Source of the DNA: Flavobacteriia bacterium
Lineage (GTDB): Bacteria > Bacteroidota > Bacteroidia > Flavobacteriales > Schleiferiaceae
DNA length: 64,000 nt
NCBI GenBank assembly: GCA_013373425.1
Contig: JABXHW010000021.1
Coordinates: 1-64,000, forward strand
Reading direction: 5' to 3'
The notes beneath the pieces are model-generated. The model was not told the DNA's origin. It saw nothing but the letters and a program-made list of their open reading frames with translations, and searched no databases. How positions within the stretch are numbered: the first letter of the stretch is position 1; every line of letters begins with the position of its first letter. A program made the translations under genes and the position numbers. Below are positions 1-64,000 of the stretch, in pieces.

Positions 1-171
1 ATGCTGGAGAGCGCCATGAAACGCATGAATCTCTCGGCGCGCGCCTACGATCGCATCCTCAAGGTGGCAAGGACCATTGCCGACTTAGAAGCTAGTGAGG
101 AGGTACAGCCAAGGCATTTGGCTGAGGCGATACAGTATCGGAGTTTGGATAGGGGGGATTGGGGGAAGTAA
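1..171 (+). CDS. YifB/ComM family Mg-chelatase-like AAA+ ATPase, C-terminal fragment
   Basis: Only the last 56 codons are in the window, in an open frame from base 1 to TAA at 169-171. The segment [19 protein letters not shown] followed by [13 protein letters not shown] is the typical C-terminal helical domain of YifB/ComM (magnesium-chelatase-like) ATPases. In other bacteria this family helps natural transformation as a branch-migration helicase. The ATPase core lies upstream of the window, so catalytic motifs cannot be checked. The family call is fairly sure; the cellular role here is inferred. Confidence 0.8.
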
Positions 172-173
172 TT

Positions 174-797
174 TCACCGCTCCTGCCAGCCCTTGCCCTC
201 CATAATTTTTGAAGTGAACTTTTCAATGCGATTCACACGTGTCTGAGATTGCTTGGCGCCGTTGAAGTGAATCAAGTACCCACGTTGTCGACCAGGAGTG
301 AGCGCTTCGAAGGCGGTCTGGAACGCGGGGTCTTCATCGAACTTGGCGACGAGCTCTTCAGGGTAGTCGGACGAGTCGACTTTCACCGACTCTACCTTTA
401 ATCCGGCTTTTTCAATCTCAATCGCCTCGAAGATGTAAGCTTTAATAATAGGCTCAAGCTCCTCGATTTGTGTCATTTCAGTAAATCGAAACTGGCGCCA
501 CGCTTGAGAGTTTTTTCCGGGCGCTTCCAAGAGTTTGTCGTCGTCTTTGAGCAACGATCCCTTAAAGAAACTTAAGCTGCAGAATCCCTTGAATGCCGAG
601 ATGTTGAAGATGTTCGCGCCGTTGTAGGTGTAACATGGAACACCCCACTTGGATTCTTCAGTTACCCCACATTCATTGGCAATCCTTCGAAGTTGAACGA
701 GCAGTTCACGCCAAGTATTCACCTTGCATTGCGGGGTGGCGTGTAAGGAGCATCTTCCACAGCCGACTTCCAGGTATTCATCTACATCTCGAACCAT
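174..797 (-). CDS. DUF1801 / YdeI (OmpD-associated)-type protein
   Basis: A 207-residue cytoplasmic protein without signal peptide or membrane segment. Residues about 25-130 (ending near IEELEPIIKAYIFEAIE) look like a DUF1801 fold. The C-terminal third, with ALTPGRQRGYLIHFNGAKQ and RVNRIEKFTSKIMEGKGW, is the YdeI/OmpD-associated module, whose arginine/lysine-rich end is typical. The biochemical role of this family is not established. It converges with the YifB gene, whose stop lies 2 nt away, and is transcribed divergently from the exporter operon at 1023. It starts at ATG. Confidence 0.75.
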   Translation of the reverse strand: MVRDVDEYLEVGCGRCSLHATPQCKVNTWRELLVQLRRIANECGVTEESKWGVPCYTYNGANIFNISAFKGFCSLSFFKGSLLKDDDKLLEAPGKNSQAWRQFRFTEMTQIEELEPIIKAYIFEAIEIEKAGLKVESVKVDSSDYPEELVAKFDEDPAFQTAFEALTPGRQRGYLIHFNGAKQSQTRVNRIEKFTSKIMEGKGWQER

Positions 798-992
798 TGA
801 TCAGTCATTGTTGAGATGTGAAGATAGTTCTAATCAGGCAGGATTTGTCTTCATGAAGCGTTGAGAAGGAATAGGTACATTTACTATTTTAAAAACAAAA
901 CGGAGTTAATCATAAGGTTTCATTATGTATGGAATAACGATTATTTCCTCGGATTAACAGTGTTTTATGAACCTTTACTGGCGTCGCAATGT

Positions 993-1000
993 TATTTTTG
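993..1000 (+). promoter_or_regulatory. Candidate -7 promoter element TATTTTTG for the exporter operon
   Basis: This is an exact match to the Bacteroidota TAnnTTTG element, 22 nt before the ATG at 1023. I see no clear TTTG at the expected -33 spacing, so the call rests on one box. The 225-nt gap 798-1022 is otherwise AT-rich with no recognisable gene. Confidence 0.4.
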
Positions 1001-1022
1001 CCTCAAACCATGAAACTCTTGG

Positions 1023-2690
1023 ATGAAAACAAAAATCACCCCATTGGAGCGGTTATACCGTCTCCTCGTACAGGATAAAAGAGAAGTTTTCTACGTCCTC
1101 TTTTTCGCTGTATTGAATGGAGCGATTGGACTAGCACTGCCGTTGGGCTTTCAAGCGATTATCAATCTCGTAATGGGAGGTCGCCCGAGCGCTTCTTGGT
1201 GGGTCTTGGTAGGTGTTGTACTTGCAGCAATATTGTTCGCGGGCATTCTCCAGATCTTCCAAATGCAGATAACGGAATTACTCCAACAACGCATATTCGT
1301 ACGTTCGGCCATTGAATTCAGTTACAGAATTCCGAGGCTTCACCCTAAAGGTCTTATCGGAGATCACCCGCCTGAGCTGGTCAATCGATTCTTTGATACG
1401 CTGACTGTCCAAAAGGCGGTCCCCAAAGTGCTCCTGGACGCCTCCACGAGTATACTTCAAATATTTTTCGGGCTCCTGCTCTTATCGATATACCATCCGC
1501 TCTTTGTAGTCGCTGGAGCAGTAGTAGTGGTTCTTGTTATCATCATCTTCCGAACCACGTGGAAGCGCGGATTGAGAACAAGCCTAGAAGAGAGCTCACA
1601 CAAGTACGAAGTGGCGTATTGGCTCGAGCAGATGGCCAATGCAATGAACACATTCAAATTGGCTGGTCGTTCTATTTGGCCCGACCTTCAAACGAAAGCA
1701 TTCACTGAGTCGTGGTTGGCTGCGAGAAAAGGACACTTCAAAATCCTTATCCTTCAATATGCACAGCTCGTAGGTTTTCGCTTTATCCTAACGGGGATGC
1801 TCCTCATCTTCGGGGGTATTTTGGTCTTTGAGAATCAGATGAGCATAGGACAATTCGTAGCGGTGGAAATCGTCTTCCTCTTGATTACGAACAGTGCGGA
1901 TAAGCTCATCAAACTGGCTGAACCATTGTTCGATACCGTTACGGCCTTGGAGAAAATCGCTGGAGTATTAGAGCGTCCATTGGAAGGCACAGATGGCCGA
2001 AGCCTCAACTCCGTAGAGAAGTCATGGTCGGTTGAGGTGAAAATGTCCGATGGTCAAATTATCAAGGCTGAACCGGGAGAGCGACTTGCAATCTTAGGCT
2101 ATTCGAATAGTGGTAGAACCAAGCTGCTGCGTTCAGTCGCTGGTCTCGATTATGAGAACATGGGTGAGGTCCTTGTGAGTGGCATTCAGCTCGATCATAT
2201 CGACTTATTTAATTACCGATGTGCGCTTGGGGACAACCTGCGTCAAGAGGCGCTTTTTGAAGCTACCCTCAGAGACAATTTGATTGTCGGTTTCGAATTC
2301 AACCAAGACGATGATGTCTTGGAAGGCCTGAAGAAAGTGGGGCTTTACTCTTGGTACGAGAAGCTTCCTCTTGGACTGGATCAAATGATTTCTGACGACT
2401 CGAAGTACGTCACGCATTTCGTATCTCAGCGTCTCATTCTATTGCGTGCACTGTTGCGCAGAGCTAGAATCTTGTTGATTCACGATTACTTGGAGCATTG
2501 CGAACGTTCACTTCGTCAGCGACTACTAGATAGTATCTTTGAACAAGAGGGTACGATTTTGATCGCATCGAACCGAAAGGATGTAATTGACAAATGTGAT
2601 AAAGTCGTGGTGCTCAACGACGGAGTGATTCAATATCAAGGTCCGGTTACAGAAATACCATCGAACTATAAAGAAGAACTCATTTTCTAG
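1023..2690 (+). CDS. ABC half-transporter with degenerate ATPase domain (type I exporter-like)
   Basis: 555 residues: a transmembrane domain of about six helices (roughly residues 20-310), then a nucleotide-binding domain (about 330-555). The architecture matches inner-membrane components of HlyB/PrtD-type exporters without a peptidase domain, and HlyD and TolC genes follow at once. The ATPase is degenerate everywhere it matters: the Walker A region is GYSNSGRTK (359-367), with Arg365 where the invariant Lys belongs; the LSGGQ signature is replaced by THFVSQ (464-469); Walker B ends IHDY with Tyr489 in place of the catalytic Glu; and the H-loop His is Ser516. The frame is intact, so this is not simple decay. 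It may work without hydrolysis, with another ATPase, or as a scaffold. The family is sure; the mechanism is unknown. Confidence 0.85.
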   Translation: MKTKITPLERLYRLLVQDKREVFYVLFFAVLNGAIGLALPLGFQAIINLVMGGRPSASWWVLVGVVLAAILFAGILQIFQMQITELLQQRIFVRSAIEFSYRIPRLHPKGLIGDHPPELVNRFFDTLTVQKAVPKVLLDASTSILQIFFGLLLLSIYHPLFVVAGAVVVVLVIIIFRTTWKRGLRTSLEESSHKYEVAYWLEQMANAMNTFKLAGRSIWPDLQTKAFTESWLAARKGHFKILILQYAQLVGFRFILTGMLLIFGGILVFENQMSIGQFVAVEIVFLLITNSADKLIKLAEPLFDTVTALEKIAGVLERPLEGTDGRSLNSVEKSWSVEVKMSDGQIIKAEPGERLAILGYSNSGRTKLLRSVAGLDYENMGEVLVSGIQLDHIDLFNYRCALGDNLRQEALFEATLRDNLIVGFEFNQDDDVLEGLKKVGLYSWYEKLPLGLDQMISDDSKYVTHFVSQRLILLRALLRRARILLIHDYLEHCERSLRQRLLDSIFEQEGTILIASNRKDVIDKCDKVVVLNDGVIQYQGPVTEIPSNYKEELIF

Positions 2691-2693
2691 GTC

Positions 2694-4019
2694 ATGTTAA
2701 ACATCTCTGAAAATCCCATACGCGAGAAAGTTTCGCAGGAGGTGCTTAAGACCTTCGAGAAAACTTCGGTCAATAGAACCATAAAGCGATTCCTACGCTG
2801 GACCACGGTGCTGACAGTCGTAGTGCTCGTCCTTCTTTTCGTGCCTTGGACGCAGAACATCTCTGGCTACGGAAAGATTACGAATTATGATCCAGGCGTT
2901 CGTCCACAAGACGTTCAGTCGCCTATCCCTGGTAAAATCACTCAGTGGTTTGTACGAGAAGGCGATACGGTTCACGCAGGTGATACGCTGGCATATCTAG
3001 CAGAAGTTGATCCTTCCTACTTAGATCCTGAGCTTCTTCATCGAATCGATCAAGAGCTCGAGGCGAAACGATTAGCGGCTCAAGCGTATGCCGATAAGGC
3101 TCAGGCCCAGGCCAACCAGGTGACCGCTCTTCGTGCATCGCTCGTAATAAAGCGAAGAGAGCTCGATTTGAAAGTGCACACTGATAGTGCCGATCTTCAA
3201 GCAGCAGAAGTGAATCTTGAATTGGCACGTCGTCAGTACTTACGCGCAGACACCCTCTATCAGGAAGGAATCAAGAGCCGATACGAGTTGGAGCAGCGCC
3301 AGCAATCCTTCCAAGATGCACAGGCAAAGTTCACCAGCTCTCAGAATAACCTATCACAAAGTATAGCAGAAAGACAGCGACTTGAAGCAGACTATGCCGA
3401 GTATATAGCGAAAGCCGAGAGTGAGAGGTTTACTGCCATTTCGTCGCAAGAGGCGGCGCTTGCGGAAATCGCGAATCTTGAGAACCGAAGGGCTACAGTA
3501 GAAGTTCGACAGTCTTATCACACAGTGAGAGCTCCTCAAAGCGGGGTTGTGAGCCGAATCTACATTCGAGGTATCGGCGAGAACATCAAAGGAGGAACTC
3601 CTATCGCTGAGTTGTTCCCGATTTCAGACGACCGTGCTGTTGAGGTACATGTACGTCCTATGGATATGCCGCTCCTTCGTGAAGGTCATTTGGCACAAAT
3701 CGAATTTGAAGGATTCCCAGCCTTAGCCATTTCAGGTGAGCCCGGAATGAACTTTGGAACTTACGAAGCACGCGTAGCCGTAATTAGTCAAACGCCTGAA
3801 AGTGGAGGCACTTTTAGAGTACTCCTTCGTCCAACAGAGCAATGGCCTGAGCGATTGCCTTTCGGGACGGGTGCTCGTGCCTACATCCTTCTGGATGAAG
3901 TTCCAGTTTGGTACGAAATCTGGCGTCAGATCAACGGATTCCCTGCGGAGACCTATCCTGCTCCTGACGCAGGAAAGACTTCAACGTCGATGGAAGAATC
4001 AAGTGATTCTGAGAAATGA
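2694..4019 (+). CDS. HlyD-family periplasmic adaptor (membrane fusion protein)
   Basis: 441 residues with one N-terminal membrane helix (about 38-56), then a lipoyl-type half motif (GKITQWFVREGDTVHAGDTL), a long Ala/Gln/Glu-rich coiled coil (about 105-265), a second lipoyl half (VRAPQSGVVSRIYI) and a beta-barrel domain. Adaptors of this kind bridge an inner-membrane ABC exporter and an outer-membrane TolC channel. It starts 3 nt after the ABC gene and overlaps the TolC gene by 4 nt (ATGA), so the three genes form one translationally coupled unit. The substrate is unknown; no candidate secreted protein with RTX or double-glycine features lies next to it. Confidence 0.88.
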   Translation: MLNISENPIREKVSQEVLKTFEKTSVNRTIKRFLRWTTVLTVVVLVLLFVPWTQNISGYGKITNYDPGVRPQDVQSPIPGKITQWFVREGDTVHAGDTLAYLAEVDPSYLDPELLHRIDQELEAKRLAAQAYADKAQAQANQVTALRASLVIKRRELDLKVHTDSADLQAAEVNLELARRQYLRADTLYQEGIKSRYELEQRQQSFQDAQAKFTSSQNNLSQSIAERQRLEADYAEYIAKAESERFTAISSQEAALAEIANLENRRATVEVRQSYHTVRAPQSGVVSRIYIRGIGENIKGGTPIAELFPISDDRAVEVHVRPMDMPLLREGHLAQIEFEGFPALAISGEPGMNFGTYEARVAVISQTPESGGTFRVLLRPTEQWPERLPFGTGARAYILLDEVPVWYEIWRQINGFPAETYPAPDAGKTSTSMEESSDSEK

Positions 4020-5395
4020 TGAGATTCAAGTTCACATTCGTATTTCTCCTAATCTCCTTCATTGGGACGGCACAAGACACCTTGAGCATTGATACGGTAT
4101 TGGCTTGGGTCAATGACCATCACCCTGTAGTCCGTTCGCTCGCTTACCGAATGAACCGTGCGGAAGCGAATGAGATGGCCGCTAGAGGTGCATTCGACCC
4201 AAGTGTGATGTTCGACTTTGCCGAGAAGCAATTCGACGAACAGAACTATTATTCCTATGGAGAAGCGGGCGTGAAGCTTCCAACTTGGTTGGGAATAGAT
4301 GTATATGCTGCCCGTGCGTTTGCAGATGGAGTTTATCTCAACCCGCGCCAGAATCTGCCTGCAGAAGGATTGTGGCGAATGGGAGTGGATGTGCCTATAG
4401 GAGGCGACCTCATTTGGGACGAACGCCGTGCAATGCTTCGCGATGCTCAATTGGTGATTCAGCGTACAGAGGCTGAACAGCGACTAGCTTACAGCGATGT
4501 AATCTATGAGACCAAACTTCGCTATCTGGAATGGGCACAAAAGGAAGCGGAACTTTCGATTTATCGAGAGGTCGCTCAATTGGCGGAGGAACGATTCCTA
4601 CTTGTCAGAAGAGCGTTTCAATCGGGCGAGCGACGTGCTATGGATACAGTGGAAAGCCGTATTCAGTGGTATAACCGACTGCTCCTTGTGCAAGAAGCGA
4701 AGACCGCAGCCAATCAATCTAGAGCGAAGCTTTCGGCGATGCTTTGGGTCGATGACAATGTGCCGCTCGAAATCCCTGATAGTTTTCATCCCGATTTGAA
4801 TGAATTGGATTTTATCATTCCTCCTGATTCAACAGAGATATTCAATCAACTTGCAACGCAGCCTACGGTGGCTTCACTTACCGTGGAGGTGGATCGTGCA
4901 TTGAACCAGCGACGCTACTCTCGAATGCAATTGTGGCCTGATGTTTCCGTCCAGTACAACATACTTCGAGGGGTAGGTGAAGGAGAGCAGTGGAATATTC
5001 CAAGTCAGTATCAATGGGGCGTAGAATTGAACATTCCGCTTTTCTTGCGCAATGCGAGAGGTAAGGCCGAAGTTGCAGATATGTACTATCGCGAGGCGGA
5101 AATGAAGCGCATTGATGCGGTTCAGAAAGCCGAGGCTGAAATGAGGAGTTTGCAAACCGCTACGTACAACTTAGCGCAGCAGTGGGCACAATCCGAAGAG
5201 GTTTACGTGATGTCTGAGAGCCTCCTGCAAGCGGAAAGAAGGCGATTTATTCTCGGTGAGAGCTCCGTCTTTTTGGTCAACTCTCGTGAGAATGCAATGG
5301 TTCAAGCTGCACAGAAATGGATCAAAATCCGTACGGAGTATCTACTGACTATCGAAAGGCAGAGACGTCTCGTTGCGGATTACTGGCCAGACTAA
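4016..5395 (+). CDS. TolC-family outer-membrane efflux protein
   Basis: 459 residues with a signal peptide (hydrophobic residues about 5-19, ending GTAQ) followed by the two-repeat alpha-helical/beta-barrel pattern of TolC proteins. Long amphipathic helices such as the stretch around AEMRSLQTATYNLAQQWAQ and a late GESSVFLVNSRENAMVQA helix are typical. It would form the outer-membrane duct of the exporter encoded by the two preceding genes. The start overlaps the HlyD stop (ATGA). It converges with the minus-strand gene whose stop lies at 5397. Confidence 0.85.
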   Translation: MMRFKFTFVFLLISFIGTAQDTLSIDTVLAWVNDHHPVVRSLAYRMNRAEANEMAARGAFDPSVMFDFAEKQFDEQNYYSYGEAGVKLPTWLGIDVYAARAFADGVYLNPRQNLPAEGLWRMGVDVPIGGDLIWDERRAMLRDAQLVIQRTEAEQRLAYSDVIYETKLRYLEWAQKEAELSIYREVAQLAEERFLLVRRAFQSGERRAMDTVESRIQWYNRLLLVQEAKTAANQSRAKLSAMLWVDDNVPLEIPDSFHPDLNELDFIIPPDSTEIFNQLATQPTVASLTVEVDRALNQRRYSRMQLWPDVSVQYNILRGVGEGEQWNIPSQYQWGVELNIPLFLRNARGKAEVADMYYREAEMKRIDAVQKAEAEMRSLQTATYNLAQQWAQSEEVYVMSESLLQAERRRFILGESSVFLVNSRENAMVQAAQKWIKIRTEYLLTIERQRRLVADYWPD

Positions 5396-5396
5396 A

Positions 5397-5999
5397 TTAC
5401 CTCCAGGTTCTATCTGAAGTATCAGGTCGATTGCGCGTCCACTCCAGCGGACCTTCGCATCGGATTTCCATGATAACACTGTTGGCGTCACTGAAGTAGG
5501 TAAACATCTTTTCGCGCCATTGGTCGTAGTAATCGTAGGAGTCCCAAGCGCACTCGTAGCTCAATACTACAATGTGATCTTCGTTGATGATTACCACCAT
5601 TGGGTGGGCATATTGATAGCGACGTTTGTCACGGCCTGGGCGGACAGTTTGCCCATCGATGAAATCGCTTAGCCATTCTTTCATCGCATAATCTCGCTCA
5701 GTTTCATCGTAGTATCCATAGGCGTTTACATAGATTTTCTGATACTGATTGCGACCTAGTTCCGACTGTGAACGCTCTTCACTCTGGAGCATGAACTCTC
5801 GAAAATAAATGTGCTCCGTATCGTCGATATCACCAATATCAGGTGGACTCAAGTTGAACTCTTCCAATTCAAACCCTTCAGAATTGTCAGCAATGAAAGC
5901 GTCCAACCGTTGATTGAGTTCTTCGTGACCTTCGCCGTAATCTTGAGCGAGAAGGAATGTTGAACAAAGAAGGAATGTGGAGAGTAGTAACTTTTTCAT
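5397..5999 (-). CDS. Secreted hypothetical protein
   Basis: 200 residues. The start is placed at the ATG at 5999 because it begins a clean signal peptide (MKKLLLSTFLLCSTFLLAQ); the longer frame upstream has no such feature. The mature part is acidic and rich in Tyr/Asp/Glu, with two aromatic segments (YVNAYGYYDETERDYAMKE and ECAWDSYDYYDQW). I recognise no domain. A near-match to the -7 element (TATATTCG) lies 4 nt before the ATG. It stands alone between convergent TolC and the divergent acetyltransferase. Confidence 0.65.
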   Translation of the reverse strand: MKKLLLSTFLLCSTFLLAQDYGEGHEELNQRLDAFIADNSEGFELEEFNLSPPDIGDIDDTEHIYFREFMLQSEERSQSELGRNQYQKIYVNAYGYYDETERDYAMKEWLSDFIDGQTVRPGRDKRRYQYAHPMVVIINEDHIVVLSYECAWDSYDYYDQWREKMFTYFSDANSVIMEIRCEGPLEWTRNRPDTSDRTWR

Positions 6000-6093
6000 A
6001 GTTCGAATATAGCAAATTGAATGCCGTAGAATCGATATAACGTGAGTGACGGGTGCTTCGTATCTTCGGGCAGTACGCACTTGATTGTCCGCT

Positions 6094-6639
6094 ATGACAG
6101 CACCTGTTATTGAAAGTGAAAGACTTGCCTTTTACGACTGGTCGAATCCCGACCACGTTAAAGCTATGGTCTACATCAACAGCGACCCAGCGGTTATGGA
6201 ATTCTTTCCAAGTACAATGGATAAGTCGCAAACGCTCGACTTTGTTCAAAGGAATCAGGCGCTCTTCGAAGAGAAAGGATACTGCTACTTTGCTTGCGTG
6301 GAGAAGGCGAGTTCTCAAATGATTGGATTCATCGGGATCTACGACCAGAACTACGAATCGGAGTTTACGCCCGCAACGGATATTGGGTGGCGGCTGACAC
6401 CTTCCGCTCAAGGTAGAGGTTTGGCTACAGAAGGGGCACGTCGTTGTCTAGAATACGCCTTTGAAGAATTGAATTTCCGTCATATCATTGCCATGGCTCC
6501 TGAAGTCAATGCTCCGTCTCTTGCTGTTATGGAGCGATTGGGGATGGAGTATGTTGGTCCTTTTGATCATCCAAAGTTGCTTTCTGATGAAAGGCTTAAG
6601 AGGTGCAAATGCTATCAAATCATGAAAAACCACCTATGA
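6094..6639 (+). CDS. GNAT-family N-acetyltransferase (RimJ/RimL type)
   Basis: 181 residues. The N-terminal IESERLAFYDW and the central acetyl-CoA-binding segment (GWRLTPSAQGRGLATEGARR, Q/RxxGxG/A type), followed by NAPSLAVMERLGMEYVG, are characteristic of the RimJ/RimL branch of GNAT enzymes that acetylate protein N-termini or small amines. I chose the ATG at 6094; a TTG at 6085 would add three residues. Its stop overlaps the ATG of the next gene (ATGA), so the two are probably co-translated. The substrate cannot be inferred. Confidence 0.85.
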   Translation: MTAPVIESERLAFYDWSNPDHVKAMVYINSDPAVMEFFPSTMDKSQTLDFVQRNQALFEEKGYCYFACVEKASSQMIGFIGIYDQNYESEFTPATDIGWRLTPSAQGRGLATEGARRCLEYAFEELNFRHIIAMAPEVNAPSLAVMERLGMEYVGPFDHPKLLSDERLKRCKCYQIMKNHL

Positions 6640-7304
6640 AAAGATTTCTTGTTATTCTGGCCGTTCTCGCCACATTAACCGCTCAAGCTCAAGAGGGAAT
6701 CATTGGATTATGGCTAGTGGATAATGTTTCTGTCGGAGAGATGAGCATGACTCCGAATGCAAAGTGGGTTCAGTTCAATAATGATGAGTCTACTATATCC
6801 GGGAATGGCTGGAGACGACACTCCTACGGTTCATTTATGTATGATGACGGCTTCCTGACGATTTACACGGAGAATGGAACAGACGATCAATTCGGTGGTT
6901 TCGATGTTGAGATTGATGACGATAAGATGACCTGGACTCGGGAGGAGATGGGCGAACAGGTTATCGTTTCATTATCGAGAATTGAAGAGCTTCCCATGGC
7001 TTACGCCGATGAGCTTTATGGTCTTTGGGAACTGAAGGAAGGCAATGGAGATTTCGAAGGATATGTGGCGCGTGGTGCAAAGTTCTATTTTGGTACGGAT
7101 CGTATTCTTCGCATTCGCACGGAAGGAGGTATGAATCGCGGAGCTTACAGAATAGACGCGCACGGTAGAATGGTAGAGTGGTTTCCATACGATGAGTCTC
7201 TACCCCGCCGTCAGTTTGAATTTACCGATCCAGCGAATGGGACGCTCATCTTAACGAGTGAAGACGGCACACGCCTCGTGTTTGAACGCAGTCGCCAGTT
7301 TTGA
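6636..7304 (+). CDS. Secreted two-repeat lipocalin-like protein
   Basis: 222 residues starting at the ATG that overlaps the acetyltransferase stop. This start gives a signal peptide (MKRFLVILAVLATLTAQAQ); the upstream frame does not. Two similar halves follow, each opening with a GLW motif (GLWLVDNVSVGEM and LYGLWELKEGNGDF) and containing alternating beta strands, as in the lipocalin-like proteins common in Bacteroidota. A ligand or function cannot be given. The next gene overlaps it by 4 nt. Confidence 0.6.
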   Translation: MKRFLVILAVLATLTAQAQEGIIGLWLVDNVSVGEMSMTPNAKWVQFNNDESTISGNGWRRHSYGSFMYDDGFLTIYTENGTDDQFGGFDVEIDDDKMTWTREEMGEQVIVSLSRIEELPMAYADELYGLWELKEGNGDFEGYVARGAKFYFGTDRILRIRTEGGMNRGAYRIDAHGRMVEWFPYDESLPRRQFEFTDPANGTLILTSEDGTRLVFERSRQF

Positions 7305-8449
7305 GATTCCTACGTCGATTATTCGAACTTCCTCCTCAGCTGTATACTATCTTAACGGTATGGCTTGCTTGTACCCTTTGGGTGCTTACAGCCTCATTCA
7401 ATTTGGATACCCCGGACTCATTAGCGCAAAGTGTGCTTATTAATGGTGAGGCAGGAGGGAGTCTTTCATTTCCGGGACTAAGATTCTCTGAATGGTTTGG
7501 TGTTCCGATGCTATTCTATCAAGGCTTTGGCGATAATGTCTCAGGTTTGATGTTCGTGCATGTCCTCCTGTGGTCGGGCGCTGCACTTTTAGCCATCAAT
7601 ATTATCTACAAGTGGAGAGGAAAGCTCAAGTTCTTTGATGCGTTAGTCCCCATTATATTTCTCAATCCATCAACGATTCAGACGGTTTCTGAGCAGTGGT
7701 TACATGTCGTGATTTGGGTTCTCTATACGCTGACATTGGTAACTGTGTCAAGAGGGTATTTGAAGCCTTGGAAAATGGTCGTGGCTTTTGTTGTCATTGG
7801 GATAGGAACATTCAGTCCGGGTGGTATTGCTGTTTCAATCGCCGCTCTCTTTTTCTATGGTGTCCACTGGATACGAACGAAGTGGTACACCTCAGCTTTT
7901 CTGAGTATTTGGATTTTGAGTGTGATTTCTGTCTACGCATTCATTGTTTTTCAGGAAGCACTCCCTGGTATTCATAGCGGTTTTCTGGATTATCCTCTCC
8001 AGAATATTCTCTTCAATTGGATGGAAATCTTCTACGGGCGTTGGGCTTATGCATTGATTTTTCACCCCATTGTTCATTTGCTGTTGCTTATCCTCAGTGT
8101 TATTATGTGTTACTGGTTGGTTCACCCTTGGATACGTCCTCGAAAAAGACCTAATCGAGAAAGAGATCTGTTATTGCTTATCGGGAGTTTAGCGCTTATT
8201 CTGATTGGTGGCATCTTCCTTACGCATTGGAATGGAAGTCTAGGCGGATATACTGCACTTACTTTATTCGCTTTGTATTGGTCTTCCCAGATTCAGAGAA
8301 GATGGCCTAAACAGACTTTTCGTTGGGTGTATGGACTTCTGGTCCTTATCCTCTTGGGAAGCTGGGTAGAATATCAATACTTCTTAGATCCTGAGTCGAT
8401 TTACACCGCAATGTGGAATCTAGGCTTTAGCCACTTTAGACTGGGCTAA
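7301..8449 (+). CDS. Polytopic membrane protein of unknown function
   Basis: 382 residues with about ten hydrophobic segments and short basic loops (for example HPWIRPRKRPNRERD). The start is a TTG overlapping the previous stop (TTGA); no in-frame ATG exists before the first membrane helices, so the TTG is likely real. The topology resembles hypothetical glycosyltransferase-like or EpsG-type membrane proteins, but I see no diagnostic motif. It is the last gene of the small operon 6094-8449 and overlaps the convergent folC by 4 nt. Confidence 0.6.
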   Translation: MRFLRRLFELPPQLYTILTVWLACTLWVLTASFNLDTPDSLAQSVLINGEAGGSLSFPGLRFSEWFGVPMLFYQGFGDNVSGLMFVHVLLWSGAALLAINIIYKWRGKLKFFDALVPIIFLNPSTIQTVSEQWLHVVIWVLYTLTLVTVSRGYLKPWKMVVAFVVIGIGTFSPGGIAVSIAALFFYGVHWIRTKWYTSAFLSIWILSVISVYAFIVFQEALPGIHSGFLDYPLQNILFNWMEIFYGRWAYALIFHPIVHLLLLILSVIMCYWLVHPWIRPRKRPNRERDLLLLIGSLALILIGGIFLTHWNGSLGGYTALTLFALYWSSQIQRRWPKQTFRWVYGLLVLILLGSWVEYQYFLDPESIYTAMWNLGFSHFRLG

Positions 8450-9657
8450 ACCACCTCCGCCACCACGAAAGTAGATCCTCCGACAAAGATCATGTCTTCA
8501 CTCTTGGCGATTGACTTGGCCGCTTCTAGGGCAGCGGAGACGCTCCCATGTACTTTTCCTTTCAGCTTGTGTTCTTGTGCCGACTTGTGCAGTGTTTCTA
8601 CGGGTAGAGCTCGAGGAATATCTGGAGCACAGAAATAGTAGGTCGCCGATTTCGGTAACATTTCGAGAACAGCATTTAAGTCCTTGTCATTCACCATTCC
8701 CCAAACGATGTGTAGGTTCTCATGAGGGGTGTCTTCAATTTGAGCGAGGACATAGGTGAGTCCATCTTTGTTGTGGCCCGTATCGCAAATGACTAGAGGA
8801 GAAGTGCTCAATGTCTGCCATCTTCCCATGAGTCCCGTGTTCTTCACCACGTTTTGCAGTCCGAGATGAACGACCTCCTCTGGAATGGTAAACTCATTTT
8901 GTTGATGAATGGCGGCCACCGCGGTCTTGGTATTGTGGCGTTGATAGGAGCCTGTTAAGTCGGACGTATAATCGGTTCGAATGGCCTCATCTGCCCAAAG
9001 CACGGAGGTGTCCATTTCGGCCGCTTTCTTGAGGAAGACTGGAGTCGTTTCTTGCTGACGTTGTCCGATAACTACAGGAACTTGATACTTGATAATGCCC
9101 GCCTTTTCACCTGCAATGGTGGCAATGTCATTTCCCAAGAATGCTTGATGATCTAGGCCGATATTGGTAATAACACTGACGAGGGGAGTAATCACATTCG
9201 TACTGTCTAATCGACCACCCATTCCCACCTCCACAATGGCGATATCCACTTTGTGATTCCGGAAACAATGGAAGGCAAGGCCTACGGTCATCTCAAAAAA
9301 GCTCAGCTCTAATCGTTGAAATTCCGTTTTGAATTCATCGACGAATTCTACCACTTCTTCCGCGCTGATCATTTCACCATTGATTTTCACGCGCTCGCGA
9401 AAATCACGGAGATGCGGTGAGGTGTACAAACCAACTTTTAGTCCAGCTTCTTGGAAGATAGAGGCCAGCATGTGGGACACGGAACCTTTGCCGTTCGTGC
9501 CAGCCACATGGATGCTCTTGAAGGAGTGTTCAGGATTGCCAAGCAAGTCCATCAACCTATGCGTTTTGGCCAGGTCGATTTTATAATTGGCACCACCGCT
9601 GCGCTGGTAAACCGGAAGTTGATTAAAGAGCCAGTTTACCGTTTCGTCGTAGCGCAT
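8446..9657 (-). CDS. folC: Bifunctional folylpolyglutamate/dihydrofolate synthase
   Basis: 403 residues. It joins glutamate to dihydropteroate and to folates in the cytoplasm, using ATP. The P-loop GTNGKGSVSHML (about 53-64), the segment SPHLRDFRERVKINGE, the VGMGGRLDSTNV motif and CDTGHNKDG near the C-terminal domain are standard FolC/Mur-ligase landmarks. The start is the ATG at 9657 (MRYDETVNWLFNQLP), matching the usual family N-terminus; the longer upstream frame is not family-like. It follows tonB by 5 nt and so is probably the last gene of the exb/tonB operon. Confidence 0.93.
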   Translation of the reverse strand: MRYDETVNWLFNQLPVYQRSGGANYKIDLAKTHRLMDLLGNPEHSFKSIHVAGTNGKGSVSHMLASIFQEAGLKVGLYTSPHLRDFRERVKINGEMISAEEVVEFVDEFKTEFQRLELSFFEMTVGLAFHCFRNHKVDIAIVEVGMGGRLDSTNVITPLVSVITNIGLDHQAFLGNDIATIAGEKAGIIKYQVPVVIGQRQQETTPVFLKKAAEMDTSVLWADEAIRTDYTSDLTGSYQRHNTKTAVAAIHQQNEFTIPEEVVHLGLQNVVKNTGLMGRWQTLSTSPLVICDTGHNKDGLTYVLAQIEDTPHENLHIVWGMVNDKDLNAVLEMLPKSATYYFCAPDIPRALPVETLHKSAQEHKLKGKVHGSVSAALEAAKSIAKSEDMIFVGGSTFVVAEVV

Positions 9658-9662
9658 GTGGG

Positions 9663-10445
9663 TTAATTCTTTTGGAAGTTGTAGATGATGTAGCCTATCT
9701 GTTCTTCTGGAGCAGAGGAAGAACTCGACCAACGTGTTGCTCTTGCTGCGGCTTCCGCTTTCCCATACAGACAACTCGATGTTGTGGTGGTGGCAGGACC
9801 ATTTGGAATGGCATCACCGGCTTCGGCTCGAGTAACAACACCGGAACGGTTTACGTAGACTTTCACGACAACCGTCCCTTCATCAGAACCACATTGATAT
9901 TCTGGATCTGGTGTAACCGTGGCCACACGTCCTCCCAATCGGTAGTCTCCTCCATTGCCAGAAGCACTATTTCCGCTTCTTGAATCACTATTCGGATTTC
10001 CATTCGGATTACCCTGATCACCACCTCCGTCTGGGTCTTCGCCTTCGCCTTCACCTTGACCGTTGCGCGTTGAGCTCAATGCATCAGTAAGTCGAGAATC
10101 CGGTTGTCTCTGCTGTTGTTCCGTTTGCTGCTCGGAAGTCTGACTTTGTTCTGTAACTGCTGGAGCATCTGTGTTGGACTGTGTTACCACATCCGTATTT
10201 ACATCCGTAGCTGGATTGTCTGTAGTTGTAGTCGGAGTCTGTTGAACCTCTTCTACTTGCTGTGCGGAAGAAGTAGTTCCACTGCCCACGGCATCGTAGC
10301 CAAAGTTAACCTCTACACCGAGTTCTGGTGGAGGATTTTGGTAGCTCAGTCCGAGGAATACTAAGGCCAATAGAAGCAAGGTCGTGAACAGGGCCGCTCC
10401 GAGCCTTCCGTTTCTCTTGTCTTTATCTGATTCTTTCATAGCCAT
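9663..10445 (-). CDS. TonB-like energy transducer
   Basis: 260 residues: a short basic cytoplasmic N-terminus (KESDKDKRNGR), one membrane helix (about 18-35), a long Gln/Thr/Pro/Gly/Asn-rich low-complexity linker (about 45-165) and a C-terminal domain (GTVVVKVYVNRSGVVTRAEAG ... GYIIYNF) with TonB-type beta-alpha-beta spacing. Together with the neighbouring ExbB and ExbD it should couple proton-motive force to outer-membrane receptors. Two cysteines in the C-terminal domain (in PEYQCGSDEG and SSCLYGKAEA) could form a disulfide. Either of two close ATGs (10445 or 10439) may be used. Confidence 0.75.
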   Translation of the reverse strand: MAMKESDKDKRNGRLGAALFTTLLLLALVFLGLSYQNPPPELGVEVNFGYDAVGSGTTSSAQQVEEVQQTPTTTTDNPATDVNTDVVTQSNTDAPAVTEQSQTSEQQTEQQQRQPDSRLTDALSSTRNGQGEGEGEDPDGGGDQGNPNGNPNSDSRSGNSASGNGGDYRLGGRVATVTPDPEYQCGSDEGTVVVKVYVNRSGVVTRAEAGDAIPNGPATTTTSSCLYGKAEAAARATRWSSSSSAPEEQIGYIIYNFQKN

Positions 10446-10483
10446 TGGTATTAATCTACAATTCTTTTAACGAATTCTAGGCC

Positions 10484-10882
10484 TTATTCTGATTCATCCG
10501 TGACCACATTCACTTTTATCCCTTTCTGAAATGCTAGGTCCATAACTTCAACTATATAAGCTGTAGGTACTCTCTCGTCAGCATAAAGTAGGATAGAAGC
10601 ATTATCATGCCCAGCTATTGCTTCAGAAATCTTCAAGTCGAGTTGATTGTTTGGAATCACCACACCGTTCACTGAATACGTAAATGCACCATCCTGAATG
10701 AATATTGCAACGGGAATTTCATGCATTTGTAGGTTCGCTTCTGGAGTGGACTCGGGCAGTAAAGTGGAAGGAATTGCAGCTGTGCATGCCGAAGCGGAAG
10801 TGAGAATCAGTAGAGACAAACAGAGAATTACAAACCCTCTACCTTCGCGCGTCCTACTTGATAGAATCCGTGACTTGCTCAC
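10484..10882 (-). CDS. Divergent ExbD/TolR-like paralogue lacking the membrane aspartate
   Basis: 132 residues from a GTG start 5 nt after exbD. The periplasmic part (about 55-132: IPVAIFIQDGAFTYSVNGV ... ILLYADERVPTAYIVEVMDLA) aligns by eye with the same region of the upstream ExbD. The N-terminus differs: the membrane segment GFVILCLSLLILTSASAC has no Asp where ExbD carries the proton-conducting residue, and it ends in a lipobox-like SASAC. It may be an accessory peptidoglycan- or partner-binding subunit, perhaps membrane-anchored by a lipid. The homology is clear; the role is inferred. Confidence 0.7.
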   Translation of the reverse strand: MSKSRILSSRTREGRGFVILCLSLLILTSASACTAAIPSTLLPESTPEANLQMHEIPVAIFIQDGAFTYSVNGVVIPNNQLDLKISEAIAGHDNASILLYADERVPTAYIVEVMDLAFQKGIKVNVVTDESE

Positions 10883-10887
10883 TTGAA

Positions 10888-11283
10888 TTACTTTTTCGGA
10901 TCTGTCGCCACCACCATCTTGAGCTGGTTGCGCATGGCGATATCAAGAACTTCAACCGTAGTGCCTGTTGGAACCGAAGTTTCCACATAAAGCACGATGG
11001 TCGTTTCTTCTGCACCGGCAGCCGCCGCAAGAATGCGACTTTCCAATCCGCTGTGTGGAACAGTGACCCCGTCCACTGAGTATTCTAAATCCTTAGTAAT
11101 AGCCACTGCAATATCCTGCCGTTTGACGGTCTGTGCATTGCTTTGAGGAAGAAGGAAGTCCACTCCTCGCGTGGTTACCAATGTGGAGGTCAGCATGAAG
11201 AAGATAAGTAGCAGGAAGACCAAGTCGGTCATCGAGCTCATTGCAAAATCTGCACTGACCTTTGATTTTCTATTAAAATTCAT
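10888..11283 (-). CDS. exbD: ExbD/TolR biopolymer transport protein
   Basis: 131 residues: a short cytoplasmic tail, one membrane helix (about 17-38, SSMTDLVFLLLIFFMLTSTL) and a periplasmic domain. Asp19 in MTDLVF is the conserved proton-pathway residue of ExbD/TolR. With ExbB it forms the inner-membrane motor that drives TonB. It lies 12 nt downstream of exbB and is followed by a paralogue that lacks the aspartate, then tonB. Confidence 0.9.
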   Translation of the reverse strand: MNFNRKSKVSADFAMSSMTDLVFLLLIFFMLTSTLVTTRGVDFLLPQSNAQTVKRQDIAVAITKDLEYSVDGVTVPHSGLESRILAAAAGAEETTIVLYVETSVPTGTTVEVLDIAMRNQLKMVVATDPKK

Positions 11284-11295
11284 AGTCGTGCAAGA

Positions 11296-12003
11296 TTATA
11301 CGGGCTCGTGCAACAAATCCAAGAATTCGGTAGCGTGAAGCTCCATTTGGTATACGGCGTTCTCTACTCGAGTAGTGAGATAGTTGTACCCGAAATAGGC
11401 GATAATACCTACGAAGAGACCACCTACAGTTGTAATCATCGCTGTGTAAATACCTTCGGCCAAAAGGGATGGATCAACTTGTCCACCTGCGTTGGCCATT
11501 TCTTTAAAGGCGAGGATCATCCCGATTACGGTTCCCAAGAATCCAATCATTGGAGCACCCCCGGAAATCGTTGCCAAGTAAGGCAATCCTTTTTCCAAGC
11601 TCGATACTTCAATCTTACCTTGGTTTTCGATAGAGTCGGAAATGTCACTCATGCTCTTTCCGATACGGCTGACTCCTTTACCCACTAAACGAGCAACAGG
11701 AGTATCAGTGCTCTCACAAAGGGCTTGAGCAGCCTCCATCTTACCATTGCTCACGTGGTCCTTCAAGTTGTTCATGAAGTTCGGATCCACCTTGTTTGCA
11801 CGCTTGATAGCGCCAAATCTCTCGAAGAAGATATAGGCAGCGATGATCGCCAAGACGAAGAGCATACCCATGATAATGATTCCTCCTAAGCCTCCATCGA
11901 GGATGAGTGATAGGAAAGAGTATGTTTCTTCGGTAGGTTCTCCAGTTCCTGTGGTATCGCCAGCAGGGACAATCTGGAGGAAATTAGAAGCGGTTAGCAA
12001 CAT
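11296..12003 (-). CDS. exbB: MotA/TolQ/ExbB proton channel protein
   Basis: 235 residues with three membrane segments: one near residues 43-65 (GGIIIMGMLFVLAIIAAYIFF) and two in the C-terminal half (MIGFLGTVIGMILAF and MITTVGGLFVGIIAYFGYNYL). These are the hallmark MotA_ExbB helices, with GTVIGM before the second pore helix. It forms the channel of the ExbBD-TonB motor. The ATG at 12003 is preferred because the upstream extension is not family-like. A Bacteroidota-type promoter precedes it at 12045-12074. Confidence 0.9.
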   Translation of the reverse strand: MLLTASNFLQIVPAGDTTGTGEPTEETYSFLSLILDGGLGGIIIMGMLFVLAIIAAYIFFERFGAIKRANKVDPNFMNNLKDHVSNGKMEAAQALCESTDTPVARLVGKGVSRIGKSMSDISDSIENQGKIEVSSLEKGLPYLATISGGAPMIGFLGTVIGMILAFKEMANAGGQVDPSLLAEGIYTAMITTVGGLFVGIIAYFGYNYLTTRVENAVYQMELHATEFLDLLHEPV

Positions 12004-12044
12004 GTCAATAGAAGTTATTCTGTGTTCGCAATGTTCCAACGCAT

Positions 12045-12074
12045 CAAAGCATAGCTTTAGCGTGTTAGCTCAAA
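12045..12074 (-). promoter_or_regulatory. Candidate promoter of the exbB-exbD-exbD2-tonB-folC operon
   Basis: On the minus strand TTTG (12074-12071) is followed after 17 nt by TATGCTTTG (12053-12045). This is a -33/-7 arrangement like the Bacteroidota consensus, with one extra base inside the -7 box. The exbB ATG lies 41 nt downstream. Confidence 0.45.
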
Positions 12075-12085
12075 CTTAGAACAAA

Positions 12086-12111
12086 TACGCCCCGTCAATT
12101 GACGAGGCGTA
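12086..12111 (-). terminator. Palindromic hairpin downstream of nhaD
   Basis: TACGCC-CGTCAATTGACG-GGCGTA forms a near-perfect inverted repeat with one C/A mismatch. On the minus strand it follows the nhaD stop by about 32 nt and leads into TATTTGTTCT, a weak U-rich tail, so it is a plausible terminator for nhaD. It could also act as an operator for exbB, which starts downstream. Confidence 0.5.
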
Positions 12112-12143
12112 CAAAGGATATTAACAATCGGACGTTAATGGGC

Positions 12144-13544
12144 TTAGTGCATTAACGCGTGTTGTAAGATGTATGCTCCTGCTCCTGCGAGGTAACCGAC
12201 GATCGCCAAAAGTGAAATACGCTTTAGGTACCATCCGAACGACATCTGCTCGAGTCCCATGACGGCCACACCAGCGGCAGATCCAATAATAAGCGCAGAT
12301 CCACCGGTTCCGGCACAGTAGGCTAAGAACTCCCAGAACAAACCGTCCTGCGCAAAGAACCCAACAGTGGTAACGTCGTACATACCCATGGATGCTGCTA
12401 CGAGTGGAACGTTATCGACGATTGCAGAGAGCAAGCCGATAATTACGCCGACACCGTACACTCCGCCTTCAGTATCTGTACCAATAGAGTTGTCGAGAAT
12501 GTTTGCCATATCTGTAAGCTGACCTGCATTTTGCAAGCTGCCTACAGCGAGAAGGATACCCAAGAAGAACAACACACTCGGTGTGTCAATCTTCTTCAAT
12601 ACGCCAATTACACTGTGCTTAGATCGGAACGCAACGTTCTTTCTTCTGTGAAGAATGTCGGTCAACAACCAAAGTGAACCCAAGCTCAACATCATTCCCA
12701 TAAAAGGAGGTAGGTGAGTGATGCTCTTGAAAATCGGTACGAACAGAAGTCCCGCTACACCGGCAATGAATACCACGTTTCTCTCGAATGGAGTGGTGGG
12801 GTCGAGGTAGTGGTCAGCTGATTCCTGACGAAGAGGTCTTTTTACGGTGCCTTTCGTGCGAAGCGATAGAATTCCAAGTGGAACGAGTAGACAAACCAAA
12901 GAAGGCAAGAACACACCGAGGATGATTTCAGCGGTCGTAATCTGACCTCCAATCCACAACATAGTAGTGGTTACGTCCCCAATAGGCGACCAGGCTCCAC
13001 CGGCGTTTGCGGCAATGACAACCAGACCGGCAAAGAGCCATCGTGTCTGCTTATCATCGATGAGTTTCTTCAGCAAGGAAACCATCACAATCGAAGTGGT
13101 AAGGTTGTCCAATGCTGCACTGAAGAAGAAAGATAGAATGGCTACAATCCACATCAATTTCACCTTGCTGGTGGTGCGGATACGGTCGGTGATTACAGAG
13201 AATCCCTCGTGAGCGTCAACCAATTCTACGATGGTCATTGCACCAATTAAAAAGAAGAGAATACTCGCGATTTCCGAGAGCGACTCCAACATTTGATGGT
13301 GGGTGACGTACTCTAAGATTGCATGTTCCTGCGTCAGTTCCTCGACCGATCGTTCCGAAAGGATGGAGAGGACAGCATGGTCAATGCTGGAGAAGTCAAC
13401 AATTTCGTAGGCGCCAAGGACGTAGAGCGTCCAACAAAGTACACCTGTGATCAGTGCGGAAGCCGCTTTGTCGATGTGAATCTGGTGTTCGAATGCAATG
13501 GCTGCATACCCCAGAATAAACACGACAATCATCGCTACATACAT
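12144..13544 (-). CDS. nhaD: Sodium:proton antiporter NhaD
   Basis: 466 residues with about 12-13 membrane segments of the ArsB/NhaD ion-transporter fold. Landmarks are AALDNLTTSIVMVSLLKKL, ANAGGAWSPIGDVTTTMLW and the late SAIVDNVPLVAASMGMY repeat, which places Asp and Asn/Pro residues at the two re-entrant hairpins. It exchanges cytoplasmic Na+ for H+, in keeping with a marine or saline habitat. It lies 22 nt downstream of the amino-acid dehydrogenase and may be co-transcribed with it. A hairpin follows at 12086-12111. Confidence 0.92.
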   Translation of the reverse strand: MYVAMIVVFILGYAAIAFEHQIHIDKAASALITGVLCWTLYVLGAYEIVDFSSIDHAVLSILSERSVEELTQEHAILEYVTHHQMLESLSEIASILFFLIGAMTIVELVDAHEGFSVITDRIRTTSKVKLMWIVAILSFFFSAALDNLTTSIVMVSLLKKLIDDKQTRWLFAGLVVIAANAGGAWSPIGDVTTTMLWIGGQITTAEIILGVFLPSLVCLLVPLGILSLRTKGTVKRPLRQESADHYLDPTTPFERNVVFIAGVAGLLFVPIFKSITHLPPFMGMMLSLGSLWLLTDILHRRKNVAFRSKHSVIGVLKKIDTPSVLFFLGILLAVGSLQNAGQLTDMANILDNSIGTDTEGGVYGVGVIIGLLSAIVDNVPLVAASMGMYDVTTVGFFAQDGLFWEFLAYCAGTGGSALIIGSAAGVAVMGLEQMSFGWYLKRISLLAIVGYLAGAGAYILQHALMH

Positions 13545-13566
13545 TATGCGATCGTTTTATTGATTA

Positions 13567-14793
13567 TTAGTGAAGTTGATCGAGCGCAATGGAATACGCT
13601 GTCTTGGTGACATGAGTTTTGCTTGAACTGCGATCATGCACTTTCTGCAAAGCTTCGCGAATTACATTGCTTGTGTCGTTAAAGATAGCGGTATCCTTCA
13701 CCTCTGCATCGTCTTGCATCAGATATCCAAACACGCGAGCCATGCCACAGTTCGAAATGAAGTCAGGAATTACCGCAGTTGATTTATCCGCATGTTCAGC
13801 CGTTGGGCCGTAGAAGATTTCTTTATCGGCAAATGGAACGTTTGCTCCGGAGCTGATTACTTCCAATCCGTTTGCAGTCATGCGCTCGAGTTGCTCATTC
13901 GTAATCAATCTAGATGCAGCAGCAGGGATGAACACTTCTGCTCCGATGTCCCAGATCTTGTGATTGAGTTCTTCGAAAGGAATCAAGTTATCAGCTACCA
14001 AGTAGTTGCCGGTCTTAGCCATCACGAGATCCTTGACCTCTTCGAACGAGAAGCCTTCTTCTTTGATGAGTCCACCCACTCTGTCTATGATACCCACAAT
14101 CTTAGCTCCTGCCTGGCTTAAATAGTAAGCGGCTGGTGCCGCAACAACGCCCCATCCTTGGATGATTACGCGCTTCTGGCTCAAGTCGCCACCCCAAATG
14201 TCATAGAAATGACGAACGCTTTCTGCCACGCCATAACCTGTGATGAGGTCGCCTACTTTATCGTCGCCGTGCGGGTTAGGGGTAAGTGAGCTATCTGTAA
14301 CCTGAAGACTCACGCCGTCTTGCAGCTGACGAATCTTCAATGCTTTTTCTTCGGTTGAAGGGTTGTAATGTCCTTGAAGCACACCTTCTTGAGGGTGAAG
14401 AATTCCCAACTCACGAGTAATTGGAATCACCTCACTTTTTTGGTCGACGTTTAAATCACCTCCAGTTCCGTAGTAGTTCTTGAGAAGCGGACGAACCGCC
14501 TTGTACCATCTGCGAAGCACTCCGTCTTTACGAGGATCGTTTGGGTCGAAATCAATGCCGCTCTTTGCACCCCCGATGGCTGGTCCCGCAACAGTGAATT
14601 TAATCTCCATGGTTTTGGCAAGCGAAAGCACTTCATGCTCTGTGAGTCCGGGACGCATTCTAGTGCCTCCTCCGGCTGCTCCGCCTCTAAGACTGTTGAT
14701 GACAGTCCATCCTTTTGCTTCAGTTTCAGGGTCTTGCCAATGAAAAACTATCTCGGCTGGTTTGTTCTCGTACGCTTTTAAACGATCTTTCAT
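13567..14793 (-). CDS. Glu/Leu/Phe/Val dehydrogenase family protein
   Basis: 408 residues from the ATG at 14793 (a TTG at 14811 would add six residues). It carries the substrate-domain motif GPAIGGAKSGIDFDPNDP with the catalytic-region Lys, the upstream SLRGGAAGGGTRM, and a Rossmann domain (VIIQGWGVVAAPAAYYLSQAG). The enzyme oxidatively deaminates an amino acid with NAD(P), or runs in reverse. This Bacteroidota subgroup is usually annotated only at family level, and I cannot decide between glutamate and a branched-chain substrate. NhaD follows after 22 nt. Confidence 0.85.
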   Translation of the reverse strand: MKDRLKAYENKPAEIVFHWQDPETEAKGWTVINSLRGGAAGGGTRMRPGLTEHEVLSLAKTMEIKFTVAGPAIGGAKSGIDFDPNDPRKDGVLRRWYKAVRPLLKNYYGTGGDLNVDQKSEVIPITRELGILHPQEGVLQGHYNPSTEEKALKIRQLQDGVSLQVTDSSLTPNPHGDDKVGDLITGYGVAESVRHFYDIWGGDLSQKRVIIQGWGVVAAPAAYYLSQAGAKIVGIIDRVGGLIKEEGFSFEEVKDLVMAKTGNYLVADNLIPFEELNHKIWDIGAEVFIPAAASRLITNEQLERMTANGLEVISSGANVPFADKEIFYGPTAEHADKSTAVIPDFISNCGMARVFGYLMQDDAEVKDTAIFNDTSNVIREALQKVHDRSSSKTHVTKTAYSIALDQLH

Positions 14794-14853
14794 ATCAACA
14801 ATTTTCTTCAAACGATCTGAAGGAGTCCTCCATGATCAGAACTCAATGGAGCC

Positions 14854-14861
14854 CAAAGGTA
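14854..14861 (-). promoter_or_regulatory. Candidate -7 element TACCTTTG for the dehydrogenase-nhaD unit
   Basis: Exact TAnnTTTG match on the minus strand, 60 nt before the dehydrogenase ATG. I see no convincing -33 TTTG. Confidence 0.4.
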
Positions 14862-14925
14862 AGCCCTAGGCGTTAGATTGATGTTAAGCCGTGCTCACAA
14901 ATCCAGAGTTTTGAAAATCAGAAAC

Positions 14926-14953
14926 AAAAAAAGCCCCGAACCTTCGGAGCTTT
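14926..14953 (-). terminator. Rho-independent terminator after the DUF1573 gene
   Basis: On the minus strand AAAGC-CCGAA-loop-TTCGG-GCTTT (one internal mismatch) is followed by a run of T residues (14932-14926). It lies about 20 nt past the stop of the DUF1573 gene and has the classic shape of an intrinsic terminator. Confidence 0.8.
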
Positions 14954-14972
14954 ATCAAGATGGAATCGAAAT

Positions 14973-15353
14973 TTATTCAATCACCTTACCGCGAAGAACG
15001 AGGTGATAAGTGCCCACCTCGGTATTGGTGGTAACGGTCACGGATTTGCGGAAGTTCCCCAAAGTGCGAGCGTTGTATTGTGCTTTGATTTCCACCGTTT
15101 CGCCGGGCTCAATCGGACGACGAGGATAATCGGCTACTGTGCATCCACAACTTGGTTTTGCTTCTTGAATGATCAAGGGACCATCGCCCGTGTTGGTGAG
15201 TTCGAAAGTGGCTGTGGCAGGAACGTTGTGCTCGATTTCACCTAAGTTGATTTCAGTGGATGCCCAATCTGCAATAGCGGCTGAATCGACGAGGGTGAAG
15301 CTCATCAAAGCGACGGTCATGATTACTGTACCGAGTTTTTTCAAAGTTTTCAT
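14973..15353 (-). CDS. DUF1573 secreted protein
   Basis: 126 residues from the ATG at 15353, which opens a signal peptide (MKTLKKLGTVIMTVALMSFT). The mature protein is one Ig-like DUF1573 domain, with FELTNTGDGPLIIQEAKPSCGCTV carrying the characteristic CGC motif and YNARTLGNFRKSVTVTTN following. Such domains are abundant in Bacteroidota envelopes; the exact function is unknown. It is a single-gene unit with its own terminator, divergent from the histidine kinase at 15516. Confidence 0.85.
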   Translation of the reverse strand: MKTLKKLGTVIMTVALMSFTLVDSAAIADWASTEINLGEIEHNVPATATFELTNTGDGPLIIQEAKPSCGCTVADYPRRPIEPGETVEIKAQYNARTLGNFRKSVTVTTNTEVGTYHLVLRGKVIE

Positions 15354-15515
15354 GATGGTAAAGAGTTTATGTGATACTGTGTGAGTCACAGCTTTGAAAC
15401 AAATGTCATTGCTTCCATCCATCACCGGTCACAACGAACTGTGAACGCTTGTTAATGACTTGTTAACCGAATTCACGTGATAAAACCACAACCTGAGATT
15501 CCGTAAACTTGAGTT

Positions 15516-16745
15516 GTGAAATCGAGAACCATCCAATTCATTGTTATTGCCGGCTTCGTGGTGATTGCGGGTATATTAATCCTCCAGGGATTATGGCTGC
15601 GCAAGGCTATAGTCGCTGAACAAGATCGGTTGGACGAGGATATTCACATCGCACTGCTCGAGGTGGTTAAGGAGTTGTATCGCGATCAACCTCTTCCTGA
15701 GAACAATCCGGTAAAGCGAATTTCAGCGGATTACTATGCTGTGAATACCGAAGCAGAAATCGACGCACAACTGCTGGAATATTTCCTTCAAGTGGAATTG
15801 GAACGCCGACAGGTAAATCAAGATTTTGAATACGCGATTTATCAATGCGAAGATGATCAGATGGCCTACGGGCGCTATGTGTCTTCCGATGGAGAAACCG
15901 AGAGCGTGGGAGGATATTTCCCCAAACTCGATGATTACATCTATTACTTCGCTGTACGATTCCCAAACCGAACTCGATTCGTCGCATCATCCTTATCAGA
16001 ATGGATACTTCTTACGGTGTTGATGGTGATCTTTCTGGGTATCTATAGCTACGCCGTCATGGCCTTTTCTCGTCAGAGACGCTTCTCTGAAATGCAGAGA
16101 GATTTCATCAACACTATGGCACATGAATTCAAAACGCCGCTGGCTTCGATTCAATTGGCTTCAAATTATTTGTCGAGTTACCCGGCCATAGAAGAGGATG
16201 AACGGGCGAAGAAATATGCGGCGGCCTTGGCGTCGTCATCCGATCGACTCAACAGCGAAGTAGAGCGCATCCTCGAGTTGGGTAAGGTGGAGTCGAATCG
16301 TCTTCCACTCAACTTGTCAACCGTGAAGGTAGCTCAAGCTGTGCATGAAGTTGTGAATGCCTTGTCGGTGAACTATCCCGAGGTAAATTGGCATAATCAA
16401 GTTGACGAGTCTTATCTCGTTGAAGCCGATGAGGTGCACTTCAAGAATATACTTTTCAATCTGTTAGACAACGCCGCAAAGTATGGTGGAAGCAAGGTGA
16501 GTATTCAAGCTAAAGGTCGATGTATGACTATATCGGACAACGGTCCGGGAATCTCGATTCAAGATCAAAAGCTGGTCTTCAAAAAGTTCTACCGTTCTAA
16601 TGTGGCGAGCAAAGTATTGAAGGGCTTTGGATTAGGTCTCTACTACGTGAAACAAGTGGCAGATGCACATCATTGGAAGGTGAGTATTGTTTCTCCAGAG
16701 CTGGGAGGAACATCGATTCAAATTCAATTTACTCATGAAGGCTAG
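15516..16745 (+). CDS. Membrane sensor histidine kinase
   Basis: 409 residues from a GTG start. A membrane helix (about 8-27), an extracytoplasmic sensor region (about 30-160) and a second helix (about 163-185) precede a HisKA domain with His203 in MAHEFKTPLA. The HATPase domain has NLLDNAAKYG (N box), SDNGPGIS (G1) and GFGLGLYYV (G2). It should autophosphorylate and pass phosphate to the response regulator whose ATG overlaps its stop by 11 nt. A near-match -7 box (TAAACTTG, 15504-15511) sits 4 nt before the GTG. The signal is unknown. Confidence 0.92.
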   Translation: MKSRTIQFIVIAGFVVIAGILILQGLWLRKAIVAEQDRLDEDIHIALLEVVKELYRDQPLPENNPVKRISADYYAVNTEAEIDAQLLEYFLQVELERRQVNQDFEYAIYQCEDDQMAYGRYVSSDGETESVGGYFPKLDDYIYYFAVRFPNRTRFVASSLSEWILLTVLMVIFLGIYSYAVMAFSRQRRFSEMQRDFINTMAHEFKTPLASIQLASNYLSSYPAIEEDERAKKYAAALASSSDRLNSEVERILELGKVESNRLPLNLSTVKVAQAVHEVVNALSVNYPEVNWHNQVDESYLVEADEVHFKNILFNLLDNAAKYGGSKVSIQAKGRCMTISDNGPGISIQDQKLVFKKFYRSNVASKVLKGFGLGLYYVKQVADAHHWKVSIVSPELGGTSIQIQFTHEG

Positions 16746-17418
16746 AGTACTCTACTTAGAGGATGATCCAACCTTGGGATTCCTTACTTCGGACAGTTTG
16801 CGAATGCACGGGTATGAGGTGGAATTGATTGAAGATGGAACAGCTGCCTTGGAGGCATTCAAGCAATCGAAATTCGACTTGTGCATTTTCGACATCGTGG
16901 TGCCTGGCTTAAATGGAGTGGAGCTTTCTAAGGAAATACGAAGTTTTAATCGCGATGTGCCCATTCTCTTTCTCTCTTCAAGGGGGCTCACTGAAGATAG
17001 AATTGAAGCCTTAAAGACGGGAGCAGATGACTATCTGGTTAAACCATTCAGAGTGGAAGAACTCATCTTAAAAATGGAAGTCTTCCTTCGACGCTCTGGA
17101 AAGGAACAGATTGAGAAGGAAGCGGATTTCAACTTTGGTCAGCTGCAATTCATCCCTTCCAAGTACACCTTAACTGCTGGAGCCGAGGTTCATAAACTCA
17201 CCGCTCGAGAAACAGAATTGCTCGAATTTCTGTGGACAAGAGCCAATCAGGTAGTAAAGCGAGAGGAGATCTTGCTTCAAATTTGGGGAGATGATGATTA
17301 CTTCATGGGTCGAAGCTTGGATGTATTCATCTCCAGATTGAGGAAGTACTTGAAATCAGAACCCGGCATTCAGATAGAGAATGTCCACGGAGTTGGGTTT
17401 GAGTTCAAAACGAATTAA
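16735..17418 (+). CDS. OmpR/PhoB-family response regulator
   Basis: 227 residues. The receiver domain has acidic residues ED-D at 9-11, the phospho-acceptor Asp53 (FDIVVPG) and the conserved Lys in DDYLVKPF. The C-terminal winged-helix DNA-binding domain (about 130-227) includes LTARETELLEFLW and RSLDVFISRLRKYL. The ATG at 16735 lies inside the kinase gene, giving translational coupling. It is the cognate partner of that kinase; target genes are not evident. The last codons overlap convergent anmK by 4 nt. Confidence 0.93.
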   Translation: MKARVLYLEDDPTLGFLTSDSLRMHGYEVELIEDGTAALEAFKQSKFDLCIFDIVVPGLNGVELSKEIRSFNRDVPILFLSSRGLTEDRIEALKTGADDYLVKPFRVEELILKMEVFLRRSGKEQIEKEADFNFGQLQFIPSKYTLTAGAEVHKLTARETELLEFLWTRANQVVKREEILLQIWGDDDYFMGRSLDVFISRLRKYLKSEPGIQIENVHGVGFEFKTN

Positions 17419-18494
17419 TCGTACAACACACCAGAGCAATGGTCGTGTTTCGCTCCGGTTACGTTCGACAGAACATTGTCTTCACCTAGATACCTGAGCA
17501 ATCCCAAGAAACCAAAGATGAGCGCCTCCTTGTAATTGATGATATTCTCTTGCGGGATGGTAATTTTCGCTTTGGCCGTCTTTTCAATTTTTTCGATCAG
17601 GAATCGATTATAGCTTCCGCCACCTGTGCAGAGGATCTTTTCAGCATTTAAATCGTGGAGAGCGCGACCAATTTGAAATGCAGAATGACAAGTGAGAGTA
17701 GCAATGGCCGATTCAGGAGTGAGGTGTTCAACCAATGGTAAAACGTGATCTTCTACCCACTCTCGTCCGAGTGACTTAGGTGGAGATTCGTGGTAATAGG
17801 CTAAGCGATTCAATTGTTCCACAACCTGTTTATCAACTTCGGATTGAGCCGCAATTTGGCCTCCATCATCGAAGGGTAATCCCAATTTTTGGGTAAACGA
17901 ATTTAAGGTGATGTTGACTGGGGCAATGTCCCATGCCAATCTATCCTTGCATACGCCGACGGACAAATTGGCGAAGCCTCCAAGGTTGAGACAAACGTCG
18001 TATTCATGAAACAACAACTCATCGCCAATTGGAACCAGCGGAGCGCCTTGGCCACCTAACTTAACATCAGCTACTCGAAAGTCGCAGGCCACGGGAAAAG
18101 GCAAATCTCCTTTAAGCTCTTCCTTATTTCCCAGCTGAAAGGTGATTCCTTTTTCGGGCTCATGGAATAAGGTATGTCCGTGTGAACCCATCAAGTCGAT
18201 TTGCGTTGTATGGTTGGCGAGCAAATGAGCCTTGACGTTTTCCCTGATGAAGGTGGAATATTCCGTATCCAGCTTCTTCAATTCTTTCGGTGAAAGTCGA
18301 TGTGCGGAGCTTAATTTACGATTCCATTCAGCAGAGTAGCCAATGGTTTCTGCCGAGTGAATTTCAAAGCTCCAGCCTTTCTTCGTCCGACTGAAGGTCG
18401 CCACGCAAATGTCCAGACCGTCCAAGGAGGTCCCAGACATGGTGCCGACAACAGTCCATTCACCAAGAGCGTCAGATGGGTAGGTAGATTTCAC
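17415..18494 (-). CDS. anmK: Anhydro-N-acetylmuramic acid kinase
   Basis: 359 residues from a GTG start. The N-terminal phosphate motif GTMSGTSLDGLDI, the DLMGSHGHTLFHEP segment, the NLGGFANLSV motif and LCTGGGSYNRFLIEKI are diagnostic of AnmK. The enzyme phosphorylates and opens 1,6-anhydroMurNAc, recycling cell-wall sugar to MurNAc-6-phosphate. No other recycling gene is adjacent. It is divergent from the acyl-CoA dehydrogenase gene. Confidence 0.93.
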   Translation of the reverse strand: MKSTYPSDALGEWTVVGTMSGTSLDGLDICVATFSRTKKGWSFEIHSAETIGYSAEWNRKLSSAHRLSPKELKKLDTEYSTFIRENVKAHLLANHTTQIDLMGSHGHTLFHEPEKGITFQLGNKEELKGDLPFPVACDFRVADVKLGGQGAPLVPIGDELLFHEYDVCLNLGGFANLSVGVCKDRLAWDIAPVNITLNSFTQKLGLPFDDGGQIAAQSEVDKQVVEQLNRLAYYHESPPKSLGREWVEDHVLPLVEHLTPESAIATLTCHSAFQIGRALHDLNAEKILCTGGGSYNRFLIEKIEKTAKAKITIPQENIINYKEALIFGFLGLLRYLGEDNVLSNVTGAKHDHCSGVLYD

Positions 18495-18518
18495 CCTATA
18501 AAAATGCCCGTAAAAAGC

Positions 18519-18526
18519 TACATTTG
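18519..18526 (+). promoter_or_regulatory. Candidate -7 element TACATTTG for acyl-CoA dehydrogenase
   Basis: Exact TAnnTTTG match 74 nt before the ATG at 18601. The -33 region is not clear. An inverted repeat lies just downstream at 18533-18552, where a regulator could block initiation or early elongation. Confidence 0.4.
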
Positions 18527-18532
18527 CAAACC

Positions 18533-18552
18533 TTGATGGGCTTTACCATCAA
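18533..18552 (+). promoter_or_regulatory. Inverted repeat TTGATGG-N6-CCATCAA in the acyl-CoA dehydrogenase leader
   Basis: A perfect 7-bp inverted repeat separated by 6 nt, immediately downstream of the candidate -7 element. Its size and position fit a dimeric repressor operator or a small leader hairpin. No U-tract follows, so it is not a terminator. Which regulator would bind is unknown. Confidence 0.35.
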
Positions 18553-18600
18553 AATGAAAGGCTAATTGCAACTGGCATAACTGGCTCAAAAAACAGAGAT

Positions 18601-19743
18601 ATGCATTTTGAACTGACTGAAGAACACAAAATGATTCGCGACACGGCTCGCGATTTTGCACAGAACGAACTCCTTCCAGGTGTTATCGAGCGCGATACAC
18701 ACGAGAAATTCCCTGCAGAGCAGGTGAAGAAAATGGGTGAGCTCGGATTCATGGGAATGATGGTGGACACCAAGTACAATGGCAGTGGTATGGATACCAT
18801 GAGCTATGTGTTGGCAATGGAGGAAATCTCTAAAATTGATGCTTCTGCATCAGTTGTGATGTCGGTGAACAACTCCTTGGTATGTTGGGGTCTCGAGAAG
18901 TTCGGTACTGAAGAGCAAAAGGAGAAGTACTTGAAGCCTTTGGCGTCAGGTGAAGTCATCGGTGCATTCTGTTTGTCTGAGCCAGAAGCAGGTTCAGATG
19001 CAACTTCACAGCGCACAACAGCAATCGATAATGGTGACCACTATATCTTGAACGGAACGAAGAACTGGATTACCAACGGTAATTCAGCATCGGTTTACCT
19101 CGTGATGGCACAAACCGACGTAGAGAAAGGTCACCGTGGAATCAACTGCCTAATCGTAGAGAAAGGCATGGAAGGATTCCAGGTAGGCAAGAAGGAAGAA
19201 AAGCTCGGTATTCGCGGATCAGATACGCACTCTTTGATGTTCACTGACGTGAAAGTTCCAAAGGAGAATCGCTTGGGTGAAGACGGATTTGGATTCAAAT
19301 TCGCCATGAAAGTGTTGAGCGGTGGTCGTATCGGTATCGCAGCTCAAGCATTGGGTATCGCTAGCGGTTCTTTGGAATTCGCAACGAAGTACGCGAAAGA
19401 GAGAAAGGCATTCGGTAAGCCAATCATCGAGCACCAAGGTGTAGCTTTCAAACTAGCCGAGATGGCTACGAAGGTAGAAGCTGCTCGCCACCTTGTATTG
19501 AAAGCGGCTTGGTTGAAAGATCAAGGTATGCCATTCGACAAGGAGAGTGCAATGGCTAAGCTTTATGCTTCAGAAGTAGCAATGTATGCTTCAGTTGAAG
19601 CTGTTCAGATTCACGGTGGCTACGGTTACGTGAAAGAGTACCACGTTGAGCGCTTGATGCGTGATGCGAAAATTACTCAGATTTATGAGGGTACTTCAGA
19701 AATTCAGAAGATTGTGATTTCTCGTTTCCTCGCAAACGAATAA
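18601..19743 (+). CDS. Acyl-CoA dehydrogenase (short-chain/butyryl type)
   Basis: 380 residues, a full-length FAD-dependent acyl-CoA dehydrogenase. Visible landmarks are the FAD/substrate segment FCLSEPEAGSDA, the WITNGNSASVYLVMA strand, RKAFGKPIIEHQGVAFKLAEM and the catalytic Glu363 in IYEGTSEIQKI, the position used by short-chain and butyryl-CoA dehydrogenases. It introduces the alpha-beta double bond of acyl-CoA in beta-oxidation or short-chain acid metabolism. It is monocistronic, with its own promoter element and a strong terminator. It lies directly upstream of the diiron/Ole operon. Confidence 0.93.
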   Translation: MHFELTEEHKMIRDTARDFAQNELLPGVIERDTHEKFPAEQVKKMGELGFMGMMVDTKYNGSGMDTMSYVLAMEEISKIDASASVVMSVNNSLVCWGLEKFGTEEQKEKYLKPLASGEVIGAFCLSEPEAGSDATSQRTTAIDNGDHYILNGTKNWITNGNSASVYLVMAQTDVEKGHRGINCLIVEKGMEGFQVGKKEEKLGIRGSDTHSLMFTDVKVPKENRLGEDGFGFKFAMKVLSGGRIGIAAQALGIASGSLEFATKYAKERKAFGKPIIEHQGVAFKLAEMATKVEAARHLVLKAAWLKDQGMPFDKESAMAKLYASEVAMYASVEAVQIHGGYGYVKEYHVERLMRDAKITQIYEGTSEIQKIVISRFLANE

Positions 19744-19764
19744 GGTCAATCGATTATAAATCGC

Positions 19765-19799
19765 AAACCCCGTTGACCAATATGTCAGCGGGGTTTTTT
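19765..19799 (+). terminator. Rho-independent terminator of the acyl-CoA dehydrogenase gene
   Basis: AAACCCCG-t-TGAC, loop CAATAT, GTCA-g-CGGGGTTTTTT: a GC-rich stem followed by a T run, 22 nt after the stop codon. Confidence 0.9.
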
Positions 19800-19876
19800 G
19801 TTGAATGCTAACAGAGAATAAGGTGTTCCATGAAGTGTTTAGTATCTTTCGATTACCAAACCATTAAAAGCTCTCT

Positions 19877-20791
19877 ATGAAACCTTTAACTCAAACAGGT
19901 TTCAGCCCTTCTGCCTTCGAAGAAAAGGTGGAGAGGTTGATTCGTGTCAGCATTCAAAAGCCATTGCTTCCTGAAGAATTCGTTCCGTGGGAAGATCCGA
20001 TGGATGAGGCGGATAAATATCTTCCTCAAACACTGACCTCTTTACATGGGCACCCCTTGTGGGACACACTTTCACCAGAAGCTCAAGTTGAGCTTGGGAA
20101 GATGGAAGTCGTTCAATCCATGTACTCCTATGCTTGGTCTGAAACATTGGCCTGTCTCTTTTTCAATCGACATCTTCTCACTCTTTCTCCAGATTCTGTG
20201 GAGCACCGCTTTTTGCTCCGCGAGTTGATCGAGGAGTGTCGACATCAAGAGATGTTTAGTCGAGCCATTCGAACATTGGGACTAAAGCCCGTTGAGCCTA
20301 CGCGACTGCATCGGTTCTTTGGAAATCTTACCGTTCGATATCTCCCAGCACCCGCCGTATTCATGTCGGTGATGTCGATCGAGCTCATGGCTGATATTTA
20401 TGCGAAACACATTCGCAAAGATCCTGAAGTGTACAGCGTCTTGAGGAAATGTTCCGAACTGCATCACATTGAAGAGGGAAGGCATATTGTTTACACAGAA
20501 ATGTGGCTGGAGAAATTCACAGCGAAGGCTGGTTTCTTTCGATCTACCCTCTACAGTTTTGTCGTACTCTTCAACCTGTACTTCATGCGCACCTTGTATG
20601 TGAAGCAGGAGTTTTTTGAGCGACTTGGGGTAGAGAACCCTAAGGCATACCACAAGGCAGCTTCGGCTAACCTCGCGAAGAAGTTTCCAGATGTAGCGCT
20701 CACACATATCATCGAATTTGTGTCGAAATTCAATGGATTCAACTTCATTACTAAGCCGTTTTGGAGACGTATAATGAAGGTGAAGTTATGA
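19877..20791 (+). CDS. AurF-type diiron oxygenase
   Basis: 304 residues, largely helical and without a signal peptide. The residues match the seven-ligand pattern of the AurF (p-aminobenzoate N-oxygenase) family: Glu89, the pair Glu120/His123 in EECRH, Glu169 in SIEL, and His196, Glu200, His203 in HHIEEGRH. The 27-residue gap from Glu169 to His196 and the H-x3-E-x2-H ending have AurF spacing. Members use a diiron centre and O2 to oxidise amines or carbon. Its stop overlaps the ATG of the OleA-like gene, so it belongs to a biosynthetic operon with OleA/C/D homologues. The substrate is unknown; N-oxygenation should not be assumed. Confidence 0.82.
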   Translation: MKPLTQTGFSPSAFEEKVERLIRVSIQKPLLPEEFVPWEDPMDEADKYLPQTLTSLHGHPLWDTLSPEAQVELGKMEVVQSMYSYAWSETLACLFFNRHLLTLSPDSVEHRFLLRELIEECRHQEMFSRAIRTLGLKPVEPTRLHRFFGNLTVRYLPAPAVFMSVMSIELMADIYAKHIRKDPEVYSVLRKCSELHHIEEGRHIVYTEMWLEKFTAKAGFFRSTLYSFVVLFNLYFMRTLYVKQEFFERLGVENPKAYHKAASANLAKKFPDVALTHIIEFVSKFNGFNFITKPFWRRIMKVKL

Positions 20792-21774
20792 ATACCGCAT
20801 ACGTTAGGGGATTGGCGCATTACCTGCCCGAGCAGGTGGTGAACCACGACCATATAGAAAGCCAAGTGGCCTTCGACGACCTCCCTAAAGGTGCGCTGAA
20901 GAAGTACTTGGGAGAACACACACGACGATTTGCGGAGAAAGGCGTCCAGGTGAGCGACCTAGCCGTTCAAGCTGCAAAGAACCTGATGAAGAAGTACCAA
21001 CGATTTGAGTTTGATCTACTCATTTTCGCGGCGGCTTCATCGGATTTGATTGAGCCTTCTACGGCCAGTATCATTCAGTCGAAATTAGGATTGAAATGTC
21101 CCGTTTTCGATTTAAAGAATGCCTGTAATGGGTTCACAAACGCCCTGCATGTGGCCACGTCTTTTATCCAAACAGGCGCATACAAGAACATCTTGATTGT
21201 CAATGGTGAGAAGTTGAGTGAAGTCATCAATTATGAGCCCGAGGATGCCAATCATCTCAAACGACTCCTTGCTGCCTACAGCCTTGGCGATGCAGGCGTG
21301 GCGATGTGGCTTTCCAACGACGGCGAGCATAGCTTGGGCTATCAAACCCTCGCGAGCCATGGTGAATATTGGGACTTGTGCAGTGTTCGTGGTGGAGGAT
21401 CGATGGCCTTCCGTGACCCAAAGGCTTATTACTTTGAGTCTGATTCCGTGGCTTTGAGAAATGCATTCCGAGTCCACACCTTCGAATTCTTCGAGTCGGC
21501 CTTGAAAGCATCGGGATTTGATCGCCTAGATTTCAACAGAGTGATTTGTCACCAGATTACGAGTTCCACCATAAAGGAAGTCTCTAGCAATTTAGATATT
21601 CCTCTGGATCGATTCTATCAGGCATTTCCGCTATCCGGAAATGTGGCGGCCGGGACTGTCCCTCTCTCGTTGAGTATGGCGGAGGAAGAAAGTGCACTCA
21701 ATTCAGGTGACCTGATTCTCCTCCTCGGTTTTGCTGCGGGAATTAGCCTATCCTTTCAAGTGATTCGTTGGTGA
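20788..21774 (+). CDS. OleA-like beta-ketoacyl-ACP synthase III / acyl-CoA condensing enzyme
   Basis: 328 residues of the FabH/OleA thiolase fold. The catalytic triad is visible: Cys113 (LKNACNGF), His255 (ICHQITSS) and Asn285 (SGNVAAGT). Glu89 lies in LIEPSTA, where FabH enzymes usually have a hydrophobic residue and OleA has the glutamate proposed to act as a base in head-to-head condensation. Immediate neighbours are homologues of OleC and OleD. The likely reaction is condensation of two activated acyl chains to a beta-keto acid. The start is the ATG overlapping the diiron gene stop. An alternative is an ordinary FabH-like starter enzyme. Confidence 0.8.
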   Translation: MNTAYVRGLAHYLPEQVVNHDHIESQVAFDDLPKGALKKYLGEHTRRFAEKGVQVSDLAVQAAKNLMKKYQRFEFDLLIFAAASSDLIEPSTASIIQSKLGLKCPVFDLKNACNGFTNALHVATSFIQTGAYKNILIVNGEKLSEVINYEPEDANHLKRLLAAYSLGDAGVAMWLSNDGEHSLGYQTLASHGEYWDLCSVRGGGSMAFRDPKAYYFESDSVALRNAFRVHTFEFFESALKASGFDRLDFNRVICHQITSSTIKEVSSNLDIPLDRFYQAFPLSGNVAAGTVPLSLSMAEEESALNSGDLILLLGFAAGISLSFQVIRW

Positions 21775-23294
21775 TGCAGTTTTACAGTTCACCATTTGTG
21801 GAGGCACTTTGGTCTCGAACCAATGATGAAGTCGTTCTCTTTGAAAAGCAGGGTCATCGGACAGCCGGCGAGCTAAAGTCACATGCGGTGGCGATGGCTG
21901 CCGAACTTAGAGAATCCGGACTGCAAAACGGTGAGCGGGTGGTGCTTGCCATTGTGCCAGGATGGACCTTCTTGGTTGCGGTTTATGCTTTACTTCTCAA
22001 TGGTGCCGAATTGGTTCTTATCGACCCGGAAATGGGAGAGGAGAACTACAGAGAGAAGTTGAAGCAGCTCGATGCGAAATGGGCCATTGCCGATCGGAGA
22101 ATTCTCTTCGTGGATGAACATCCCATCATCAAATGGATCATTCGTAGGAAGGGGGTTGCGTTGCCGGCTATTCGAAAGTTTGAAGGATTCATCTTTTCCG
22201 TAGGACCGCGTATACCGCTTGTGAAGCGAGCGCGGCATCTGAAGCTGAAATCTGCGGAATTGGAATCCGTTGAACTGGTGATGAATGCTCCGGAGACTCC
22301 GACCTTCATAGTGTATACGAGTGGTACGGTAACTGCTCCGAAGGGGGTTTCTCACAGCTTGAGAAGTCTGGGAGAGAGTATCCGCCTATTGGGCGAATTG
22401 CTTCGTAGAGAAGGAGCCACTCACCTTGCTACCCACATGCCCCATTATCAGTTGTTGGGAGTCATTGCAGGTATTCGGGTAAGCACATGGAATCCGAGTC
22501 AGACGCCCGCTCAAAAGCTCCGATTCATACAAGAGAACCAAGTCACCACACTATTTGGGCCTCCAAGTGATTTTCTGCCCTTGATTCAATATCTCGAAGC
22601 AAACGAATTAGAATGGCCTTCGTCTTTAAAGCGGATTTACTTGGGCTCAGCACCAGTACATGTATCTTACTTAGAACGGTGGTTTTCCAGCCCGTCTGCT
22701 CCGGAGTGCACGTGTTTGTACGGCATGACTGAACATCTTATGGGAGCCTATGTAGATGGCAGAGAAAAATTACAAACCGAAGTGGATGGTGATTTACTTG
22801 GGCATCCTTTTCCAGGAGTGTCTTTTCGAGAAGGAGATGATGGAGAGCTAGAGATAAAATCAGATCAGATCTTCTTAGGGTATTTAGAAAGAGAACCACA
22901 ATCAGGATGGCATCCAACAGGCGATTATGGTGCTGTGGATACCCAAGAGAGAGTCATTCTAAAAGGCCGAAAGAAAGACATGATCATCCGCGGCAACTTC
23001 AATATTTACCCGGCCCTCTATGAATCGACTATTGAAAAGATTCCAGGCGTGGACGAAGCGGTTTTGGTCGGTATATATGATGAAGGCAGAGCGGATGAAG
23101 TGGTTGGACTTATCGTACAAGGCAAGAAAGAGTTGAGTGAGAACGCGATTCTGACCGCGCTAAAGTCGGGTGCCACCTCAATTGACCGTGCCGCTTGGCC
23201 CGATAAGGTTTACTTTAGAGATATACCGCGCTCAGGTAGAAGTGGTAAAGTAGACAAAGAGAAACTTCGCAAATGGATGAAGACGCAACTGTAG
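21774..23294 (+). CDS. OleC-like AMP-dependent acid ligase (candidate beta-lactone synthetase)
   Basis: 506 residues of the ANL superfamily. Motif A3 is YTSGTVTAPKG (181-191), A5 is LYGMTE, A7 is PTGDYG, A8 is LKGRKKDMIIRGNFNIYP, and the A10 lysine is Lys492 in RSGRSGKVDKEKL, so the adenylating machinery looks complete. In Ole pathways OleC adenylates a beta-hydroxy acid and closes it to a beta-lactone. The gene starts inside the OleA-like stop (TGATG) and ends inside the reductase gene. It could instead be a generic acyl-CoA or acyl-ACP ligase; the OleC reading rests mainly on its flanking genes. Confidence 0.75.
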   Translation: MQFYSSPFVEALWSRTNDEVVLFEKQGHRTAGELKSHAVAMAAELRESGLQNGERVVLAIVPGWTFLVAVYALLLNGAELVLIDPEMGEENYREKLKQLDAKWAIADRRILFVDEHPIIKWIIRRKGVALPAIRKFEGFIFSVGPRIPLVKRARHLKLKSAELESVELVMNAPETPTFIVYTSGTVTAPKGVSHSLRSLGESIRLLGELLRREGATHLATHMPHYQLLGVIAGIRVSTWNPSQTPAQKLRFIQENQVTTLFGPPSDFLPLIQYLEANELEWPSSLKRIYLGSAPVHVSYLERWFSSPSAPECTCLYGMTEHLMGAYVDGREKLQTEVDGDLLGHPFPGVSFREGDDGELEIKSDQIFLGYLEREPQSGWHPTGDYGAVDTQERVILKGRKKDMIIRGNFNIYPALYESTIEKIPGVDEAVLVGIYDEGRADEVVGLIVQGKKELSENAILTALKSGATSIDRAAWPDKVYFRDIPRSGRSGKVDKEKLRKWMKTQL

Positions 23295-24229
23295 TGAAGG
23301 TTCTAGTTACTGGGGCTTCTGGATTTATAGGAGGGGCCATCGTCGACGAACTGGCTAAATCCAATCGATATCACGTCACTGCAACTGGACGTTCCGCTGT
23401 GACTAAATGGGACGCTGCTGCAAACGTGCAGTATATATCAATGGATCTTTCAAAAAATCTGCATGTCCTTTCATTCGACATATGCGTGCATTGCGCAGGC
23501 TTGGCAGATGATAAATCGACAGAAGTGGAGCTGTACGATGCGAATGTTCGTGCGACCGAGAACTTATTGAACGCCTTGGAAGGCTGTCACACCTTCATCA
23601 ATATTTCATCCGGCTCGGTTTATCAGTTTGGCTCTCCGAATCCTCTGAAAGAACATGAAGTACCATCTCTCGCCCCAAGTTTGTACGGCCAAAGTAAGCG
23701 TGAAGCCGAGAAGTGTGTGGAGTCGTCAGATTTAGAGCGAAGAATCAGCTTGCGACCGCGGGCAGTATATGGCCCAGGTGATAAAACGCTTTGGCCTCGG
23801 TTCTTGGCGCGAATTCGAAATGGGAATCTGGTCATGCCCGGACCATTGAGTCCAGCTGTGAGCATGACGCATGTGGACAATCTGGTTGGCGCGGTCATTC
23901 TGAGCATGGAAAAGGCCAAGCCAGGGTATGCGGTGTACAACATCGCCGATGCGCATGTGTATTCCCTCCGAGATATTTTTGAAAATATCCTCCGAATCGT
24001 ATTCCAGGGAAAGGGCCGACATAAGGTGATCACCATCCCTCAGCATATTTTGCGCGGAGTTGTGCGAGTTGCTAAGTTGTTCAGGGTGCCCATTTCTTTA
24101 TCTCATCAAGCTATCGACTATGTCACTCAGCCTGCGGTGATTAACATATCGGCTATTCAGAATGACCTGGGCTATTCAGGTGAGGTGAAAAAAGAAAATC
24201 GCCCGGATGTGGGCGATTTCATGTCTTGA
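23273..24229 (+). CDS. OleD-like NAD-dependent epimerase/dehydratase (short-chain reductase)
   Basis: 318 residues. The N-terminal Rossmann motif is VLVTGASGFIGGA, and the catalytic Tyr/Lys pair lies in SLYGQSKREAE. LRPRAVYGPGD and the later MTHVDNLVGAV match the 3-beta-HSD/OleD branch of extended SDR proteins. In the Ole pathway OleD reduces the beta-keto acid from OleA to the beta-hydroxy acid used by OleC. It overlaps the OleC-like gene by 22 nt; a GTG at 23294 is an alternative start. The last codons contain a hairpin that seems to terminate the opposing lipoprotein transcript. Confidence 0.75.
   Translation: MDEDATVVKVLVTGASGFIGGAIVDELAKSNRYHVTATGRSAVTKWDAAANVQYISMDLSKNLHVLSFDICVHCAGLADDKSTEVELYDANVRATENLLNALEGCHTFINISSGSVYQFGSPNPLKEHEVPSLAPSLYGQSKREAEKCVESSDLERRISLRPRAVYGPGDKTLWPRFLARIRNGNLVMPGPLSPAVSMTHVDNLVGAVILSMEKAKPGYAVYNIADAHVYSLRDIFENILRIVFQGKGRHKVITIPQHILRGVVRVAKLFRVPISLSHQAIDYVTQPAVINISAIQNDLGYSGEVKKENRPDVGDFMS
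24187..24219 (-). terminator. Terminator of the minus-strand lipoprotein gene, inside the OleD-like coding region
   Basis: AAATCGCCC-GGATGT-GGGCGATTT (24196-24219) is a perfect 9-bp stem with a 6-nt loop. On the minus strand it is followed by TTCTTTTTTC. It lies 11 nt past the lipoprotein stop and within the last ten codons of the opposing gene. Confidence 0.75.
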
Positions 24230-24652
24230 TCACTTGCTCAGATTCCCGATGACATTATCTGCTCCAGTGCCATCGTTGATGATGAAGTCTACTGTTGCTC
24301 CGTCTCCATCACTATTTATTTCGAAGCTTCCGGCCACGGTAAACCCATCTACAGTCTGATTGGGAATGATGAGGTCGTTATTGTACACGTTCGCATACAA
24401 GGTAAACGAGCTCCCTTGATTGTAGAGTCCGCTCAACTCAACCTCGTCGAGTTGTGTTCCTTCGTAAATCGTGATGGTATAGCTCTGCGGCGCAAAATCT
24501 CCTGCAGTTTCTTGACAGGTCCATGCACCGAGCCATTGCTGGCGGTCATCCACATCTATGATGTCGGTTTCACAGCTGCTGAGAAACAAAAAAGCGGCTA
24601 ACCCAAGACTTTGGGCCAACCGCTTTGTAATCTTTTTGATCGTCAATTTCAT
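24230..24652 (-). CDS. Small secreted lipoprotein, unknown function
   Basis: 140 residues with a lipoprotein signal: a basic N-terminus, hydrophobic core GLAAFLFLSS and Cys27 followed by ETD. The mature part is an acidic beta-rich domain (LGAWTCQETAGDF ... GSFEINSDGDGATVDFIIND) of a type common among Bacteroidota lipocalin-like lipoproteins. Its ATG overlaps the OmpH-like stop (ATGA). Codons 9-21 form a terminator-shaped hairpin in the mRNA, so expression may be limited or attenuated. Its own terminator lies inside the opposing OleD-like gene. Confidence 0.7.
   Translation of the reverse strand: MKLTIKKITKRLAQSLGLAAFLFLSSCETDIIDVDDRQQWLGAWTCQETAGDFAPQSYTITIYEGTQLDEVELSGLYNQGSSFTLYANVYNNDLIIPNQTVDGFTVAGSFEINSDGDGATVDFIINDGTGADNVIGNLSK
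24588..24626 (-). terminator. Terminator-shaped hairpin inside the lipoprotein signal-peptide codons
   Basis: In the minus-strand RNA, AAAGCGGUUGGCCCAA pairs with UUGGGUUAGCCGCUUU as a 16-bp stem with three G-U wobbles and a 4-nt loop. A run of six U residues overlaps its 3' arm and is followed by GUUUCUC. The shape is that of an intrinsic terminator for the OmpH-like transcript, yet it lies in codons 9-21 of the next gene, whose frame is intact. Confidence 0.6.
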
Positions 24653-25257
24653 TCTTCTGAATCGTTTCCTTTGAGTGGTGGATACATCTCATTCAAACGT
24701 CGTACCATTTCCATAGTTACGTCGGTAGTGGAGTCTGCATACACCATGCTGGTCTCGTATTGAAGAAGGTAATCGAAGCCCATATCCTTTTGCATTTCAG
24801 CAATTACGGCATCGTATCCAGCCTGAACGATCGCTTGAACAGAATCACGGTCGTCTTTCACCTTCGCTTGAATTGCTTGGTTGAGACGTACGTAGTTTTG
24901 CTCTTTCTGCATGTAGTCGTTGCGTGCATTGTTCAATGCGGCTTCATCTAGGGAAGGAGCGTATTGACGAAGAATTTGTTGCTCTTGCATGAGGTTGTCC
25001 TCCGCACGAGAAAGCCTTTCATTCTCAACTCTCATACGAGCTTGAAGATCGGCTGACAGTTCATTCTGGTAGTCCCAAAGTGTCATCAACGAATCCACAT
25101 AGATGAATGCGATTTTCGGTCCGCCTTCTCCGTGCGAAGCCATTTGCATAGATCCACCTTTTGATGAACCCTTATCGCCGTCCATAAAGTGAAGAACAAA
25201 CAAGGCTGCTACGGCAAGCCCGATTAGCGTTTGAAAAATGAGATTTCCGTTTTTCAT
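24649..25257 (-). CDS. OmpH/Skp-like periplasmic chaperone family protein
   Basis: 202 residues with an N-terminal membrane anchor or uncleaved signal (about 6-25), a Gly/Ser-rich linker, the strand KIAFIYVDSLMTLWDYQNEL typical of OmpH proteins, a long Gln/Asn/Arg-rich coiled coil (about 75-145) and a C-terminal return segment. Skp/OmpH proteins hold outer-membrane proteins during transit. The basic charge of classic Skp tips is not evident, so function is inferred. It lies 18 nt downstream of hutU and overlaps the following lipoprotein ATG. Confidence 0.75.
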   Translation of the reverse strand: MKNGNLIFQTLIGLAVAALFVLHFMDGDKGSSKGGSMQMASHGEGGPKIAFIYVDSLMTLWDYQNELSADLQARMRVENERLSRAEDNLMQEQQILRQYAPSLDEAALNNARNDYMQKEQNYVRLNQAIQAKVKDDRDSVQAIVQAGYDAVIAEMQKDMGFDYLLQYETSMVYADSTTDVTMEMVRRLNEMYPPLKGNDSEE

Positions 25258-25275
25258 GGAATAAAAGCTAGCTTA

Positions 25276-27288
25276 TTAGAATTGTTGGTCGATGATAGAA
25301 TCATCCGCAGAGTTTGGCAACGTCACTTTCAAATTTGGTGTGCGTTCCATCTCTCTCTTAATCGCGAATATAGCTTCTTTATTTCGAGCCCAACTTCTTC
25401 TTGCGATTCCATTGTTCACGTCGTAATGAAGCATGCGTTCCAATTTGGTATCGGCTTCCTCACTACCGTCGAGTAGCATGCCAAATCCACCATTGATTAC
25501 CTCGCCCCAGCCAACGCCACCACCGTTGTGAATACTCACCCAGGTTGCGCCACGGAAGCTGTCTCCAATGACGTTTTGAATGGCCATGTCAGCGGTGAAG
25601 CTAGAGCCGTCATAAATATTTGAAGTTTCACGATACGGCGAATCCGTTCCGCTCACATCATGATGATCGCGACCTAAGACTATTGGTCCGATTTCGCCTT
25701 TGGCAATTGCGTCGTTGAATGCGCGCGCAATGGCAATTCGTCCTTCCGCATCTGCGTAGAGTATACGCGCTTGAGAACCAACAACCATCTTATTAGGTCC
25801 GGCTTGCTCAATCCAACGAATGTTATCCGCCATTTGCTGCTGAATCTCCTTTGGAGAGCGCTGCATGATATCTTGAAGAACTTGCATCGCAATAGCGTCT
25901 GTCTTCTCTAAATCGGCTGGATTTCCGCTTGCACATACCCAGCGGAAAGGTCCAAAGCCATAGTCGAAGCACATTGGCCCCATGATATCTTGAACGTAGC
26001 TCGGGTATTTAAAATCGATACCGTTTTCAGCCATGATATCTGCACCGGCTCTCGAAGCTTCTAGAAGAAACGCATTTCCGTAATCGAAGAAGTACATTCC
26101 TCTTTCCGAAAGGGTGTTCACGGCTGTCGCATGTCGACGCAAGGTCTCCTGAATGCGCTTTTTAAATTCTGACGGATTTTCGGCCATCATCGCATTGGCG
26201 TCCTCAAGAGACATGTCCACTGGATAATAGCCTCCAGCCCATGGGTTGTGCAATGAAGTTTGATCGGAACCAAGGTCAACTTTGATATTGCGCTCTACTA
26301 AGCGCTCCCATAAGCTTACAATGTTGCCCAAGTATGCGATACTATGCGCCTCGCCTTTTTTCTGGTATGCGATGGCCGCATCGATAGTAGCGTCTACATC
26401 TTCAATCACCTCGTCTACCCAACCTTGCTCATGGCGCTTGTAGGCAGCCTTAGGATTCACTTCAGCAGTGATGCTTACCACACCAGCAATGTTGCCCGCT
26501 TTTGGTTGAGCACCCGACATTCCGCCGAGACCTGCCGTGATGAACAGCTTTCCTGCAGTGGTGCCATCAGCGTCGATTTTGCGACAAGCATTCAGTACAG
26601 TAATGGTTGTGCCGTGTACGATGCCCTGTGGACCGATGTACATGTATGAACCGGCGGTCATCTGACCGTATTGAGTCACCCCCAAAGCGTTGAACTTCTC
26701 CCAATCATCTGGCTGAGAGTAGTTAGGAATCATCATTCCGTTGGTAACAATCACTCGAGGTGCTCCGGTGTGTGAAGGGAACAATCCCATTGGGTGACCA
26801 CTATACATATGCAACGTTTGCTCGTCGGTCATTTGCGACAAGTACTGCATGGTGAGACGGTACTGTGCCCAGTTCTGGAACACGGCTCCGTTGCCACCGT
26901 AGGTGATGAGCTCATGCGGGTGTTGCGCCACAGCGTGATCCAAGTTGTTCTGGATCATTAACATGATCGCTGCTGCCTGCTTTGATTTAGCAGGATAGTC
27001 GGAAATAGGACGAGCTTTAATTTCGTAGCTCGGGCGATAGCGGTACATGTAAATGCGACCGTATTTTCTCAATTCTTCTGCGAACTCGGGAGCGAGCTCA
27101 GCGTGGAATTTCTCTGGGAAGTAGCGAAGCGCGTTTCTGAGTGCGAGCTTCTTTTCCTCTTGAGATAATATCTCTTTTCGAACCGGGGCATGGTTCACCT
27201 CAGTGTCGTATTCTGGCATCGGAGGAAGGTGATCCTGCGGAATGCCGACTTGAATCTCTTCAGCGAATGATAACGTAGCAGTGCTCAT
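25276..27288 (-). CDS. hutU: Urocanate hydratase
   Basis: 670 residues of the long urocanase type. It converts urocanate to imidazolonepropionate in histidine degradation, using tightly bound NAD. Landmarks are ITYGGNGAVFQNWAQY, MYSGHPMGLFPSH, GPQGIVHGTTITVLNA, TAGLGGMSGAQPKA, and FRWVCASGNPADLEKTD with the active-site-region Cys. It is the only hut gene in the window. A 53-residue DUF5522 protein is encoded 1 nt upstream, and an OmpH-like gene follows after 18 nt. Confidence 0.96.
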   Translation of the reverse strand: MSTATLSFAEEIQVGIPQDHLPPMPEYDTEVNHAPVRKEILSQEEKKLALRNALRYFPEKFHAELAPEFAEELRKYGRIYMYRYRPSYEIKARPISDYPAKSKQAAAIMLMIQNNLDHAVAQHPHELITYGGNGAVFQNWAQYRLTMQYLSQMTDEQTLHMYSGHPMGLFPSHTGAPRVIVTNGMMIPNYSQPDDWEKFNALGVTQYGQMTAGSYMYIGPQGIVHGTTITVLNACRKIDADGTTAGKLFITAGLGGMSGAQPKAGNIAGVVSITAEVNPKAAYKRHEQGWVDEVIEDVDATIDAAIAYQKKGEAHSIAYLGNIVSLWERLVERNIKVDLGSDQTSLHNPWAGGYYPVDMSLEDANAMMAENPSEFKKRIQETLRRHATAVNTLSERGMYFFDYGNAFLLEASRAGADIMAENGIDFKYPSYVQDIMGPMCFDYGFGPFRWVCASGNPADLEKTDAIAMQVLQDIMQRSPKEIQQQMADNIRWIEQAGPNKMVVGSQARILYADAEGRIAIARAFNDAIAKGEIGPIVLGRDHHDVSGTDSPYRETSNIYDGSSFTADMAIQNVIGDSFRGATWVSIHNGGGVGWGEVINGGFGMLLDGSEEADTKLERMLHYDVNNGIARRSWARNKEAIFAIKREMERTPNLKVTLPNSADDSIIDQQF

Positions 27289-27289
27289 T

Positions 27290-27451
27290 TCACTTTTTTC
27301 TTATGGTTCCTGTGCGTTTATCGAATCCATACGGACAGTGTTTACAACCGCTTTGACAGCAATAGCCACGCTTGAGGTGGTACTTTTCTGTAAACACGAT
27401 AAATCCCTCTGGACTTTTATAGAAGTCTTCTGGATCTAAATTGTTTGGCAT
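27290..27451 (-). CDS. DUF5522 small cysteine-rich protein
   Basis: A 53-residue frame translated by hand from ATG at 27451 to TGA at 27290. It opens PNNLDPEDFYKSPEGFIVFT and ends in a Cys cluster, RGYCCQSGCKHCPYGFD, with C31, C32, C36 and C39 in the CCxxxCxxCPYG pattern of DUF5522; zinc or iron-sulfur binding is plausible. A perfect -7 element lies 15 nt upstream. The stop is 1 nt before the hutU ATG, so the two genes are almost certainly co-transcribed and coupled. Function is unknown. Confidence 0.8.
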   Translation of the reverse strand: MPNNLDPEDFYKSPEGFIVFTEKYHLKRGYCCQSGCKHCPYGFDKRTGTIRKK

Positions 27452-27466
27452 TTCTTCGATTTGTGG

Positions 27467-27474
27467 CAAAGGTA
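27467..27474 (-). promoter_or_regulatory. Candidate -7 element TACCTTTG for the DUF5522-hutU operon
   Basis: Exact TAnnTTTG on the minus strand, 15 nt upstream of the DUF5522 ATG. No clear -33 box. The rest of the divergent intergenic region contains a 10-bp inverted repeat (27524-27533 with 27546-27555). Confidence 0.45.
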
Positions 27475-27523
27475 AGTAAGCGCGCGGAGAGGAATCACCT
27501 GATTCTGCTGTTTTATAACCTAG

Positions 27524-27555
27524 TATGGGAGTGTTATGGATAAATCACTCTCATA
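27524..27555. repeat. Inverted repeat in the hutU/glucosaminidase divergent spacer
   Basis: TATGGGAGTG and CACTCTCATA pair over 10 positions with one G-T wobble and a 12-nt loop. It lies between two divergent genes and is not followed by a T run, so an operator or leader hairpin is possible. Nothing else stands out in 27475-27643. Confidence 0.3.
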
Positions 27556-27643
27556 ATAGTCGCTTTAACTATCAACGATTCAAAGTGAATAAAATAGCTA
27601 TACGCTATCTCCGTTCCATAAGCTATCATCGTAGCTTCCCAAA

Positions 27644-28528
27644 ATGAAACGACTCACACTCATCGCCGTATTGGCGCTCATTTCCATTCCTTCCTTTGGC
27701 CAGCTTCTTCAGCGTCGGTTAGATTATATCGATGAATACAAGAACATTGCAATTCGTGAGATGAATGAATATGGAATCCCCGCTAGTATTACTCTAGCCC
27801 AGGGAATACTTGAGTCGGCAGATGGCCAAAGTGAATTGGCGCGTTTGGCCAATAATCACTTTGGAATTAAATGTCATTCCAGCTGGGAGGGAGAACGCGT
27901 TTATCACGATGACGATGAAGACAATGAGTGCTTTAGAAAATATGATAATGCAGAGGCTTCATACCGCGATCACAGTTTGTTCCTTAGGAATGGAAGAAGA
28001 TATTCTAGCTTATTTGATCTCGATCCTTTCGACTATGAAGCATGGGCAAAAGGATTGAAAGATGCCGGATATGCAACGGATCGTCATTATCCCGATCGTC
28101 TCATCAAAATCATTGAAGATTACTCCTTGCATCAATACGATAACCTTCGCTACGACCCAGATGAAGACGCCATCGTTTCAGGTGAGCATGAAATTAGAAT
28201 TCACCCTTCAGGTTTGGAGTACGTTGTGGTTCGCGCAGGAGATAATTGGAATCGCTTGTCGATTGAGGTGGATGTGGAAATCGATCGACTCGTGCGTTAT
28301 AACGACTTCACTTGGGATACTCAACTCGAAGAGGGAATGACTATCTTCTTGGAAAGAAAGAACCGCAAAGGCTACACAGAATCGCATAGGGTAGGGGATG
28401 GCGAGACCATGCACTCTATTTCACAACGCTATGGGATGCGTTTGGAACAGCTCTATAGAAGAAATCACATGATGCCTGGACAAGAGCCGGTACCCGGAGA
28501 AGTGCTAGTTCTTCGCGGATATAGATAA
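27644..28528 (+). CDS. Secreted GH73-type glucosaminidase with two LysM domains
   Basis: 294 residues with a signal peptide (about 1-19). Residues about 25-165 form a FlgJ/GH73-like N-acetylglucosaminidase domain: SITLAQGILESADGQSELA has the expected catalytic Glu57, followed by NNHFGIKCH and later WAKGLKDAGYATDRHYPD. Two LysM modules (about 192-240 and 246-293) bind peptidoglycan. It should cleave the glycan backbone in the periplasm or at the surface during wall turnover. Its TAA overlaps the ATG of the methyltransferase gene. Confidence 0.88.
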   Translation: MKRLTLIAVLALISIPSFGQLLQRRLDYIDEYKNIAIREMNEYGIPASITLAQGILESADGQSELARLANNHFGIKCHSSWEGERVYHDDDEDNECFRKYDNAEASYRDHSLFLRNGRRYSSLFDLDPFDYEAWAKGLKDAGYATDRHYPDRLIKIIEDYSLHQYDNLRYDPDEDAIVSGEHEIRIHPSGLEYVVVRAGDNWNRLSIEVDVEIDRLVRYNDFTWDTQLEEGMTIFLERKNRKGYTESHRVGDGETMHSISQRYGMRLEQLYRRNHMMPGQEPVPGEVLVLRGYR

Positions 28529-29232
28529 TGAAACAAGACGACCTATTTGGACGTGCAATGCACGATTACTGGACTGGACTCGGACTCCAGAAATTGCGCG
28601 TGCGAACGCAAGCCGTGAAGTGGGAAGACCTACCCGTCCACCATTTTTTCAGAACCTGGGAGGATTTTCCAGAGGTGGAACGCGAAGCGATTGTGCACTG
28701 TAAAGGCGATGTGCTGGATATGGGAGCAGGAGCGGGCGCTCACGCCCTGGAGCTGCAAGCGCGCGGACATAAAGTGGTTGCTGTGGATAACTCTGAAGGT
28801 GCGGTTGATGTGATGAAATCCAGAGGCGTAATCAACGCGCAACTTGCCAATTGGGAAGATTACCCCGCTTCGCAGTTCGACACGGTTCTCTTGCTGATGA
28901 ACGGCATAGGCCTCGCTGGCACAATCGAAGGTTTAAAAGCTTTTACCGATCAATGGGAAAAATGGCTCAAACCAGGTGGACAAGTCATTTTTGAGTCTAC
29001 CGACATTGCCTACGTCTACAGCTTCCCATCTGTCGGGGATCCTCGCGAACTCGTTCCCTACTACGGCGAGCAAACCTATGTCATGAAATACGGCACCACC
29101 GAAGTATCCTTCCCATGGCTCTTCGCCGATAAAATCACCCTCCAAGAAGAGCTCACAAAACTCGGTTGGAGCGTGGAGGTGTTGGTGGAAGATGGGGGTG
29201 GGAGTTTTTTGGTAAGAAGTACTAAGTTGTAG
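28528..29232 (+). CDS. Class I SAM-dependent methyltransferase
   Basis: 234 residues. Motif I (VLDMGAGAGAHALEL) and the following acidic strand end (KVVAVDNSEGAVDVM) bind S-adenosylmethionine, and FDTVLLLMNGIGLAG is motif II/III-like. The substrate is unknown. The start ATG overlaps the glucosaminidase stop (TAATG), so the two are coupled although no shared pathway is obvious. The heptamer array of the IVS element begins at the base after its stop codon. Confidence 0.85.
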   Translation: MKQDDLFGRAMHDYWTGLGLQKLRVRTQAVKWEDLPVHHFFRTWEDFPEVEREAIVHCKGDVLDMGAGAGAHALELQARGHKVVAVDNSEGAVDVMKSRGVINAQLANWEDYPASQFDTVLLLMNGIGLAGTIEGLKAFTDQWEKWLKPGGQVIFESTDIAYVYSFPSVGDPRELVPYYGEQTYVMKYGTTEVSFPWLFADKITLQEELTKLGWSVEVLVEDGGGSFLVRSTKL

Positions 29233-29253
29233 ATACTCAATACTGAATACTGG
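29233..29253 (+). repeat. Heptamer array, left flank of the four-helix-bundle gene
   Basis: Three tandem 7-mers ATACTCA-ATACTGA-ATACTGG begin immediately after the methyltransferase stop. The same unit appears in reverse orientation on the other side of the gene (29760-29820), giving an inverted-repeat frame around it. Confidence 0.75.
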
Positions 29254-29352
29254 GGAGCGAGTAAGTTAGTTCTTCTATTGGTTTGATTTTGTACTGTGAG
29301 ATTCGGAGAAGTATCAAAAGAATGAGTTTTCTTTAGTCAAACCTCATTATCG

Positions 29353-29727
29353 ATGGCTCTCCGAAGTTATACCCAAATGCAATGCTGGCAGGATTCGAGA
29401 CTGTTATTCCGAGAGATGTATGTGTTATTTAAAGAGAGCTCAGCTCTCAAAAGCGAGTTCGCGCTGAAGGATCAGATGATACGGGCAAGTTTGTCTATCA
29501 TGAATAACATAGCTGAAGGGTTTGGAAGATTTTCGAATAAAGAGTTCCTCAGATTCCTAAATATAGCCCGGGGAAGCTGCTATGAGGTGGAAAGCATGAT
29601 TCACGCAATGCTAGAGGTGGAACTAATTAACCACACACAAAGCATAGTTCTTTTTGATCTGACCAATAAGATTCGACGTGGTCTGGGAGCTCTTACCAAA
29701 ACCTTATATAACTCAATTTCTAAATGA
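29353..29727 (+). CDS. Four-helix-bundle protein (23S rRNA intervening-sequence type)
   Basis: 124 residues, all helical. WQDSRLLFREMYVLFKE, ALKDQMIRASLSIMNNIAEGFGRFSNKEFLRFLNIARGS (read as consecutive pieces) and the YEVESMIHAMLEVELI helix are the signature of the S23/IVS four-helix-bundle family, relatives of the Avd protein of diversity-generating retroelements. No reverse transcriptase or variable-repeat gene is nearby. The gene is framed by inverted heptamer arrays, suggesting a small self-contained element. Function is unknown. Confidence 0.88.
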   Translation: MALRSYTQMQCWQDSRLLFREMYVLFKESSALKSEFALKDQMIRASLSIMNNIAEGFGRFSNKEFLRFLNIARGSCYEVESMIHAMLEVELINHTQSIVLFDLTNKIRRGLGALTKTLYNSISK

Positions 29728-29759
29728 ACACTTCTCTTGGCTCACGGGCCGATCATCTA

Positions 29760-29820
29760 GTATTCAGTATCACATACTCGTTGCTACCTTCGGTATCCAG
29801 TATCTAGTATCCAGTATTTG
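29760..29820 (-). repeat. Heptamer arrays, right flank of the four-helix-bundle gene
   Basis: GTATTCA-GTATCAC (29760-29773), then GTATCCA-GTATCTA-GTATCCA-GTATTTG (29793-29820). Read on the minus strand these are TACTGAA/TACTGGA/TACTAGA units, the same family as the left array but inverted. A TACTCG (29775-29780) also mirrors the GCGAGTA next to the left array. Confidence 0.75.
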
Positions 29821-29882
29821 TTCATCACAAAATCACCTCAATACTCGAGTATACTCCTACACGTGCTAGTTTCTACCTAATA

Positions 29883-32474
29883 TTATTCCAACTTATAGTT
29901 GAGCAAATGCCCATCACTCGTCCCAACCACCAAATTCAAAATTCCACGTTGGCCGAACTCGCCGACTGTGAAGTTGGATGAGCCATAGAGTGGGAGGCCT
30001 GGGAGAGGTTCGCCTGTTGTTCCGAAGAGCCAAACTTGATCGAGGTTTTGTGCAACTACGCCATAAATCGGGGCATCGTTTTTAATGAAAAAGAATGGCT
30101 TAGAAAGGTCAGCGTCTAAGTCGCGCTCGAAGGGATGAAGCTCATCCTTGACATAGAATCTACCGTTCTGTGAGATGATGTAACGCCCATCCGCAAATAG
30201 GAATTCACCAGGGTCGTTCGCCAAATTGATATCGTTGGATTCAACGGTTCCATTCATATACAGAGAAAGCAATTCGCCATCCTCACCTAAAGTGATGATG
30301 CGTGTATCTTCTGTATTCGCTCCTATGGATAGGTACAGATCATTGTGGGTGTCCGGGAGACGATCTTCCACTGGGATTCGCGTTTCACCTCTGCGATTCA
30401 CAAGGTGAACCAACCCGTTCTCCTCGCGAGCTACGATAAAGTCGCGCGTGCCAACAGTGAAATGCTGCGGCTGACGAAGAATAGGCGACTGAGTGGTTTC
30501 AAACACCCAGCCGTCGACTTGCTTACCGTCCTTCGAATAGTTCAACAAATCGTTGCCACATGGGATCACAAAGCGATAATTCCTCGCTCTATCATAGTCG
30601 AATACTGCCATAGGTGCCGTGCTCGGTTTTGGTAACGCTACTGGGAATGGCGACACATCATTTCCGTTTCTGTCGATGATGTAAATGAATCGCTCAGTAT
30701 TCAAGGCGAGCTGCAACTTGTCATTTCTGAATAGGTCAACTTGAGTGACCTTTCCGAGAATAGGTCCGTCCAATTGGCGCTGCCATAGAATCTCTCCACC
30801 ATGGTCGATTAGGTAGAGAATATTCGCTTCGTCTTGTACCAGCAGCTCATTCTTCTGGGTGTAGTGGTTGATCACAAATTGTGGTGTTCCTACAACCTGA
30901 CCTTGGAGAGTCAGCGCCCAAAGTTGCTTCGCTTCAGGGGTGTATTCTTCCTGATGCTTCACGAAGAGCTGAGAATAGCTGGCATCGCCGTCTATGCGAT
31001 ACTGTGCAAAGGTCCATGCGACCTTCGACATCGCGTCGAAGTTGTCGTCGATGAGGTCGGTGTCTTCTGTATCTATCAATCTTCTCAATAGTCCGAGCGC
31101 GCCTGGGTTCTTGTGAATCACGCGAACGTGACCGGTTCCTGGAATTTCATCAATAGCATCGTTGAATGCCGATTGACCCGTCAAGGTTCTTCCGTCCATC
31201 AAGTCATTCAAGTACCCCTTCAAGGTGAGGAGGTTGTTTCCGAAAACCACGTAATCGCCATGGACTGCGTAGTAAGGAGAAATCATGTCTTTGAAGATTC
31301 TACCGTAGCCGAGCAGGAGCAAGTTTTTGGTGTTCGATTGACGAATAATGTATCCTCGGTGGTTTTCAATAAAGTCGGGATTGTTTTGTGGCGCGAGGCT
31401 TTCAACTGCTAGTTCTGCATCTCGCGTACGGATATAAGCGATGCGTGGCTGAGCCACAGCGTCAAGCGATGTTTCCAAAGAGATCAAGCCAAACTCTTCT
31501 CCTCCCCAAGAAAGAAGAACCTCCTCCATGTTGTATTCTAGCTGCTCGATTTGCGTGGAGAATAATCGCAGGCGGTCGGTTTTACGCAAGTACTCCTGAT
31601 ACTGGCGGTTGTACTCTACAAAACTTCCCACATTCACCATTACAGCTTGAGCCGTGTTGGTTGGGAGAATTTCTTGAGCATCAAAATCACCAGGACGAAC
31701 GCCATTGAAGCAAGAAAGCCAACTGTTGGCACTATCCGGATTGAGGTGAACCCCGTTAAGCATCACCTGATCCACTTCCGTGGCCAAGTCGTAAGCCGCC
31801 CATGTCCCAAGATTTCCGATGAAGTTCAGCGGAGCATTTGGGAATATAGATTCCAACCAGTCCGACACTTCAGCATAGTTGATCATCAAGTTCAGATTGT
31901 CCTTGCTGTTGGTCGTCCGCAACGCTTTCATGAAATCGGAATCGGCTTCGAGTGTATGCTCGGTATCCAACTGGCGAATGGCTCCTTCAATCAATCTCTT
32001 GCTTTTTGAAAGCATCAACACCTGACGGTACGAACAGACATTCCATGTTAACTCCCCTTGTGTGGCCGAGTAGATGATGGTGTTGGCATACTCATGCGAA
32101 GTCCATTCAAGAGTGTCTGGCAGAACCAGTTTCTCCTTCAGCTCAGTAGCCAAGAGTACATCATAGATGTTGGCTCCACTGGTGTTCACTGCTCCCCAAA
32201 TGACCTTCTTGCTCAAGCTTTCGGGCAAATAAGAAATCCAACTCTCGAAATCTTTGATGAACGAAAGTGTGTCGAGTTCTGCGATGATGGCGTTTCTACT
32301 CCATTCCATTTGGAGGTCTTCGGCGTCGTTTACCTTGAAGACAAGGGCGCTTCGAATCGGCAAGGCATTTAGGGCATCGCTCGAAGCCACTTTATCGTTA
32401 TCACACGCCACAAAACTGAAGGCGAAGAGAAGGATAAATAGTCTTTTTGCTAGGCTTTTGAAGCTGTGCGCCAT
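29883..32474 (-). CDS. Large lipoprotein with DUF3352-like N-terminus and beta-propeller-like C-terminus
   Basis: 863 residues from the ATG at 32474, which begins a lipoprotein signal ending FSFVAC (Cys24) DND. Residues about 30-560 resemble DUF3352-type envelope proteins, with repeated two-strand units and segments such as RQYQEYLRKTDRLRLFSTQIE. The last 300 residues contain WD/PQQ-like blades (YLIDHGGEILWQRQLDGPIL, YIIDRNGNDVSPFP) that suggest a propeller. It is probably attached to a membrane facing the periplasm or surface. Function is unknown. A -7 element lies 18 nt upstream. Confidence 0.6.
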   Translation of the reverse strand: MAHSFKSLAKRLFILLFAFSFVACDNDKVASSDALNALPIRSALVFKVNDAEDLQMEWSRNAIIAELDTLSFIKDFESWISYLPESLSKKVIWGAVNTSGANIYDVLLATELKEKLVLPDTLEWTSHEYANTIIYSATQGELTWNVCSYRQVLMLSKSKRLIEGAIRQLDTEHTLEADSDFMKALRTTNSKDNLNLMINYAEVSDWLESIFPNAPLNFIGNLGTWAAYDLATEVDQVMLNGVHLNPDSANSWLSCFNGVRPGDFDAQEILPTNTAQAVMVNVGSFVEYNRQYQEYLRKTDRLRLFSTQIEQLEYNMEEVLLSWGGEEFGLISLETSLDAVAQPRIAYIRTRDAELAVESLAPQNNPDFIENHRGYIIRQSNTKNLLLLGYGRIFKDMISPYYAVHGDYVVFGNNLLTLKGYLNDLMDGRTLTGQSAFNDAIDEIPGTGHVRVIHKNPGALGLLRRLIDTEDTDLIDDNFDAMSKVAWTFAQYRIDGDASYSQLFVKHQEEYTPEAKQLWALTLQGQVVGTPQFVINHYTQKNELLVQDEANILYLIDHGGEILWQRQLDGPILGKVTQVDLFRNDKLQLALNTERFIYIIDRNGNDVSPFPVALPKPSTAPMAVFDYDRARNYRFVIPCGNDLLNYSKDGKQVDGWVFETTQSPILRQPQHFTVGTRDFIVAREENGLVHLVNRRGETRIPVEDRLPDTHNDLYLSIGANTEDTRIITLGEDGELLSLYMNGTVESNDINLANDPGEFLFADGRYIISQNGRFYVKDELHPFERDLDADLSKPFFFIKNDAPIYGVVAQNLDQVWLFGTTGEPLPGLPLYGSSNFTVGEFGQRGILNLVVGTSDGHLLNYKLE

Positions 32475-32492
32475 GGGGAGTGGATTTTCAAT

Positions 32493-32500
32493 CAAAAGTA
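32493..32500 (-). promoter_or_regulatory. Candidate -7 element TACTTTTG for the lipoprotein gene
   Basis: Exact TAnnTTTG on the minus strand, 18 nt before the ATG at 32474. No clear -33 box. Confidence 0.45.
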
Positions 32501-32581
32501 GGAAAAACGACCTCACGTTTTCAGGGCGCGAAACACGACTTATCTACACTCTATAGTGATGGATTTAAATGGGAAACGGCC

Positions 32582-33184
32582 TTAAAGTTCCAGTTTTAAT
32601 TGTCGTGGTAAGAGTTGGAAACTCTTGCGGTGAATTGGACTCGGACCGTGCTTTGCGATTCCGGCTCTATGTTCAACGGTGGGGTAGCCTACGTTTTTAT
32701 CCCAACGGTAGTGTGGCCATTTTTCATGTGCTTCCCGCATGATTTTATCCCGTTCTGTTTTTGCCAAGATTGAGGCAGCTGCAATAGAAAGGAATTTTCC
32801 ATCTCCTTTAATGACGCATTCGTGAGGAGTCTCGCCGTAGGGAGTAAACTTATTGCCGTCGATGAGTAGAAATTCCGGTGCTTCTTTAAGCTTATGAATA
32901 GCTCGATGCATCGCTTCAAAGGAAGCCTTGAGGATGTTCATTTCATCGATTTCCTCATGGGAGCAACTTCCAATCGCCCATGCAATAGCCTGATCCATGA
33001 TGAGACCCCTGAGCTCGTCGCGCCGTTTTTCATTGAGCTTTTTGGAGTCGTTGAGGTGAGGCAGGTCCACATTGTCTGGTAGGATCACAGCTGCAGCCAC
33101 AACAGGCCCTGCTAGGCAACCTCTTCCCACTTCGTCACAACCGGCTTCGAGACGACCTTTAACAATGTTACCTTCAAGAGCCAT
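32582..33184 (-). CDS. rnhB: Ribonuclease HII
   Basis: 200 residues. Removes RNA from RNA-DNA hybrids, including single ribonucleotides in DNA. The N-terminal catalytic motif GCDEVGRGCLAGPVVAAAV carries Asp17 and Glu18; the third acidic residue is in LLIDGNKF, and later motifs are IAAASILAKTERD and YPTVEHRAGIAKHGPSPIHR. The start is the ATG at 33184, which overlaps the end of the glycosyltransferase gene by 11 nt; the longer upstream frame lies in that gene. Confidence 0.95.
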   Translation of the reverse strand: MALEGNIVKGRLEAGCDEVGRGCLAGPVVAAAVILPDNVDLPHLNDSKKLNEKRRDELRGLIMDQAIAWAIGSCSHEEIDEMNILKASFEAMHRAIHKLKEAPEFLLIDGNKFTPYGETPHECVIKGDGKFLSIAAASILAKTERDKIMREAHEKWPHYRWDKNVGYPTVEHRAGIAKHGPSPIHRKSFQLLPRQLKLEL

Positions 33185-34283
33185 GAATGGTCTGTTCAAT
33201 GTTCTTCCAAAGTACTTCAGCCGATTTGTCCCAGTTGAAGAATTTGGCGCGGTCAAGTCCTTTTTGAACCCACTTCTCGCGATTTTCCGAAACCTCAATT
33301 TTTTGCATTTCATCCGCCCAAGCATCGGTGTCGTGTGGAGATAATAGGATTCCTCCAGAACCTACGATTTCAGGCATGCAGGATGCATTGGAAGAAATAA
33401 CGGGGGTTCCTGCCGACATTGCTTCAATGAGTGGAATTCCAAATCCTTCAAAAAGACTCGGGAAGAGAAGAGCCGATGAGTTAGAAAGTATAGCGTTGAG
33501 CTCTTCGCCTTGACGGCGGCCCACGAAGTGAATTTTATCGGTATAAGGCGACTCTTCCAATACTCGGTCGAGCTCCTCGTCATTGTGCATATGAGTGCCA
33601 ACAAGAACTAATTCCGATATTCCGCCTTGCAGACGATACTTGGAAAAAGCGCGAAGGGCCGTTGAAAGGTTCTTTCGCGGGTTGATTGCGCCGAGGCATA
33701 CAAAGTAAGAACCTCTAATTCCTTCTAAATGATGTGGCGCAGAAGTGGGCGTGTAGTTACTTTGGGGAGCATTGTAAACGATGTCCATTTTTGAAGCGGG
33801 GACACCCCATGTCCTTTGGACGTCTTCCATGGTGGTTCTACTCACGCACACAATTCGATTCGCCAACCTCGCGTACTGAACCATGTGCTTCTGGTACCAT
33901 TCCGCTACATGTTTTGGAATCCATTCCGGATGATGCTCGAAGTTGAGATCGTGAACAGTGATTAACTGCTTGCCCTTCCATCCTTTGGCAGCCATTCCGT
34001 CTGGAGAGAAGTAGAGGTCCGGCTTTATTCGTTTCAGTCGACGCGGTACAGCAACGTGATTCCAAAACGACCAGAGGCGAGGATGTCTCGCAGAAGGAAT
34101 GACGCGGTGAAATCTCACGTTTTCGCCATACTTGAAACTAGGGTCGGGCTTTCTGTCGAAAATGAAATGAAACTCCACATCGGGGTGGTTTTCCACCAAC
34201 CGCTTGAGGAGAGAATGGGTGTACCATCCCATGCCTTCCAAGCTGTCCTTCAGTAACCAACGCGTATTTACTGCGATTCTCAT
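33174..34283 (-). CDS. GT4-family glycosyltransferase
   Basis: 369 residues of GT-B fold. The C-terminal half has GAINPRKNLSTALRAF and the donor-binding segment PSLFEGFGIPLIEAMSAGT with the E-x7-E pattern, followed by GTPVISSNASCMPEIVG. It probably adds a sugar to a surface polysaccharide or lipid-linked oligosaccharide. It is transcribed divergently from the flippase and polymerase genes, and a -7 box 4 nt before the ATG suggests a leaderless transcript. It overlaps rnhB at its 3' end. Donor and acceptor are unknown. Confidence 0.9.
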   Translation of the reverse strand: MRIAVNTRWLLKDSLEGMGWYTHSLLKRLVENHPDVEFHFIFDRKPDPSFKYGENVRFHRVIPSARHPRLWSFWNHVAVPRRLKRIKPDLYFSPDGMAAKGWKGKQLITVHDLNFEHHPEWIPKHVAEWYQKHMVQYARLANRIVCVSRTTMEDVQRTWGVPASKMDIVYNAPQSNYTPTSAPHHLEGIRGSYFVCLGAINPRKNLSTALRAFSKYRLQGGISELVLVGTHMHNDEELDRVLEESPYTDKIHFVGRRQGEELNAILSNSSALLFPSLFEGFGIPLIEAMSAGTPVISSNASCMPEIVGSGGILLSPHDTDAWADEMQKIEVSENREKWVQKGLDRAKFFNWDKSAEVLWKNIEQTIHGS

Positions 34284-34287
34284 CGTT

Positions 34288-34295
34288 CAAAAGTA
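34288..34295 (-). promoter_or_regulatory. -7 element TACTTTTG 4 nt before the glycosyltransferase ATG
   Basis: Exact TAnnTTTG on the minus strand with only AACG between it and the ATG. Transcription would start at or next to the start codon. Its divergent partner for the flippase is at 34331-34338. Confidence 0.5.
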
Positions 34296-34330
34296 TTAAA
34301 ATCTCGTTCCCGTCGTTTGGTCGCTATCCT

Positions 34331-34338
34331 TACTTTTG
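34331..34338 (+). promoter_or_regulatory. -7 element TACTTTTG 6 nt before the flippase ATG
   Basis: Exact TAnnTTTG, with TTTCGG between it and the ATG at 34345, so the predicted transcript is leaderless or nearly so. A TTTG at 34316-34319 is too close to serve as a normal -33 box. Confidence 0.5.
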
Positions 34339-34344
34339 TTTCGG

Positions 34345-35694
34345 ATGAACGACAAGATCAAGAAGCGCGTGGCGCAGCTTTCGGAAGACGGGCGATTGAT
34401 GGAATTGCTCCGAGGCTCTAGTTTCGTGCTGCTCTTTAAAATCTTGGGAGCCCTGAGCGGTTATGCGTTTACGATTCTGGTTTTTCGTTGGGCAGGTAAA
34501 GGAGGGTATGGAGTTTTTGAGCTTGCCTTCACAGCACTTACATTAATCACAGTTCTTGCTCGACTCGGGCTCGAAAGCGCCATAGTCAAGTATATATCCG
34601 GTTACATGGTGACCAAGGAATATGGTAAAGCAGTCCGGATCTATCAGTTTTCATTCTGGATAATTCTCGCTTTAAGCATTGCCTTAGGTGCTGGGCTGTT
34701 CTTTTTTGCTACGCCCTTGTCTTCGTTTTTCGACGGTCAGGATTTGAGTGAGGCATTCCAATGGGCTGCCTTAGCAATCCCTGCCTATTCCATATTACAG
34801 CTCAATGGCGAAACGCTCAGAGGACTGAAGAGAATGAAAGAGTTCTCTTATTTACAGAATGGCACGCTCATGCTAATGGCAACCATGGTTTTTTGGTTAT
34901 GGTTTGATAGAGATTTAGCGAATGGTGTAGCGGCTGTGAAGGCTTATGTTGGAGCGGTGTATTTCTTGACGATTTTCAGTTTCTATTACCTGAGGACGGC
35001 CTATGTGAAAGATCTGGGATCGCCTGCAATATTACCGGTCGGTAGAAGAGGGGTTATTTCTTCTGCAATCCCAATGATGATATCCGGAAGTATGTTCTTG
35101 GTGATGAGCTGGACGGATACCTTGATGATTGGTCACTTTATGACCGATGCCGATGTGGGACTCTATCGATTTGTATTCAAGATGGCTACATTAATCACCT
35201 TCGCTCAGTTTGCCATCAATAGTATTGTTGCTCCTATGATTAGCGGCTTTATGGCCGACAAGAATATTCCAGGGTTAAGAAGAATTATCCATCAGATTGG
35301 ATTGATAAACTTGGTGATGAGCCTACCCATCTTCCTCATTTTTGCACTCTTTCCTGAGTGGATTTTAAATACAGCGGGAGATGGTGATATGAGCGACGGC
35401 GTGACCGTTTTTGTCATCTTGGCAATAGGTCAAGTTGTGAACGCGTTATGTGGACCAGTGATGTACACTCTCAATATGTCTGGCCACGAGAAGGTAAGCC
35501 AGAGAATTATGCTCTGGACGGCCACCTTGAACTTGGTGGCAAACTTGCTCCTTATTCCAAGGTATGGGATTTTGGGAGCCGCCGTTGCAACCACTGTATC
35601 TATGATGATATGGAATATCGTTGCAAGCTTTAAGGTGTATCAATTTTTCCAGGTAGTAACATTGCCAATACCATGGAAGTGGAGAAGAAAGTAA
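34345..35694 (+). CDS. Polysaccharide flippase (Wzx/MATE-like, MurJ-fold)
   Basis: 449 residues with about 12-14 membrane helices. LVFRWAGKGGYGVFELAFT near the N-terminus and MISGSMFLVMSWTDTLMIGHFMTDADVGLY in the middle (given here as a landmark) are typical of Wzx-type lipid-linked oligosaccharide flippases. It would flip repeat units across the inner membrane. It starts a five-gene surface-polysaccharide run and overlaps the sulfotransferase gene by 22 nt. An earlier in-frame TTG (34336) overlaps the -7 element, so the ATG is preferred. Confidence 0.85.
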   Translation: MNDKIKKRVAQLSEDGRLMELLRGSSFVLLFKILGALSGYAFTILVFRWAGKGGYGVFELAFTALTLITVLARLGLESAIVKYISGYMVTKEYGKAVRIYQFSFWIILALSIALGAGLFFFATPLSSFFDGQDLSEAFQWAALAIPAYSILQLNGETLRGLKRMKEFSYLQNGTLMLMATMVFWLWFDRDLANGVAAVKAYVGAVYFLTIFSFYYLRTAYVKDLGSPAILPVGRRGVISSAIPMMISGSMFLVMSWTDTLMIGHFMTDADVGLYRFVFKMATLITFAQFAINSIVAPMISGFMADKNIPGLRRIIHQIGLINLVMSLPIFLIFALFPEWILNTAGDGDMSDGVTVFVILAIGQVVNALCGPVMYTLNMSGHEKVSQRIMLWTATLNLVANLLLIPRYGILGAAVATTVSMMIWNIVASFKVYQFFQVVTLPIPWKWRRK

Positions 35695-36614
35695 AAGGGA
35701 ATAGAGTGTTCTTGATCGGTGCCGCAAAATGCGGCACTACGACAGTCGACCAAATGCTTCGACAGCATCCGCAGGTCTTTATGAGTCCGATTAAAGAGCC
35801 CAACTATTTCTCCACCGATATCAATCCGGCGAAATTCCGACCATTATATAAGGAGCAATCGCTTCACGACTTAGAAGCTTATTTCAAAGAAAGCCCGCTC
35901 CCAGAATTGCATTTGGACTTCGTTCGAGAAGCGAGACATTATGAACTGCTCTTCGCAGGTGCAAATGGAGCTGCCTGGTTAGGGGAGAGTAGTACCTCTT
36001 ACCTAGTCAGTGAGGAGGCGCCACAAAACATTGCCGGCACTTTCCCGGATGCCAAATACGTCGTGTGCTTGAGGAATCCCGTTCATCGTCTGATTTCACA
36101 CTTGAAGATGGCTCTTCAAGGCGGAAACGTCTCTGAAGTAAGCGATGAAATGATTGAAGTGGATTGGTCTCGGCCAGATGCGGCGTGGGGCGTGAGCGAA
36201 ATGTTCTTGGAGTTAGGATTGTATGGACAGCAGCTCGAACGCTGGTTCGGCCACGTCCCCAAGGAGCAATTTCACATCGTGTTCTTCGAAGACTTGATTG
36301 ACAATCAACAAAAAGTGTTCGAGGACCTCTGTGCTTTTTTGAATGTTTCGATATTTGCGCTCGAATCGACCGTGCATGCAAATGCAAGCGGAGTTCCTCG
36401 ATTCCCTAAGCTAAATGCTTACTTGAAAGGTTCTAAGCGAGTAAAGGGATTGAAAGATAAGATGCCCGAGAAATGGGTGAATCGAATCAAAGCACAATGG
36501 CACGACGATTCTGCTGAAATAGACATTGATGAGACGCGATGGCGCGCGTTCTATAAGGAGGATATTGAAAAGCTTGAATCCTTACTGAGCCGTTCGCTGG
36601 AGCACTGGAAATAA
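35673..36614 (+). CDS. Sulfotransferase (PAPS-dependent)
   Basis: 313 residues. The 5'-phosphosulfate loop is FLIGAAKCGTTTVDQML (about 13-29) and the 3'-phosphate motif is VVCLRNPVHRLISHLKMAL, both typical of Sulfotransfer_1 and heparan-type enzymes. It transfers sulfate from PAPS, here probably to a sugar of the polysaccharide assembled by its neighbours, though lipid or small-molecule acceptors are possible. The gene starts within the flippase gene, indicating one transcript. Sulfated surface glycans fit a marine organism. Confidence 0.88.
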   Translation: MEVEKKVKGNRVFLIGAAKCGTTTVDQMLRQHPQVFMSPIKEPNYFSTDINPAKFRPLYKEQSLHDLEAYFKESPLPELHLDFVREARHYELLFAGANGAAWLGESSTSYLVSEEAPQNIAGTFPDAKYVVCLRNPVHRLISHLKMALQGGNVSEVSDEMIEVDWSRPDAAWGVSEMFLELGLYGQQLERWFGHVPKEQFHIVFFEDLIDNQQKVFEDLCAFLNVSIFALESTVHANASGVPRFPKLNAYLKGSKRVKGLKDKMPEKWVNRIKAQWHDDSAEIDIDETRWRAFYKEDIEKLESLLSRSLEHWK

Positions 36615-36631
36615 AGACGACAACTACACCT

Positions 36632-37645
36632 ATGGAGTATCAATCTACCAATCTACTTACGTTTCTGTACAAGTGGCGTAAGCCCTTGATTATCCTTCCA
36701 CTCGTTTCGGCGATTGCTGCAGCGATATTATCAGGACCATCATTCATCACTCCGAAATACCAGTCGACTGTGGTAGTTTACGCGACCACTACGAACTCTA
36801 TTTCTAAAGCGATTCTTCCACAAACGGGTTTTGCGGATGAGGATGTCTTGGAGTTTGGTGATGAAGAACGCGCCGAGCAACTGCTCCAAATTTTGAATAC
36901 AGATGAGATTCGCGATTCCATTGTTGTCAAGTACAACTTGATGGAGCACTACGATATCGATCCTGAATCTCCTTACAAGCGCACTGAGCTTCGCGAGACT
37001 TTCTCAGACAATGTTGAGTTCAGAAGAACTGAATTCTCTTCTGTTGAGATTTCTGTTCTCGATGAAGATCCACAAATGGCTGCGGATATCGCCAATGATA
37101 TTAGTCGATTGTTGAATATGGTGAAAAACCGCATTCAACGCGAGCGTGCAGGCTTAGCATTGAACATTGTAGAAAACTCGTACAAGCAAATACGTGCGGA
37201 AGAGCGCAGCTTGGAAGATGCATTGAGAAAGCTCCGTGTAGAGAAAGGAGTTCACGATTACGAAGCACAAGCGGCTGTATACTCTGAGCAAATCGCCATG
37301 GCAACTGTTGAGCTTGGTCCTGATCATGCCAGAACACGCGCCTTGCGTGAGTCGTTGGACACTATCGCGAAATATGGCGGTCGATATGTTGATATGCGAG
37401 AGGAACTCCAGCTTTTGAAGGAGGAAGAAATCAAGATTAAGACAAAGTTGGATCAAGCGAGAGTGGATTTCAATCAATCCCTACCGGCTGCCTTCGAAAT
37501 CAACTCTGCATTCCCGGCTGAGAAGAAAACTTATCCTATTCGTTCGCTGATTGTTCTCATTTCTATGATGGGAACCTTCATCGCAACGCTTGTTATCATT
37601 CTTGTGGTTTCCGCATACAACGATGTGCGCAAGAAGGTATCGTGA
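36632..37645 (+). CDS. Wzz/PCP-family chain-length determinant-like protein
   Basis: 337 residues with membrane helices near both ends (about 18-36 and 308-330) and a large periplasmic region between, rich in coiled coil (about 160-290, for example IRAEERSLEDALRKLRVEKG). This is the Wzz/GumC layout of polysaccharide co-polymerases. No C-terminal tyrosine-kinase domain is present, and no separate kinase is seen nearby. It likely sets the chain length of the polymer made by the Wzy-like protein whose GTG overlaps its stop by 4 nt. Confidence 0.82.
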   Translation: MEYQSTNLLTFLYKWRKPLIILPLVSAIAAAILSGPSFITPKYQSTVVVYATTTNSISKAILPQTGFADEDVLEFGDEERAEQLLQILNTDEIRDSIVVKYNLMEHYDIDPESPYKRTELRETFSDNVEFRRTEFSSVEISVLDEDPQMAADIANDISRLLNMVKNRIQRERAGLALNIVENSYKQIRAEERSLEDALRKLRVEKGVHDYEAQAAVYSEQIAMATVELGPDHARTRALRESLDTIAKYGGRYVDMREELQLLKEEEIKIKTKLDQARVDFNQSLPAAFEINSAFPAEKKTYPIRSLIVLISMMGTFIATLVIILVVSAYNDVRKKVS

Positions 37646-39072
37646 GTAAACAGCTAACAAACGGGCTTATCTATGGAGGAGGAGTACTCTTTCTCCTGAT
37701 CAACGCTGTGGCCATCGTCACGGAGACCTATCTCTTGATGGCAGTCCCATTTGCCTTGGCGGCAGTCGCGGCAGCCTTCCTGCATCTGGATAAGCTCATG
37801 TTCTTTGTTGTTTTTGCTACACCACTTTCAGTTACCATCACCGATAAATCCTTTAATCTCGGGCTAAGCCTTCCCACAGAGCCGCTCTTGGCCGGGATTA
37901 CTGCCTTGCTCTTTTTTCGATTTATACAAAAGGGAGAGGTAGACCTAAAGGTGCTTCGTCACCCTATTACGGTTTCAATTTTAGCTACCATTACCTGGAT
38001 GGTCATTACCACTATATACAGTGAGCGTCCAGATGTGTCTATTAAATATGTTGTAGCTCGAATCTGGTTTGTTGTTCCATTCTTCTATGTCTTATCGCAG
38101 ATGTTCAAGAAAGAGCGGAACATTCGATTGTTTTATTGGCTGTTCTTGATTCCATTATGTGTCGCTGGATTGTACACCATGTATCAGCACGCTGGAAATG
38201 GCTTCTCAAAAGAATCATCTGTTTGGGTGATGTATCCATTGTTTAAGGAGCACACGAGTTACGGAGCCGTGCTAGCCATGTTCTTCCCCATCTCTGTTTA
38301 TCTCGTCTTGCGTAAGGCTGAGGTTTGGGTTCGAGCATCGGCGCTGTTCTTATTTGTGGTTCTTACAGCAGCCATCGTACTTTCATTTACCCGTGCTGCA
38401 TGGATCAGTATCGCTGGTGCGGGTGTAGTTTGGTTGTTGATCCGATATCGCGTCAATTTCACGGCTTTGGTAATTGCTGCTCTAATAGGATTGAGCATGC
38501 TTTATGGATACCGCGAACAGTTATTCATGAAGTTGGAGAAGAACGAGCAGGTTTCATCGGATGATATCGGTGAACACGTACAGTCGATTTCCAACGTGAG
38601 TACCGATGCGTCCAACTTGGAACGGATTAATCGCTGGACGTCTGCCTATAGAATGTGGAGTGAGCGTCCACATGTAGGGTGGGGGCCAGGTGTATATATG
38701 TTTGAATACGCTCCTTTTCAAAAGCCACACGAGAAAACCATTATTTCCACAAATGCAGGAAATAGGGGGAACGCGCACAGTGAATATATAGGTCCACTTG
38801 CCGAACAAGGGTGGCCAGGATTGTTGCTCGTCATCGTTTTTGTGACATTTTTGATGGTTTGGGGCATCCGCGCCTACCGTCGAGCTATCAATAATGACCT
38901 TGGATATTTGGCCATTTGTGCCACTTTAGGCCTTGTTACATATTTCACACACGGCTTTTTGAACAATTTTCTCGACATGGATAAGGCTGCCGCTCCTGTA
39001 TTTGGCTTTACCGCGGTCATCGTATCTATTGATCTGTTTTTCAGACATCCTAGCGGGTTGCGTCAACGTTAA
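37642..39072 (+). CDS. O-antigen ligase/polymerase (Wzy-like)
   Basis: 476 residues from a GTG start overlapping the Wzz-like stop. About 11-12 membrane helices surround one larger periplasmic loop (about 305-375) with RPHVGWGPGVYMFEYAP and NAHSEYIGPLAEQGWPGLLLV, the hallmark of Wzy_C/O-antigen ligase proteins. It either polymerises flipped repeat units or ligates glycan to lipid A core; with flippase and Wzz-like neighbours, polymerase is more likely. It is the last gene of the run. Confidence 0.87.
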   Translation: MSKQLTNGLIYGGGVLFLLINAVAIVTETYLLMAVPFALAAVAAAFLHLDKLMFFVVFATPLSVTITDKSFNLGLSLPTEPLLAGITALLFFRFIQKGEVDLKVLRHPITVSILATITWMVITTIYSERPDVSIKYVVARIWFVVPFFYVLSQMFKKERNIRLFYWLFLIPLCVAGLYTMYQHAGNGFSKESSVWVMYPLFKEHTSYGAVLAMFFPISVYLVLRKAEVWVRASALFLFVVLTAAIVLSFTRAAWISIAGAGVVWLLIRYRVNFTALVIAALIGLSMLYGYREQLFMKLEKNEQVSSDDIGEHVQSISNVSTDASNLERINRWTSAYRMWSERPHVGWGPGVYMFEYAPFQKPHEKTIISTNAGNRGNAHSEYIGPLAEQGWPGLLLVIVFVTFLMVWGIRAYRRAINNDLGYLAICATLGLVTYFTHGFLNNFLDMDKAAAPVFGFTAVIVSIDLFFRHPSGLRQR

Positions 39073-39212
39073 GTTAGGCATGCCCAAGGGTTATAAATGC
39101 ATCATAAGAGGGAATCTCTGTTGACATTTTAACGCTCTCTCTTGTCAAGATCGTTGCATTTGTAATTTTTTCTCCCCAATTTACGGTCACGTTTAACACA
39201 AAATTTACCTAC

Positions 39213-42035
39213 ATGAAAAGCAATGCTACACTGTTTAGTGTGCTGCTTTTGATGCTATTCTCGTTCGCTGGCTATGCCCAGACAAGCGTGAGTGGTATTG
39301 TAAAGTCAGCTGAGACGGGAGAACCCCTGCCGTCAGTTATGGTGACCGAGGTTGGTACCGACAATGTGGTGGCTACTAATTTTGACGGTGCTTTCGAGAT
39401 TTCCGTTGGAAGTAATGCCTCACTTGAATTCAAAGTCTTCGGTAGCGAGCCTAAAACGGTTGCTGTTGGGAACAATGACTTCCTAGTTGTAGAACTAGAA
39501 GTGAACTCCAGCACCATCGATGAAGTAGTTGTAACCGGTCAGGGTATCGGTATCAACAAGCGTCGTATCTCTACGACGATTTCTTCAATTGATGCTGCAG
39601 ACATCGAACGCTCACCAGCGGTTCAATTGGATCAGTTGATTCAATCAAAATTGCCAAATGCTCAGATTCGTTTGAGCTCGGGACAGCCTGGTACAGCGTC
39701 TATCATTCGATCAAGAGGTCCGGTTTCGGCCTTGATCAACACTACTCCGGTAATCTTTATCGATGGTGTTCGTGTGGACAACCTGAACTCTAACCCAGAA
39801 TTGGGTATTAGCTCTGGTGGTGCACAATCATCTGCAATTGCAGATATCCCGATGGAATCAATCGAGCGTATCGAGTACATTCCTGGTGGTGCAGCAACTA
39901 CACTATATGGTGCGGATGCGGCAAACGGTGTTCTTCAAATCTTTACCAAGCGCGGTAGCGGTGGTCAGAACACAGTGAACTTCGAAGCTCAAATCGGATC
40001 TATTCAAGGTACGACTGACTTCCTCAAGTTCGATCGTACAGCGGACGCTCTATTCGAGCCAGGTTTGATGCAGCAGTATCGAATCGGTTTCGGTGGCGGT
40101 ACTCGCAACTTCAACTACCAGTTTAGCGGTAGTATTTATGAAGACGATGGTTTCAATGACTTGAACACTCAAGTGCGCCGAAATCTTCGTCTTTCTGTTT
40201 TTTCACAGGTTAATACTCGTTTGAGCTACAGCGGTTCAGTTGCTTACTCAAACTTGGAGTTCAACCGTGATTACAACGCGAACACGTCTTATGCACGTTT
40301 CGGTAACTTGGAAGGTGGACAGTTTGGTGACATTGATGCAATGGACGATTCAACGTTCAATGCCTTGGTTGATCAGATTCGTCTCGAAGGTGAGTTGACC
40401 AACTTCACTGAGAACATCAACCGTTTCCAGTTCTCGAACAACTTTAAGTATAACATTACTTCAAACTTAGTTGCGGCACTAGACCTTGGTTTGGACTACC
40501 GTAACTCGACACAGCGTGAAGTTGGAACTAACGCGATGCAAATTGCGAAAGGTTTCTTCCCTGTAGGAACAACTGATCAAGGTTATATCATCGACTCTGA
40601 CCGTAATTTTGCGGTATTGTCTGGTAACTTGAATATTCAGCACACTGCTGAAGCAGGTGACTTCTCATTCTTGACGCTTGTAGGTGGTCAATTCTTCCGC
40701 CAGCAGGATGTGCAACAAGCAATTACTGCACTTCAAGTAGTTGATGGTTCAGTAAGCATTAACAACTCATCTAGTCAGCAGGCTGAAGATTTCTACTCTG
40801 TACTTACTTCTTATGGTATGTACGTAAACGAGAACATCGGTTTCAGAGATCGTTTCTTCTTGGATGTGGGTCTTCGTCTCGACGGAAACTCTGCATTTGG
40901 TGAGTCTGTAGGCTTGATTCCACTACCAAAGGTGGGAGCTTCTTACATTGTTTCTGAAGAGTCTTTCTGGAAGAACACTTTCAGCCAGAGCTCTTGGAGC
41001 ACATTGAAGCTTCGTGCTAACTACGGTCAGGCTTCTGTATTCCCAACAGCTTTCGCAAACTTGTTGACATTCGCAGCTCCTGCTTACCTAGGGTCATCTT
41101 CATTTGACTTTGACAATCCTGGTGATGACGAGTTGAGATCAGAAATTACTTCTACTTGGGAAGTTGGCGCTGACGTTGGATTCTTTAAGAACCGTGTATA
41201 CGGTGGTATTACTTATTACAACACCACTACTAACGGCGCACTCTTCACTCCACCAGCAAACCCATCTTCTGGACAGCGTTCACAACTACAGAACGTTGGT
41301 GAAATCAGCAACAAGGGTTGGGAGATCAGCTTGGGTGCTGAAGTGATTCGTACTGAAAAGCACCGCTTGTCTGTTAATGCAAGCTACAACTACAACGAGA
41401 ACGTAGTAGTATCTACTGGTGGTACTCCAGAATTCGCTGTTGGTGGATTTACATTCCTTGGTGCATTCGTTAAAGAAGGTCAGCCATTGGGTTACCTCCG
41501 CGGAACCCAGGGTACTATCAACGGTGACGGAACGGTAACATTTACTCAGAATGCATTCTTGGGTACGACTTTCGCTCCTACATTCGGTACTTTCTCAATG
41601 AGCTACACTTACGATAACAAGTTGACTGTGTCTGTTGCTGGTGACTATCAGCAAGGCGGTCAAGGTGTAAACGTTGATGACGTATTGCGCTTCTTCGGTG
41701 GCGTAAACGACGAAGGACGTCTTCCAGCTGAGGCAGTAGCTGAAGCAGGTAGCTTCTTTGACCTTGCAGGTTACTGGGTAGAGGATGCGAACTACGTTAA
41801 GATTCGTAACATCTCTGCAACTTACCAGCTTGGTGACTTGTTCGACGGAACTTTGACTCGTGCTTCTGTAGGAGTTAGCTTGATCAACCCACTCAACTTT
41901 GTATCTAGCTCATTCGACCCTGATGTAACAGGTGCGGGTATTGCTGATCAAGGTGGATTTGGTGGAGGTGGTTTCGCATTCGGAACCCAGTCTGCTCCAA
42001 GAATGTATGTATTGACTTTGAAATTCGGACTGTAA
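39213..42035 (+). CDS. SusC/RagA-type TonB-dependent outer-membrane receptor
   Basis: 940 residues: signal peptide (about 1-22, ending AGYAQ), a carboxypeptidase-regulatory-like beta domain (SVSGIVKSAETGEPLPSVMV), a plug domain (about 105-235, with SIIRSRGPVSALINTTPVIF and EYIPGGAATTLYGADAANGV) and a C-terminal 22-strand barrel ending in Phe-Gly-Leu. It imports a ligand captured by the SusD lipoprotein encoded 13 nt downstream, powered by TonB/ExbBD. The substrate is unknown: no glycoside hydrolase or sulfatase lies in the window. The promoter in 39073-39212 is unclear; TGCATTTG near 39150 is one mismatch from consensus. Confidence 0.93.
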   Translation: MKSNATLFSVLLLMLFSFAGYAQTSVSGIVKSAETGEPLPSVMVTEVGTDNVVATNFDGAFEISVGSNASLEFKVFGSEPKTVAVGNNDFLVVELEVNSSTIDEVVVTGQGIGINKRRISTTISSIDAADIERSPAVQLDQLIQSKLPNAQIRLSSGQPGTASIIRSRGPVSALINTTPVIFIDGVRVDNLNSNPELGISSGGAQSSAIADIPMESIERIEYIPGGAATTLYGADAANGVLQIFTKRGSGGQNTVNFEAQIGSIQGTTDFLKFDRTADALFEPGLMQQYRIGFGGGTRNFNYQFSGSIYEDDGFNDLNTQVRRNLRLSVFSQVNTRLSYSGSVAYSNLEFNRDYNANTSYARFGNLEGGQFGDIDAMDDSTFNALVDQIRLEGELTNFTENINRFQFSNNFKYNITSNLVAALDLGLDYRNSTQREVGTNAMQIAKGFFPVGTTDQGYIIDSDRNFAVLSGNLNIQHTAEAGDFSFLTLVGGQFFRQQDVQQAITALQVVDGSVSINNSSSQQAEDFYSVLTSYGMYVNENIGFRDRFFLDVGLRLDGNSAFGESVGLIPLPKVGASYIVSEESFWKNTFSQSSWSTLKLRANYGQASVFPTAFANLLTFAAPAYLGSSSFDFDNPGDDELRSEITSTWEVGADVGFFKNRVYGGITYYNTTTNGALFTPPANPSSGQRSQLQNVGEISNKGWEISLGAEVIRTEKHRLSVNASYNYNENVVVSTGGTPEFAVGGFTFLGAFVKEGQPLGYLRGTQGTINGDGTVTFTQNAFLGTTFAPTFGTFSMSYTYDNKLTVSVAGDYQQGGQGVNVDDVLRFFGGVNDEGRLPAEAVAEAGSFFDLAGYWVEDANYVKIRNISATYQLGDLFDGTLTRASVGVSLINPLNFVSSSFDPDVTGAGIADQGGFGGGGFAFGTQSAPRMYVLTLKFGL

Positions 42036-42048
42036 TACCACGTATCAT

Positions 42049-43500
42049 ATGAAACTAGCATATAAATCAGGTCTGTTCGCAATCGCTCTAGCATTGGCTA
42101 GCTGCGAGGCCGCAGATCCATTTGAGACAGTAAACCCGAACATCGGGGAAAGTGATGTTATTGGTGTTGCTAACTCTTCTTTAGCCTGGAAGGCTGGTTT
42201 GGATCGTCAAATGGCGATTACCTTTAATCAGATTGCAGTGCTTTCGGAGATCGCATCCGATAACTACGACAACACGAACACGTTCTTTAACCAGTTCGTG
42301 GACGATTTCAACATCCAGTGGCAAGACAACGATGTAAACGTTGCACACCGCGGTATTGGTCGTCTTCGTGAAAAGGCCCTCTTCGGTTTGAACGAAGTTG
42401 GTCCTAACGATCCAGCAGGATATTCAGACGCTACACGAGCAGAGTACAATTTCTACTTGGGTATCGCTTACCTCTACGCTGGTGAGTACTACAACGCTCT
42501 TCCACAGGAGAATAAAGGTCCTTTGGTGAGCAAGTCTGATAACTTGAATGCTGCAGTGAACGCATTTACAGCCGCTTTGGCTGCAGATCCTTCGCACGTA
42601 GGCGCAATGCTCGGTAGAGCTCGTGCTTACTACCGATTGGGAGATGATGTAAATGCTGTATCTGATGCGAACGCTGCTTTGGCAGCAGACGACGACTACG
42701 TTCGTTTTGTTCAGTTCGACCCTGTTAACAGCTCGGGTAATAACAACGGATTCGATTACACGAAGAACAACATGCAGTTGGCACTTCAGGAAAGAGGTGG
42801 TTTCGACGACCTTCAACCTTTACCAACGCTCGACTTCTTGGATCCTAAGGTTTACTCTATTTCAGGTTCACAAGATTCAGACATTCCATTGTTGAAAGCT
42901 GAGGAAGCTCACTTGATCATCGCGGAAGCTGCTATTGCAAACAACAACTTGCCAGGCGCTGCTACTGCTATGAACAACTTGCTTGCTCTTATCGCAACGC
43001 GTCCAAGCAACACGTTCGATGATTCAACTGAGGATAGATCACAAAGAGATCCAGGTGGACGTCCAGATACTTCTGCTGTAACGGTGAATGGCCGTGCTGG
43101 ATTGGTTCTCGACCGTAAGGCGGGTCCAGTTACAGTTCCTGCTATCTCTGGTACTTCTGCAGATGCTGCTGAGATTACTGCAGCAGTTACCGCTGGTGAA
43201 GATGCAATGCTGACTTTGCTTTACCGCATGCGTCAGGAAATCTTCATCGCAGAAGGACGTCGCTTTGCTGACATCGGTTTGAGCTATGTGATTTCAGAAG
43301 TGGAAGCACTTCAGAATGAAAACATCGGCGCAGGTCACCCATCAACTATCAGTAGCTTGCCAGCTTTCTTGACGGCAATCGCTACCGAGGCGGATGAATT
43401 CGACTACGATGCGGCTGCATTTACTTGTACTGTAACGCACGATTTGAACGCAATTATTGTTGCGAACAAAGCAGACGACGCAGTATGCCCATTCCACTGA
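42049..43500 (+). CDS. SusD/RagB-type substrate-binding lipoprotein
   Basis: 483 residues with a lipoprotein signal (LALASC, Cys19). TPR-like helices (AEYNFYLGIAYLYAGEYYNAL, AFTAALAADPSHVGAMLGRARAYYRLGDD) and the C-terminal LLYRMRQEIFIAEGRRFADIGL segment (the common RxxELxxEGxRxxDL-type motif) are typical of SusD proteins. It sits on the outside of the outer membrane as a lid for the SusC barrel encoded just upstream. A strong terminator follows. The ligand is unknown. Confidence 0.9.
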   Translation: MKLAYKSGLFAIALALASCEAADPFETVNPNIGESDVIGVANSSLAWKAGLDRQMAITFNQIAVLSEIASDNYDNTNTFFNQFVDDFNIQWQDNDVNVAHRGIGRLREKALFGLNEVGPNDPAGYSDATRAEYNFYLGIAYLYAGEYYNALPQENKGPLVSKSDNLNAAVNAFTAALAADPSHVGAMLGRARAYYRLGDDVNAVSDANAALAADDDYVRFVQFDPVNSSGNNNGFDYTKNNMQLALQERGGFDDLQPLPTLDFLDPKVYSISGSQDSDIPLLKAEEAHLIIAEAAIANNNLPGAATAMNNLLALIATRPSNTFDDSTEDRSQRDPGGRPDTSAVTVNGRAGLVLDRKAGPVTVPAISGTSADAAEITAAVTAGEDAMLTLLYRMRQEIFIAEGRRFADIGLSYVISEVEALQNENIGAGHPSTISSLPAFLTAIATEADEFDYDAAAFTCTVTHDLNAIIVANKADDAVCPFH

Positions 43501-43538
43501 TGAGCAATTGGTCTGAATAGACTAAATGCCATTCCAAC

Positions 43539-43572
43539 AAGGCCGTTCCATCTCGGGGAGCGGCCTTTTTTT
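43539..43572 (+). terminator. Rho-independent terminator of the susCD operon
   Basis: AAGGCCG-t-TCC, loop, GGGA-g-CGGCCTTTTTTT: GC-rich stem followed by seven T residues, 38 nt after the SusD stop. Confidence 0.88.
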
Positions 43573-43585
43573 ATTTGGGGACGTA

Positions 43586-43665
43586 GGGGCGTGTGGACGT
43601 GCGTACGTATCAAGTAATTCCCAATCAAGGAAGTCCAACTCATGCCCGCACGCTCTCACGCACCC
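43586..43665. repeat. REP-like imperfect inverted repeat between susD and lpxD2
   Basis: GGGGCGTGTGGACGTGCG (43586-43603) and CGCACGCTCTCACGCACCC (43647-43665) are imperfect reverse complements separated by 43 nt. The arms are GC-rich and made of GTGCG/CGTAC words unlike the surrounding sequence. No T run follows on either strand, so a terminator is unlikely. Confidence 0.4.
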
Positions 43666-43670
43666 GCATC

Positions 43671-44603
43671 CTATTGCTTAAGCTTCGCTATGATTTCTGG
43701 TAGCACACGAATAGAAGCCATTTCCTTGTACTTCTTACGTGCTTCCTCAGCAGGGTAGCCAAAATATGTTTTGCCGCCTTCAAGGGGCTTGGAGACCCCT
43801 GATTGTGCGAGCACGACGCATCCTGCACCAATTGTGATGCCGCTGGTGATTCCGACCTGACCCCATAGGGTCACATTGTCCTCAATAATGACGCAGCCGG
43901 CAATGCCCACCTGAGAGGCGAAGAGACAATTCTTGCCTATCTGAGTGTCGTGACCCACATGTACATTATTGTCGAGTTTGCTTCCCTCTCCAATAATCGT
44001 GGTTCCACTAACACCTTTGTCTATCGTGCATGACGCTCCTAGTTCTACACGGTTGTCGATGCGGATATCACCGCCTGAAATGAGTGGGTCATATCCCTCT
44101 GGACGCTTCTTGTAATAGAATGCACTACTGCCGAGCACGGTGCCTGAGTGGATGATAACGTCATCGCCTATTACGCAATCTCCGTAAATGGAGACGTTGG
44201 CGTGGATGATAGTGTTCTTGCCAATTTTTACATTTGAACCGATGAAGCAGCCAGGTTGAATGACTGTTCCTTCACCCACCTCTAAATCATCAGCTATGGC
44301 TTTAGAGGTTGCTGCGAAAGGCTTATAGAACTTCGTAATCTTGTTGAAATCTCGAAAAGGATCATCCGAAACGATGAGCCCCTTTCCTTTCGGTGCTTCA
44401 ACTTCCTTGTTGATGAGAACTGTAGTGGCCGCAGAGTTCAACGCTTTGTCGTAGTACTTGGGGTGGTCTACAAAGACCAAATCACCGCTTTCTACAACGT
44501 GTATTTCATTGATGCCGGTTACCAAATGATTGGGGTCACCTACAAAAGTGCATCCCAACCAATCGGCGAGGTCGGATAGTGTTCTTGGTTCTGGGAAACG
44601 CAT
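43671..44603 (-). CDS. LpxD-like N-acyltransferase, second paralogue
   Basis: 310 residues. A short uridine-binding-like N-terminal domain (about 1-95) precedes a left-handed beta-helix of hexapeptide repeats (for example IGSNVKIGKNTIIHANVSIYG) and a C-terminal helix. The likely catalytic His is in NNVHVGHDTQIG. True LpxD adds a hydroxyacyl chain to UDP-3-O-acylglucosamine; this second, divergent copy may use a different acyl chain or sugar. It overlaps the efp stop by one base (TAATG) and ends the lipid A cluster. Confidence 0.85.
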   Translation of the reverse strand: MRFPEPRTLSDLADWLGCTFVGDPNHLVTGINEIHVVESGDLVFVDHPKYYDKALNSAATTVLINKEVEAPKGKGLIVSDDPFRDFNKITKFYKPFAATSKAIADDLEVGEGTVIQPGCFIGSNVKIGKNTIIHANVSIYGDCVIGDDVIIHSGTVLGSSAFYYKKRPEGYDPLISGGDIRIDNRVELGASCTIDKGVSGTTIIGEGSKLDNNVHVGHDTQIGKNCLFASQVGIAGCVIIEDNVTLWGQVGITSGITIGAGCVVLAQSGVSKPLEGGKTYFGYPAEEARKKYKEMASIRVLPEIIAKLKQ

Positions 44604-45169
44604 TATTCTTTCGCGCGCTCTTTATACGATCCAGTAGCTGTATCGATTACAATCTTCTCTCCTTGTTCGATGAATAATGGAACGCGTACTTCTGCTCCGG
44701 TTTCAACAGTTGCAGGCTTGGTTGCATTAGTGGCAGTATTGCCCTTAACACCTGGCTCACTGTAAGTGATCTCCAATACTACCGTCGCAGGTAGTTCACA
44801 ACCCAATGGGCGCTCTTCGTCAGCGTGGTAAAGGATGCTGGTTTCCATACCATCTTTCAAGAACTCTGGCGCATTGATCAATTCCTTCTGAAGGGTAATT
44901 TGCTCATACGTTTCCATGTTCATGAAGTGATATCCATCCTGGTCGTTGTAAAGGAACTGGTAGTTGCGGTTTTCCACACGAATCTCCTCGAGCTTTGAAC
45001 CAGCCGGGAAAGTGTGCTCCAACTGTCTACCCGTGTTCAAGTTGCGCATCTTTGTACGAACGAATGCGTTTCCTTTTCCCGGTTTAACGTGGAGGAATTC
45101 TACGATTTGAAATGGCTCATTGTTATAAGTGATGCACATTCCATTGCGGATATCTGAAGTACTTGCCAT
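44603..45169 (-). CDS. efp: Elongation factor P
   Basis: 188 residues, the usual EF-P length. It rescues ribosomes stalled at polyproline. The KOW-like N-terminal domain carries HVKPGKGNAFVRTKMRN with Lys32 at the tip position modified in many bacteria; the OB domains follow, ending GSYKERAKE. The start ATG (45169) gives the family N-terminus MASTSDIRNG. A well-formed promoter (45187-45216) precedes it, so efp and lpxD2 can be transcribed apart from the upstream lpx genes. Confidence 0.96.
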   Translation of the reverse strand: MASTSDIRNGMCITYNNEPFQIVEFLHVKPGKGNAFVRTKMRNLNTGRQLEHTFPAGSKLEEIRVENRNYQFLYNDQDGYHFMNMETYEQITLQKELINAPEFLKDGMETSILYHADEERPLGCELPATVVLEITYSEPGVKGNTATNATKPATVETGAEVRVPLFIEQGEKIVIDTATGSYKERAKE

Positions 45170-45186
45170 AATGTCAATTTGAAAAG

Positions 45187-45216
45187 CAAAAATAGAGCTT
45201 TTCAGCGGACGACAAA
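45187..45216 (-). promoter_or_regulatory. Bacteroidota-type promoter of efp
   Basis: On the minus strand TTTG (45216-45213), an 18-nt spacer and TATTTTTG (45194-45187): both elements match the -33/-7 consensus. The ATG is 17 nt downstream. This is the best two-box promoter I found in the window. Confidence 0.7.
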
Positions 45217-45254
45217 TTACCACTCAATCTCAATCTAGAAGAGGAGGGATGTTG

Positions 45255-45869
45255 CTATTTGCGGAGACTAATTTCTCCAGTGCACAGTTCTGTTTCATAA
45301 GCTTCGTCGTTGGAGCCTATAAAGAGAATTCTCCCGTCAACGTTGGCCTCAAGAAGGCGACGGAACCATTGAATTGCCCGTTCGTCTAAGTTGGATGTCG
45401 GTTCGTCGAGAAGCAAGACCGGCGTATCTGCTAATATCGCGAGCGCTAAGCGCACCCGCTGACGCATTCCGGAAGAATAATTGGCCAATGGACGTTTGGA
45501 TACTTTCTGAAGACGAGTGGCTTCAATTACATCCACATTGGACATGCCGTTTCTCCAAGTCCTGAATTTGGAAGTGAATTCAACAATCTCCTCCAAATTG
45601 TACTCGTCGATTAAGTCGGTATACGGACCCGCAAATGCGACACGTCGCATGTAGTCCTCCACTTTAACCGCTTTCCCTTGGTCGTGGATTATAAGCTCAC
45701 CCTCTGTTGAAGTCATGCTTCCCGAGATGATCTTCAATAAGGTGCTTTTTCCGGAGCCATTGCCTCCGAGAATGGCTGTTTTATCTCCGGTTTTAAAGGA
45801 GTGAGTCACTCCGCGAAAGACGAAGTGACGTTCGAATTTTTTGCCGATGTCGATTAACTCAACCTCCAT
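45255..45869 (-). CDS. Orphan ABC transporter ATP-binding protein
   Basis: 204 residues, a single nucleotide-binding domain. Walker A is GGNGSGKST, the signature is NYSSGMRQR and Walker B is VLLLDEPTSNLD; the order and residues are intact. The compact size resembles CcmA/LolD-like or lipid-export ATPases. It lies between lpxA (11-nt overlap) and efp, with no permease gene in the cluster, so its membrane partner must be elsewhere. A role in lipid A or envelope export is only a guess from context. Confidence 0.85.
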   Translation of the reverse strand: MEVELIDIGKKFERHFVFRGVTHSFKTGDKTAILGGNGSGKSTLLKIISGSMTSTEGELIIHDQGKAVKVEDYMRRVAFAGPYTDLIDEYNLEEIVEFTSKFRTWRNGMSNVDVIEATRLQKVSKRPLANYSSGMRQRVRLALAILADTPVLLLDEPTSNLDERAIQWFRRLLEANVDGRILFIGSNDEAYETELCTGEISLRK

Positions 45870-46653
45870 TTCGGTTGATGCTGAATCCCTTCATGATTCC
45901 TTGCTGAGAACTGCGCACGAAAGTGAGAATTTCGTCTCGCTCTTTCGTCGCCTCAAAGTCTGCTTCAATGATTTCAGCAGCCTGAGTAACGTTGTAGTTC
46001 TTCTGGAAGAGGATTCGGTAAATATTCTGAATCTCGTTGATCTTGTCGTTATCGTAACCTCTTCTTCTCAAGCCGATGCTGTTGATGCCGGCATAGGAGA
46101 TAGGCTCTTTTGCGGCCTTGACAAAGGGAGGTACATCTTTTCTAACCAAAGAACCTCCACCAACAAAGGCATGAGCGCCGATTTTGGTGAACTGTTGAAC
46201 TGCTGAAAGTCCGCCCAAGATGGCGTATTCGCCTACTTCAACGTGACCCGCGAGTGCAACGCCATTCACAATGATGGAATGGTCACCTACGATACAATCG
46301 TGTGCAATGTGGCAGTAAGCCTGTAGCAAACAGTGCTTTCCAACAACTGTTTTACCCGCTGCTTTTGTTCCTCGGTTGATGGTCACACACTCACGAACGA
46401 TGGTTCCGTCGCCAACTTCGGCGGTAGTGTCTTCACCTTCAAACTTCAAATCTTGTGGAATGGCCGAAATAACAGCTCCCGGGAAAATTCGACAGTTTTT
46501 GCCGATTCTAGCCCCTTCCATGATGGTTACATTCGACCCAATCCAGGTTCCTTCACCGATCTCCACATTCTTGTGAATGGTGGTGAATGGCTCAATCACA
46601 ACGGTATCTGCGATTTTTGCGGATGGATGTACGTATGCTAACGGTTGATTCAT
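45859..46653 (-). CDS. lpxA: UDP-N-acetylglucosamine O-acyltransferase
   Basis: 264 residues of left-handed beta-helix with hexapeptide repeats and a C-terminal helical domain. HKNVEIGEGTWIGSNVTIMEGARIG, CHIAHDCIVGDHSIIVNGV (with the active-site His region) and GINSIGLRRRGYDNDKINEIQ are LpxA landmarks. It carries out the first step of lipid A synthesis, moving a hydroxyacyl chain from ACP to UDP-GlcNAc. It follows the lpxC/fabZ gene by 1 nt. Confidence 0.95.
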   Translation of the reverse strand: MNQPLAYVHPSAKIADTVVIEPFTTIHKNVEIGEGTWIGSNVTIMEGARIGKNCRIFPGAVISAIPQDLKFEGEDTTAEVGDGTIVRECVTINRGTKAAGKTVVGKHCLLQAYCHIAHDCIVGDHSIIVNGVALAGHVEVGEYAILGGLSAVQQFTKIGAHAFVGGGSLVRKDVPPFVKAAKEPISYAGINSIGLRRRGYDNDKINEIQNIYRILFQKNYNVTQAAEIIEADFEATKERDEILTFVRSSQQGIMKGFSINRNGG

Positions 46654-46654
46654 C

Positions 46655-48046
46655 TTACTTCTCTTTTGTGATTTGAGCCATCAATTCAGCTTCAGTCACC
46701 AAGTGATCGCCGACAAAAGCTTGTCCTTTCATCTGTACGATTCCTCGGCGAATCGGTTGCGTGAGCTCCAAACGGAATGTGAGCGTGTCGCCAGGCATCA
46801 CTTTTTGCTTGAACTTCACACCGTCGATTTTCAAGAAGAAAGTCAAGTAGTTCTCTGGGTCGGGTACAGTGCTCAATGCGAGAATACCCCCAACCTGAGC
46901 CATCGCTTCAACCTGAAGTACACCCGGCATTACCGGTGCTCCAGGGAAGTGACCCACAAAGAATGGTTCATTCATGGTTACGGCTTTCATTCCTACCACA
47001 TGAGATTCGGAAATCTCTAAAATACGGTCCACCAACAAGAACGGCGGACGGTGTGGAAGGCGAGCCATGATATCTGTAACCTCGTATACTGGAGGTACGC
47101 TGTAATCTACTTTAGGGGCCTTTGGCTTAGAGTCGTTTTTCTTGATGATGTTCTGCAACATCTTCGCGAACTCTGTGTTGGCCTTGTGACCAGGTTTGGT
47201 GGCGATGATTCTTCCTCGGATTGAGCGTCCTGCTAATGCCAAATCGCCAATTACATCGAGCAATTTGTGGCGTGCAGCCTCATTTGGGAAGTGCAAATCG
47301 AGGTTATCCAAAATGCCATTTGGCTTCACTTTCACTGAGTCCTTGTCAAAGGCCTTGCGAAGTTTTGCCATGGTGTCATCATTCACTTCTTTGTCGACAT
47401 AAACAATCGCATTGTTCAAATCGCCCCCTTGAATCAAGCCATTGTCGAGCAAGAATTCAAGTTCGTGAAGGAATGAGAATGTACGAGCTGGTGCAATTTC
47501 AGTAGCAAACTCGTTGATATGATCGATATGAGCATTTTGGCTGCCCAATACCTTAGTTTGATAATCCACCATCACCGTTACCTGATACTCCTCAGCTGGC
47601 AACGCGATGATTTCAATATCCTCTTCTTCGTTGTAGTAGCGAATCACCTCGTCGATGACGAACTCATTCTTAGCAGCCTCCTGTGCTTCAACGCCCACCT
47701 TGTTGATGGCGTCGATGAAAGGCTTGGATGAACCGTCTAAGATTGGCGTCTCAGGAGCATTAAGTTGAATGAGGGCGTTATCAATACCCAAACCTACCAA
47801 TGCTGCGAGAACGTGCTCGGTGGTAAACACCTTGGCTTCGCCTTTGGTGAGTGTAGTTCCTCTATCGGTGCTAACCACATTTGTGGCGAGTGCATCGATG
47901 ATAGGCTCACCCTCCATGTCGACGCGCTGGAACTTGAATCCGTGGTCAACAGGAGCGGGAAGAATAACCAATTCTACGTCAACGCCGGTATGCAAACCGA
48001 CGCCCTTGATGTGAACTGGGCCTTTTAGAGTGTGTTGTTGATTCAT
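46655..48046 (-). CDS. lpxC/fabZ: Bifunctional LpxC deacetylase / FabZ dehydratase
   Basis: 463 residues, a fusion known from Bacteroidota. Residues 1 to about 310 are LpxC, the zinc UDP-3-O-acyl-GlcNAc deacetylase, with [20 protein letters not shown] and [16 protein letters not shown]. Residues about 320-463 are FabZ, with [14 protein letters not shown] and the active-site segment [20 protein letters not shown]. The protein joins the committed step of lipid A with a fatty-acid dehydratase competing for the same hydroxyacyl-ACP pool. It overlaps lpxD by 4 nt. Confidence 0.97.
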
Positions 48047-49065
48047 GACTCCAGGTTTTTCTTGATCTGGTGAATGTCTTTTGCCATGTCCGGTAGTCGA
48101 CGGAACATCGCATATGATTTGTTGTAGTCGACGTATTCAAAGGCAGGTGACCCTTGAACTACGGCGTTATCCTTTAGGTTCTTTCCGATGCCACTCTGAG
48201 CGGCAATCTTAACCCCATCTCCAATTTGAAGGTGACCGACGATGCCAACCTGTCCTCCAATCATGCAGTTCTTGCCAATCTTGGTAGACCCAGCAACGCC
48301 CGTCTGCGCAGCAATCACGGTGTTTTCACCAATCTCTACGTTGTGAGCAATTTGAATGAGGTTGTCGAGCTTGACCCCCTTACGGATGATGGTTGAACCC
48401 AGGGTGGCTCTATCGATGGAAGTATTTGCTCCTATCTCCACGTGGTCTTCAATAATCACGTTTCCAATTTGTGGAACCTTGTCGTAGCTGTTCTCACTAT
48501 TCGGCGCAAAACCGAAGCCGTCAGATCCAATCACAGTTCCTGCGTGAACGGTTACGTTATCGCCAATTACACAGTCGTGATAGATTTTAACGCCAGCATA
48601 AAAGATGCAATTCTTACCCACCTGCACATTGTCGCCAATGTAAACGTGACCGTAAATTTTAGTCCCTTCACCGATTGAGCTGTGCTCGCCGATAGAAGCA
48701 AATGCCGCGAGGTAGTATTCCTCTGGCAATTGAGCGCTCTCAGCAACGTATGAAGGTTCTTCTTTACCTGTTTTGTTGCCTCGAAGCTGATTGTACATTT
48801 CTAGGAGTTGCGCGAATGCACCATATGCATCTGGCACACGAAGAAGTGTTGCGCTGATGTCGCCCGTCGGTTTAAAGTCATCCGAAACGATAACAATACT
48901 CGCCGTTGTGCTGTAAATATGCTTCTCGTATGCTGGGTTGGCAAGGAATGAAAGAGAACCTTCGCCTCCTTCTTCGATCTTGGACAATCGACTCACCATT
49001 GCGTCCGGATTGCCCTCAATCTTTCCATTTAGGACTTCCGCCAGTTGTTGTGCGCTAAATTCCAT
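48043..49065 (-). CDS. lpxD: UDP-3-O-acylglucosamine N-acyltransferase
   Basis: 340 residues, standard LpxD length. An N-terminal uridine-binding domain ([20 protein letters not shown]) is followed by a hexapeptide-repeat beta-helix, with the probable catalytic His in [15 protein letters not shown], and a C-terminal helix ([20 protein letters not shown]). It adds the second acyl chain in lipid A synthesis. It is the first lpx gene of the cluster and has a -7 box 5 nt before the ATG, so its transcript may be leaderless. A divergent paralogue lies at 43671. Confidence 0.95.
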
Positions 49066-49070
49066 CCGGG

Positions 49071-49078
49071 CAAAAGTA
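49071..49078 (-). promoter_or_regulatory. -7 element TACTTTTG 5 nt before the lpxD ATG
   Basis: Exact TAnnTTTG on the minus strand; only CCCGG separates it from the ATG. This predicts a leaderless lpxD transcript unless a further upstream promoter also reads in. Confidence 0.5.
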
Positions 49079-49137
49079 TGAAAAATCGCCTTTGCTTTTT
49101 GGCCACCTCAATATTCGGAAATGACAGGATTTTCGGG

Positions 49138-50397
49138 CTATTTCTTAGGGTTCCAGACTTCCTTCGGATAGCAAATAAAGTGTCGAGTAACAGCAGTTTG
49201 AAGGGCTTTCAAATTGAGCTGATCCGCCGCTTCGGCAACATCACTAACGGTTCCATCTTTGAACAAGAGACGGATTTGCGCATCGCCTGCACGGTAAATG
49301 TCATTCGACATGGACTTTTCAATCATGTAGTAAGAGGCCTCTTCCGTTGAGAACCCGAATGTCGATTGAATCTTCTGTCGAATGTCATCTACATAATCAG
49401 TATCGAGTTCTTCTTTTTGAAGTTCAATTCTGAAAAGACGACGGTTCACAAGACGGCGACTCAAATCGCTCAGAACACGGTCTTCGTGATTGCACCAATC
49501 TTTAATGGCCGCCATGATATCGGCATCATCGAGGTGTGCAAACGTATCGAGAAGGGTAGGGCTGCTGTTGAAGTCTTCCCAAGTTGGATCTTCATATAAG
49601 AAGGTTCGAAGTCCTTGTGTGCCCGGAATTTCGACACCTTCAGAAGAGAGTTCTTTGGCACGTTGAAGCACGTTCACCAACATAAACTCGGCGCTGAGAA
49701 CGGTTTTGTGAAGATAAACTTGCCAATACATCAAGCTTCTAGCTACGATGAACTTCTCCACCGAATAAATGCCTTTGGCGTCCACCACCAATCGATCGTC
49801 TGCTACATTGAGCATGGTCAGCAATCGTTCAGAGTTGATGGCTCCTTCTGTTACTCCTGTGTAAAAGCTGTCTCTCCGGAGGTAATCCAATCGGTCCATG
49901 TCGAGTTGCGAACTGATGAGTTCGTACAGATATCGCTTGGTGTACTGATTCCTGAAAATCTGAATCGCCAACGTCAACTTGCCATCGAATTCCTGGTTTA
50001 ATCGCTCCATGAAGAGCGTGGATAGCTGCTCGTGGTCGACATTGCGAACTAAGGTGTGTTCTAGAGCGTGGGAAAAAGGCCCATGACCAATGTCGTGAAG
50101 CAAGATGGCCACATAAACCGCTTCTTCCTCCTCATCTGTGATTTCATGGCCTTTGCTGCGAAGCACGCCTACCGCTCGCTGCATCAAGTGCATCGCACCA
50201 ATCGCGTGATGGAATCGGGTGTGATACGCACCTGGATAAACGAGATAGGTGAGTCCGAGCTGAGTAATCCGACGAAGTCGCTGGAAATACGGATGTTCGA
50301 TTAAGTCGAAAATCAATTCACTTGGAATTGAAATGAATCCGTAAATCGGGTCGTTCAAGATTTTGAACTTGTTCGTAAAGTTTGCCTCAAAGGCCAT
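49138..50397 (-). CDS. HD-domain phosphohydrolase (dGTPase-like)
   Basis: 419 residues from the ATG at 50397; earlier ATGs at 50460 and 50457 are possible but give a non-family N-terminus. The HD motif is complete: His63/His64 (HTRFHHAIG), His101-Asp102 (LLHDIGHGPFSHALEH) and a downstream Asp in SQLDMDRLDYLRRDS. This SAMHD1/dGTPase-like group hydrolyses dNTPs or related phosphates; the exact substrate is unproven. Its position upstream of lpxD is common in Bacteroidota. It is divergent from porX. Confidence 0.88.
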   Translation of the reverse strand: MAFEANFTNKFKILNDPIYGFISIPSELIFDLIEHPYFQRLRRITQLGLTYLVYPGAYHTRFHHAIGAMHLMQRAVGVLRSKGHEITDEEEEAVYVAILLHDIGHGPFSHALEHTLVRNVDHEQLSTLFMERLNQEFDGKLTLAIQIFRNQYTKRYLYELISSQLDMDRLDYLRRDSFYTGVTEGAINSERLLTMLNVADDRLVVDAKGIYSVEKFIVARSLMYWQVYLHKTVLSAEFMLVNVLQRAKELSSEGVEIPGTQGLRTFLYEDPTWEDFNSSPTLLDTFAHLDDADIMAAIKDWCNHEDRVLSDLSRRLVNRRLFRIELQKEELDTDYVDDIRQKIQSTFGFSTEEASYYMIEKSMSNDIYRAGDAQIRLLFKDGTVSDVAEAADQLNLKALQTAVTRHFICYPKEVWNPKK

Positions 50398-50516
50398 AGG
50401 CGATTCCTTGGTTCTGCAAAGATTTCGAACAAGTTCGGATTTTCCATCTAACTTCATCAAATATTCAAAAGGTTCCTTCCGTTGGAGGTGCTACATTGCA
50501 ACAAATAACCGCACAC

Positions 50517-52076
50517 ATGGAGAATACAACCCGCATTCTTTGGGTCGATGACGAAATAGATATGTTGAAGCCGCACATCCTCTTTCTTGAGCAGAAAGGA
50601 TATGCCGTGGATACCACGAATAATGGAGATGAAGCTTTGGATAAGGTCAGGGAAACCATCTATGATATCGTTTTTCTCGACGAGAATATGCCGGGGTTGA
50701 GTGGGTTGGAAACACTACAAAGACTAAAGGAAATCCGCGAATCGCTTCCCGTGGTAATGATTACCAAAAGTGAAGAAGAGCGAATCATGGAAGATGCGAT
50801 TGGCGAACAAATTGCTGATTATCTCATCAAACCGGTGAATCCGAATCAGATACTTCTATCGCTAAAGAAATCGCTTCAATCCAGACGATTTGTAACCGAA
50901 AGAACTACCTCAAACTACCAACAAGAATTCCGCAAGATCAGTATGGAGCTAGCGGAAGTGAGAACTTGGAAAGATTGGGCGCAGCTCTACAAGAAGTTGA
51001 TTTATTGGGAGATGGCCTTGGAGAAACTAGAAGATGAAGGTCTTCAGCAAATCCTCATCTCTCAGAAAGGAGAAGCAAATAATCTCTTTTCTCGATTTGT
51101 AGAATCTGAATATCGCGACTGGATCGAAGATGCAGAGGATGCACCGCTTTTATCTCATCGGCTCATCAAACAAGAAGTGGCTCCTGTGCTTCGAAACGGA
51201 GAGCGCGTGATGATGGTGGTTATTGATAACCTCAGATATGATCAGTGGAAGGTGATTCAGCCGATGGTAGAGGAGTACTTCAGAGTAGAATCGGAAGACA
51301 CTTTCTACAGCATCCTTCCTACGGCTACTCAGTTTGCTCGGAACGCGCTATTCGCGGGAATGATGCCCAACACTATCTTGAAGAAATTTCCGGATAAGTG
51401 GGTAGATGATACCGATGATGAAGGAAAGAACATGCACGAAGAGTTCTTTTTGAGAGCTCAAATGGAACTCCTAGGGTTAAAGGATAAGAAGGTCAACTAC
51501 ACAAAGGTGACGAACCACCAAAGTGGCAAGAAGTTATCTGATAGTTTCGCGAATACCCGCAATTTCGATTTGAATGTGGTGGTCTATAATTTCGTTGATA
51601 TGCTATCGCACTCCAAAACAGAAATGGAGGTAATCAAGGAATTGGCCGATGACGATAGAGGATATCGAAGCCTGACCGAAAGCTGGTTCAAGAACTCGCC
51701 ACTATTGGCATTGATGCGCCAGATTGCAGAGACGAATGATCGCGTGATGATTACCACCGATCACGGGACAATCAATGTAACCGAACCTTCGAAGTTGGTG
51801 GGGCAGCGCGACTTGAGTACTAACCTTCGTTATAAGGCTGGTAGGAACATGAGCTACGAAAAGCGAGATGTGTTTGCCATGGAAGATCCAGAGAAATTTG
51901 GTCTACCCAAGCGCAATTTGAGCGATGAGTACGTCTTTGCCAAGAGCGACAAATTCTTCGCCTATCCCAATAACTATAACCACTACGTGAAGTATTTCCG
52001 CAACACCTACCAGCACGGAGGTTTGAGCATGGAGGAGATGATTATTCCTTTTGTGTGGATGAGAGGGAAGGGGTAG
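50517..52076 (+). CDS. porX: PorX-type response regulator with PglZ phosphatase-like domain
   Basis: 519 residues. An N-terminal receiver domain (about 1-125; Asp11/Asp12 acidic pair, phospho-acceptor Asp55 in FLDENMPG, Lys in YLIKPVNP) and a linker lead to a PglZ/alkaline-phosphatase-like domain (about 200-519) with MMVVIDNLRYDQW, PTATQFARNALFAGMMP and ITTDHGTINV. PorX proteins control the type IX secretion system and cleave oligonucleotides in studied relatives. The kinase PorY is not in the window. The ATG at 50517 fits the family N-terminus; a TTG at 50496 would add seven residues. Confidence 0.93.
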   Translation: MENTTRILWVDDEIDMLKPHILFLEQKGYAVDTTNNGDEALDKVRETIYDIVFLDENMPGLSGLETLQRLKEIRESLPVVMITKSEEERIMEDAIGEQIADYLIKPVNPNQILLSLKKSLQSRRFVTERTTSNYQQEFRKISMELAEVRTWKDWAQLYKKLIYWEMALEKLEDEGLQQILISQKGEANNLFSRFVESEYRDWIEDAEDAPLLSHRLIKQEVAPVLRNGERVMMVVIDNLRYDQWKVIQPMVEEYFRVESEDTFYSILPTATQFARNALFAGMMPNTILKKFPDKWVDDTDDEGKNMHEEFFLRAQMELLGLKDKKVNYTKVTNHQSGKKLSDSFANTRNFDLNVVVYNFVDMLSHSKTEMEVIKELADDDRGYRSLTESWFKNSPLLALMRQIAETNDRVMITTDHGTINVTEPSKLVGQRDLSTNLRYKAGRNMSYEKRDVFAMEDPEKFGLPKRNLSDEYVFAKSDKFFAYPNNYNHYVKYFRNTYQHGGLSMEEMIIPFVWMRGKG

Positions 52077-52120
52077 TGTATTAAGTCGTAAATTCCCAGC
52101 TATTCTAAAAAAGCTCTCTC

Positions 52121-53518
52121 ATGGGATTAAGTCTCGCTGGCTCTATAATTAAGGGCAATTTAGGTGGCGTTGAGGAACTTGCCTCCAAGCTAAACCTCAA
52201 ATTCACTCCCAAATCTGAAACTGTTTACTCAGATAAGTATTTTGTGGATTATCATCTGGATGAAGACGATGTCGTCGTGATTCATAAAGACGGATGCTAT
52301 CTGCTTTTTCATCATCTAGATTGGTTGGGCACAGATTCCGATGAGATGAAGTCTGTGTGTAAAGCTGCAGAAGAAGGCTGTATGTTCTTCATCAGTGAAA
52401 CAGCGGGCGACTACCATGTTTTTTGGTATCGAGGAGGTGCGAGTGTTGGCCATGATCACTATATGGATAGCGCAGATCCAAAGGATTATCATGTCTCTGG
52501 ACCTGCTATTCTTCAAGTGGATGAGTCTATGGATGTTATTGAGTCTTTAGTTGCGTATGGTGAAAGACAGGCAGGAGGAATACCGGAAGACTATCGAGTC
52601 CAGATTTACGCCTGTGAAGAGATTACAGCTACCTCTCCTTCAACATCAAAAGAAAATAAACAGAAAGCAGTTTCATCGGAGCCGATTTATCAGAAAAGAG
52701 GGTTGAGTGCAACCATTCAAAGTGATTCCAAAGATGAGTGGTTACGAGTTCGGTGCAAAGCGTTCATTGATGCAAGCCATACAGATGTAGTGGGAGAGTT
52801 GATCTCATTGTACCAAGAATCGGTCGCCCACTACAAGAAAGGGGGAAGGCCATCGCTTGGCCATTTTAAAGGAGGTGTGCTAGAGTCCAATCATCAGCCT
52901 TCACCAATCCAGCGTTACCATATGTTCCATCTGGTTAAGGGGCTGCTATTAACTAAAGGCTCACTTGTAGTTGGCTACAATGTTGCTGATTTTTCGAAGG
53001 TTATGGCCTATCATGTCGCTTCCAGCCTAGACATAAAACTGTTGATCGAAGAAGTGCAATCCGTCACGGAGAAAACTTTAAGAGACGAGCACATTCAATT
53101 GGTTGGCCAGCTTGAGAGTCTTGCCGGTACAAGCATGGCTGATCTGAAAAACAAATTCAATGACATTTACCCAAATATTGTTGAACTCTTCGTCAAGGGT
53201 GGCCTGAAGGAGAATCAAGCCTACAAGGAAGATTCAATTGCCGAGCTCAAAGTGTACCTCTACCTCAACGTTATTAATCGAACTAAGTCCGAAATATCAT
53301 CTGCTGAACTTCGAGATGCAGTACTTCCTAGAGTGACTGAATTGCTCCGTAGAGGAGCCAAAATGAATGACTTGTTAGCTGGTGATTTCAATCCAGACGC
53401 ACGTGAGAATAAGGTGAAGGGTCGAAAAGGTGAGTCCGTGAAAATTGGTGGAATTATCATTATTGCGATTGTATTTTTCAGAATCATCATCAAAATAATG
53501 CGTGCTGCGGGAGAGTAA
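52121..53518 (+). CDS. Unrecognised protein with C-terminal membrane anchor
   Basis: 465 residues that I cannot assign. The N-terminal part (about 1-165) is acidic and globular with aromatic segments (YHVFWYRGGASVGHDHY). A Ser/Thr/Lys-rich linker (about 170-195) follows, then a helical region (about 205-430). A hydrophobic segment near the end (about 442-460, GGIIIIAIVFFRIIIKI) suggests tail anchoring in the inner membrane. It sits between porX and tsaE, genes often close together in Bacteroidota, so it may be a lineage-specific insertion. No signal peptide is visible. Confidence 0.6.
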   Translation: MGLSLAGSIIKGNLGGVEELASKLNLKFTPKSETVYSDKYFVDYHLDEDDVVVIHKDGCYLLFHHLDWLGTDSDEMKSVCKAAEEGCMFFISETAGDYHVFWYRGGASVGHDHYMDSADPKDYHVSGPAILQVDESMDVIESLVAYGERQAGGIPEDYRVQIYACEEITATSPSTSKENKQKAVSSEPIYQKRGLSATIQSDSKDEWLRVRCKAFIDASHTDVVGELISLYQESVAHYKKGGRPSLGHFKGGVLESNHQPSPIQRYHMFHLVKGLLLTKGSLVVGYNVADFSKVMAYHVASSLDIKLLIEEVQSVTEKTLRDEHIQLVGQLESLAGTSMADLKNKFNDIYPNIVELFVKGGLKENQAYKEDSIAELKVYLYLNVINRTKSEISSAELRDAVLPRVTELLRRGAKMNDLLAGDFNPDARENKVKGRKGESVKIGGIIIIAIVFFRIIIKIMRAAGE

Positions 53519-53537
53519 AAATTGGTCGATTGATACC

Positions 53538-53545
53538 TACCTTTG
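53538..53545 (+). promoter_or_regulatory. -7 element TACCTTTG 5 nt before the tsaE GTG
   Basis: Exact TAnnTTTG with CTCTC between it and GTG at 53551, supporting that GTG as the start and predicting a leaderless mRNA. Confidence 0.5.
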
Positions 53546-53550
53546 CTCTC

Positions 53551-53967
53551 GTGAAACTCACCATTCATTCCATAGCTGAACTCGACGAAGCCGTTCGAGA
53601 GATTTTGGCTTCCATTCCAAAAGGAGTTGTGCTTTTTCAAGGTCCGATGGGCGCTGGAAAAACTACGACCATTAGCGCCATTTGCAGAGCGCTCGAAGTG
53701 GAAGACCACTTGAGCTCTCCGACCTTTTCTTTGGTGAATGAGTACCAAAGTGGAGAAGGAGAATCCATCTATCATTTTGATTTTTATCGCATAGAGGATG
53801 AAGCGGAAGCGATGGACATGGGATACGAAGATTACTTCTGGAGTGGTGACTGGTGTTTCGTGGAGTGGCCAGAAAAAATCCCTAACTTGCTACCTAGCCG
53901 TTTTACGTTGATTCGCCTTTCGGTTGAGAACGAGGTTCGAACCCTAGAAGTGAAGATTAAAGCGTAA
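53551..53967 (+). CDS. tsaE: tRNA threonylcarbamoyladenosine biosynthesis ATPase TsaE
   Basis: 138 residues from the GTG at 53551; a TTG at 53530 would add seven residues and overlap the -7 box. Walker A is GPMGAGKTT (31-39), then SSPTFSLVNEY, HFDFYRIEDEAEAMDMGYEDYF and VEWPEKIPNLLP, all TsaE landmarks. TsaE works with TsaB/TsaD to make t6A at tRNA position 37. It is followed after 88 nt by ald. Confidence 0.95.
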   Translation: MKLTIHSIAELDEAVREILASIPKGVVLFQGPMGAGKTTTISAICRALEVEDHLSSPTFSLVNEYQSGEGESIYHFDFYRIEDEAEAMDMGYEDYFWSGDWCFVEWPEKIPNLLPSRFTLIRLSVENEVRTLEVKIKA

Positions 53968-54055
53968 TCGGCAACGTCCAACTCGCTAATAACCAACCCT
54001 TGCGATGAGATATTTCGCAATGTGTATCAATGTGAATCTCACCTCTTGAGCTCCC

Positions 54056-55261
54056 ATGTCTGAACCCAACTACTTCTCGTTTTCAAGTGCACAATTGCTT
54101 CCACAAGAAGAGCGCGTAGCCGTTGCTCGTAAGAAAGGAAAACTTCAAATTGGGGTTCCCAGGGAAACCTGCATGCAGGAGAATCGCGTGGCCTTGACGC
54201 CCGAAGGAGTTCACCTCCTCGTTTCTCATGGACATGAGGTGTTGGTGGAAACCAAGGCGGGTGAAGGAGCACTTTACAACGATAACGACTATTCAGAGGC
54301 AGGAGCGAAAATCGCCTATTCTCCTAAGGAAGTCTTCGAGTGTGATGTTGTCCTCAAAGTTGAGCCACCATCACTAGATGAGTTGAAGTTGATGAAGCAG
54401 AAGCAAACCCTGATTTCTGCACTTCAACTAAAAACCTGTACGAAAGAGTTTTTCCAAAAATTGATGGAGAAACGAGTTACGGCTATTTCTTACGAGAACA
54501 TTCGGGATGAAGATCGTCAGATTCCCATCGTACGGAGCATGAGTGAAATTGCGGGCAACGCGAGTATTCTGATTGCAGCCGAATACTTGAGTAATGTCAA
54601 CAACGGAAAAGGCTATCTCCTCGGTGGAGTGGTAGGAGTTCCTCCAACAGAAGTTGTGATTATCGGTGCTGGAACAGTTGGGACTTGCGCTGCGAGAACA
54701 GCCGTTGGAATGGGTGCGAATGTCAAAGTGTTTGATCGTTCACTAGCCCGTCTCAAGCGCCTTCAGCAAAACTTACCTTTCCCAGTCTATACCTGTGTGA
54801 TTCAGCCTAAGATTCTTGAAAAGGCGTTGCGCAGATGCGATGTGGCTATTGGAGCCATGCGCGGTGACGGCGGAAGAACTCCTTGTGTGGTAACCGAAGA
54901 CATGGTGACCAAAATGAAGGCCCGTTCCGTAATTGTTGATGTTTCTATCGATCAAGGCGGTTGCTTTGAAACCAGTGAACTGACTTCCCACGATAAACCT
55001 ATTGTTGTAAAGCACGATGTGATACACTATGGCGTTCCGAATATCGCTTCGAGAGTATCGAGGACCGCATCCTTCTCCTTGAGTAATATCTTCGCTCAGC
55101 TTATGGTGACGTTCGGGGAAGAAGGTGGTATTGAAGATGTCCTTCGCTACCGTAAGGAAATCCGGGCAGGCATGTATCTGTACAACGGAGTCCTTACTAA
55201 TAAAGCCATATCAGATTGGTTTGATTTGCCGTACTCCAATAGCGATTTACTTTTCGGATAA
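54056..55261 (+). CDS. ald: Alanine dehydrogenase
   Basis: 401 residues. The N-terminal catalytic segment GVPRETCMQENRVALTPEGV and the central Rossmann motif VVIIGAGTVGTCAARTAVGMGANVKVFD identify the AlaDH/PNT family, and VSIDQGGCFETSELTSHDKP is alanine-dehydrogenase-like. It interconverts L-alanine and pyruvate plus ammonia with NAD. It carries about 30 extra N-terminal residues before IGVPRE compared with classic enzymes. Its position after tsaE is common in Bacteroidota. Confidence 0.92.
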   Translation: MSEPNYFSFSSAQLLPQEERVAVARKKGKLQIGVPRETCMQENRVALTPEGVHLLVSHGHEVLVETKAGEGALYNDNDYSEAGAKIAYSPKEVFECDVVLKVEPPSLDELKLMKQKQTLISALQLKTCTKEFFQKLMEKRVTAISYENIRDEDRQIPIVRSMSEIAGNASILIAAEYLSNVNNGKGYLLGGVVGVPPTEVVIIGAGTVGTCAARTAVGMGANVKVFDRSLARLKRLQQNLPFPVYTCVIQPKILEKALRRCDVAIGAMRGDGGRTPCVVTEDMVTKMKARSVIVDVSIDQGGCFETSELTSHDKPIVVKHDVIHYGVPNIASRVSRTASFSLSNIFAQLMVTFGEEGGIEDVLRYRKEIRAGMYLYNGVLTNKAISDWFDLPYSNSDLLFG

Positions 55262-55288
55262 GGACCGCTACTTTAACGGTGTGGCAGT

Positions 55289-55296
55289 TATCTTTG
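55289..55296 (+). promoter_or_regulatory. -7 element TATCTTTG 4 nt before the DUF4258-like ATG
   Basis: Exact TAnnTTTG; only CCGC separates it from ATG at 55301, predicting a leaderless transcript. Confidence 0.5.
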
Positions 55297-55300
55297 CCGC

Positions 55301-55711
55301 ATGAAACTCTTGAGACGTGTTGTTATGTTCCTGATTGGGGTAACGATTGGAACCATCTTGGTGATGTACATGTTCGGTGATCGTGAGATTGGTTGCTCGT
55401 ACTTCCCAAATGACCGAGTCCTTTCTGATTTGTCTGAAAAGCAATTGCTCTTCACAGATCAAACACAGTGCATTTCAGATTGCATTGAAGCCTCAGGTGA
55501 TTCCGCGTTTTACTCAAAGGTGCTCACAGCATCTGACGTAGATTTCTCTTTCAACGAAAGGGGAACCGACAAGAATTGCAACAACTACAAGCTGGATTTC
55601 ACAGACGATAGAGGGACGTTCACACTCATCTTTAAGAACTGCAAAGATTCTACAGCTACGATTAAGGAAATTCTTCTTCCCGAAGGAATCGACTGCGACT
55701 GTGATCTATGA
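55301..55711 (+). CDS. DUF4258-like membrane-anchored small protein
   Basis: 136 residues with an N-terminal membrane helix (about 7-25) and a cysteine-containing outer part (GCSYFPNDRVLSDLSEKQL, CNNYKLDF, FKNCKDSTATIKEILL, ending CDCDL). This resembles the small DUF4258-annotated proteins of Flavobacteriia, which I recall lying near proline dehydrogenase and aroB genes, as here. Function is unknown. Its last 6 nt overlap the convergent proline dehydrogenase gene. Confidence 0.55.
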   Translation: MKLLRRVVMFLIGVTIGTILVMYMFGDREIGCSYFPNDRVLSDLSEKQLLFTDQTQCISDCIEASGDSAFYSKVLTASDVDFSFNERGTDKNCNNYKLDFTDDRGTFTLIFKNCKDSTATIKEILLPEGIDCDCDL

Positions 55712-56902
55712 TGGCAGAGTGGCAGGCTGATGTTTCTCCTGCTTTCTTCGGCGTAATTCTGCTTTAATCAAGCCTAACTCGCGACCAGTCTGACCACGGA
55801 CAGATGTGTTTTCCTCCGCACGACGAATGAGGTAAGGCATCACATCCTTTACCGGCCCAAACGGCAGGTATTTTACTACGTTGTAGCCAGCAGCAGCGAG
55901 GTTGAAGCTGATATGGTCGCTCATTCCGTAGAGTTGAGCAAACCAAATTCGGCGATCACCCGGGTCAATTCCATACTCAGACATGAGTGAGACCAGAAGC
56001 TGAGATGAAGCTTCATTGTGTGTTCCACAAACGAAGTTGACACGTTGGATGTTCTCCATAAGAAGGCGGATGCCCGCATCATAATCTCTATCGCTTGAAG
56101 CTTTGTCGGGCTGAATAGGATCTGGATAACCCATTTCTTCAGCTCGTGCTCTTTCCTTTTCCATGTAGGCCCCACGAACAATCTTGACGCCCAAGAAGTA
56201 GCCGTTGTTCTCTGCGTGAACCAATGCCCGTTGGAGGTATTCTAAGCGATCGTGGCGATAGAATTGAATGGTGTTGAGAATGATGACGCGCTCTTTGTTG
56301 AACTCCATCATCAGCTGTTCCACCAAGTCGTCCACAGCCTGTTGAATCCACGACTCTTCTGCATCAACCATCACCGGGATGTTGAAGTCGTGTGCCGCTT
56401 GTGCGATTTCGCGGAATCGGCCTACCACGCGTTGCCACTCGGCTTGTTCCTTTTCATTCAGCTGATGGCCGAGGCTTTTCTTCTCCAGTAGAGCGAAGCG
56501 GCCCATGCCTGTTGGCTTGAATACCGCGAGCGGAACACCCGTTTTCTTTGAAGCGTATTCAATGGAATGAACCACTGTGTTTTTAGTCCGATCGAAATCA
56601 TTCTCCGACTCTTTGCCTTCCACAGAATAATCAAGGATGCTCGCAACACCCACGCCGATAAGACCATCGATAGAGTCGCTGCAATCCTCGATGGATTCGC
56701 CGCCACAGAACTGATTGAAGACAGTACTCTTGATAAGGCCTTTGACAGGGAGGTGAGTTTTGAAGGCAAACTCAGACAATACTTTTCCGACTTGCACTAC
56801 CCATGGTTTTGCAAGTGTGCTAAACAGCACGTAGCTCTTGCGCAACTCGAAATTCGATTTGTTGCGGAAAGCTGTAGCCGTATCAGAAAAATTAATCAGC
56901 AT
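55706..56902 (-). CDS. Proline dehydrogenase (monofunctional)
   Basis: 398 residues of the PRODH TIM-barrel. FKPTGMGRFALLEKKSLG, VMVDAEESWIQQAVDDL, IILNTIQFYRHDRLEYLQ, LGVKIVRGAYMEKERARAEEMGYPDPIQ and FVCGTHNEASSQL match flavin- and proline-binding regions, and the C-terminal RRAEENTSVRGQTGRELGL is the conserved RRxxEN-type motif. It oxidises proline to pyrroline-5-carboxylate. No P5C dehydrogenase domain is fused. It is divergent from aroB. Confidence 0.94.
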   Translation of the reverse strand: MLINFSDTATAFRNKSNFELRKSYVLFSTLAKPWVVQVGKVLSEFAFKTHLPVKGLIKSTVFNQFCGGESIEDCSDSIDGLIGVGVASILDYSVEGKESENDFDRTKNTVVHSIEYASKKTGVPLAVFKPTGMGRFALLEKKSLGHQLNEKEQAEWQRVVGRFREIAQAAHDFNIPVMVDAEESWIQQAVDDLVEQLMMEFNKERVIILNTIQFYRHDRLEYLQRALVHAENNGYFLGVKIVRGAYMEKERARAEEMGYPDPIQPDKASSDRDYDAGIRLLMENIQRVNFVCGTHNEASSQLLVSLMSEYGIDPGDRRIWFAQLYGMSDHISFNLAAAGYNVVKYLPFGPVKDVMPYLIRRAEENTSVRGQTGRELGLIKAELRRRKQEKHQPATLPS

Positions 56903-56935
56903 TCACAACCGACAGTTATTCGTTTAGCAAGCGGG

Positions 56936-56943
56936 CAAATATA
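56936..56943 (-). promoter_or_regulatory. Candidate -7 element TATATTTG for proline dehydrogenase
   Basis: Exact TAnnTTTG on the minus strand, 33 nt before the ATG at 56902. A TTTG lies 13 nt upstream, closer than the usual -33 spacing. Confidence 0.4.
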
Positions 56944-57020
56944 ATTCAGGAACTCTCAAAAAAACGTCACCTTTGTTACTCAAACGGCAAGATTCTTTGC
57001 GCTCAGAATTATTTTCAAAA

Positions 57021-58100
57021 ATGGGTAAGAATTATTGGGACACCAAATTTGGACCGGTTTACGCCAATGAGCAGGCTCTGAATGAGTTAGATTCATTTCT
57101 TGGTGGTTACAAGAATCGCGGATCCAAAGTTTTCTTTCTAGTTGATGAGAATACCCATGAAAATTGCCTGGTTAGATTGGTTCCTGAGCTTCCTTCTCTT
57201 GGAGAATATGAAGTGCTCGAAGTGCCGCCTGGTGAAGAGTCGAAAAGTATTGAAATCGTATATCATCTGTGGAGTTCTCTTCTCGAGCTTGAAGCAGACC
57301 GTCATTCTGTATTGATCAATGTGGGGGGTGGAATGATTACCGACTTAGGCGGATTCGTGGCCTCCACGTATAAGCGCGGAATCGATTTCGCGAATGTGCC
57401 AACTTCACTATTGGCCATGGTTGATGCCGCCATAGGTGGGAAAACGGGAATTGACGTAGGTGGCGCAAAGAATGTCGTAGGTACTTTCTCTTCGTCAAAA
57501 GGTTTATTTCTGATTCCTGATTTCTTGGAAACCCTTCCCGAGCGTGAAACCATTTCAGGATTTGCCGAAATGGTAAAGCATGCATTGATTTCTGAAAACG
57601 CCTGGGAAACAATTTCGGGAATGTCTCCACTCGAGTTGTGGAACCGACCGGATGAGGTGAGAGCCTCTATGCAAATGAAGATTGACACGGTGGAAAGCGA
57701 TCCGCTCGAATCAGGCCCACGCAAGTACTTGAACTTTGGTCATACTTTCGGCCACGCTATTGAGAGCCATTTTCTATCTACTCAACCCGAGTCGCCACTT
57801 TTGCACGGCGAAGCTATCGCCATAGGAATGTGGCTAGAAGTTGAGCTTTCGGTTAGTGCAGCTGGATTGGACCGCTCTATGGCATCGAAGATTCAAGAGT
57901 TTTTGGTGAATACTTTTCCGAAACCTGAACTACCGGAATCGAGCTGGAATGATCTCCTACAGTGGCTTTTGCACGATAAGAAGAACAAAGGCGGAATTCC
58001 TCAATTTGTATTGCTTCAAAACCTTGGAAAGCCGACGTTAGACCACGAACTTAGTAGTGATCAACTAAAGATGGCACTACGCGCCTGGAACACTCCATGA
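57021..58100 (+). CDS. aroB: 3-dehydroquinate synthase
   Basis: 359 residues from the ATG at 57021; a TTG at 56973 would extend it. The NAD-binding segment LINVGGGMITDLGGFVASTYKRG, VPTSLLAMVDAAIGGKTGID, GFAEMVKHALI, NFGHTFGHAIE and LHGEAIAIGMW carry the zinc-binding Glu/His residues of AroB. It makes the shikimate-pathway carbocycle from DAHP. Its stop overlaps the ATG of aroA (ATGA), so the two pathway enzymes are coupled. Confidence 0.96.
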   Translation: MGKNYWDTKFGPVYANEQALNELDSFLGGYKNRGSKVFFLVDENTHENCLVRLVPELPSLGEYEVLEVPPGEESKSIEIVYHLWSSLLELEADRHSVLINVGGGMITDLGGFVASTYKRGIDFANVPTSLLAMVDAAIGGKTGIDVGGAKNVVGTFSSSKGLFLIPDFLETLPERETISGFAEMVKHALISENAWETISGMSPLELWNRPDEVRASMQMKIDTVESDPLESGPRKYLNFGHTFGHAIESHFLSTQPESPLLHGEAIAIGMWLEVELSVSAAGLDRSMASKIQEFLVNTFPKPELPESSWNDLLQWLLHDKKNKGGIPQFVLLQNLGKPTLDHELSSDQLKMALRAWNTP

Positions 58101-59314
58101 AAACGCTACGATACACCGAACGAAACGACGACCACACCCCAGAGGTGGAAGTTCCGCTTTCTAAAAGTGTAGCTAATCGTTGGCAAATCGTCAAGGCCTT
58201 ATTCCCCGATAAGATTCTGAAAAATCAGCTTTCCGAAGCTAGAGATACTCGCATCCTACGTGAAGCACTGGCCTCGGATGAAGAGGATATCAACCTACAC
58301 GATGCCGGAACAGCCATGCGTTTTGCCACGGCGTATTTCAGTGTGCAAAAGGGACGGAATGTCTACCTGCACGGTACGGATAGAATGCACAAACGACCGA
58401 TTGAGCCGTTGGTGTCAGCGCTGAGAAGTCTGGGCGCAGAGATAAGTTATGATCAGGAAATAGGATATCCTCCGCTTCGCATTTACGGTAAAAAGCTAAG
58501 AGGCGGACAAGTCCACATTCCAGCGGATATGAGTAGTCAGTTTATTTCTGCTCTCATGCTTGTGGCTCCAGCTACCAACGACGGACTATTGATTCACCGA
58601 ACCAGTAAGTCGGTTTCTCAACCCTATGTGAACATGACCGCCGATGTACTTCGCCAAGCGGGAATAACGGTGGAGGAAGATGGCATGCGCATTCACGTTC
58701 ACGGAAGTCCTGCTAAACAAGTACAGATGCCTACAGAAGGCGATTGGAGTGCTGCCGCTACTTTCGTGTCTTGGACGGCCATCTCAGGCGCGCCATTACG
58801 TATTAAAGGGCTAGCGAAGCATTCCATTCAAGGCGACAAAGTTCTCATCGACTGGATAGAACAGCTCGGTATAGAGGCAGAATGGGAAAAGGATGTTTGG
58901 AGCATTCGGAGGACACATATTCCTGAAGAGGATTTAGTCTTAGACATGCTCGATTACCCAGACCTGGCTCCTTCAATCGTCATGGCTGCTTTTGGTCAGG
59001 GGAGATCTGGTAAGGTCACCGGACTTCAGACTTTGCGCATTAAGGAAACCGACCGGATTTCAGCACTTGTACGTACTATCGAACGAATGGGAGGAGATAC
59101 CACCGACTTGAGCAGTTCACTTTATTGGGCACCTGCTCCAAAACTCGATTTCTCTGGAGAGCCATTCGACACTTTCGATGATCACAGAATGGCTATGGCC
59201 ATTGCCCCAATGGCATTTTTCGGCGAATTGAAACTCAACGACGCATCGGTGGTTGAAAAGTCATTCCCCGGATATTGGAAACAAATGGAGCTGGCGGGGT
59301 TACATCTCAGCTAA
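58097..59314 (+). CDS. aroA: 3-phosphoshikimate 1-carboxyvinyltransferase (EPSP synthase)
   Basis: 405 residues, slightly short for AroA. Landmarks are PLSKSVANRWQIVKAL near the N-terminus, HDAGTAMRFATAYF, RPIEPLVSALRSLGAEI, DMSSQFISALMLVAP, LRIKETDRISALV and FDDHRMAMAIAP, the last being the usual DDHRMAM. It transfers enolpyruvate from PEP to shikimate-3-phosphate. It overlaps aroB by 4 nt and ends directly against the convergent outer-membrane gene stop at 59315. Confidence 0.95.
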   Translation: MKTLRYTERNDDHTPEVEVPLSKSVANRWQIVKALFPDKILKNQLSEARDTRILREALASDEEDINLHDAGTAMRFATAYFSVQKGRNVYLHGTDRMHKRPIEPLVSALRSLGAEISYDQEIGYPPLRIYGKKLRGGQVHIPADMSSQFISALMLVAPATNDGLLIHRTSKSVSQPYVNMTADVLRQAGITVEEDGMRIHVHGSPAKQVQMPTEGDWSAAATFVSWTAISGAPLRIKGLAKHSIQGDKVLIDWIEQLGIEAEWEKDVWSIRRTHIPEEDLVLDMLDYPDLAPSIVMAAFGQGRSGKVTGLQTLRIKETDRISALVRTIERMGGDTTDLSSSLYWAPAPKLDFSGEPFDTFDDHRMAMAIAPMAFFGELKLNDASVVEKSFPGYWKQMELAGLHLS

Positions 59315-61168
59315 TTACCATTTCCAATGCATTTCTGCGGAAAGTGACCATTTAATTGAGCTTTCGATTTGCTCCATTCCTGAACCTCTGGTTTCTACTC
59401 CAAGTTGCTTGTCCAAACTGGCTTGTAGTTGCAGATTGAGCTTATCGCTATGGTTCCATGAGAATAGTGCATCTGCGCCCATTCCAGATTTGTACATCGA
59501 TTGAATTTGCATTTGCAGTCGCGTAGTTGGTTGCATGAAGTATACGGGATGTCCATCACTGCCTACCCATTGCGCTCTTAAGCGTGTGGTCCATTGAAGT
59601 TGCCCCTCGCTTAATTTATGATCTAATGCTACACCTAGGGAGCCTTGAGGCAAGCTAGAAAAGTGTTGAATCAACCTGAAGCCCATCGTACCCACGCCAA
59701 CGGATGTTGTCCAATGCGTTTGAAGATAATGCACCCCTGCATCTGTACCGGCAGTCCAACGATAGCGAGCCCTGAAAGTGGGGGTAAATCGACTATTGGT
59801 ATAGGATACCTGAAAGCCTGATTTAGTTTGATTCTTCCAATCAAGACCGCGCTGCTGAGCAGAGAATAGCGTGGAACTCCAGTTATGATTGCCACGATTG
59901 TATGCGATGACGGTAGCCAAGGAGCGCTCTTCGCCTGAAGTGAAGAACCATCCACCGGCATCAAACTGGCCAGAGTGAAAATCGCTTTGACCGGCATATC
60001 CTCTAATGCCCATTTGCAGGTCGCCAAGATGTCGGGTCCAAAAGAACTGAACGGCGGAAGACAAGTCTAATCGGGAGGCCCACTCGAATTCGAGATAGTC
60101 CTCCCCATTGAGGTATTGAACATAAATGGAGTTGCCCGCCTCGAATGAATACGCTCCTTCAGCGATAGGCTTCACCCAATAATAGTCTTGTGCTGCTGCA
60201 AGAGTGAGGTTTGCGAATGAGCTAGATGCTTCCCAACCGAGATGATAGCCCAAAGCTGAATTCTGCTTTGTCCTTTCGGATTCTGTTCGATGCAGACCTG
60301 TCTGAATGAATCGAGCGACATGTCCGTTATCGATGGTCGCGTCTATGGATGCAGAGCCTGTTTGCAAGCTAAAGGTCCAATTCTGAAATCTCCCACTGAT
60401 ATTCACTCCTCGCCAAAGTCCGTGTTCCATGGCGCTCGCTGTACTCCTGGTCTGACTTGCTCTCGATTGAAGCGCGGCGATATCCGCTGGGATGCTTGAC
60501 CCAAAGCTCGATCCGACATGCGTCCCTAAGAACCGCCCAAGTCTATAGTCAGCAAGTCCCACTTTAAAGTTGCGATGGGGATTCCAGGTGAAAGCAACAG
60601 ACAAGTGGTCATAGCTCAGCCGTTCAAAAGATTTCCAGTTTTCACCTGCATCTCTCTGCCATCTTAGCCCGAGCGAATAGTTTCTTCCTTTCAAGCTAAA
60701 TAGACCTTGGTCTTGAAAGGGAGGTCCTGAATACGATTGAGAGCTGTACCCTTCTTTACGTGGGTCATCGAGTTTGACTCCAAGCGATAATCGCACTTGT
60801 TGCCACTTTTCGAGCTGGAGCTTCCAGTCTGATTCAATCCGAGACAAACTGAGGAATCTCTTTCGATGCTCAATCCAGGCTTGATCAATTCCATACACAT
60901 TATTCACTTCGCCCCAGTCGAAGAAATAGCCGGCCTCTTCTACATATTTGGCAATGTTGATGGCCTCTATCAAATTGATCAATGGATGGCGTTCAAGGTA
61001 GAGCGGGTCTGAAGATTGAATACTCATGGGGTTGATAGAATAGAAGAGGAGTTCTTCCTGAAGCGTCTCAAGTTGCTCTGCCGTAAATTGTGTTTCATCC
61101 AGCCAGGATAGGTCGATTTGCTGCGCGAGTAGGGGAAAGCTGAGGAGCAAAAAACTAATCTTCCACAT
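59315..61168 (-). CDS. Helix-hairpin-helix plus outer-membrane beta-barrel protein
   Basis: 617 residues with a short signal peptide (MWKISFLLLSFPLLAQ). Residues about 20-115 resemble the ComEA-like helix-hairpin-helix repeats of large Bacteroidota proteins (YSINPMSIQSSDPLYLERHP, FFDWGEVNNVYGIDQAWIE). The rest is a run of amphipathic aromatic strands, ending in WKW, that looks like a beta-barrel. Function is unknown; a DNA-uptake role would be speculation. Its ATG overlaps the upstream gene by 14 nt. Confidence 0.65.
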   Translation of the reverse strand: MWKISFLLLSFPLLAQQIDLSWLDETQFTAEQLETLQEELLFYSINPMSIQSSDPLYLERHPLINLIEAINIAKYVEEAGYFFDWGEVNNVYGIDQAWIEHRKRFLSLSRIESDWKLQLEKWQQVRLSLGVKLDDPRKEGYSSQSYSGPPFQDQGLFSLKGRNYSLGLRWQRDAGENWKSFERLSYDHLSVAFTWNPHRNFKVGLADYRLGRFLGTHVGSSFGSSIPADIAALQSRASQTRSTASAMEHGLWRGVNISGRFQNWTFSLQTGSASIDATIDNGHVARFIQTGLHRTESERTKQNSALGYHLGWEASSSFANLTLAAAQDYYWVKPIAEGAYSFEAGNSIYVQYLNGEDYLEFEWASRLDLSSAVQFFWTRHLGDLQMGIRGYAGQSDFHSGQFDAGGWFFTSGEERSLATVIAYNRGNHNWSSTLFSAQQRGLDWKNQTKSGFQVSYTNSRFTPTFRARYRWTAGTDAGVHYLQTHWTTSVGVGTMGFRLIQHFSSLPQGSLGVALDHKLSEGQLQWTTRLRAQWVGSDGHPVYFMQPTTRLQMQIQSMYKSGMGADALFSWNHSDKLNLQLQASLDKQLGVETRGSGMEQIESSIKWSLSAEMHWKW

Positions 61169-61931
61169 GGTTTCCGAGGGCTAGATGAGGTTGCGAAGGT
61201 TTGCTCCAGCCCAGATTCAACCCGAAGGTGCAGTTCATGCGTTGGATTGGGAATGTGCTGATTAGTGTGATACTGCCATCGGTATAAACTGTAATCCGAC
61301 CTCCCCAATTGGGGTAGTCTAGCTCACCCATCAAGGCAAGACGAAATTCTGAGAGTGCACTGCCCTCCAGTCGTATTCCTGTCCACCAATCTTCTGGATA
61401 GTGGTAAAGCGCCTCAATGCTGAAAGCAAGAGCATCCGATTCCCACTCTATAGCTGGATCGTATCCCAGCCAATCCAGTGCCCATAGACAACCTTTCCAA
61501 TCCTCTGACTTATGAATGAATCCTGTCCCCCAGCGATGGTACGTCGATTTGGAACGTTCGCCACTAAGGATGTGAGTCCGTTGATAGGCAGCAATGCCGA
61601 GATGCTGCGACAATCGAATTCGAGCATCGAGTTGCACGGAAGCGGTGCTCCATTCTCCCCAGCCGCTCCACTCCAGTTTCAGACTAAAGTTGTTGGCGTA
61701 CGACCTTCTACTGACTCTGGCTGCATGTACATACCAGCTGTCACTCAGGATGCCTGTAGAAAAGAGAGCCCAATTCCAGCGCACGGTTGCTGTTTGATTC
61801 AACTGAATCATCTCACTCGTTCCGTGACCGTACATGAGCAAACCCATGTCATGGACGGTACTGCGCAAGTCTTGAGCTCTCCCTAGGCATGAGAAAATCA
61901 CAATCCCTAAAATTGTGTAGCAATTATTCAC
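61155..61931 (-). CDS. Putative outer-membrane beta-strand-rich protein
   Basis: 258 residues from a GTG start with a signal-like N-terminus (CYTILGIVIFSCLGRAQ). The body alternates polar and aromatic residues (TATVRWNWALFSTGILSD, TASVQLDARIRLSQHLGIA, GLNLGWSKPSQPHLAL), as expected for a small barrel of about 14 strands. It overlaps the HHH/barrel gene by 14 nt and precedes it in the same operon, so the two products may work together. No family name can be given. Confidence 0.55.
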   Translation of the reverse strand: MNNCYTILGIVIFSCLGRAQDLRSTVHDMGLLMYGHGTSEMIQLNQTATVRWNWALFSTGILSDSWYVHAARVSRRSYANNFSLKLEWSGWGEWSTASVQLDARIRLSQHLGIAAYQRTHILSGERSKSTYHRWGTGFIHKSEDWKGCLWALDWLGYDPAIEWESDALAFSIEALYHYPEDWWTGIRLEGSALSEFRLALMGELDYPNWGGRITVYTDGSITLISTFPIQRMNCTFGLNLGWSKPSQPHLALGNHVED

Positions 61932-61969
61932 AGTTCAATTTGTGAAAACGGAGTGTAGATAGCCGGAGG

Positions 61970-61991
61970 GTAAACGTATATATACGTTTAC
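61970..61991. repeat. Perfect 22-bp palindrome in a divergent promoter region
   Basis: GTAAACGTATA/TATACGTTTAC is exactly self-complementary over 22 bp, with an AT-rich centre. It lies 38 nt upstream of the minus-strand barrel operon and 99 nt before the plus-strand propeller gene. An operator for a dimeric regulator shared by both is the simplest reading. Nothing else is recognised in 61932-62090. Confidence 0.6.
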
Positions 61992-62090
61992 AGACACTTA
62001 CTCATTGAAAATGGGCGAAGGTCATTCGTGCGTAAGTCTATAGAAAGAGGTAGTCCTACACCTTCCGAAATCCCTTATCTTGGCTCGTCT

Positions 62091-64000
62091 ATGCGGTGGA
62101 CCTCTTTCATCACATTTGTAGTCCTGACCTTGGCGACAGTTCAAGTGCAGGCCCAGCAGTATTTCTTTCAAACCTTCGGGCAGAGAGAAGGAATTCCTGT
62201 TTCTACCATTAACGACATTGCGGAAGACCCTTTGGGGTTCATGTGGATTGCCACTGAAGGTGGTGGGCTTGCTCGATTCGATGGAGTTTCTTCCACCGTG
62301 TTCACCACAGAGAACGGGTTGCCTTCCAATTATGTCACCTCACTCAAGTCGGATGACGGCGACCTGTTGGTGGGCACCGACAAGGGCCTCACTGCCTATG
62401 ATGGTTTCAATTTTCAGTCGCGCTGGGAGTTACCTTCCGAAAGAGTGGTAGCCATTACTCAATGGAATCAAGATTGGATCATCGTCTTTCGTCGCAGCCT
62501 TTGGCGAATAGATGAGAACGATAACATTCAACGACTTCAAATTCCAGGCGATCCTCAGTTGATGTCGGTTGATTATACCGACCAGAGCTTGTTTATTGGC
62601 GCATCCGATGGCCTTTGGAAATTCACAAACTCCGAATGGGTGAAGTGGTGGGACGGCTCCAATGCACGTTCCATTTTCATTATAGATAGAGAAGATGAAG
62701 AGTCTGGGGTCCAAGTAGGCGCTTCAGATGATGTATACCTGGTCCTCAGAAAAGGATTGGCGATTCCGAACCTCAGCACGAATGATGAACTAGGCGCCCA
62801 CCCTGATGTGCGCGATATCGTTTTGGACAGTCGCGGCCGATGGTGGTACGGAAGCTATCAGCAAGGCCTTCGAAGATATGATTCTCGACTAGCTGAAGAT
62901 TTCCGCGGCGTGAAAGTCGGAGAAGAAGAAGGTTTGGTAACCCCAAAGATTAGATGTCTACACGTTTCTTCTGATGGACGAATTTGGATTGGTGGATTAA
63001 GTGGGTTGAGCCGATTGGTCGAGCCAGATTTGTATCGATATACCTCAGATGATGGATTGATTGATGAACGAGTTCACGCAGTTACTGTCAGTTCTAGAGG
63101 GAATTGGTGGATGGGTGGATTGGCCGGCTTGTCAAGAAAGAACAAGTACGGAGTCATTGAGTCGTTTGACGAACAAAGCGGGCTTCCACGCGGATTGGTG
63201 TTCGATGTCGTTGAATCTACAAATGGCAGAATCTACGTGGCAACAGAAGCGGGTTTGGCACAATGGACCGGCTCTCGATTCAGAACCTACGGCGTGCATG
63301 CCGGCTTGGGCAATGCCTTCATTTTTGACTTAGAACCTTTAGCGAATGGTGAGCTAGCAGTGGCTACCACTTCAGGGATATACATTTTTGCAGATGGTCA
63401 GTTTGAAACGCTGGATGAGAACCTGAGCACAACCGCAATTCCACGTATTCAAGAGGATCAGAATGGAAGGCTGTGGGCCTTGGATATTGAAGGGAGAATT
63501 CTCTATCGCGATAATGGGAGTTGGGAATATGCTTTTGAGGAGTCTGAAATGCTTCGCATTGCACCTGCAACTTTTCAGGTGGATGCGGAAGGTACCCTGT
63601 GGATGGGAACCAACGGATTTGGACTTTGGAGGCTAAAGGAGGGTAGATTGGACTCGCTCTCTTCTAATGAGGGATTGCTTAGTGATAACGTTTGGTCGCT
63701 TGATGTGCTGAACAATGACGTTTGGATCGGAACTGAACGCGGCATACAGAACATCATTTGGAACAATGGATGGGAATTCGGAACACGAGTTTCTGATGCA
63801 CGTGGTTTTGGCGAGTTGGAATGCAATCCGCATGCGGTAACTCGGGATGAAGAGTCGGTCATTTTCGGAACCAATCAAGGTGTGTTAGTGGCTCCATTGA
63901 GAAATGTAGAAGAGCGGCCATCTTTTGGGGTGATTGAAATCACTCGATTAGACCTTTACTTTGAGCAGCCTGAAAGCTGGGGGGATTGGAGCGACACTAT
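62091..64000 (+). CDS. Two-component-regulator-propeller sensor protein, N-terminal part (cut by window end)
   Basis: An open frame from ATG at 62091 to the window end, 636 codons with no stop, translated by hand. A signal peptide (about 1-24, ending QVQAQQ) is followed by repeated propeller blades of Reg_prop type: DPLGFMWIATEGGGLARFDG, SDGRIWIGGLSGLSRL, SRGNWWMGGLAGLSRK, AEGTLWMGTNGFGLWRL and NDVWIGTERGIQNI. This periplasmic double propeller normally precedes a Y_Y_Y domain, a membrane helix and a histidine kinase or LytTR/HTH output domain, which lie outside the window. It is probably a sensor; the ligand is unknown. Confidence 0.85.
   Translation, partial: MRWTSFITFVVLTLATVQVQAQQYFFQTFGQREGIPVSTINDIAEDPLGFMWIATEGGGLARFDGVSSTVFTTENGLPSNYVTSLKSDDGDLLVGTDKGLTAYDGFNFQSRWELPSERVVAITQWNQDWIIVFRRSLWRIDENDNIQRLQIPGDPQLMSVDYTDQSLFIGASDGLWKFTNSEWVKWWDGSNARSIFIIDREDEESGVQVGASDDVYLVLRKGLAIPNLSTNDELGAHPDVRDIVLDSRGRWWYGSYQQGLRRYDSRLAEDFRGVKVGEEEGLVTPKIRCLHVSSDGRIWIGGLSGLSRLVEPDLYRYTSDDGLIDERVHAVTVSSRGNWWMGGLAGLSRKNKYGVIESFDEQSGLPRGLVFDVVESTNGRIYVATEAGLAQWTGSRFRTYGVHAGLGNAFIFDLEPLANGELAVATTSGIYIFADGQFETLDENLSTTAIPRIQEDQNGRLWALDIEGRILYRDNGSWEYAFEESEMLRIAPATFQVDAEGTLWMGTNGFGLWRLKEGRLDSLSSNEGLLSDNVWSLDVLNNDVWIGTERGIQNIIWNNGWEFGTRVSDARGFGELECNPHAVTRDEESVIFGTNQGVLVAPLRNVEERPSFGVIEITRLDLYFEQPESWGDWSDT

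Follow-up and report, generated by a model that had tools for sequence, protein, structure and literature searches.

The window, that is the whole stretch of 64,000 nucleotides from contig JABXHW010000021.1 that was analysed, contains a cassette of four genes, coding for an AurF-family diiron oxygenase, an OleA-type ketosynthase (KS), an OleC-related adenylate-forming enzyme (the ligase, AL) and an OleD-like extended SDR. The cassette is a conserved, self-contained unit and may specify an Ole-like pathway which, devoid of OleB and with a diiron oxygenase added, would lead to an oxygenated alpha-alkyl beta-lactone or beta-hydroxy acid; the probability of this reading is put at about 0.45. The cassette and its borders comprise the following features:

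18601..19743, plus strand: acyl-CoA dehydrogenase (ACAD) gene, conserved left flank outside the cassette, with 93-94% identity to two congeners that lack the cassette
19765..19796, plus strand: intrinsic terminator 3' of the ACAD gene (13-pair stem, then a T-rich tail), upstream border of the cassette
19877..20791, plus strand: AurF-family (PF11583) ferritin-like diiron oxygenase, 304 aa, assigned by Pfam, alignments, AF2 model and structural matches
20788..21774, plus strand: OleA-type thiolase-superfamily KS, 328 aa, assigned by a tree against FabH, signature and structure
21774..23294, plus strand: OleC-related adenylate-forming enzyme, 506 aa, assigned by its best NCBIfam match (PRK09274), ANL trees and motifs
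23273..24229, plus strand: OleD-like extended SDR, 318 aa as drawn, with OleD models as its best NCBIfam matches
24230..24652, minus strand: gene for a 140-aa lipoprotein, convergent conserved right flank outside the cassette, which adjoins ACAD in both cassette-less congeners

The four overlapping open reading frames of the first-pass annotation are all present on the plus strand, and its description of them as "fused by overlap" holds for translational overlap, not for a protein fusion. The junctions between the diiron and KS genes and between the KS and ligase genes are the ATGA and TGATG overlaps that it had reported; the 22-nt overlap of ligase and SDR is correct for the SDR start as drawn, but an alignment of the cassette SDRs has the homologues beginning at MKILVTG, so that translation may in fact begin at the GTG at 23294 (MKVLVTG...), giving a 1-nt overlap (TAGTG). 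The strong terminator at 19765-19796 sets the ACAD gene apart from the cassette, within which no gene for a redox partner or a carrier protein was found.

When genomes were scanned with the diiron protein, ten further loci with the cassette came to light in several Bacteroidota orders: one Flavobacteriales MAG, three Dyadobacter strains, one Chitinophagales MAG, three Saprospiraceae MAGs, one Bacteroidetes MAG and one Schleiferiaceae MAG. The first-pass annotation had proposed looking for the gene order in relatives: AurF-KS-AL is kept, in the same order and strand, at all ten (11/11 counting the window), and the cassette SDR comes next in nine of them (10/11 counting the window). Since this order recurs at ten independent loci, it is not due to chance. 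Clustering of the flanking ORFs revealed no further neighbour common to the cassette loci. Among the four proteins, AurF shows the highest conservation (42-65% identity between the window and its cassette homologues), followed by the KS (38-50%), the ligase (34-44%) and the SDR (29-43%).

The distribution of the cassette is patchy. In an order-level survey of 296 genomes it was found in the window genome only, the two other matches being about 25% identical and in a different gene setting; a survey of 395 genomes of the phylum gave a match in four. Two congeners retain the whole series kinase-regulator-anmK-ACAD-lipoprotein-ompH-hutU, with no cassette between the ACAD and lipoprotein genes. 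These empty syntenic sites, together with the patchy distribution, make a gain likelier than a double loss; thus, the cassette was probably gained by horizontal transfer, loss in both congeners being possible and rated as less likely. Its G+C content is not unusual, and inspection of the cassette borders revealed no target-site or flanking repeats that would mark an insertion.

The KS belongs to the OleA lineage, not to FabH, as indicated by a Glu-Pro pair, by phylogeny and by structure. The Cys-His-Asn triad and the OleA-like Glu89 of the first-pass annotation are both there: C113, H255 and N285 are invariant in the alignment of the cassette KSs, and E89-P90 is present in 10/10 of them and missing from the FabH sequences. 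The region aligns to DYLEPSTAS...NAC of Xanthomonas OleA (XcOleA), with E89 corresponding to Glu117, which is reported as essential in that enzyme and is followed by Pro in nearly all the OleA proteins studied (PMC7064751), and C113 to Cys143. The pattern EPxx[AS]x14DxxNAC is found in each of the ten cassette KSs and is followed there by N. These KSs thus differ by one residue, NACN for NACL, from the signature EPxx[AS]x(14,18)DxxNACL of a 2020 survey that reported Bacteroidetes to be without ole clusters (PMC7158056); the survey pattern misses the cassette KSs because it requires NACL. The nearest KS found outside Bacteroidota, from Streptomyces (33% identical), also carries NACN and belongs to an oleA-B-C-D operon in which NCBIfam backs the B, C and D genes, and a similar Nonomuraea KS has oleB, C and D nearby. 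In the KS tree, in which some OleA branches are long, the cassette KSs and the OleAs, including those of Streptomyces and Nonomuraea, are split from all FabH-type sequences with 100/100 support. The AF2 model finds its best structural match in XcOleA (4kti; TM 0.89, rmsd 2.4), the rmsd to FabH structures being mostly 2.6-3.8. The KS scores 167 bits with NCBIfam PRK09258, below the curated cut-off of 285 bits, the FabH and OleA models score nearly equally, and in whole-length phmmer comparisons several FabH chains outscore OleA; an ordinary FabH-type identity was rejected on the basis of the tree, the Glu-Pro signature and the structural fit. The grouping of the KS with FabH, which the first-pass annotation had named as evidence against its own reading, was thus not found, and neither was the grouping of the ligase with acyl-CoA ligases.

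The core motifs of the ligase are intact, as had been noted. Its best NCBIfam model is PRK09274 (147 bits), which also tops true OleC proteins and gives 657 bits for a Flavobacteriales OleC. Against NF045786 the ligase scores 78 bits, the curated cut-offs of NF045785 and NF045786 being 850 and 900 bits; the Flavobacteriales OleC is also under these cut-offs, yet scores 566. An ANL tree that included NRPS A domains, a PKS loading domain and benzoate, malonyl (MatB) and fatty acyl-CoA (FadD) ligases placed the cassette ligases on one side together with OleC and an OleC-like group (100/99), and an origin in the ordinary acyl-CoA ligase lineage was rejected once these outgroups had been added. The cluster in which the OleC-like group is located has no assigned function. 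The cassette ligases are outside the OleC clade, as sister to OleC plus the OleC-like group; hence the OleC identity proposed in the first-pass annotation stands as to the side of the tree and not as to membership of the clade. A His placed four positions ahead of the TGD Asp (H-x-[TM]-G-D) is common to them and OleC, and in most cassette ligases the A10 loop reads RQxK, without SGK, while that of the window ligase reads SGRSGK. The A7-A8 region, GRKKDMIIR.NFNIYP (A8 KDMII..NIYP), still resembles acyl-CoA ligases and, with the position outside OleC, makes thioester formation possible. Closure of a beta-lactone would, in the proposed pathway, be the task of this OleC-related ligase, not nested in the OleC clade.

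The kinship of the SDR to OleD is weak. OleD is its best NCBIfam family, and OleD models match 9/9 cassette SDRs, so that the earlier name "OleD-like reductase" is justified as a best family match; however, the window SDR scores 86 bits, below the curated cut-off of NF042422 (580 bits) and compared with 260-371 bits on the OleD model for OleDs from ole operons, and the SDR tree, which is of low resolution, does not place the cassette SDRs with OleD. Most informative is locus L023, at which the cassette-type SDR is absent and its position is occupied by a convergent, true OleD-like gene (320 bits) at the cassette end, which groups with OleD (98/96); this gene adjoins pabB and is tied to the cassette by position only.

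In the diiron protein the full set of AurF ligands claimed at first pass (E89, E120, H123, E169, H196, E200 and H203) is present, and the alignments show all seven to be invariant in ten cassette homologues, as well as in four relatives that are more distant or stand alone. The Pfam AurF model gives 143 bits against a gathering score of 29.6, and the AF2 model (pLDDT 91) matches CmlI (Z 22.4) and AurF (Z 20.7) in VIA-align better than ribonucleotide-reductase-like folds (Z up to 18.6), at a sequence identity to the solved N-oxygenases of about 12%. In all cassette members the second-sphere residues, E119 and E199 in the window, give EExxH/HxxEExxH (EE/EE), which is neither the DExxH/HxxDExxH of AurF, with the Asp pair (DE/DE) of the N-oxygenases, nor the QExxH/HxxDExxH of CylC-type halogenases (PMC12101540); actinobacterial relatives have DExxH/HxxEExxH. 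These motifs assign the diiron enzyme to a distinct AurF subfamily, and its identification as a dimetal halogenase was rejected, since the CylC-type motif does not fit.

In 27 genomes of one family, almost all from a single genus, AurF homologues about 50% identical stand alone: within about 1.5 kb of them there is no KS, ligase or SDR. Two of the loci were viewed at 14-kb context, and a genome-wide search of two of these genomes revealed no cassette-type KS, only FabH-type ones. Monophyly of the cassette AurF proteins with respect to the stand-alone copies was neither supported nor rejected (p-AU 0.455). The stand-alone genes are near bioB at 10 of 25 loci, tail to tail where checked; a BioE-type role in biotin synthesis was set aside because the association is not found at all loci, the arrangement is tail to tail and the six-ligand set of BioE differs, and it is kept as a lead. 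Likewise, the pabB gene beside the L023 cassette was considered as a clue, as AurF acts on PABA, and discarded, as it occurs at one locus only and is a common gene. Given the many genomes with a stand-alone AurF homologue, and whether these genes came out of the cassette or predate it, the substrate of the diiron enzyme is probably some general metabolite, in the simplest case an acyl chain, used before condensation. Of the roles that the first-pass annotation had envisaged for it, oxidation of a precursor is thus favoured and tailoring or cleavage of the lactone disfavoured.

The absence of oleB beside the four genes, as first reported, is borne out, and no oleB-like sequence occurs at any cassette locus. 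The search of the rest of the host genome, which had also been suggested, revealed no recognisable OleB; the closest match has 25% identity (40 bits), against the 39% identity shared by OleBs of different phyla, and OleB is likely absent from this genome, which is 96% complete. Scans of eight other cassette genomes found in most only generic hydrolases. The candidates of three genomes (G935, G936 and G938) are lone haloalkane-dehalogenase-like genes without ole neighbours and were set aside, except that the one of G935 (37-38% identity), beside a Crp-type regulator, may be an OleB.

We infer the substrates, the order of the steps and the product as follows. The AurF-type enzyme would oxidize a general fatty-acyl substrate, by hydroxylation, desaturation or a similar reaction; the OleA-type KS would condense two acyl thioesters head to head to a 2-alkyl-3-keto acid, Glu89 of one subunit acting as the base for Cys113 of the other; the SDR would reduce the ketone; and the OleC-related ligase would adenylate the 2-alkyl-3-hydroxy acid and probably close the beta-lactone. 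Lacking OleB, the pathway would end at the lactone or its hydroxy acid; oleACD genes without oleB have been linked to beta-lactones (PMC7064751). Points against this pathway are the low scores of KS, ligase and SDR on the curated Ole models, the FabH-leaning phmmer scores and long branches of the KS, the A8 motif of the ligase and its place outside OleC, the SDR tree, the lack of genes for a redox partner or carrier protein, and the OleB homologue of G935. The beta-lactone pathway of the first-pass annotation is therefore retained as regards an OleA-type KS, a ligase on the OleC side and a host with no recognisable OleB, and is less secure as regards OleC and OleD identity: by strict tests, the cassette is not an OleC, OleD or OleABCD member.

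Other readings are less probable. The ligase might be an acyl-CoA or acyl-AMP feeder instead of a lactone synthetase, activating a fatty acid oxidized by the AurF-type enzyme, which the KS would condense head to head and the SDR reduce, leading to a mycolate-like 2-alkyl-3-hydroxy acid or, after decarboxylation, to a ketone. Its acyl-CoA-ligase-like A7-A8 region, the SGRSGK of the window enzyme and its position outside OleC point in this direction, whereas the 100/99 grouping with OleC and OleC-like proteins, the RQxK in place of the SGK glycine in most cassette ligases and the H-x-T-G-D in common with OleC point away from it, and we consider this route rather unlikely. Alternatively, the four genes could be ordinary fatty-acid genes (FabH, an acyl-CoA ligase and a sugar-epimerase-like SDR) adjoining by chance; this would agree with generic family annotations and with the nearly equal FabH and OleA scores, but conservation of the order across several orders, the empty sites in congeners, the OleA signature and the lineages of KS and ligase refute it in the main, through trees and synteny, and leave it very improbable.

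The remaining alternatives concern the diiron enzyme. It could replace OleB by oxidative decarboxylation or cleavage of the beta-lactone or beta-hydroxy acid to a hydrocarbon, aldehyde or ketone, as AurF is present and OleB missing at every cassette locus, and OleB accompanies the related NACN-type KSs of actinobacteria. However, the stand-alone homologues of the 27 genomes, with no KS, ligase or SDR adjoining, suggest that the substrate is general, the two genomes searched throughout lack a cassette-type KS, and we know of no AurF-family decarboxylase; such a replacement is improbable. The same low probability is given to a mobile Bacteroidota pathway to an unseen lipid class, in which the AurF-subfamily enzyme would take the last Ole step or cleave the lactone, with O2-dependent formation of hydrocarbons or aldehydes. 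The chance is also slim that an amine-bearing acyl or aryl precursor is N-oxygenated, as by AurF and CmlI, and the chain built by the other enzymes to give a nitrogen-oxidized lipid: the closest solved structures are those N-oxygenases, and the ligand set of three His and four carboxylates has been described as largely unique to them (PMC12101540), but no gene forming or activating an amine is common to the cassettes, the second sphere is EE/EE against DE/DE, and the identity is about 12%.

A literature search of open-licence papers found none linking AurF with OleA or OleC. Similarly to OleABCD of Xanthomonas, Stenotrophomonas and Micrococcus, the cassette combines, in one operon, an OleA-type KS with the Glu-Pro base, an OleC-related ligase and an OleD-like SDR; unlike them, it has an AurF diiron enzyme and no OleB, its KS carries NACN instead of NACL, its ligase is outside the OleC clade, and its KS, ligase and SDR are far under the curated Ole cut-offs. 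The lst (lipstatin) and nlt (nocardiolactone) oleACD clusters share the A-C-D logic without oleB and the expected beta-lactone end (PMC7064751); however, they are actinobacterial, and lipstatin has an LstA/LstB heterodimer and other tailoring genes, where the cassette has just one KS plus a diiron oxygenase. An oleACD cluster of Actinoplanes atraurantiacus, with a P450 and a glycosyltransferase, also lacks oleB and includes an oxygenase (PMC7064751), but this is a haem P450 and not a diiron enzyme of the AurF family, and the gene order differs. As for the diiron enzyme, it shares with the N-oxygenases AurF and CmlI (PF11583) the fold (VIA-align Z 20-22) and the seven ligands, and is set apart from them by its lipid gene context; CylC and NocO dimetal halogenases are likewise diiron enzymes similar to AurF, with fatty-acyl chains as substrates, but the carrier protein and FAAL of their gene context, like their motifs, are missing from the cassette.

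The cassette recurs in a phylum that had been surveyed as devoid of ole clusters (PMC7158056). Because the cassette has four genes and is self-contained, and three Dyadobacter strains, CY312, CY323 and MSC1_007, carry it, both the analysis of lipids and expression in a heterologous host are feasible. If confirmed, a product would bring head-to-head lipid chemistry to a new phylum, with the addition of a diiron oxygenase, and would show what is done by an AurF subfamily whose members also occur as stand-alone enzymes in another Bacteroidota genus.

In the Flavobacteriales genome G095, an oleB-oleC-oleD set of the true type is found (locus L051:5333-8879), with no oleA adjoining it; according to the 2020 survey based on the OleA signature (PMC7158056), Bacteroidetes have no ole clusters. 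OleC-like AMP ligases are also contained in a recurring gene cluster (L053, L054, L055, L056 and L059), together with a dolichol-kinase-like membrane protein and with PEP-synthase-like and DUF3419/BtaA-looking proteins, all assigned from sequence by eye; this cluster is apparently lipid-related.

In one genus, many genomes carry an AurF-subfamily gene, of the same type as the diiron enzyme of the cassette, standing alone (L104-L128, L057 and L058); bioB lies near it in 10 of 25 short loci, tail to tail where the orientation was checked, and a tie to acyl-chain or pimelate metabolism is possible. Two genomes from the order to which the window belongs (L013 and L014) carry a second, distant AurF-family gene (about 20-25% identity), adjoined in both by an FAD oxidoreductase and in L014 also by a FabH-like ketosynthase, a setting that looks like a separate biosynthetic cluster.

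Streptomyces linear plasmids encode an SDR paired with an OleA-like ketosynthase of the NACN type (L081:5051-6927 and L097:7087-8978), with neither a ligase nor OleB annotated nearby. Actinobacterial AurF relatives are likewise plasmid-borne (L082 and L084), and their gene neighbours, coding for DUF4873, SDR, FAD oxidoreductase, ferredoxin reductase or alpha/beta hydrolase proteins, suggest that this family oxidises lipids or hydrocarbons.
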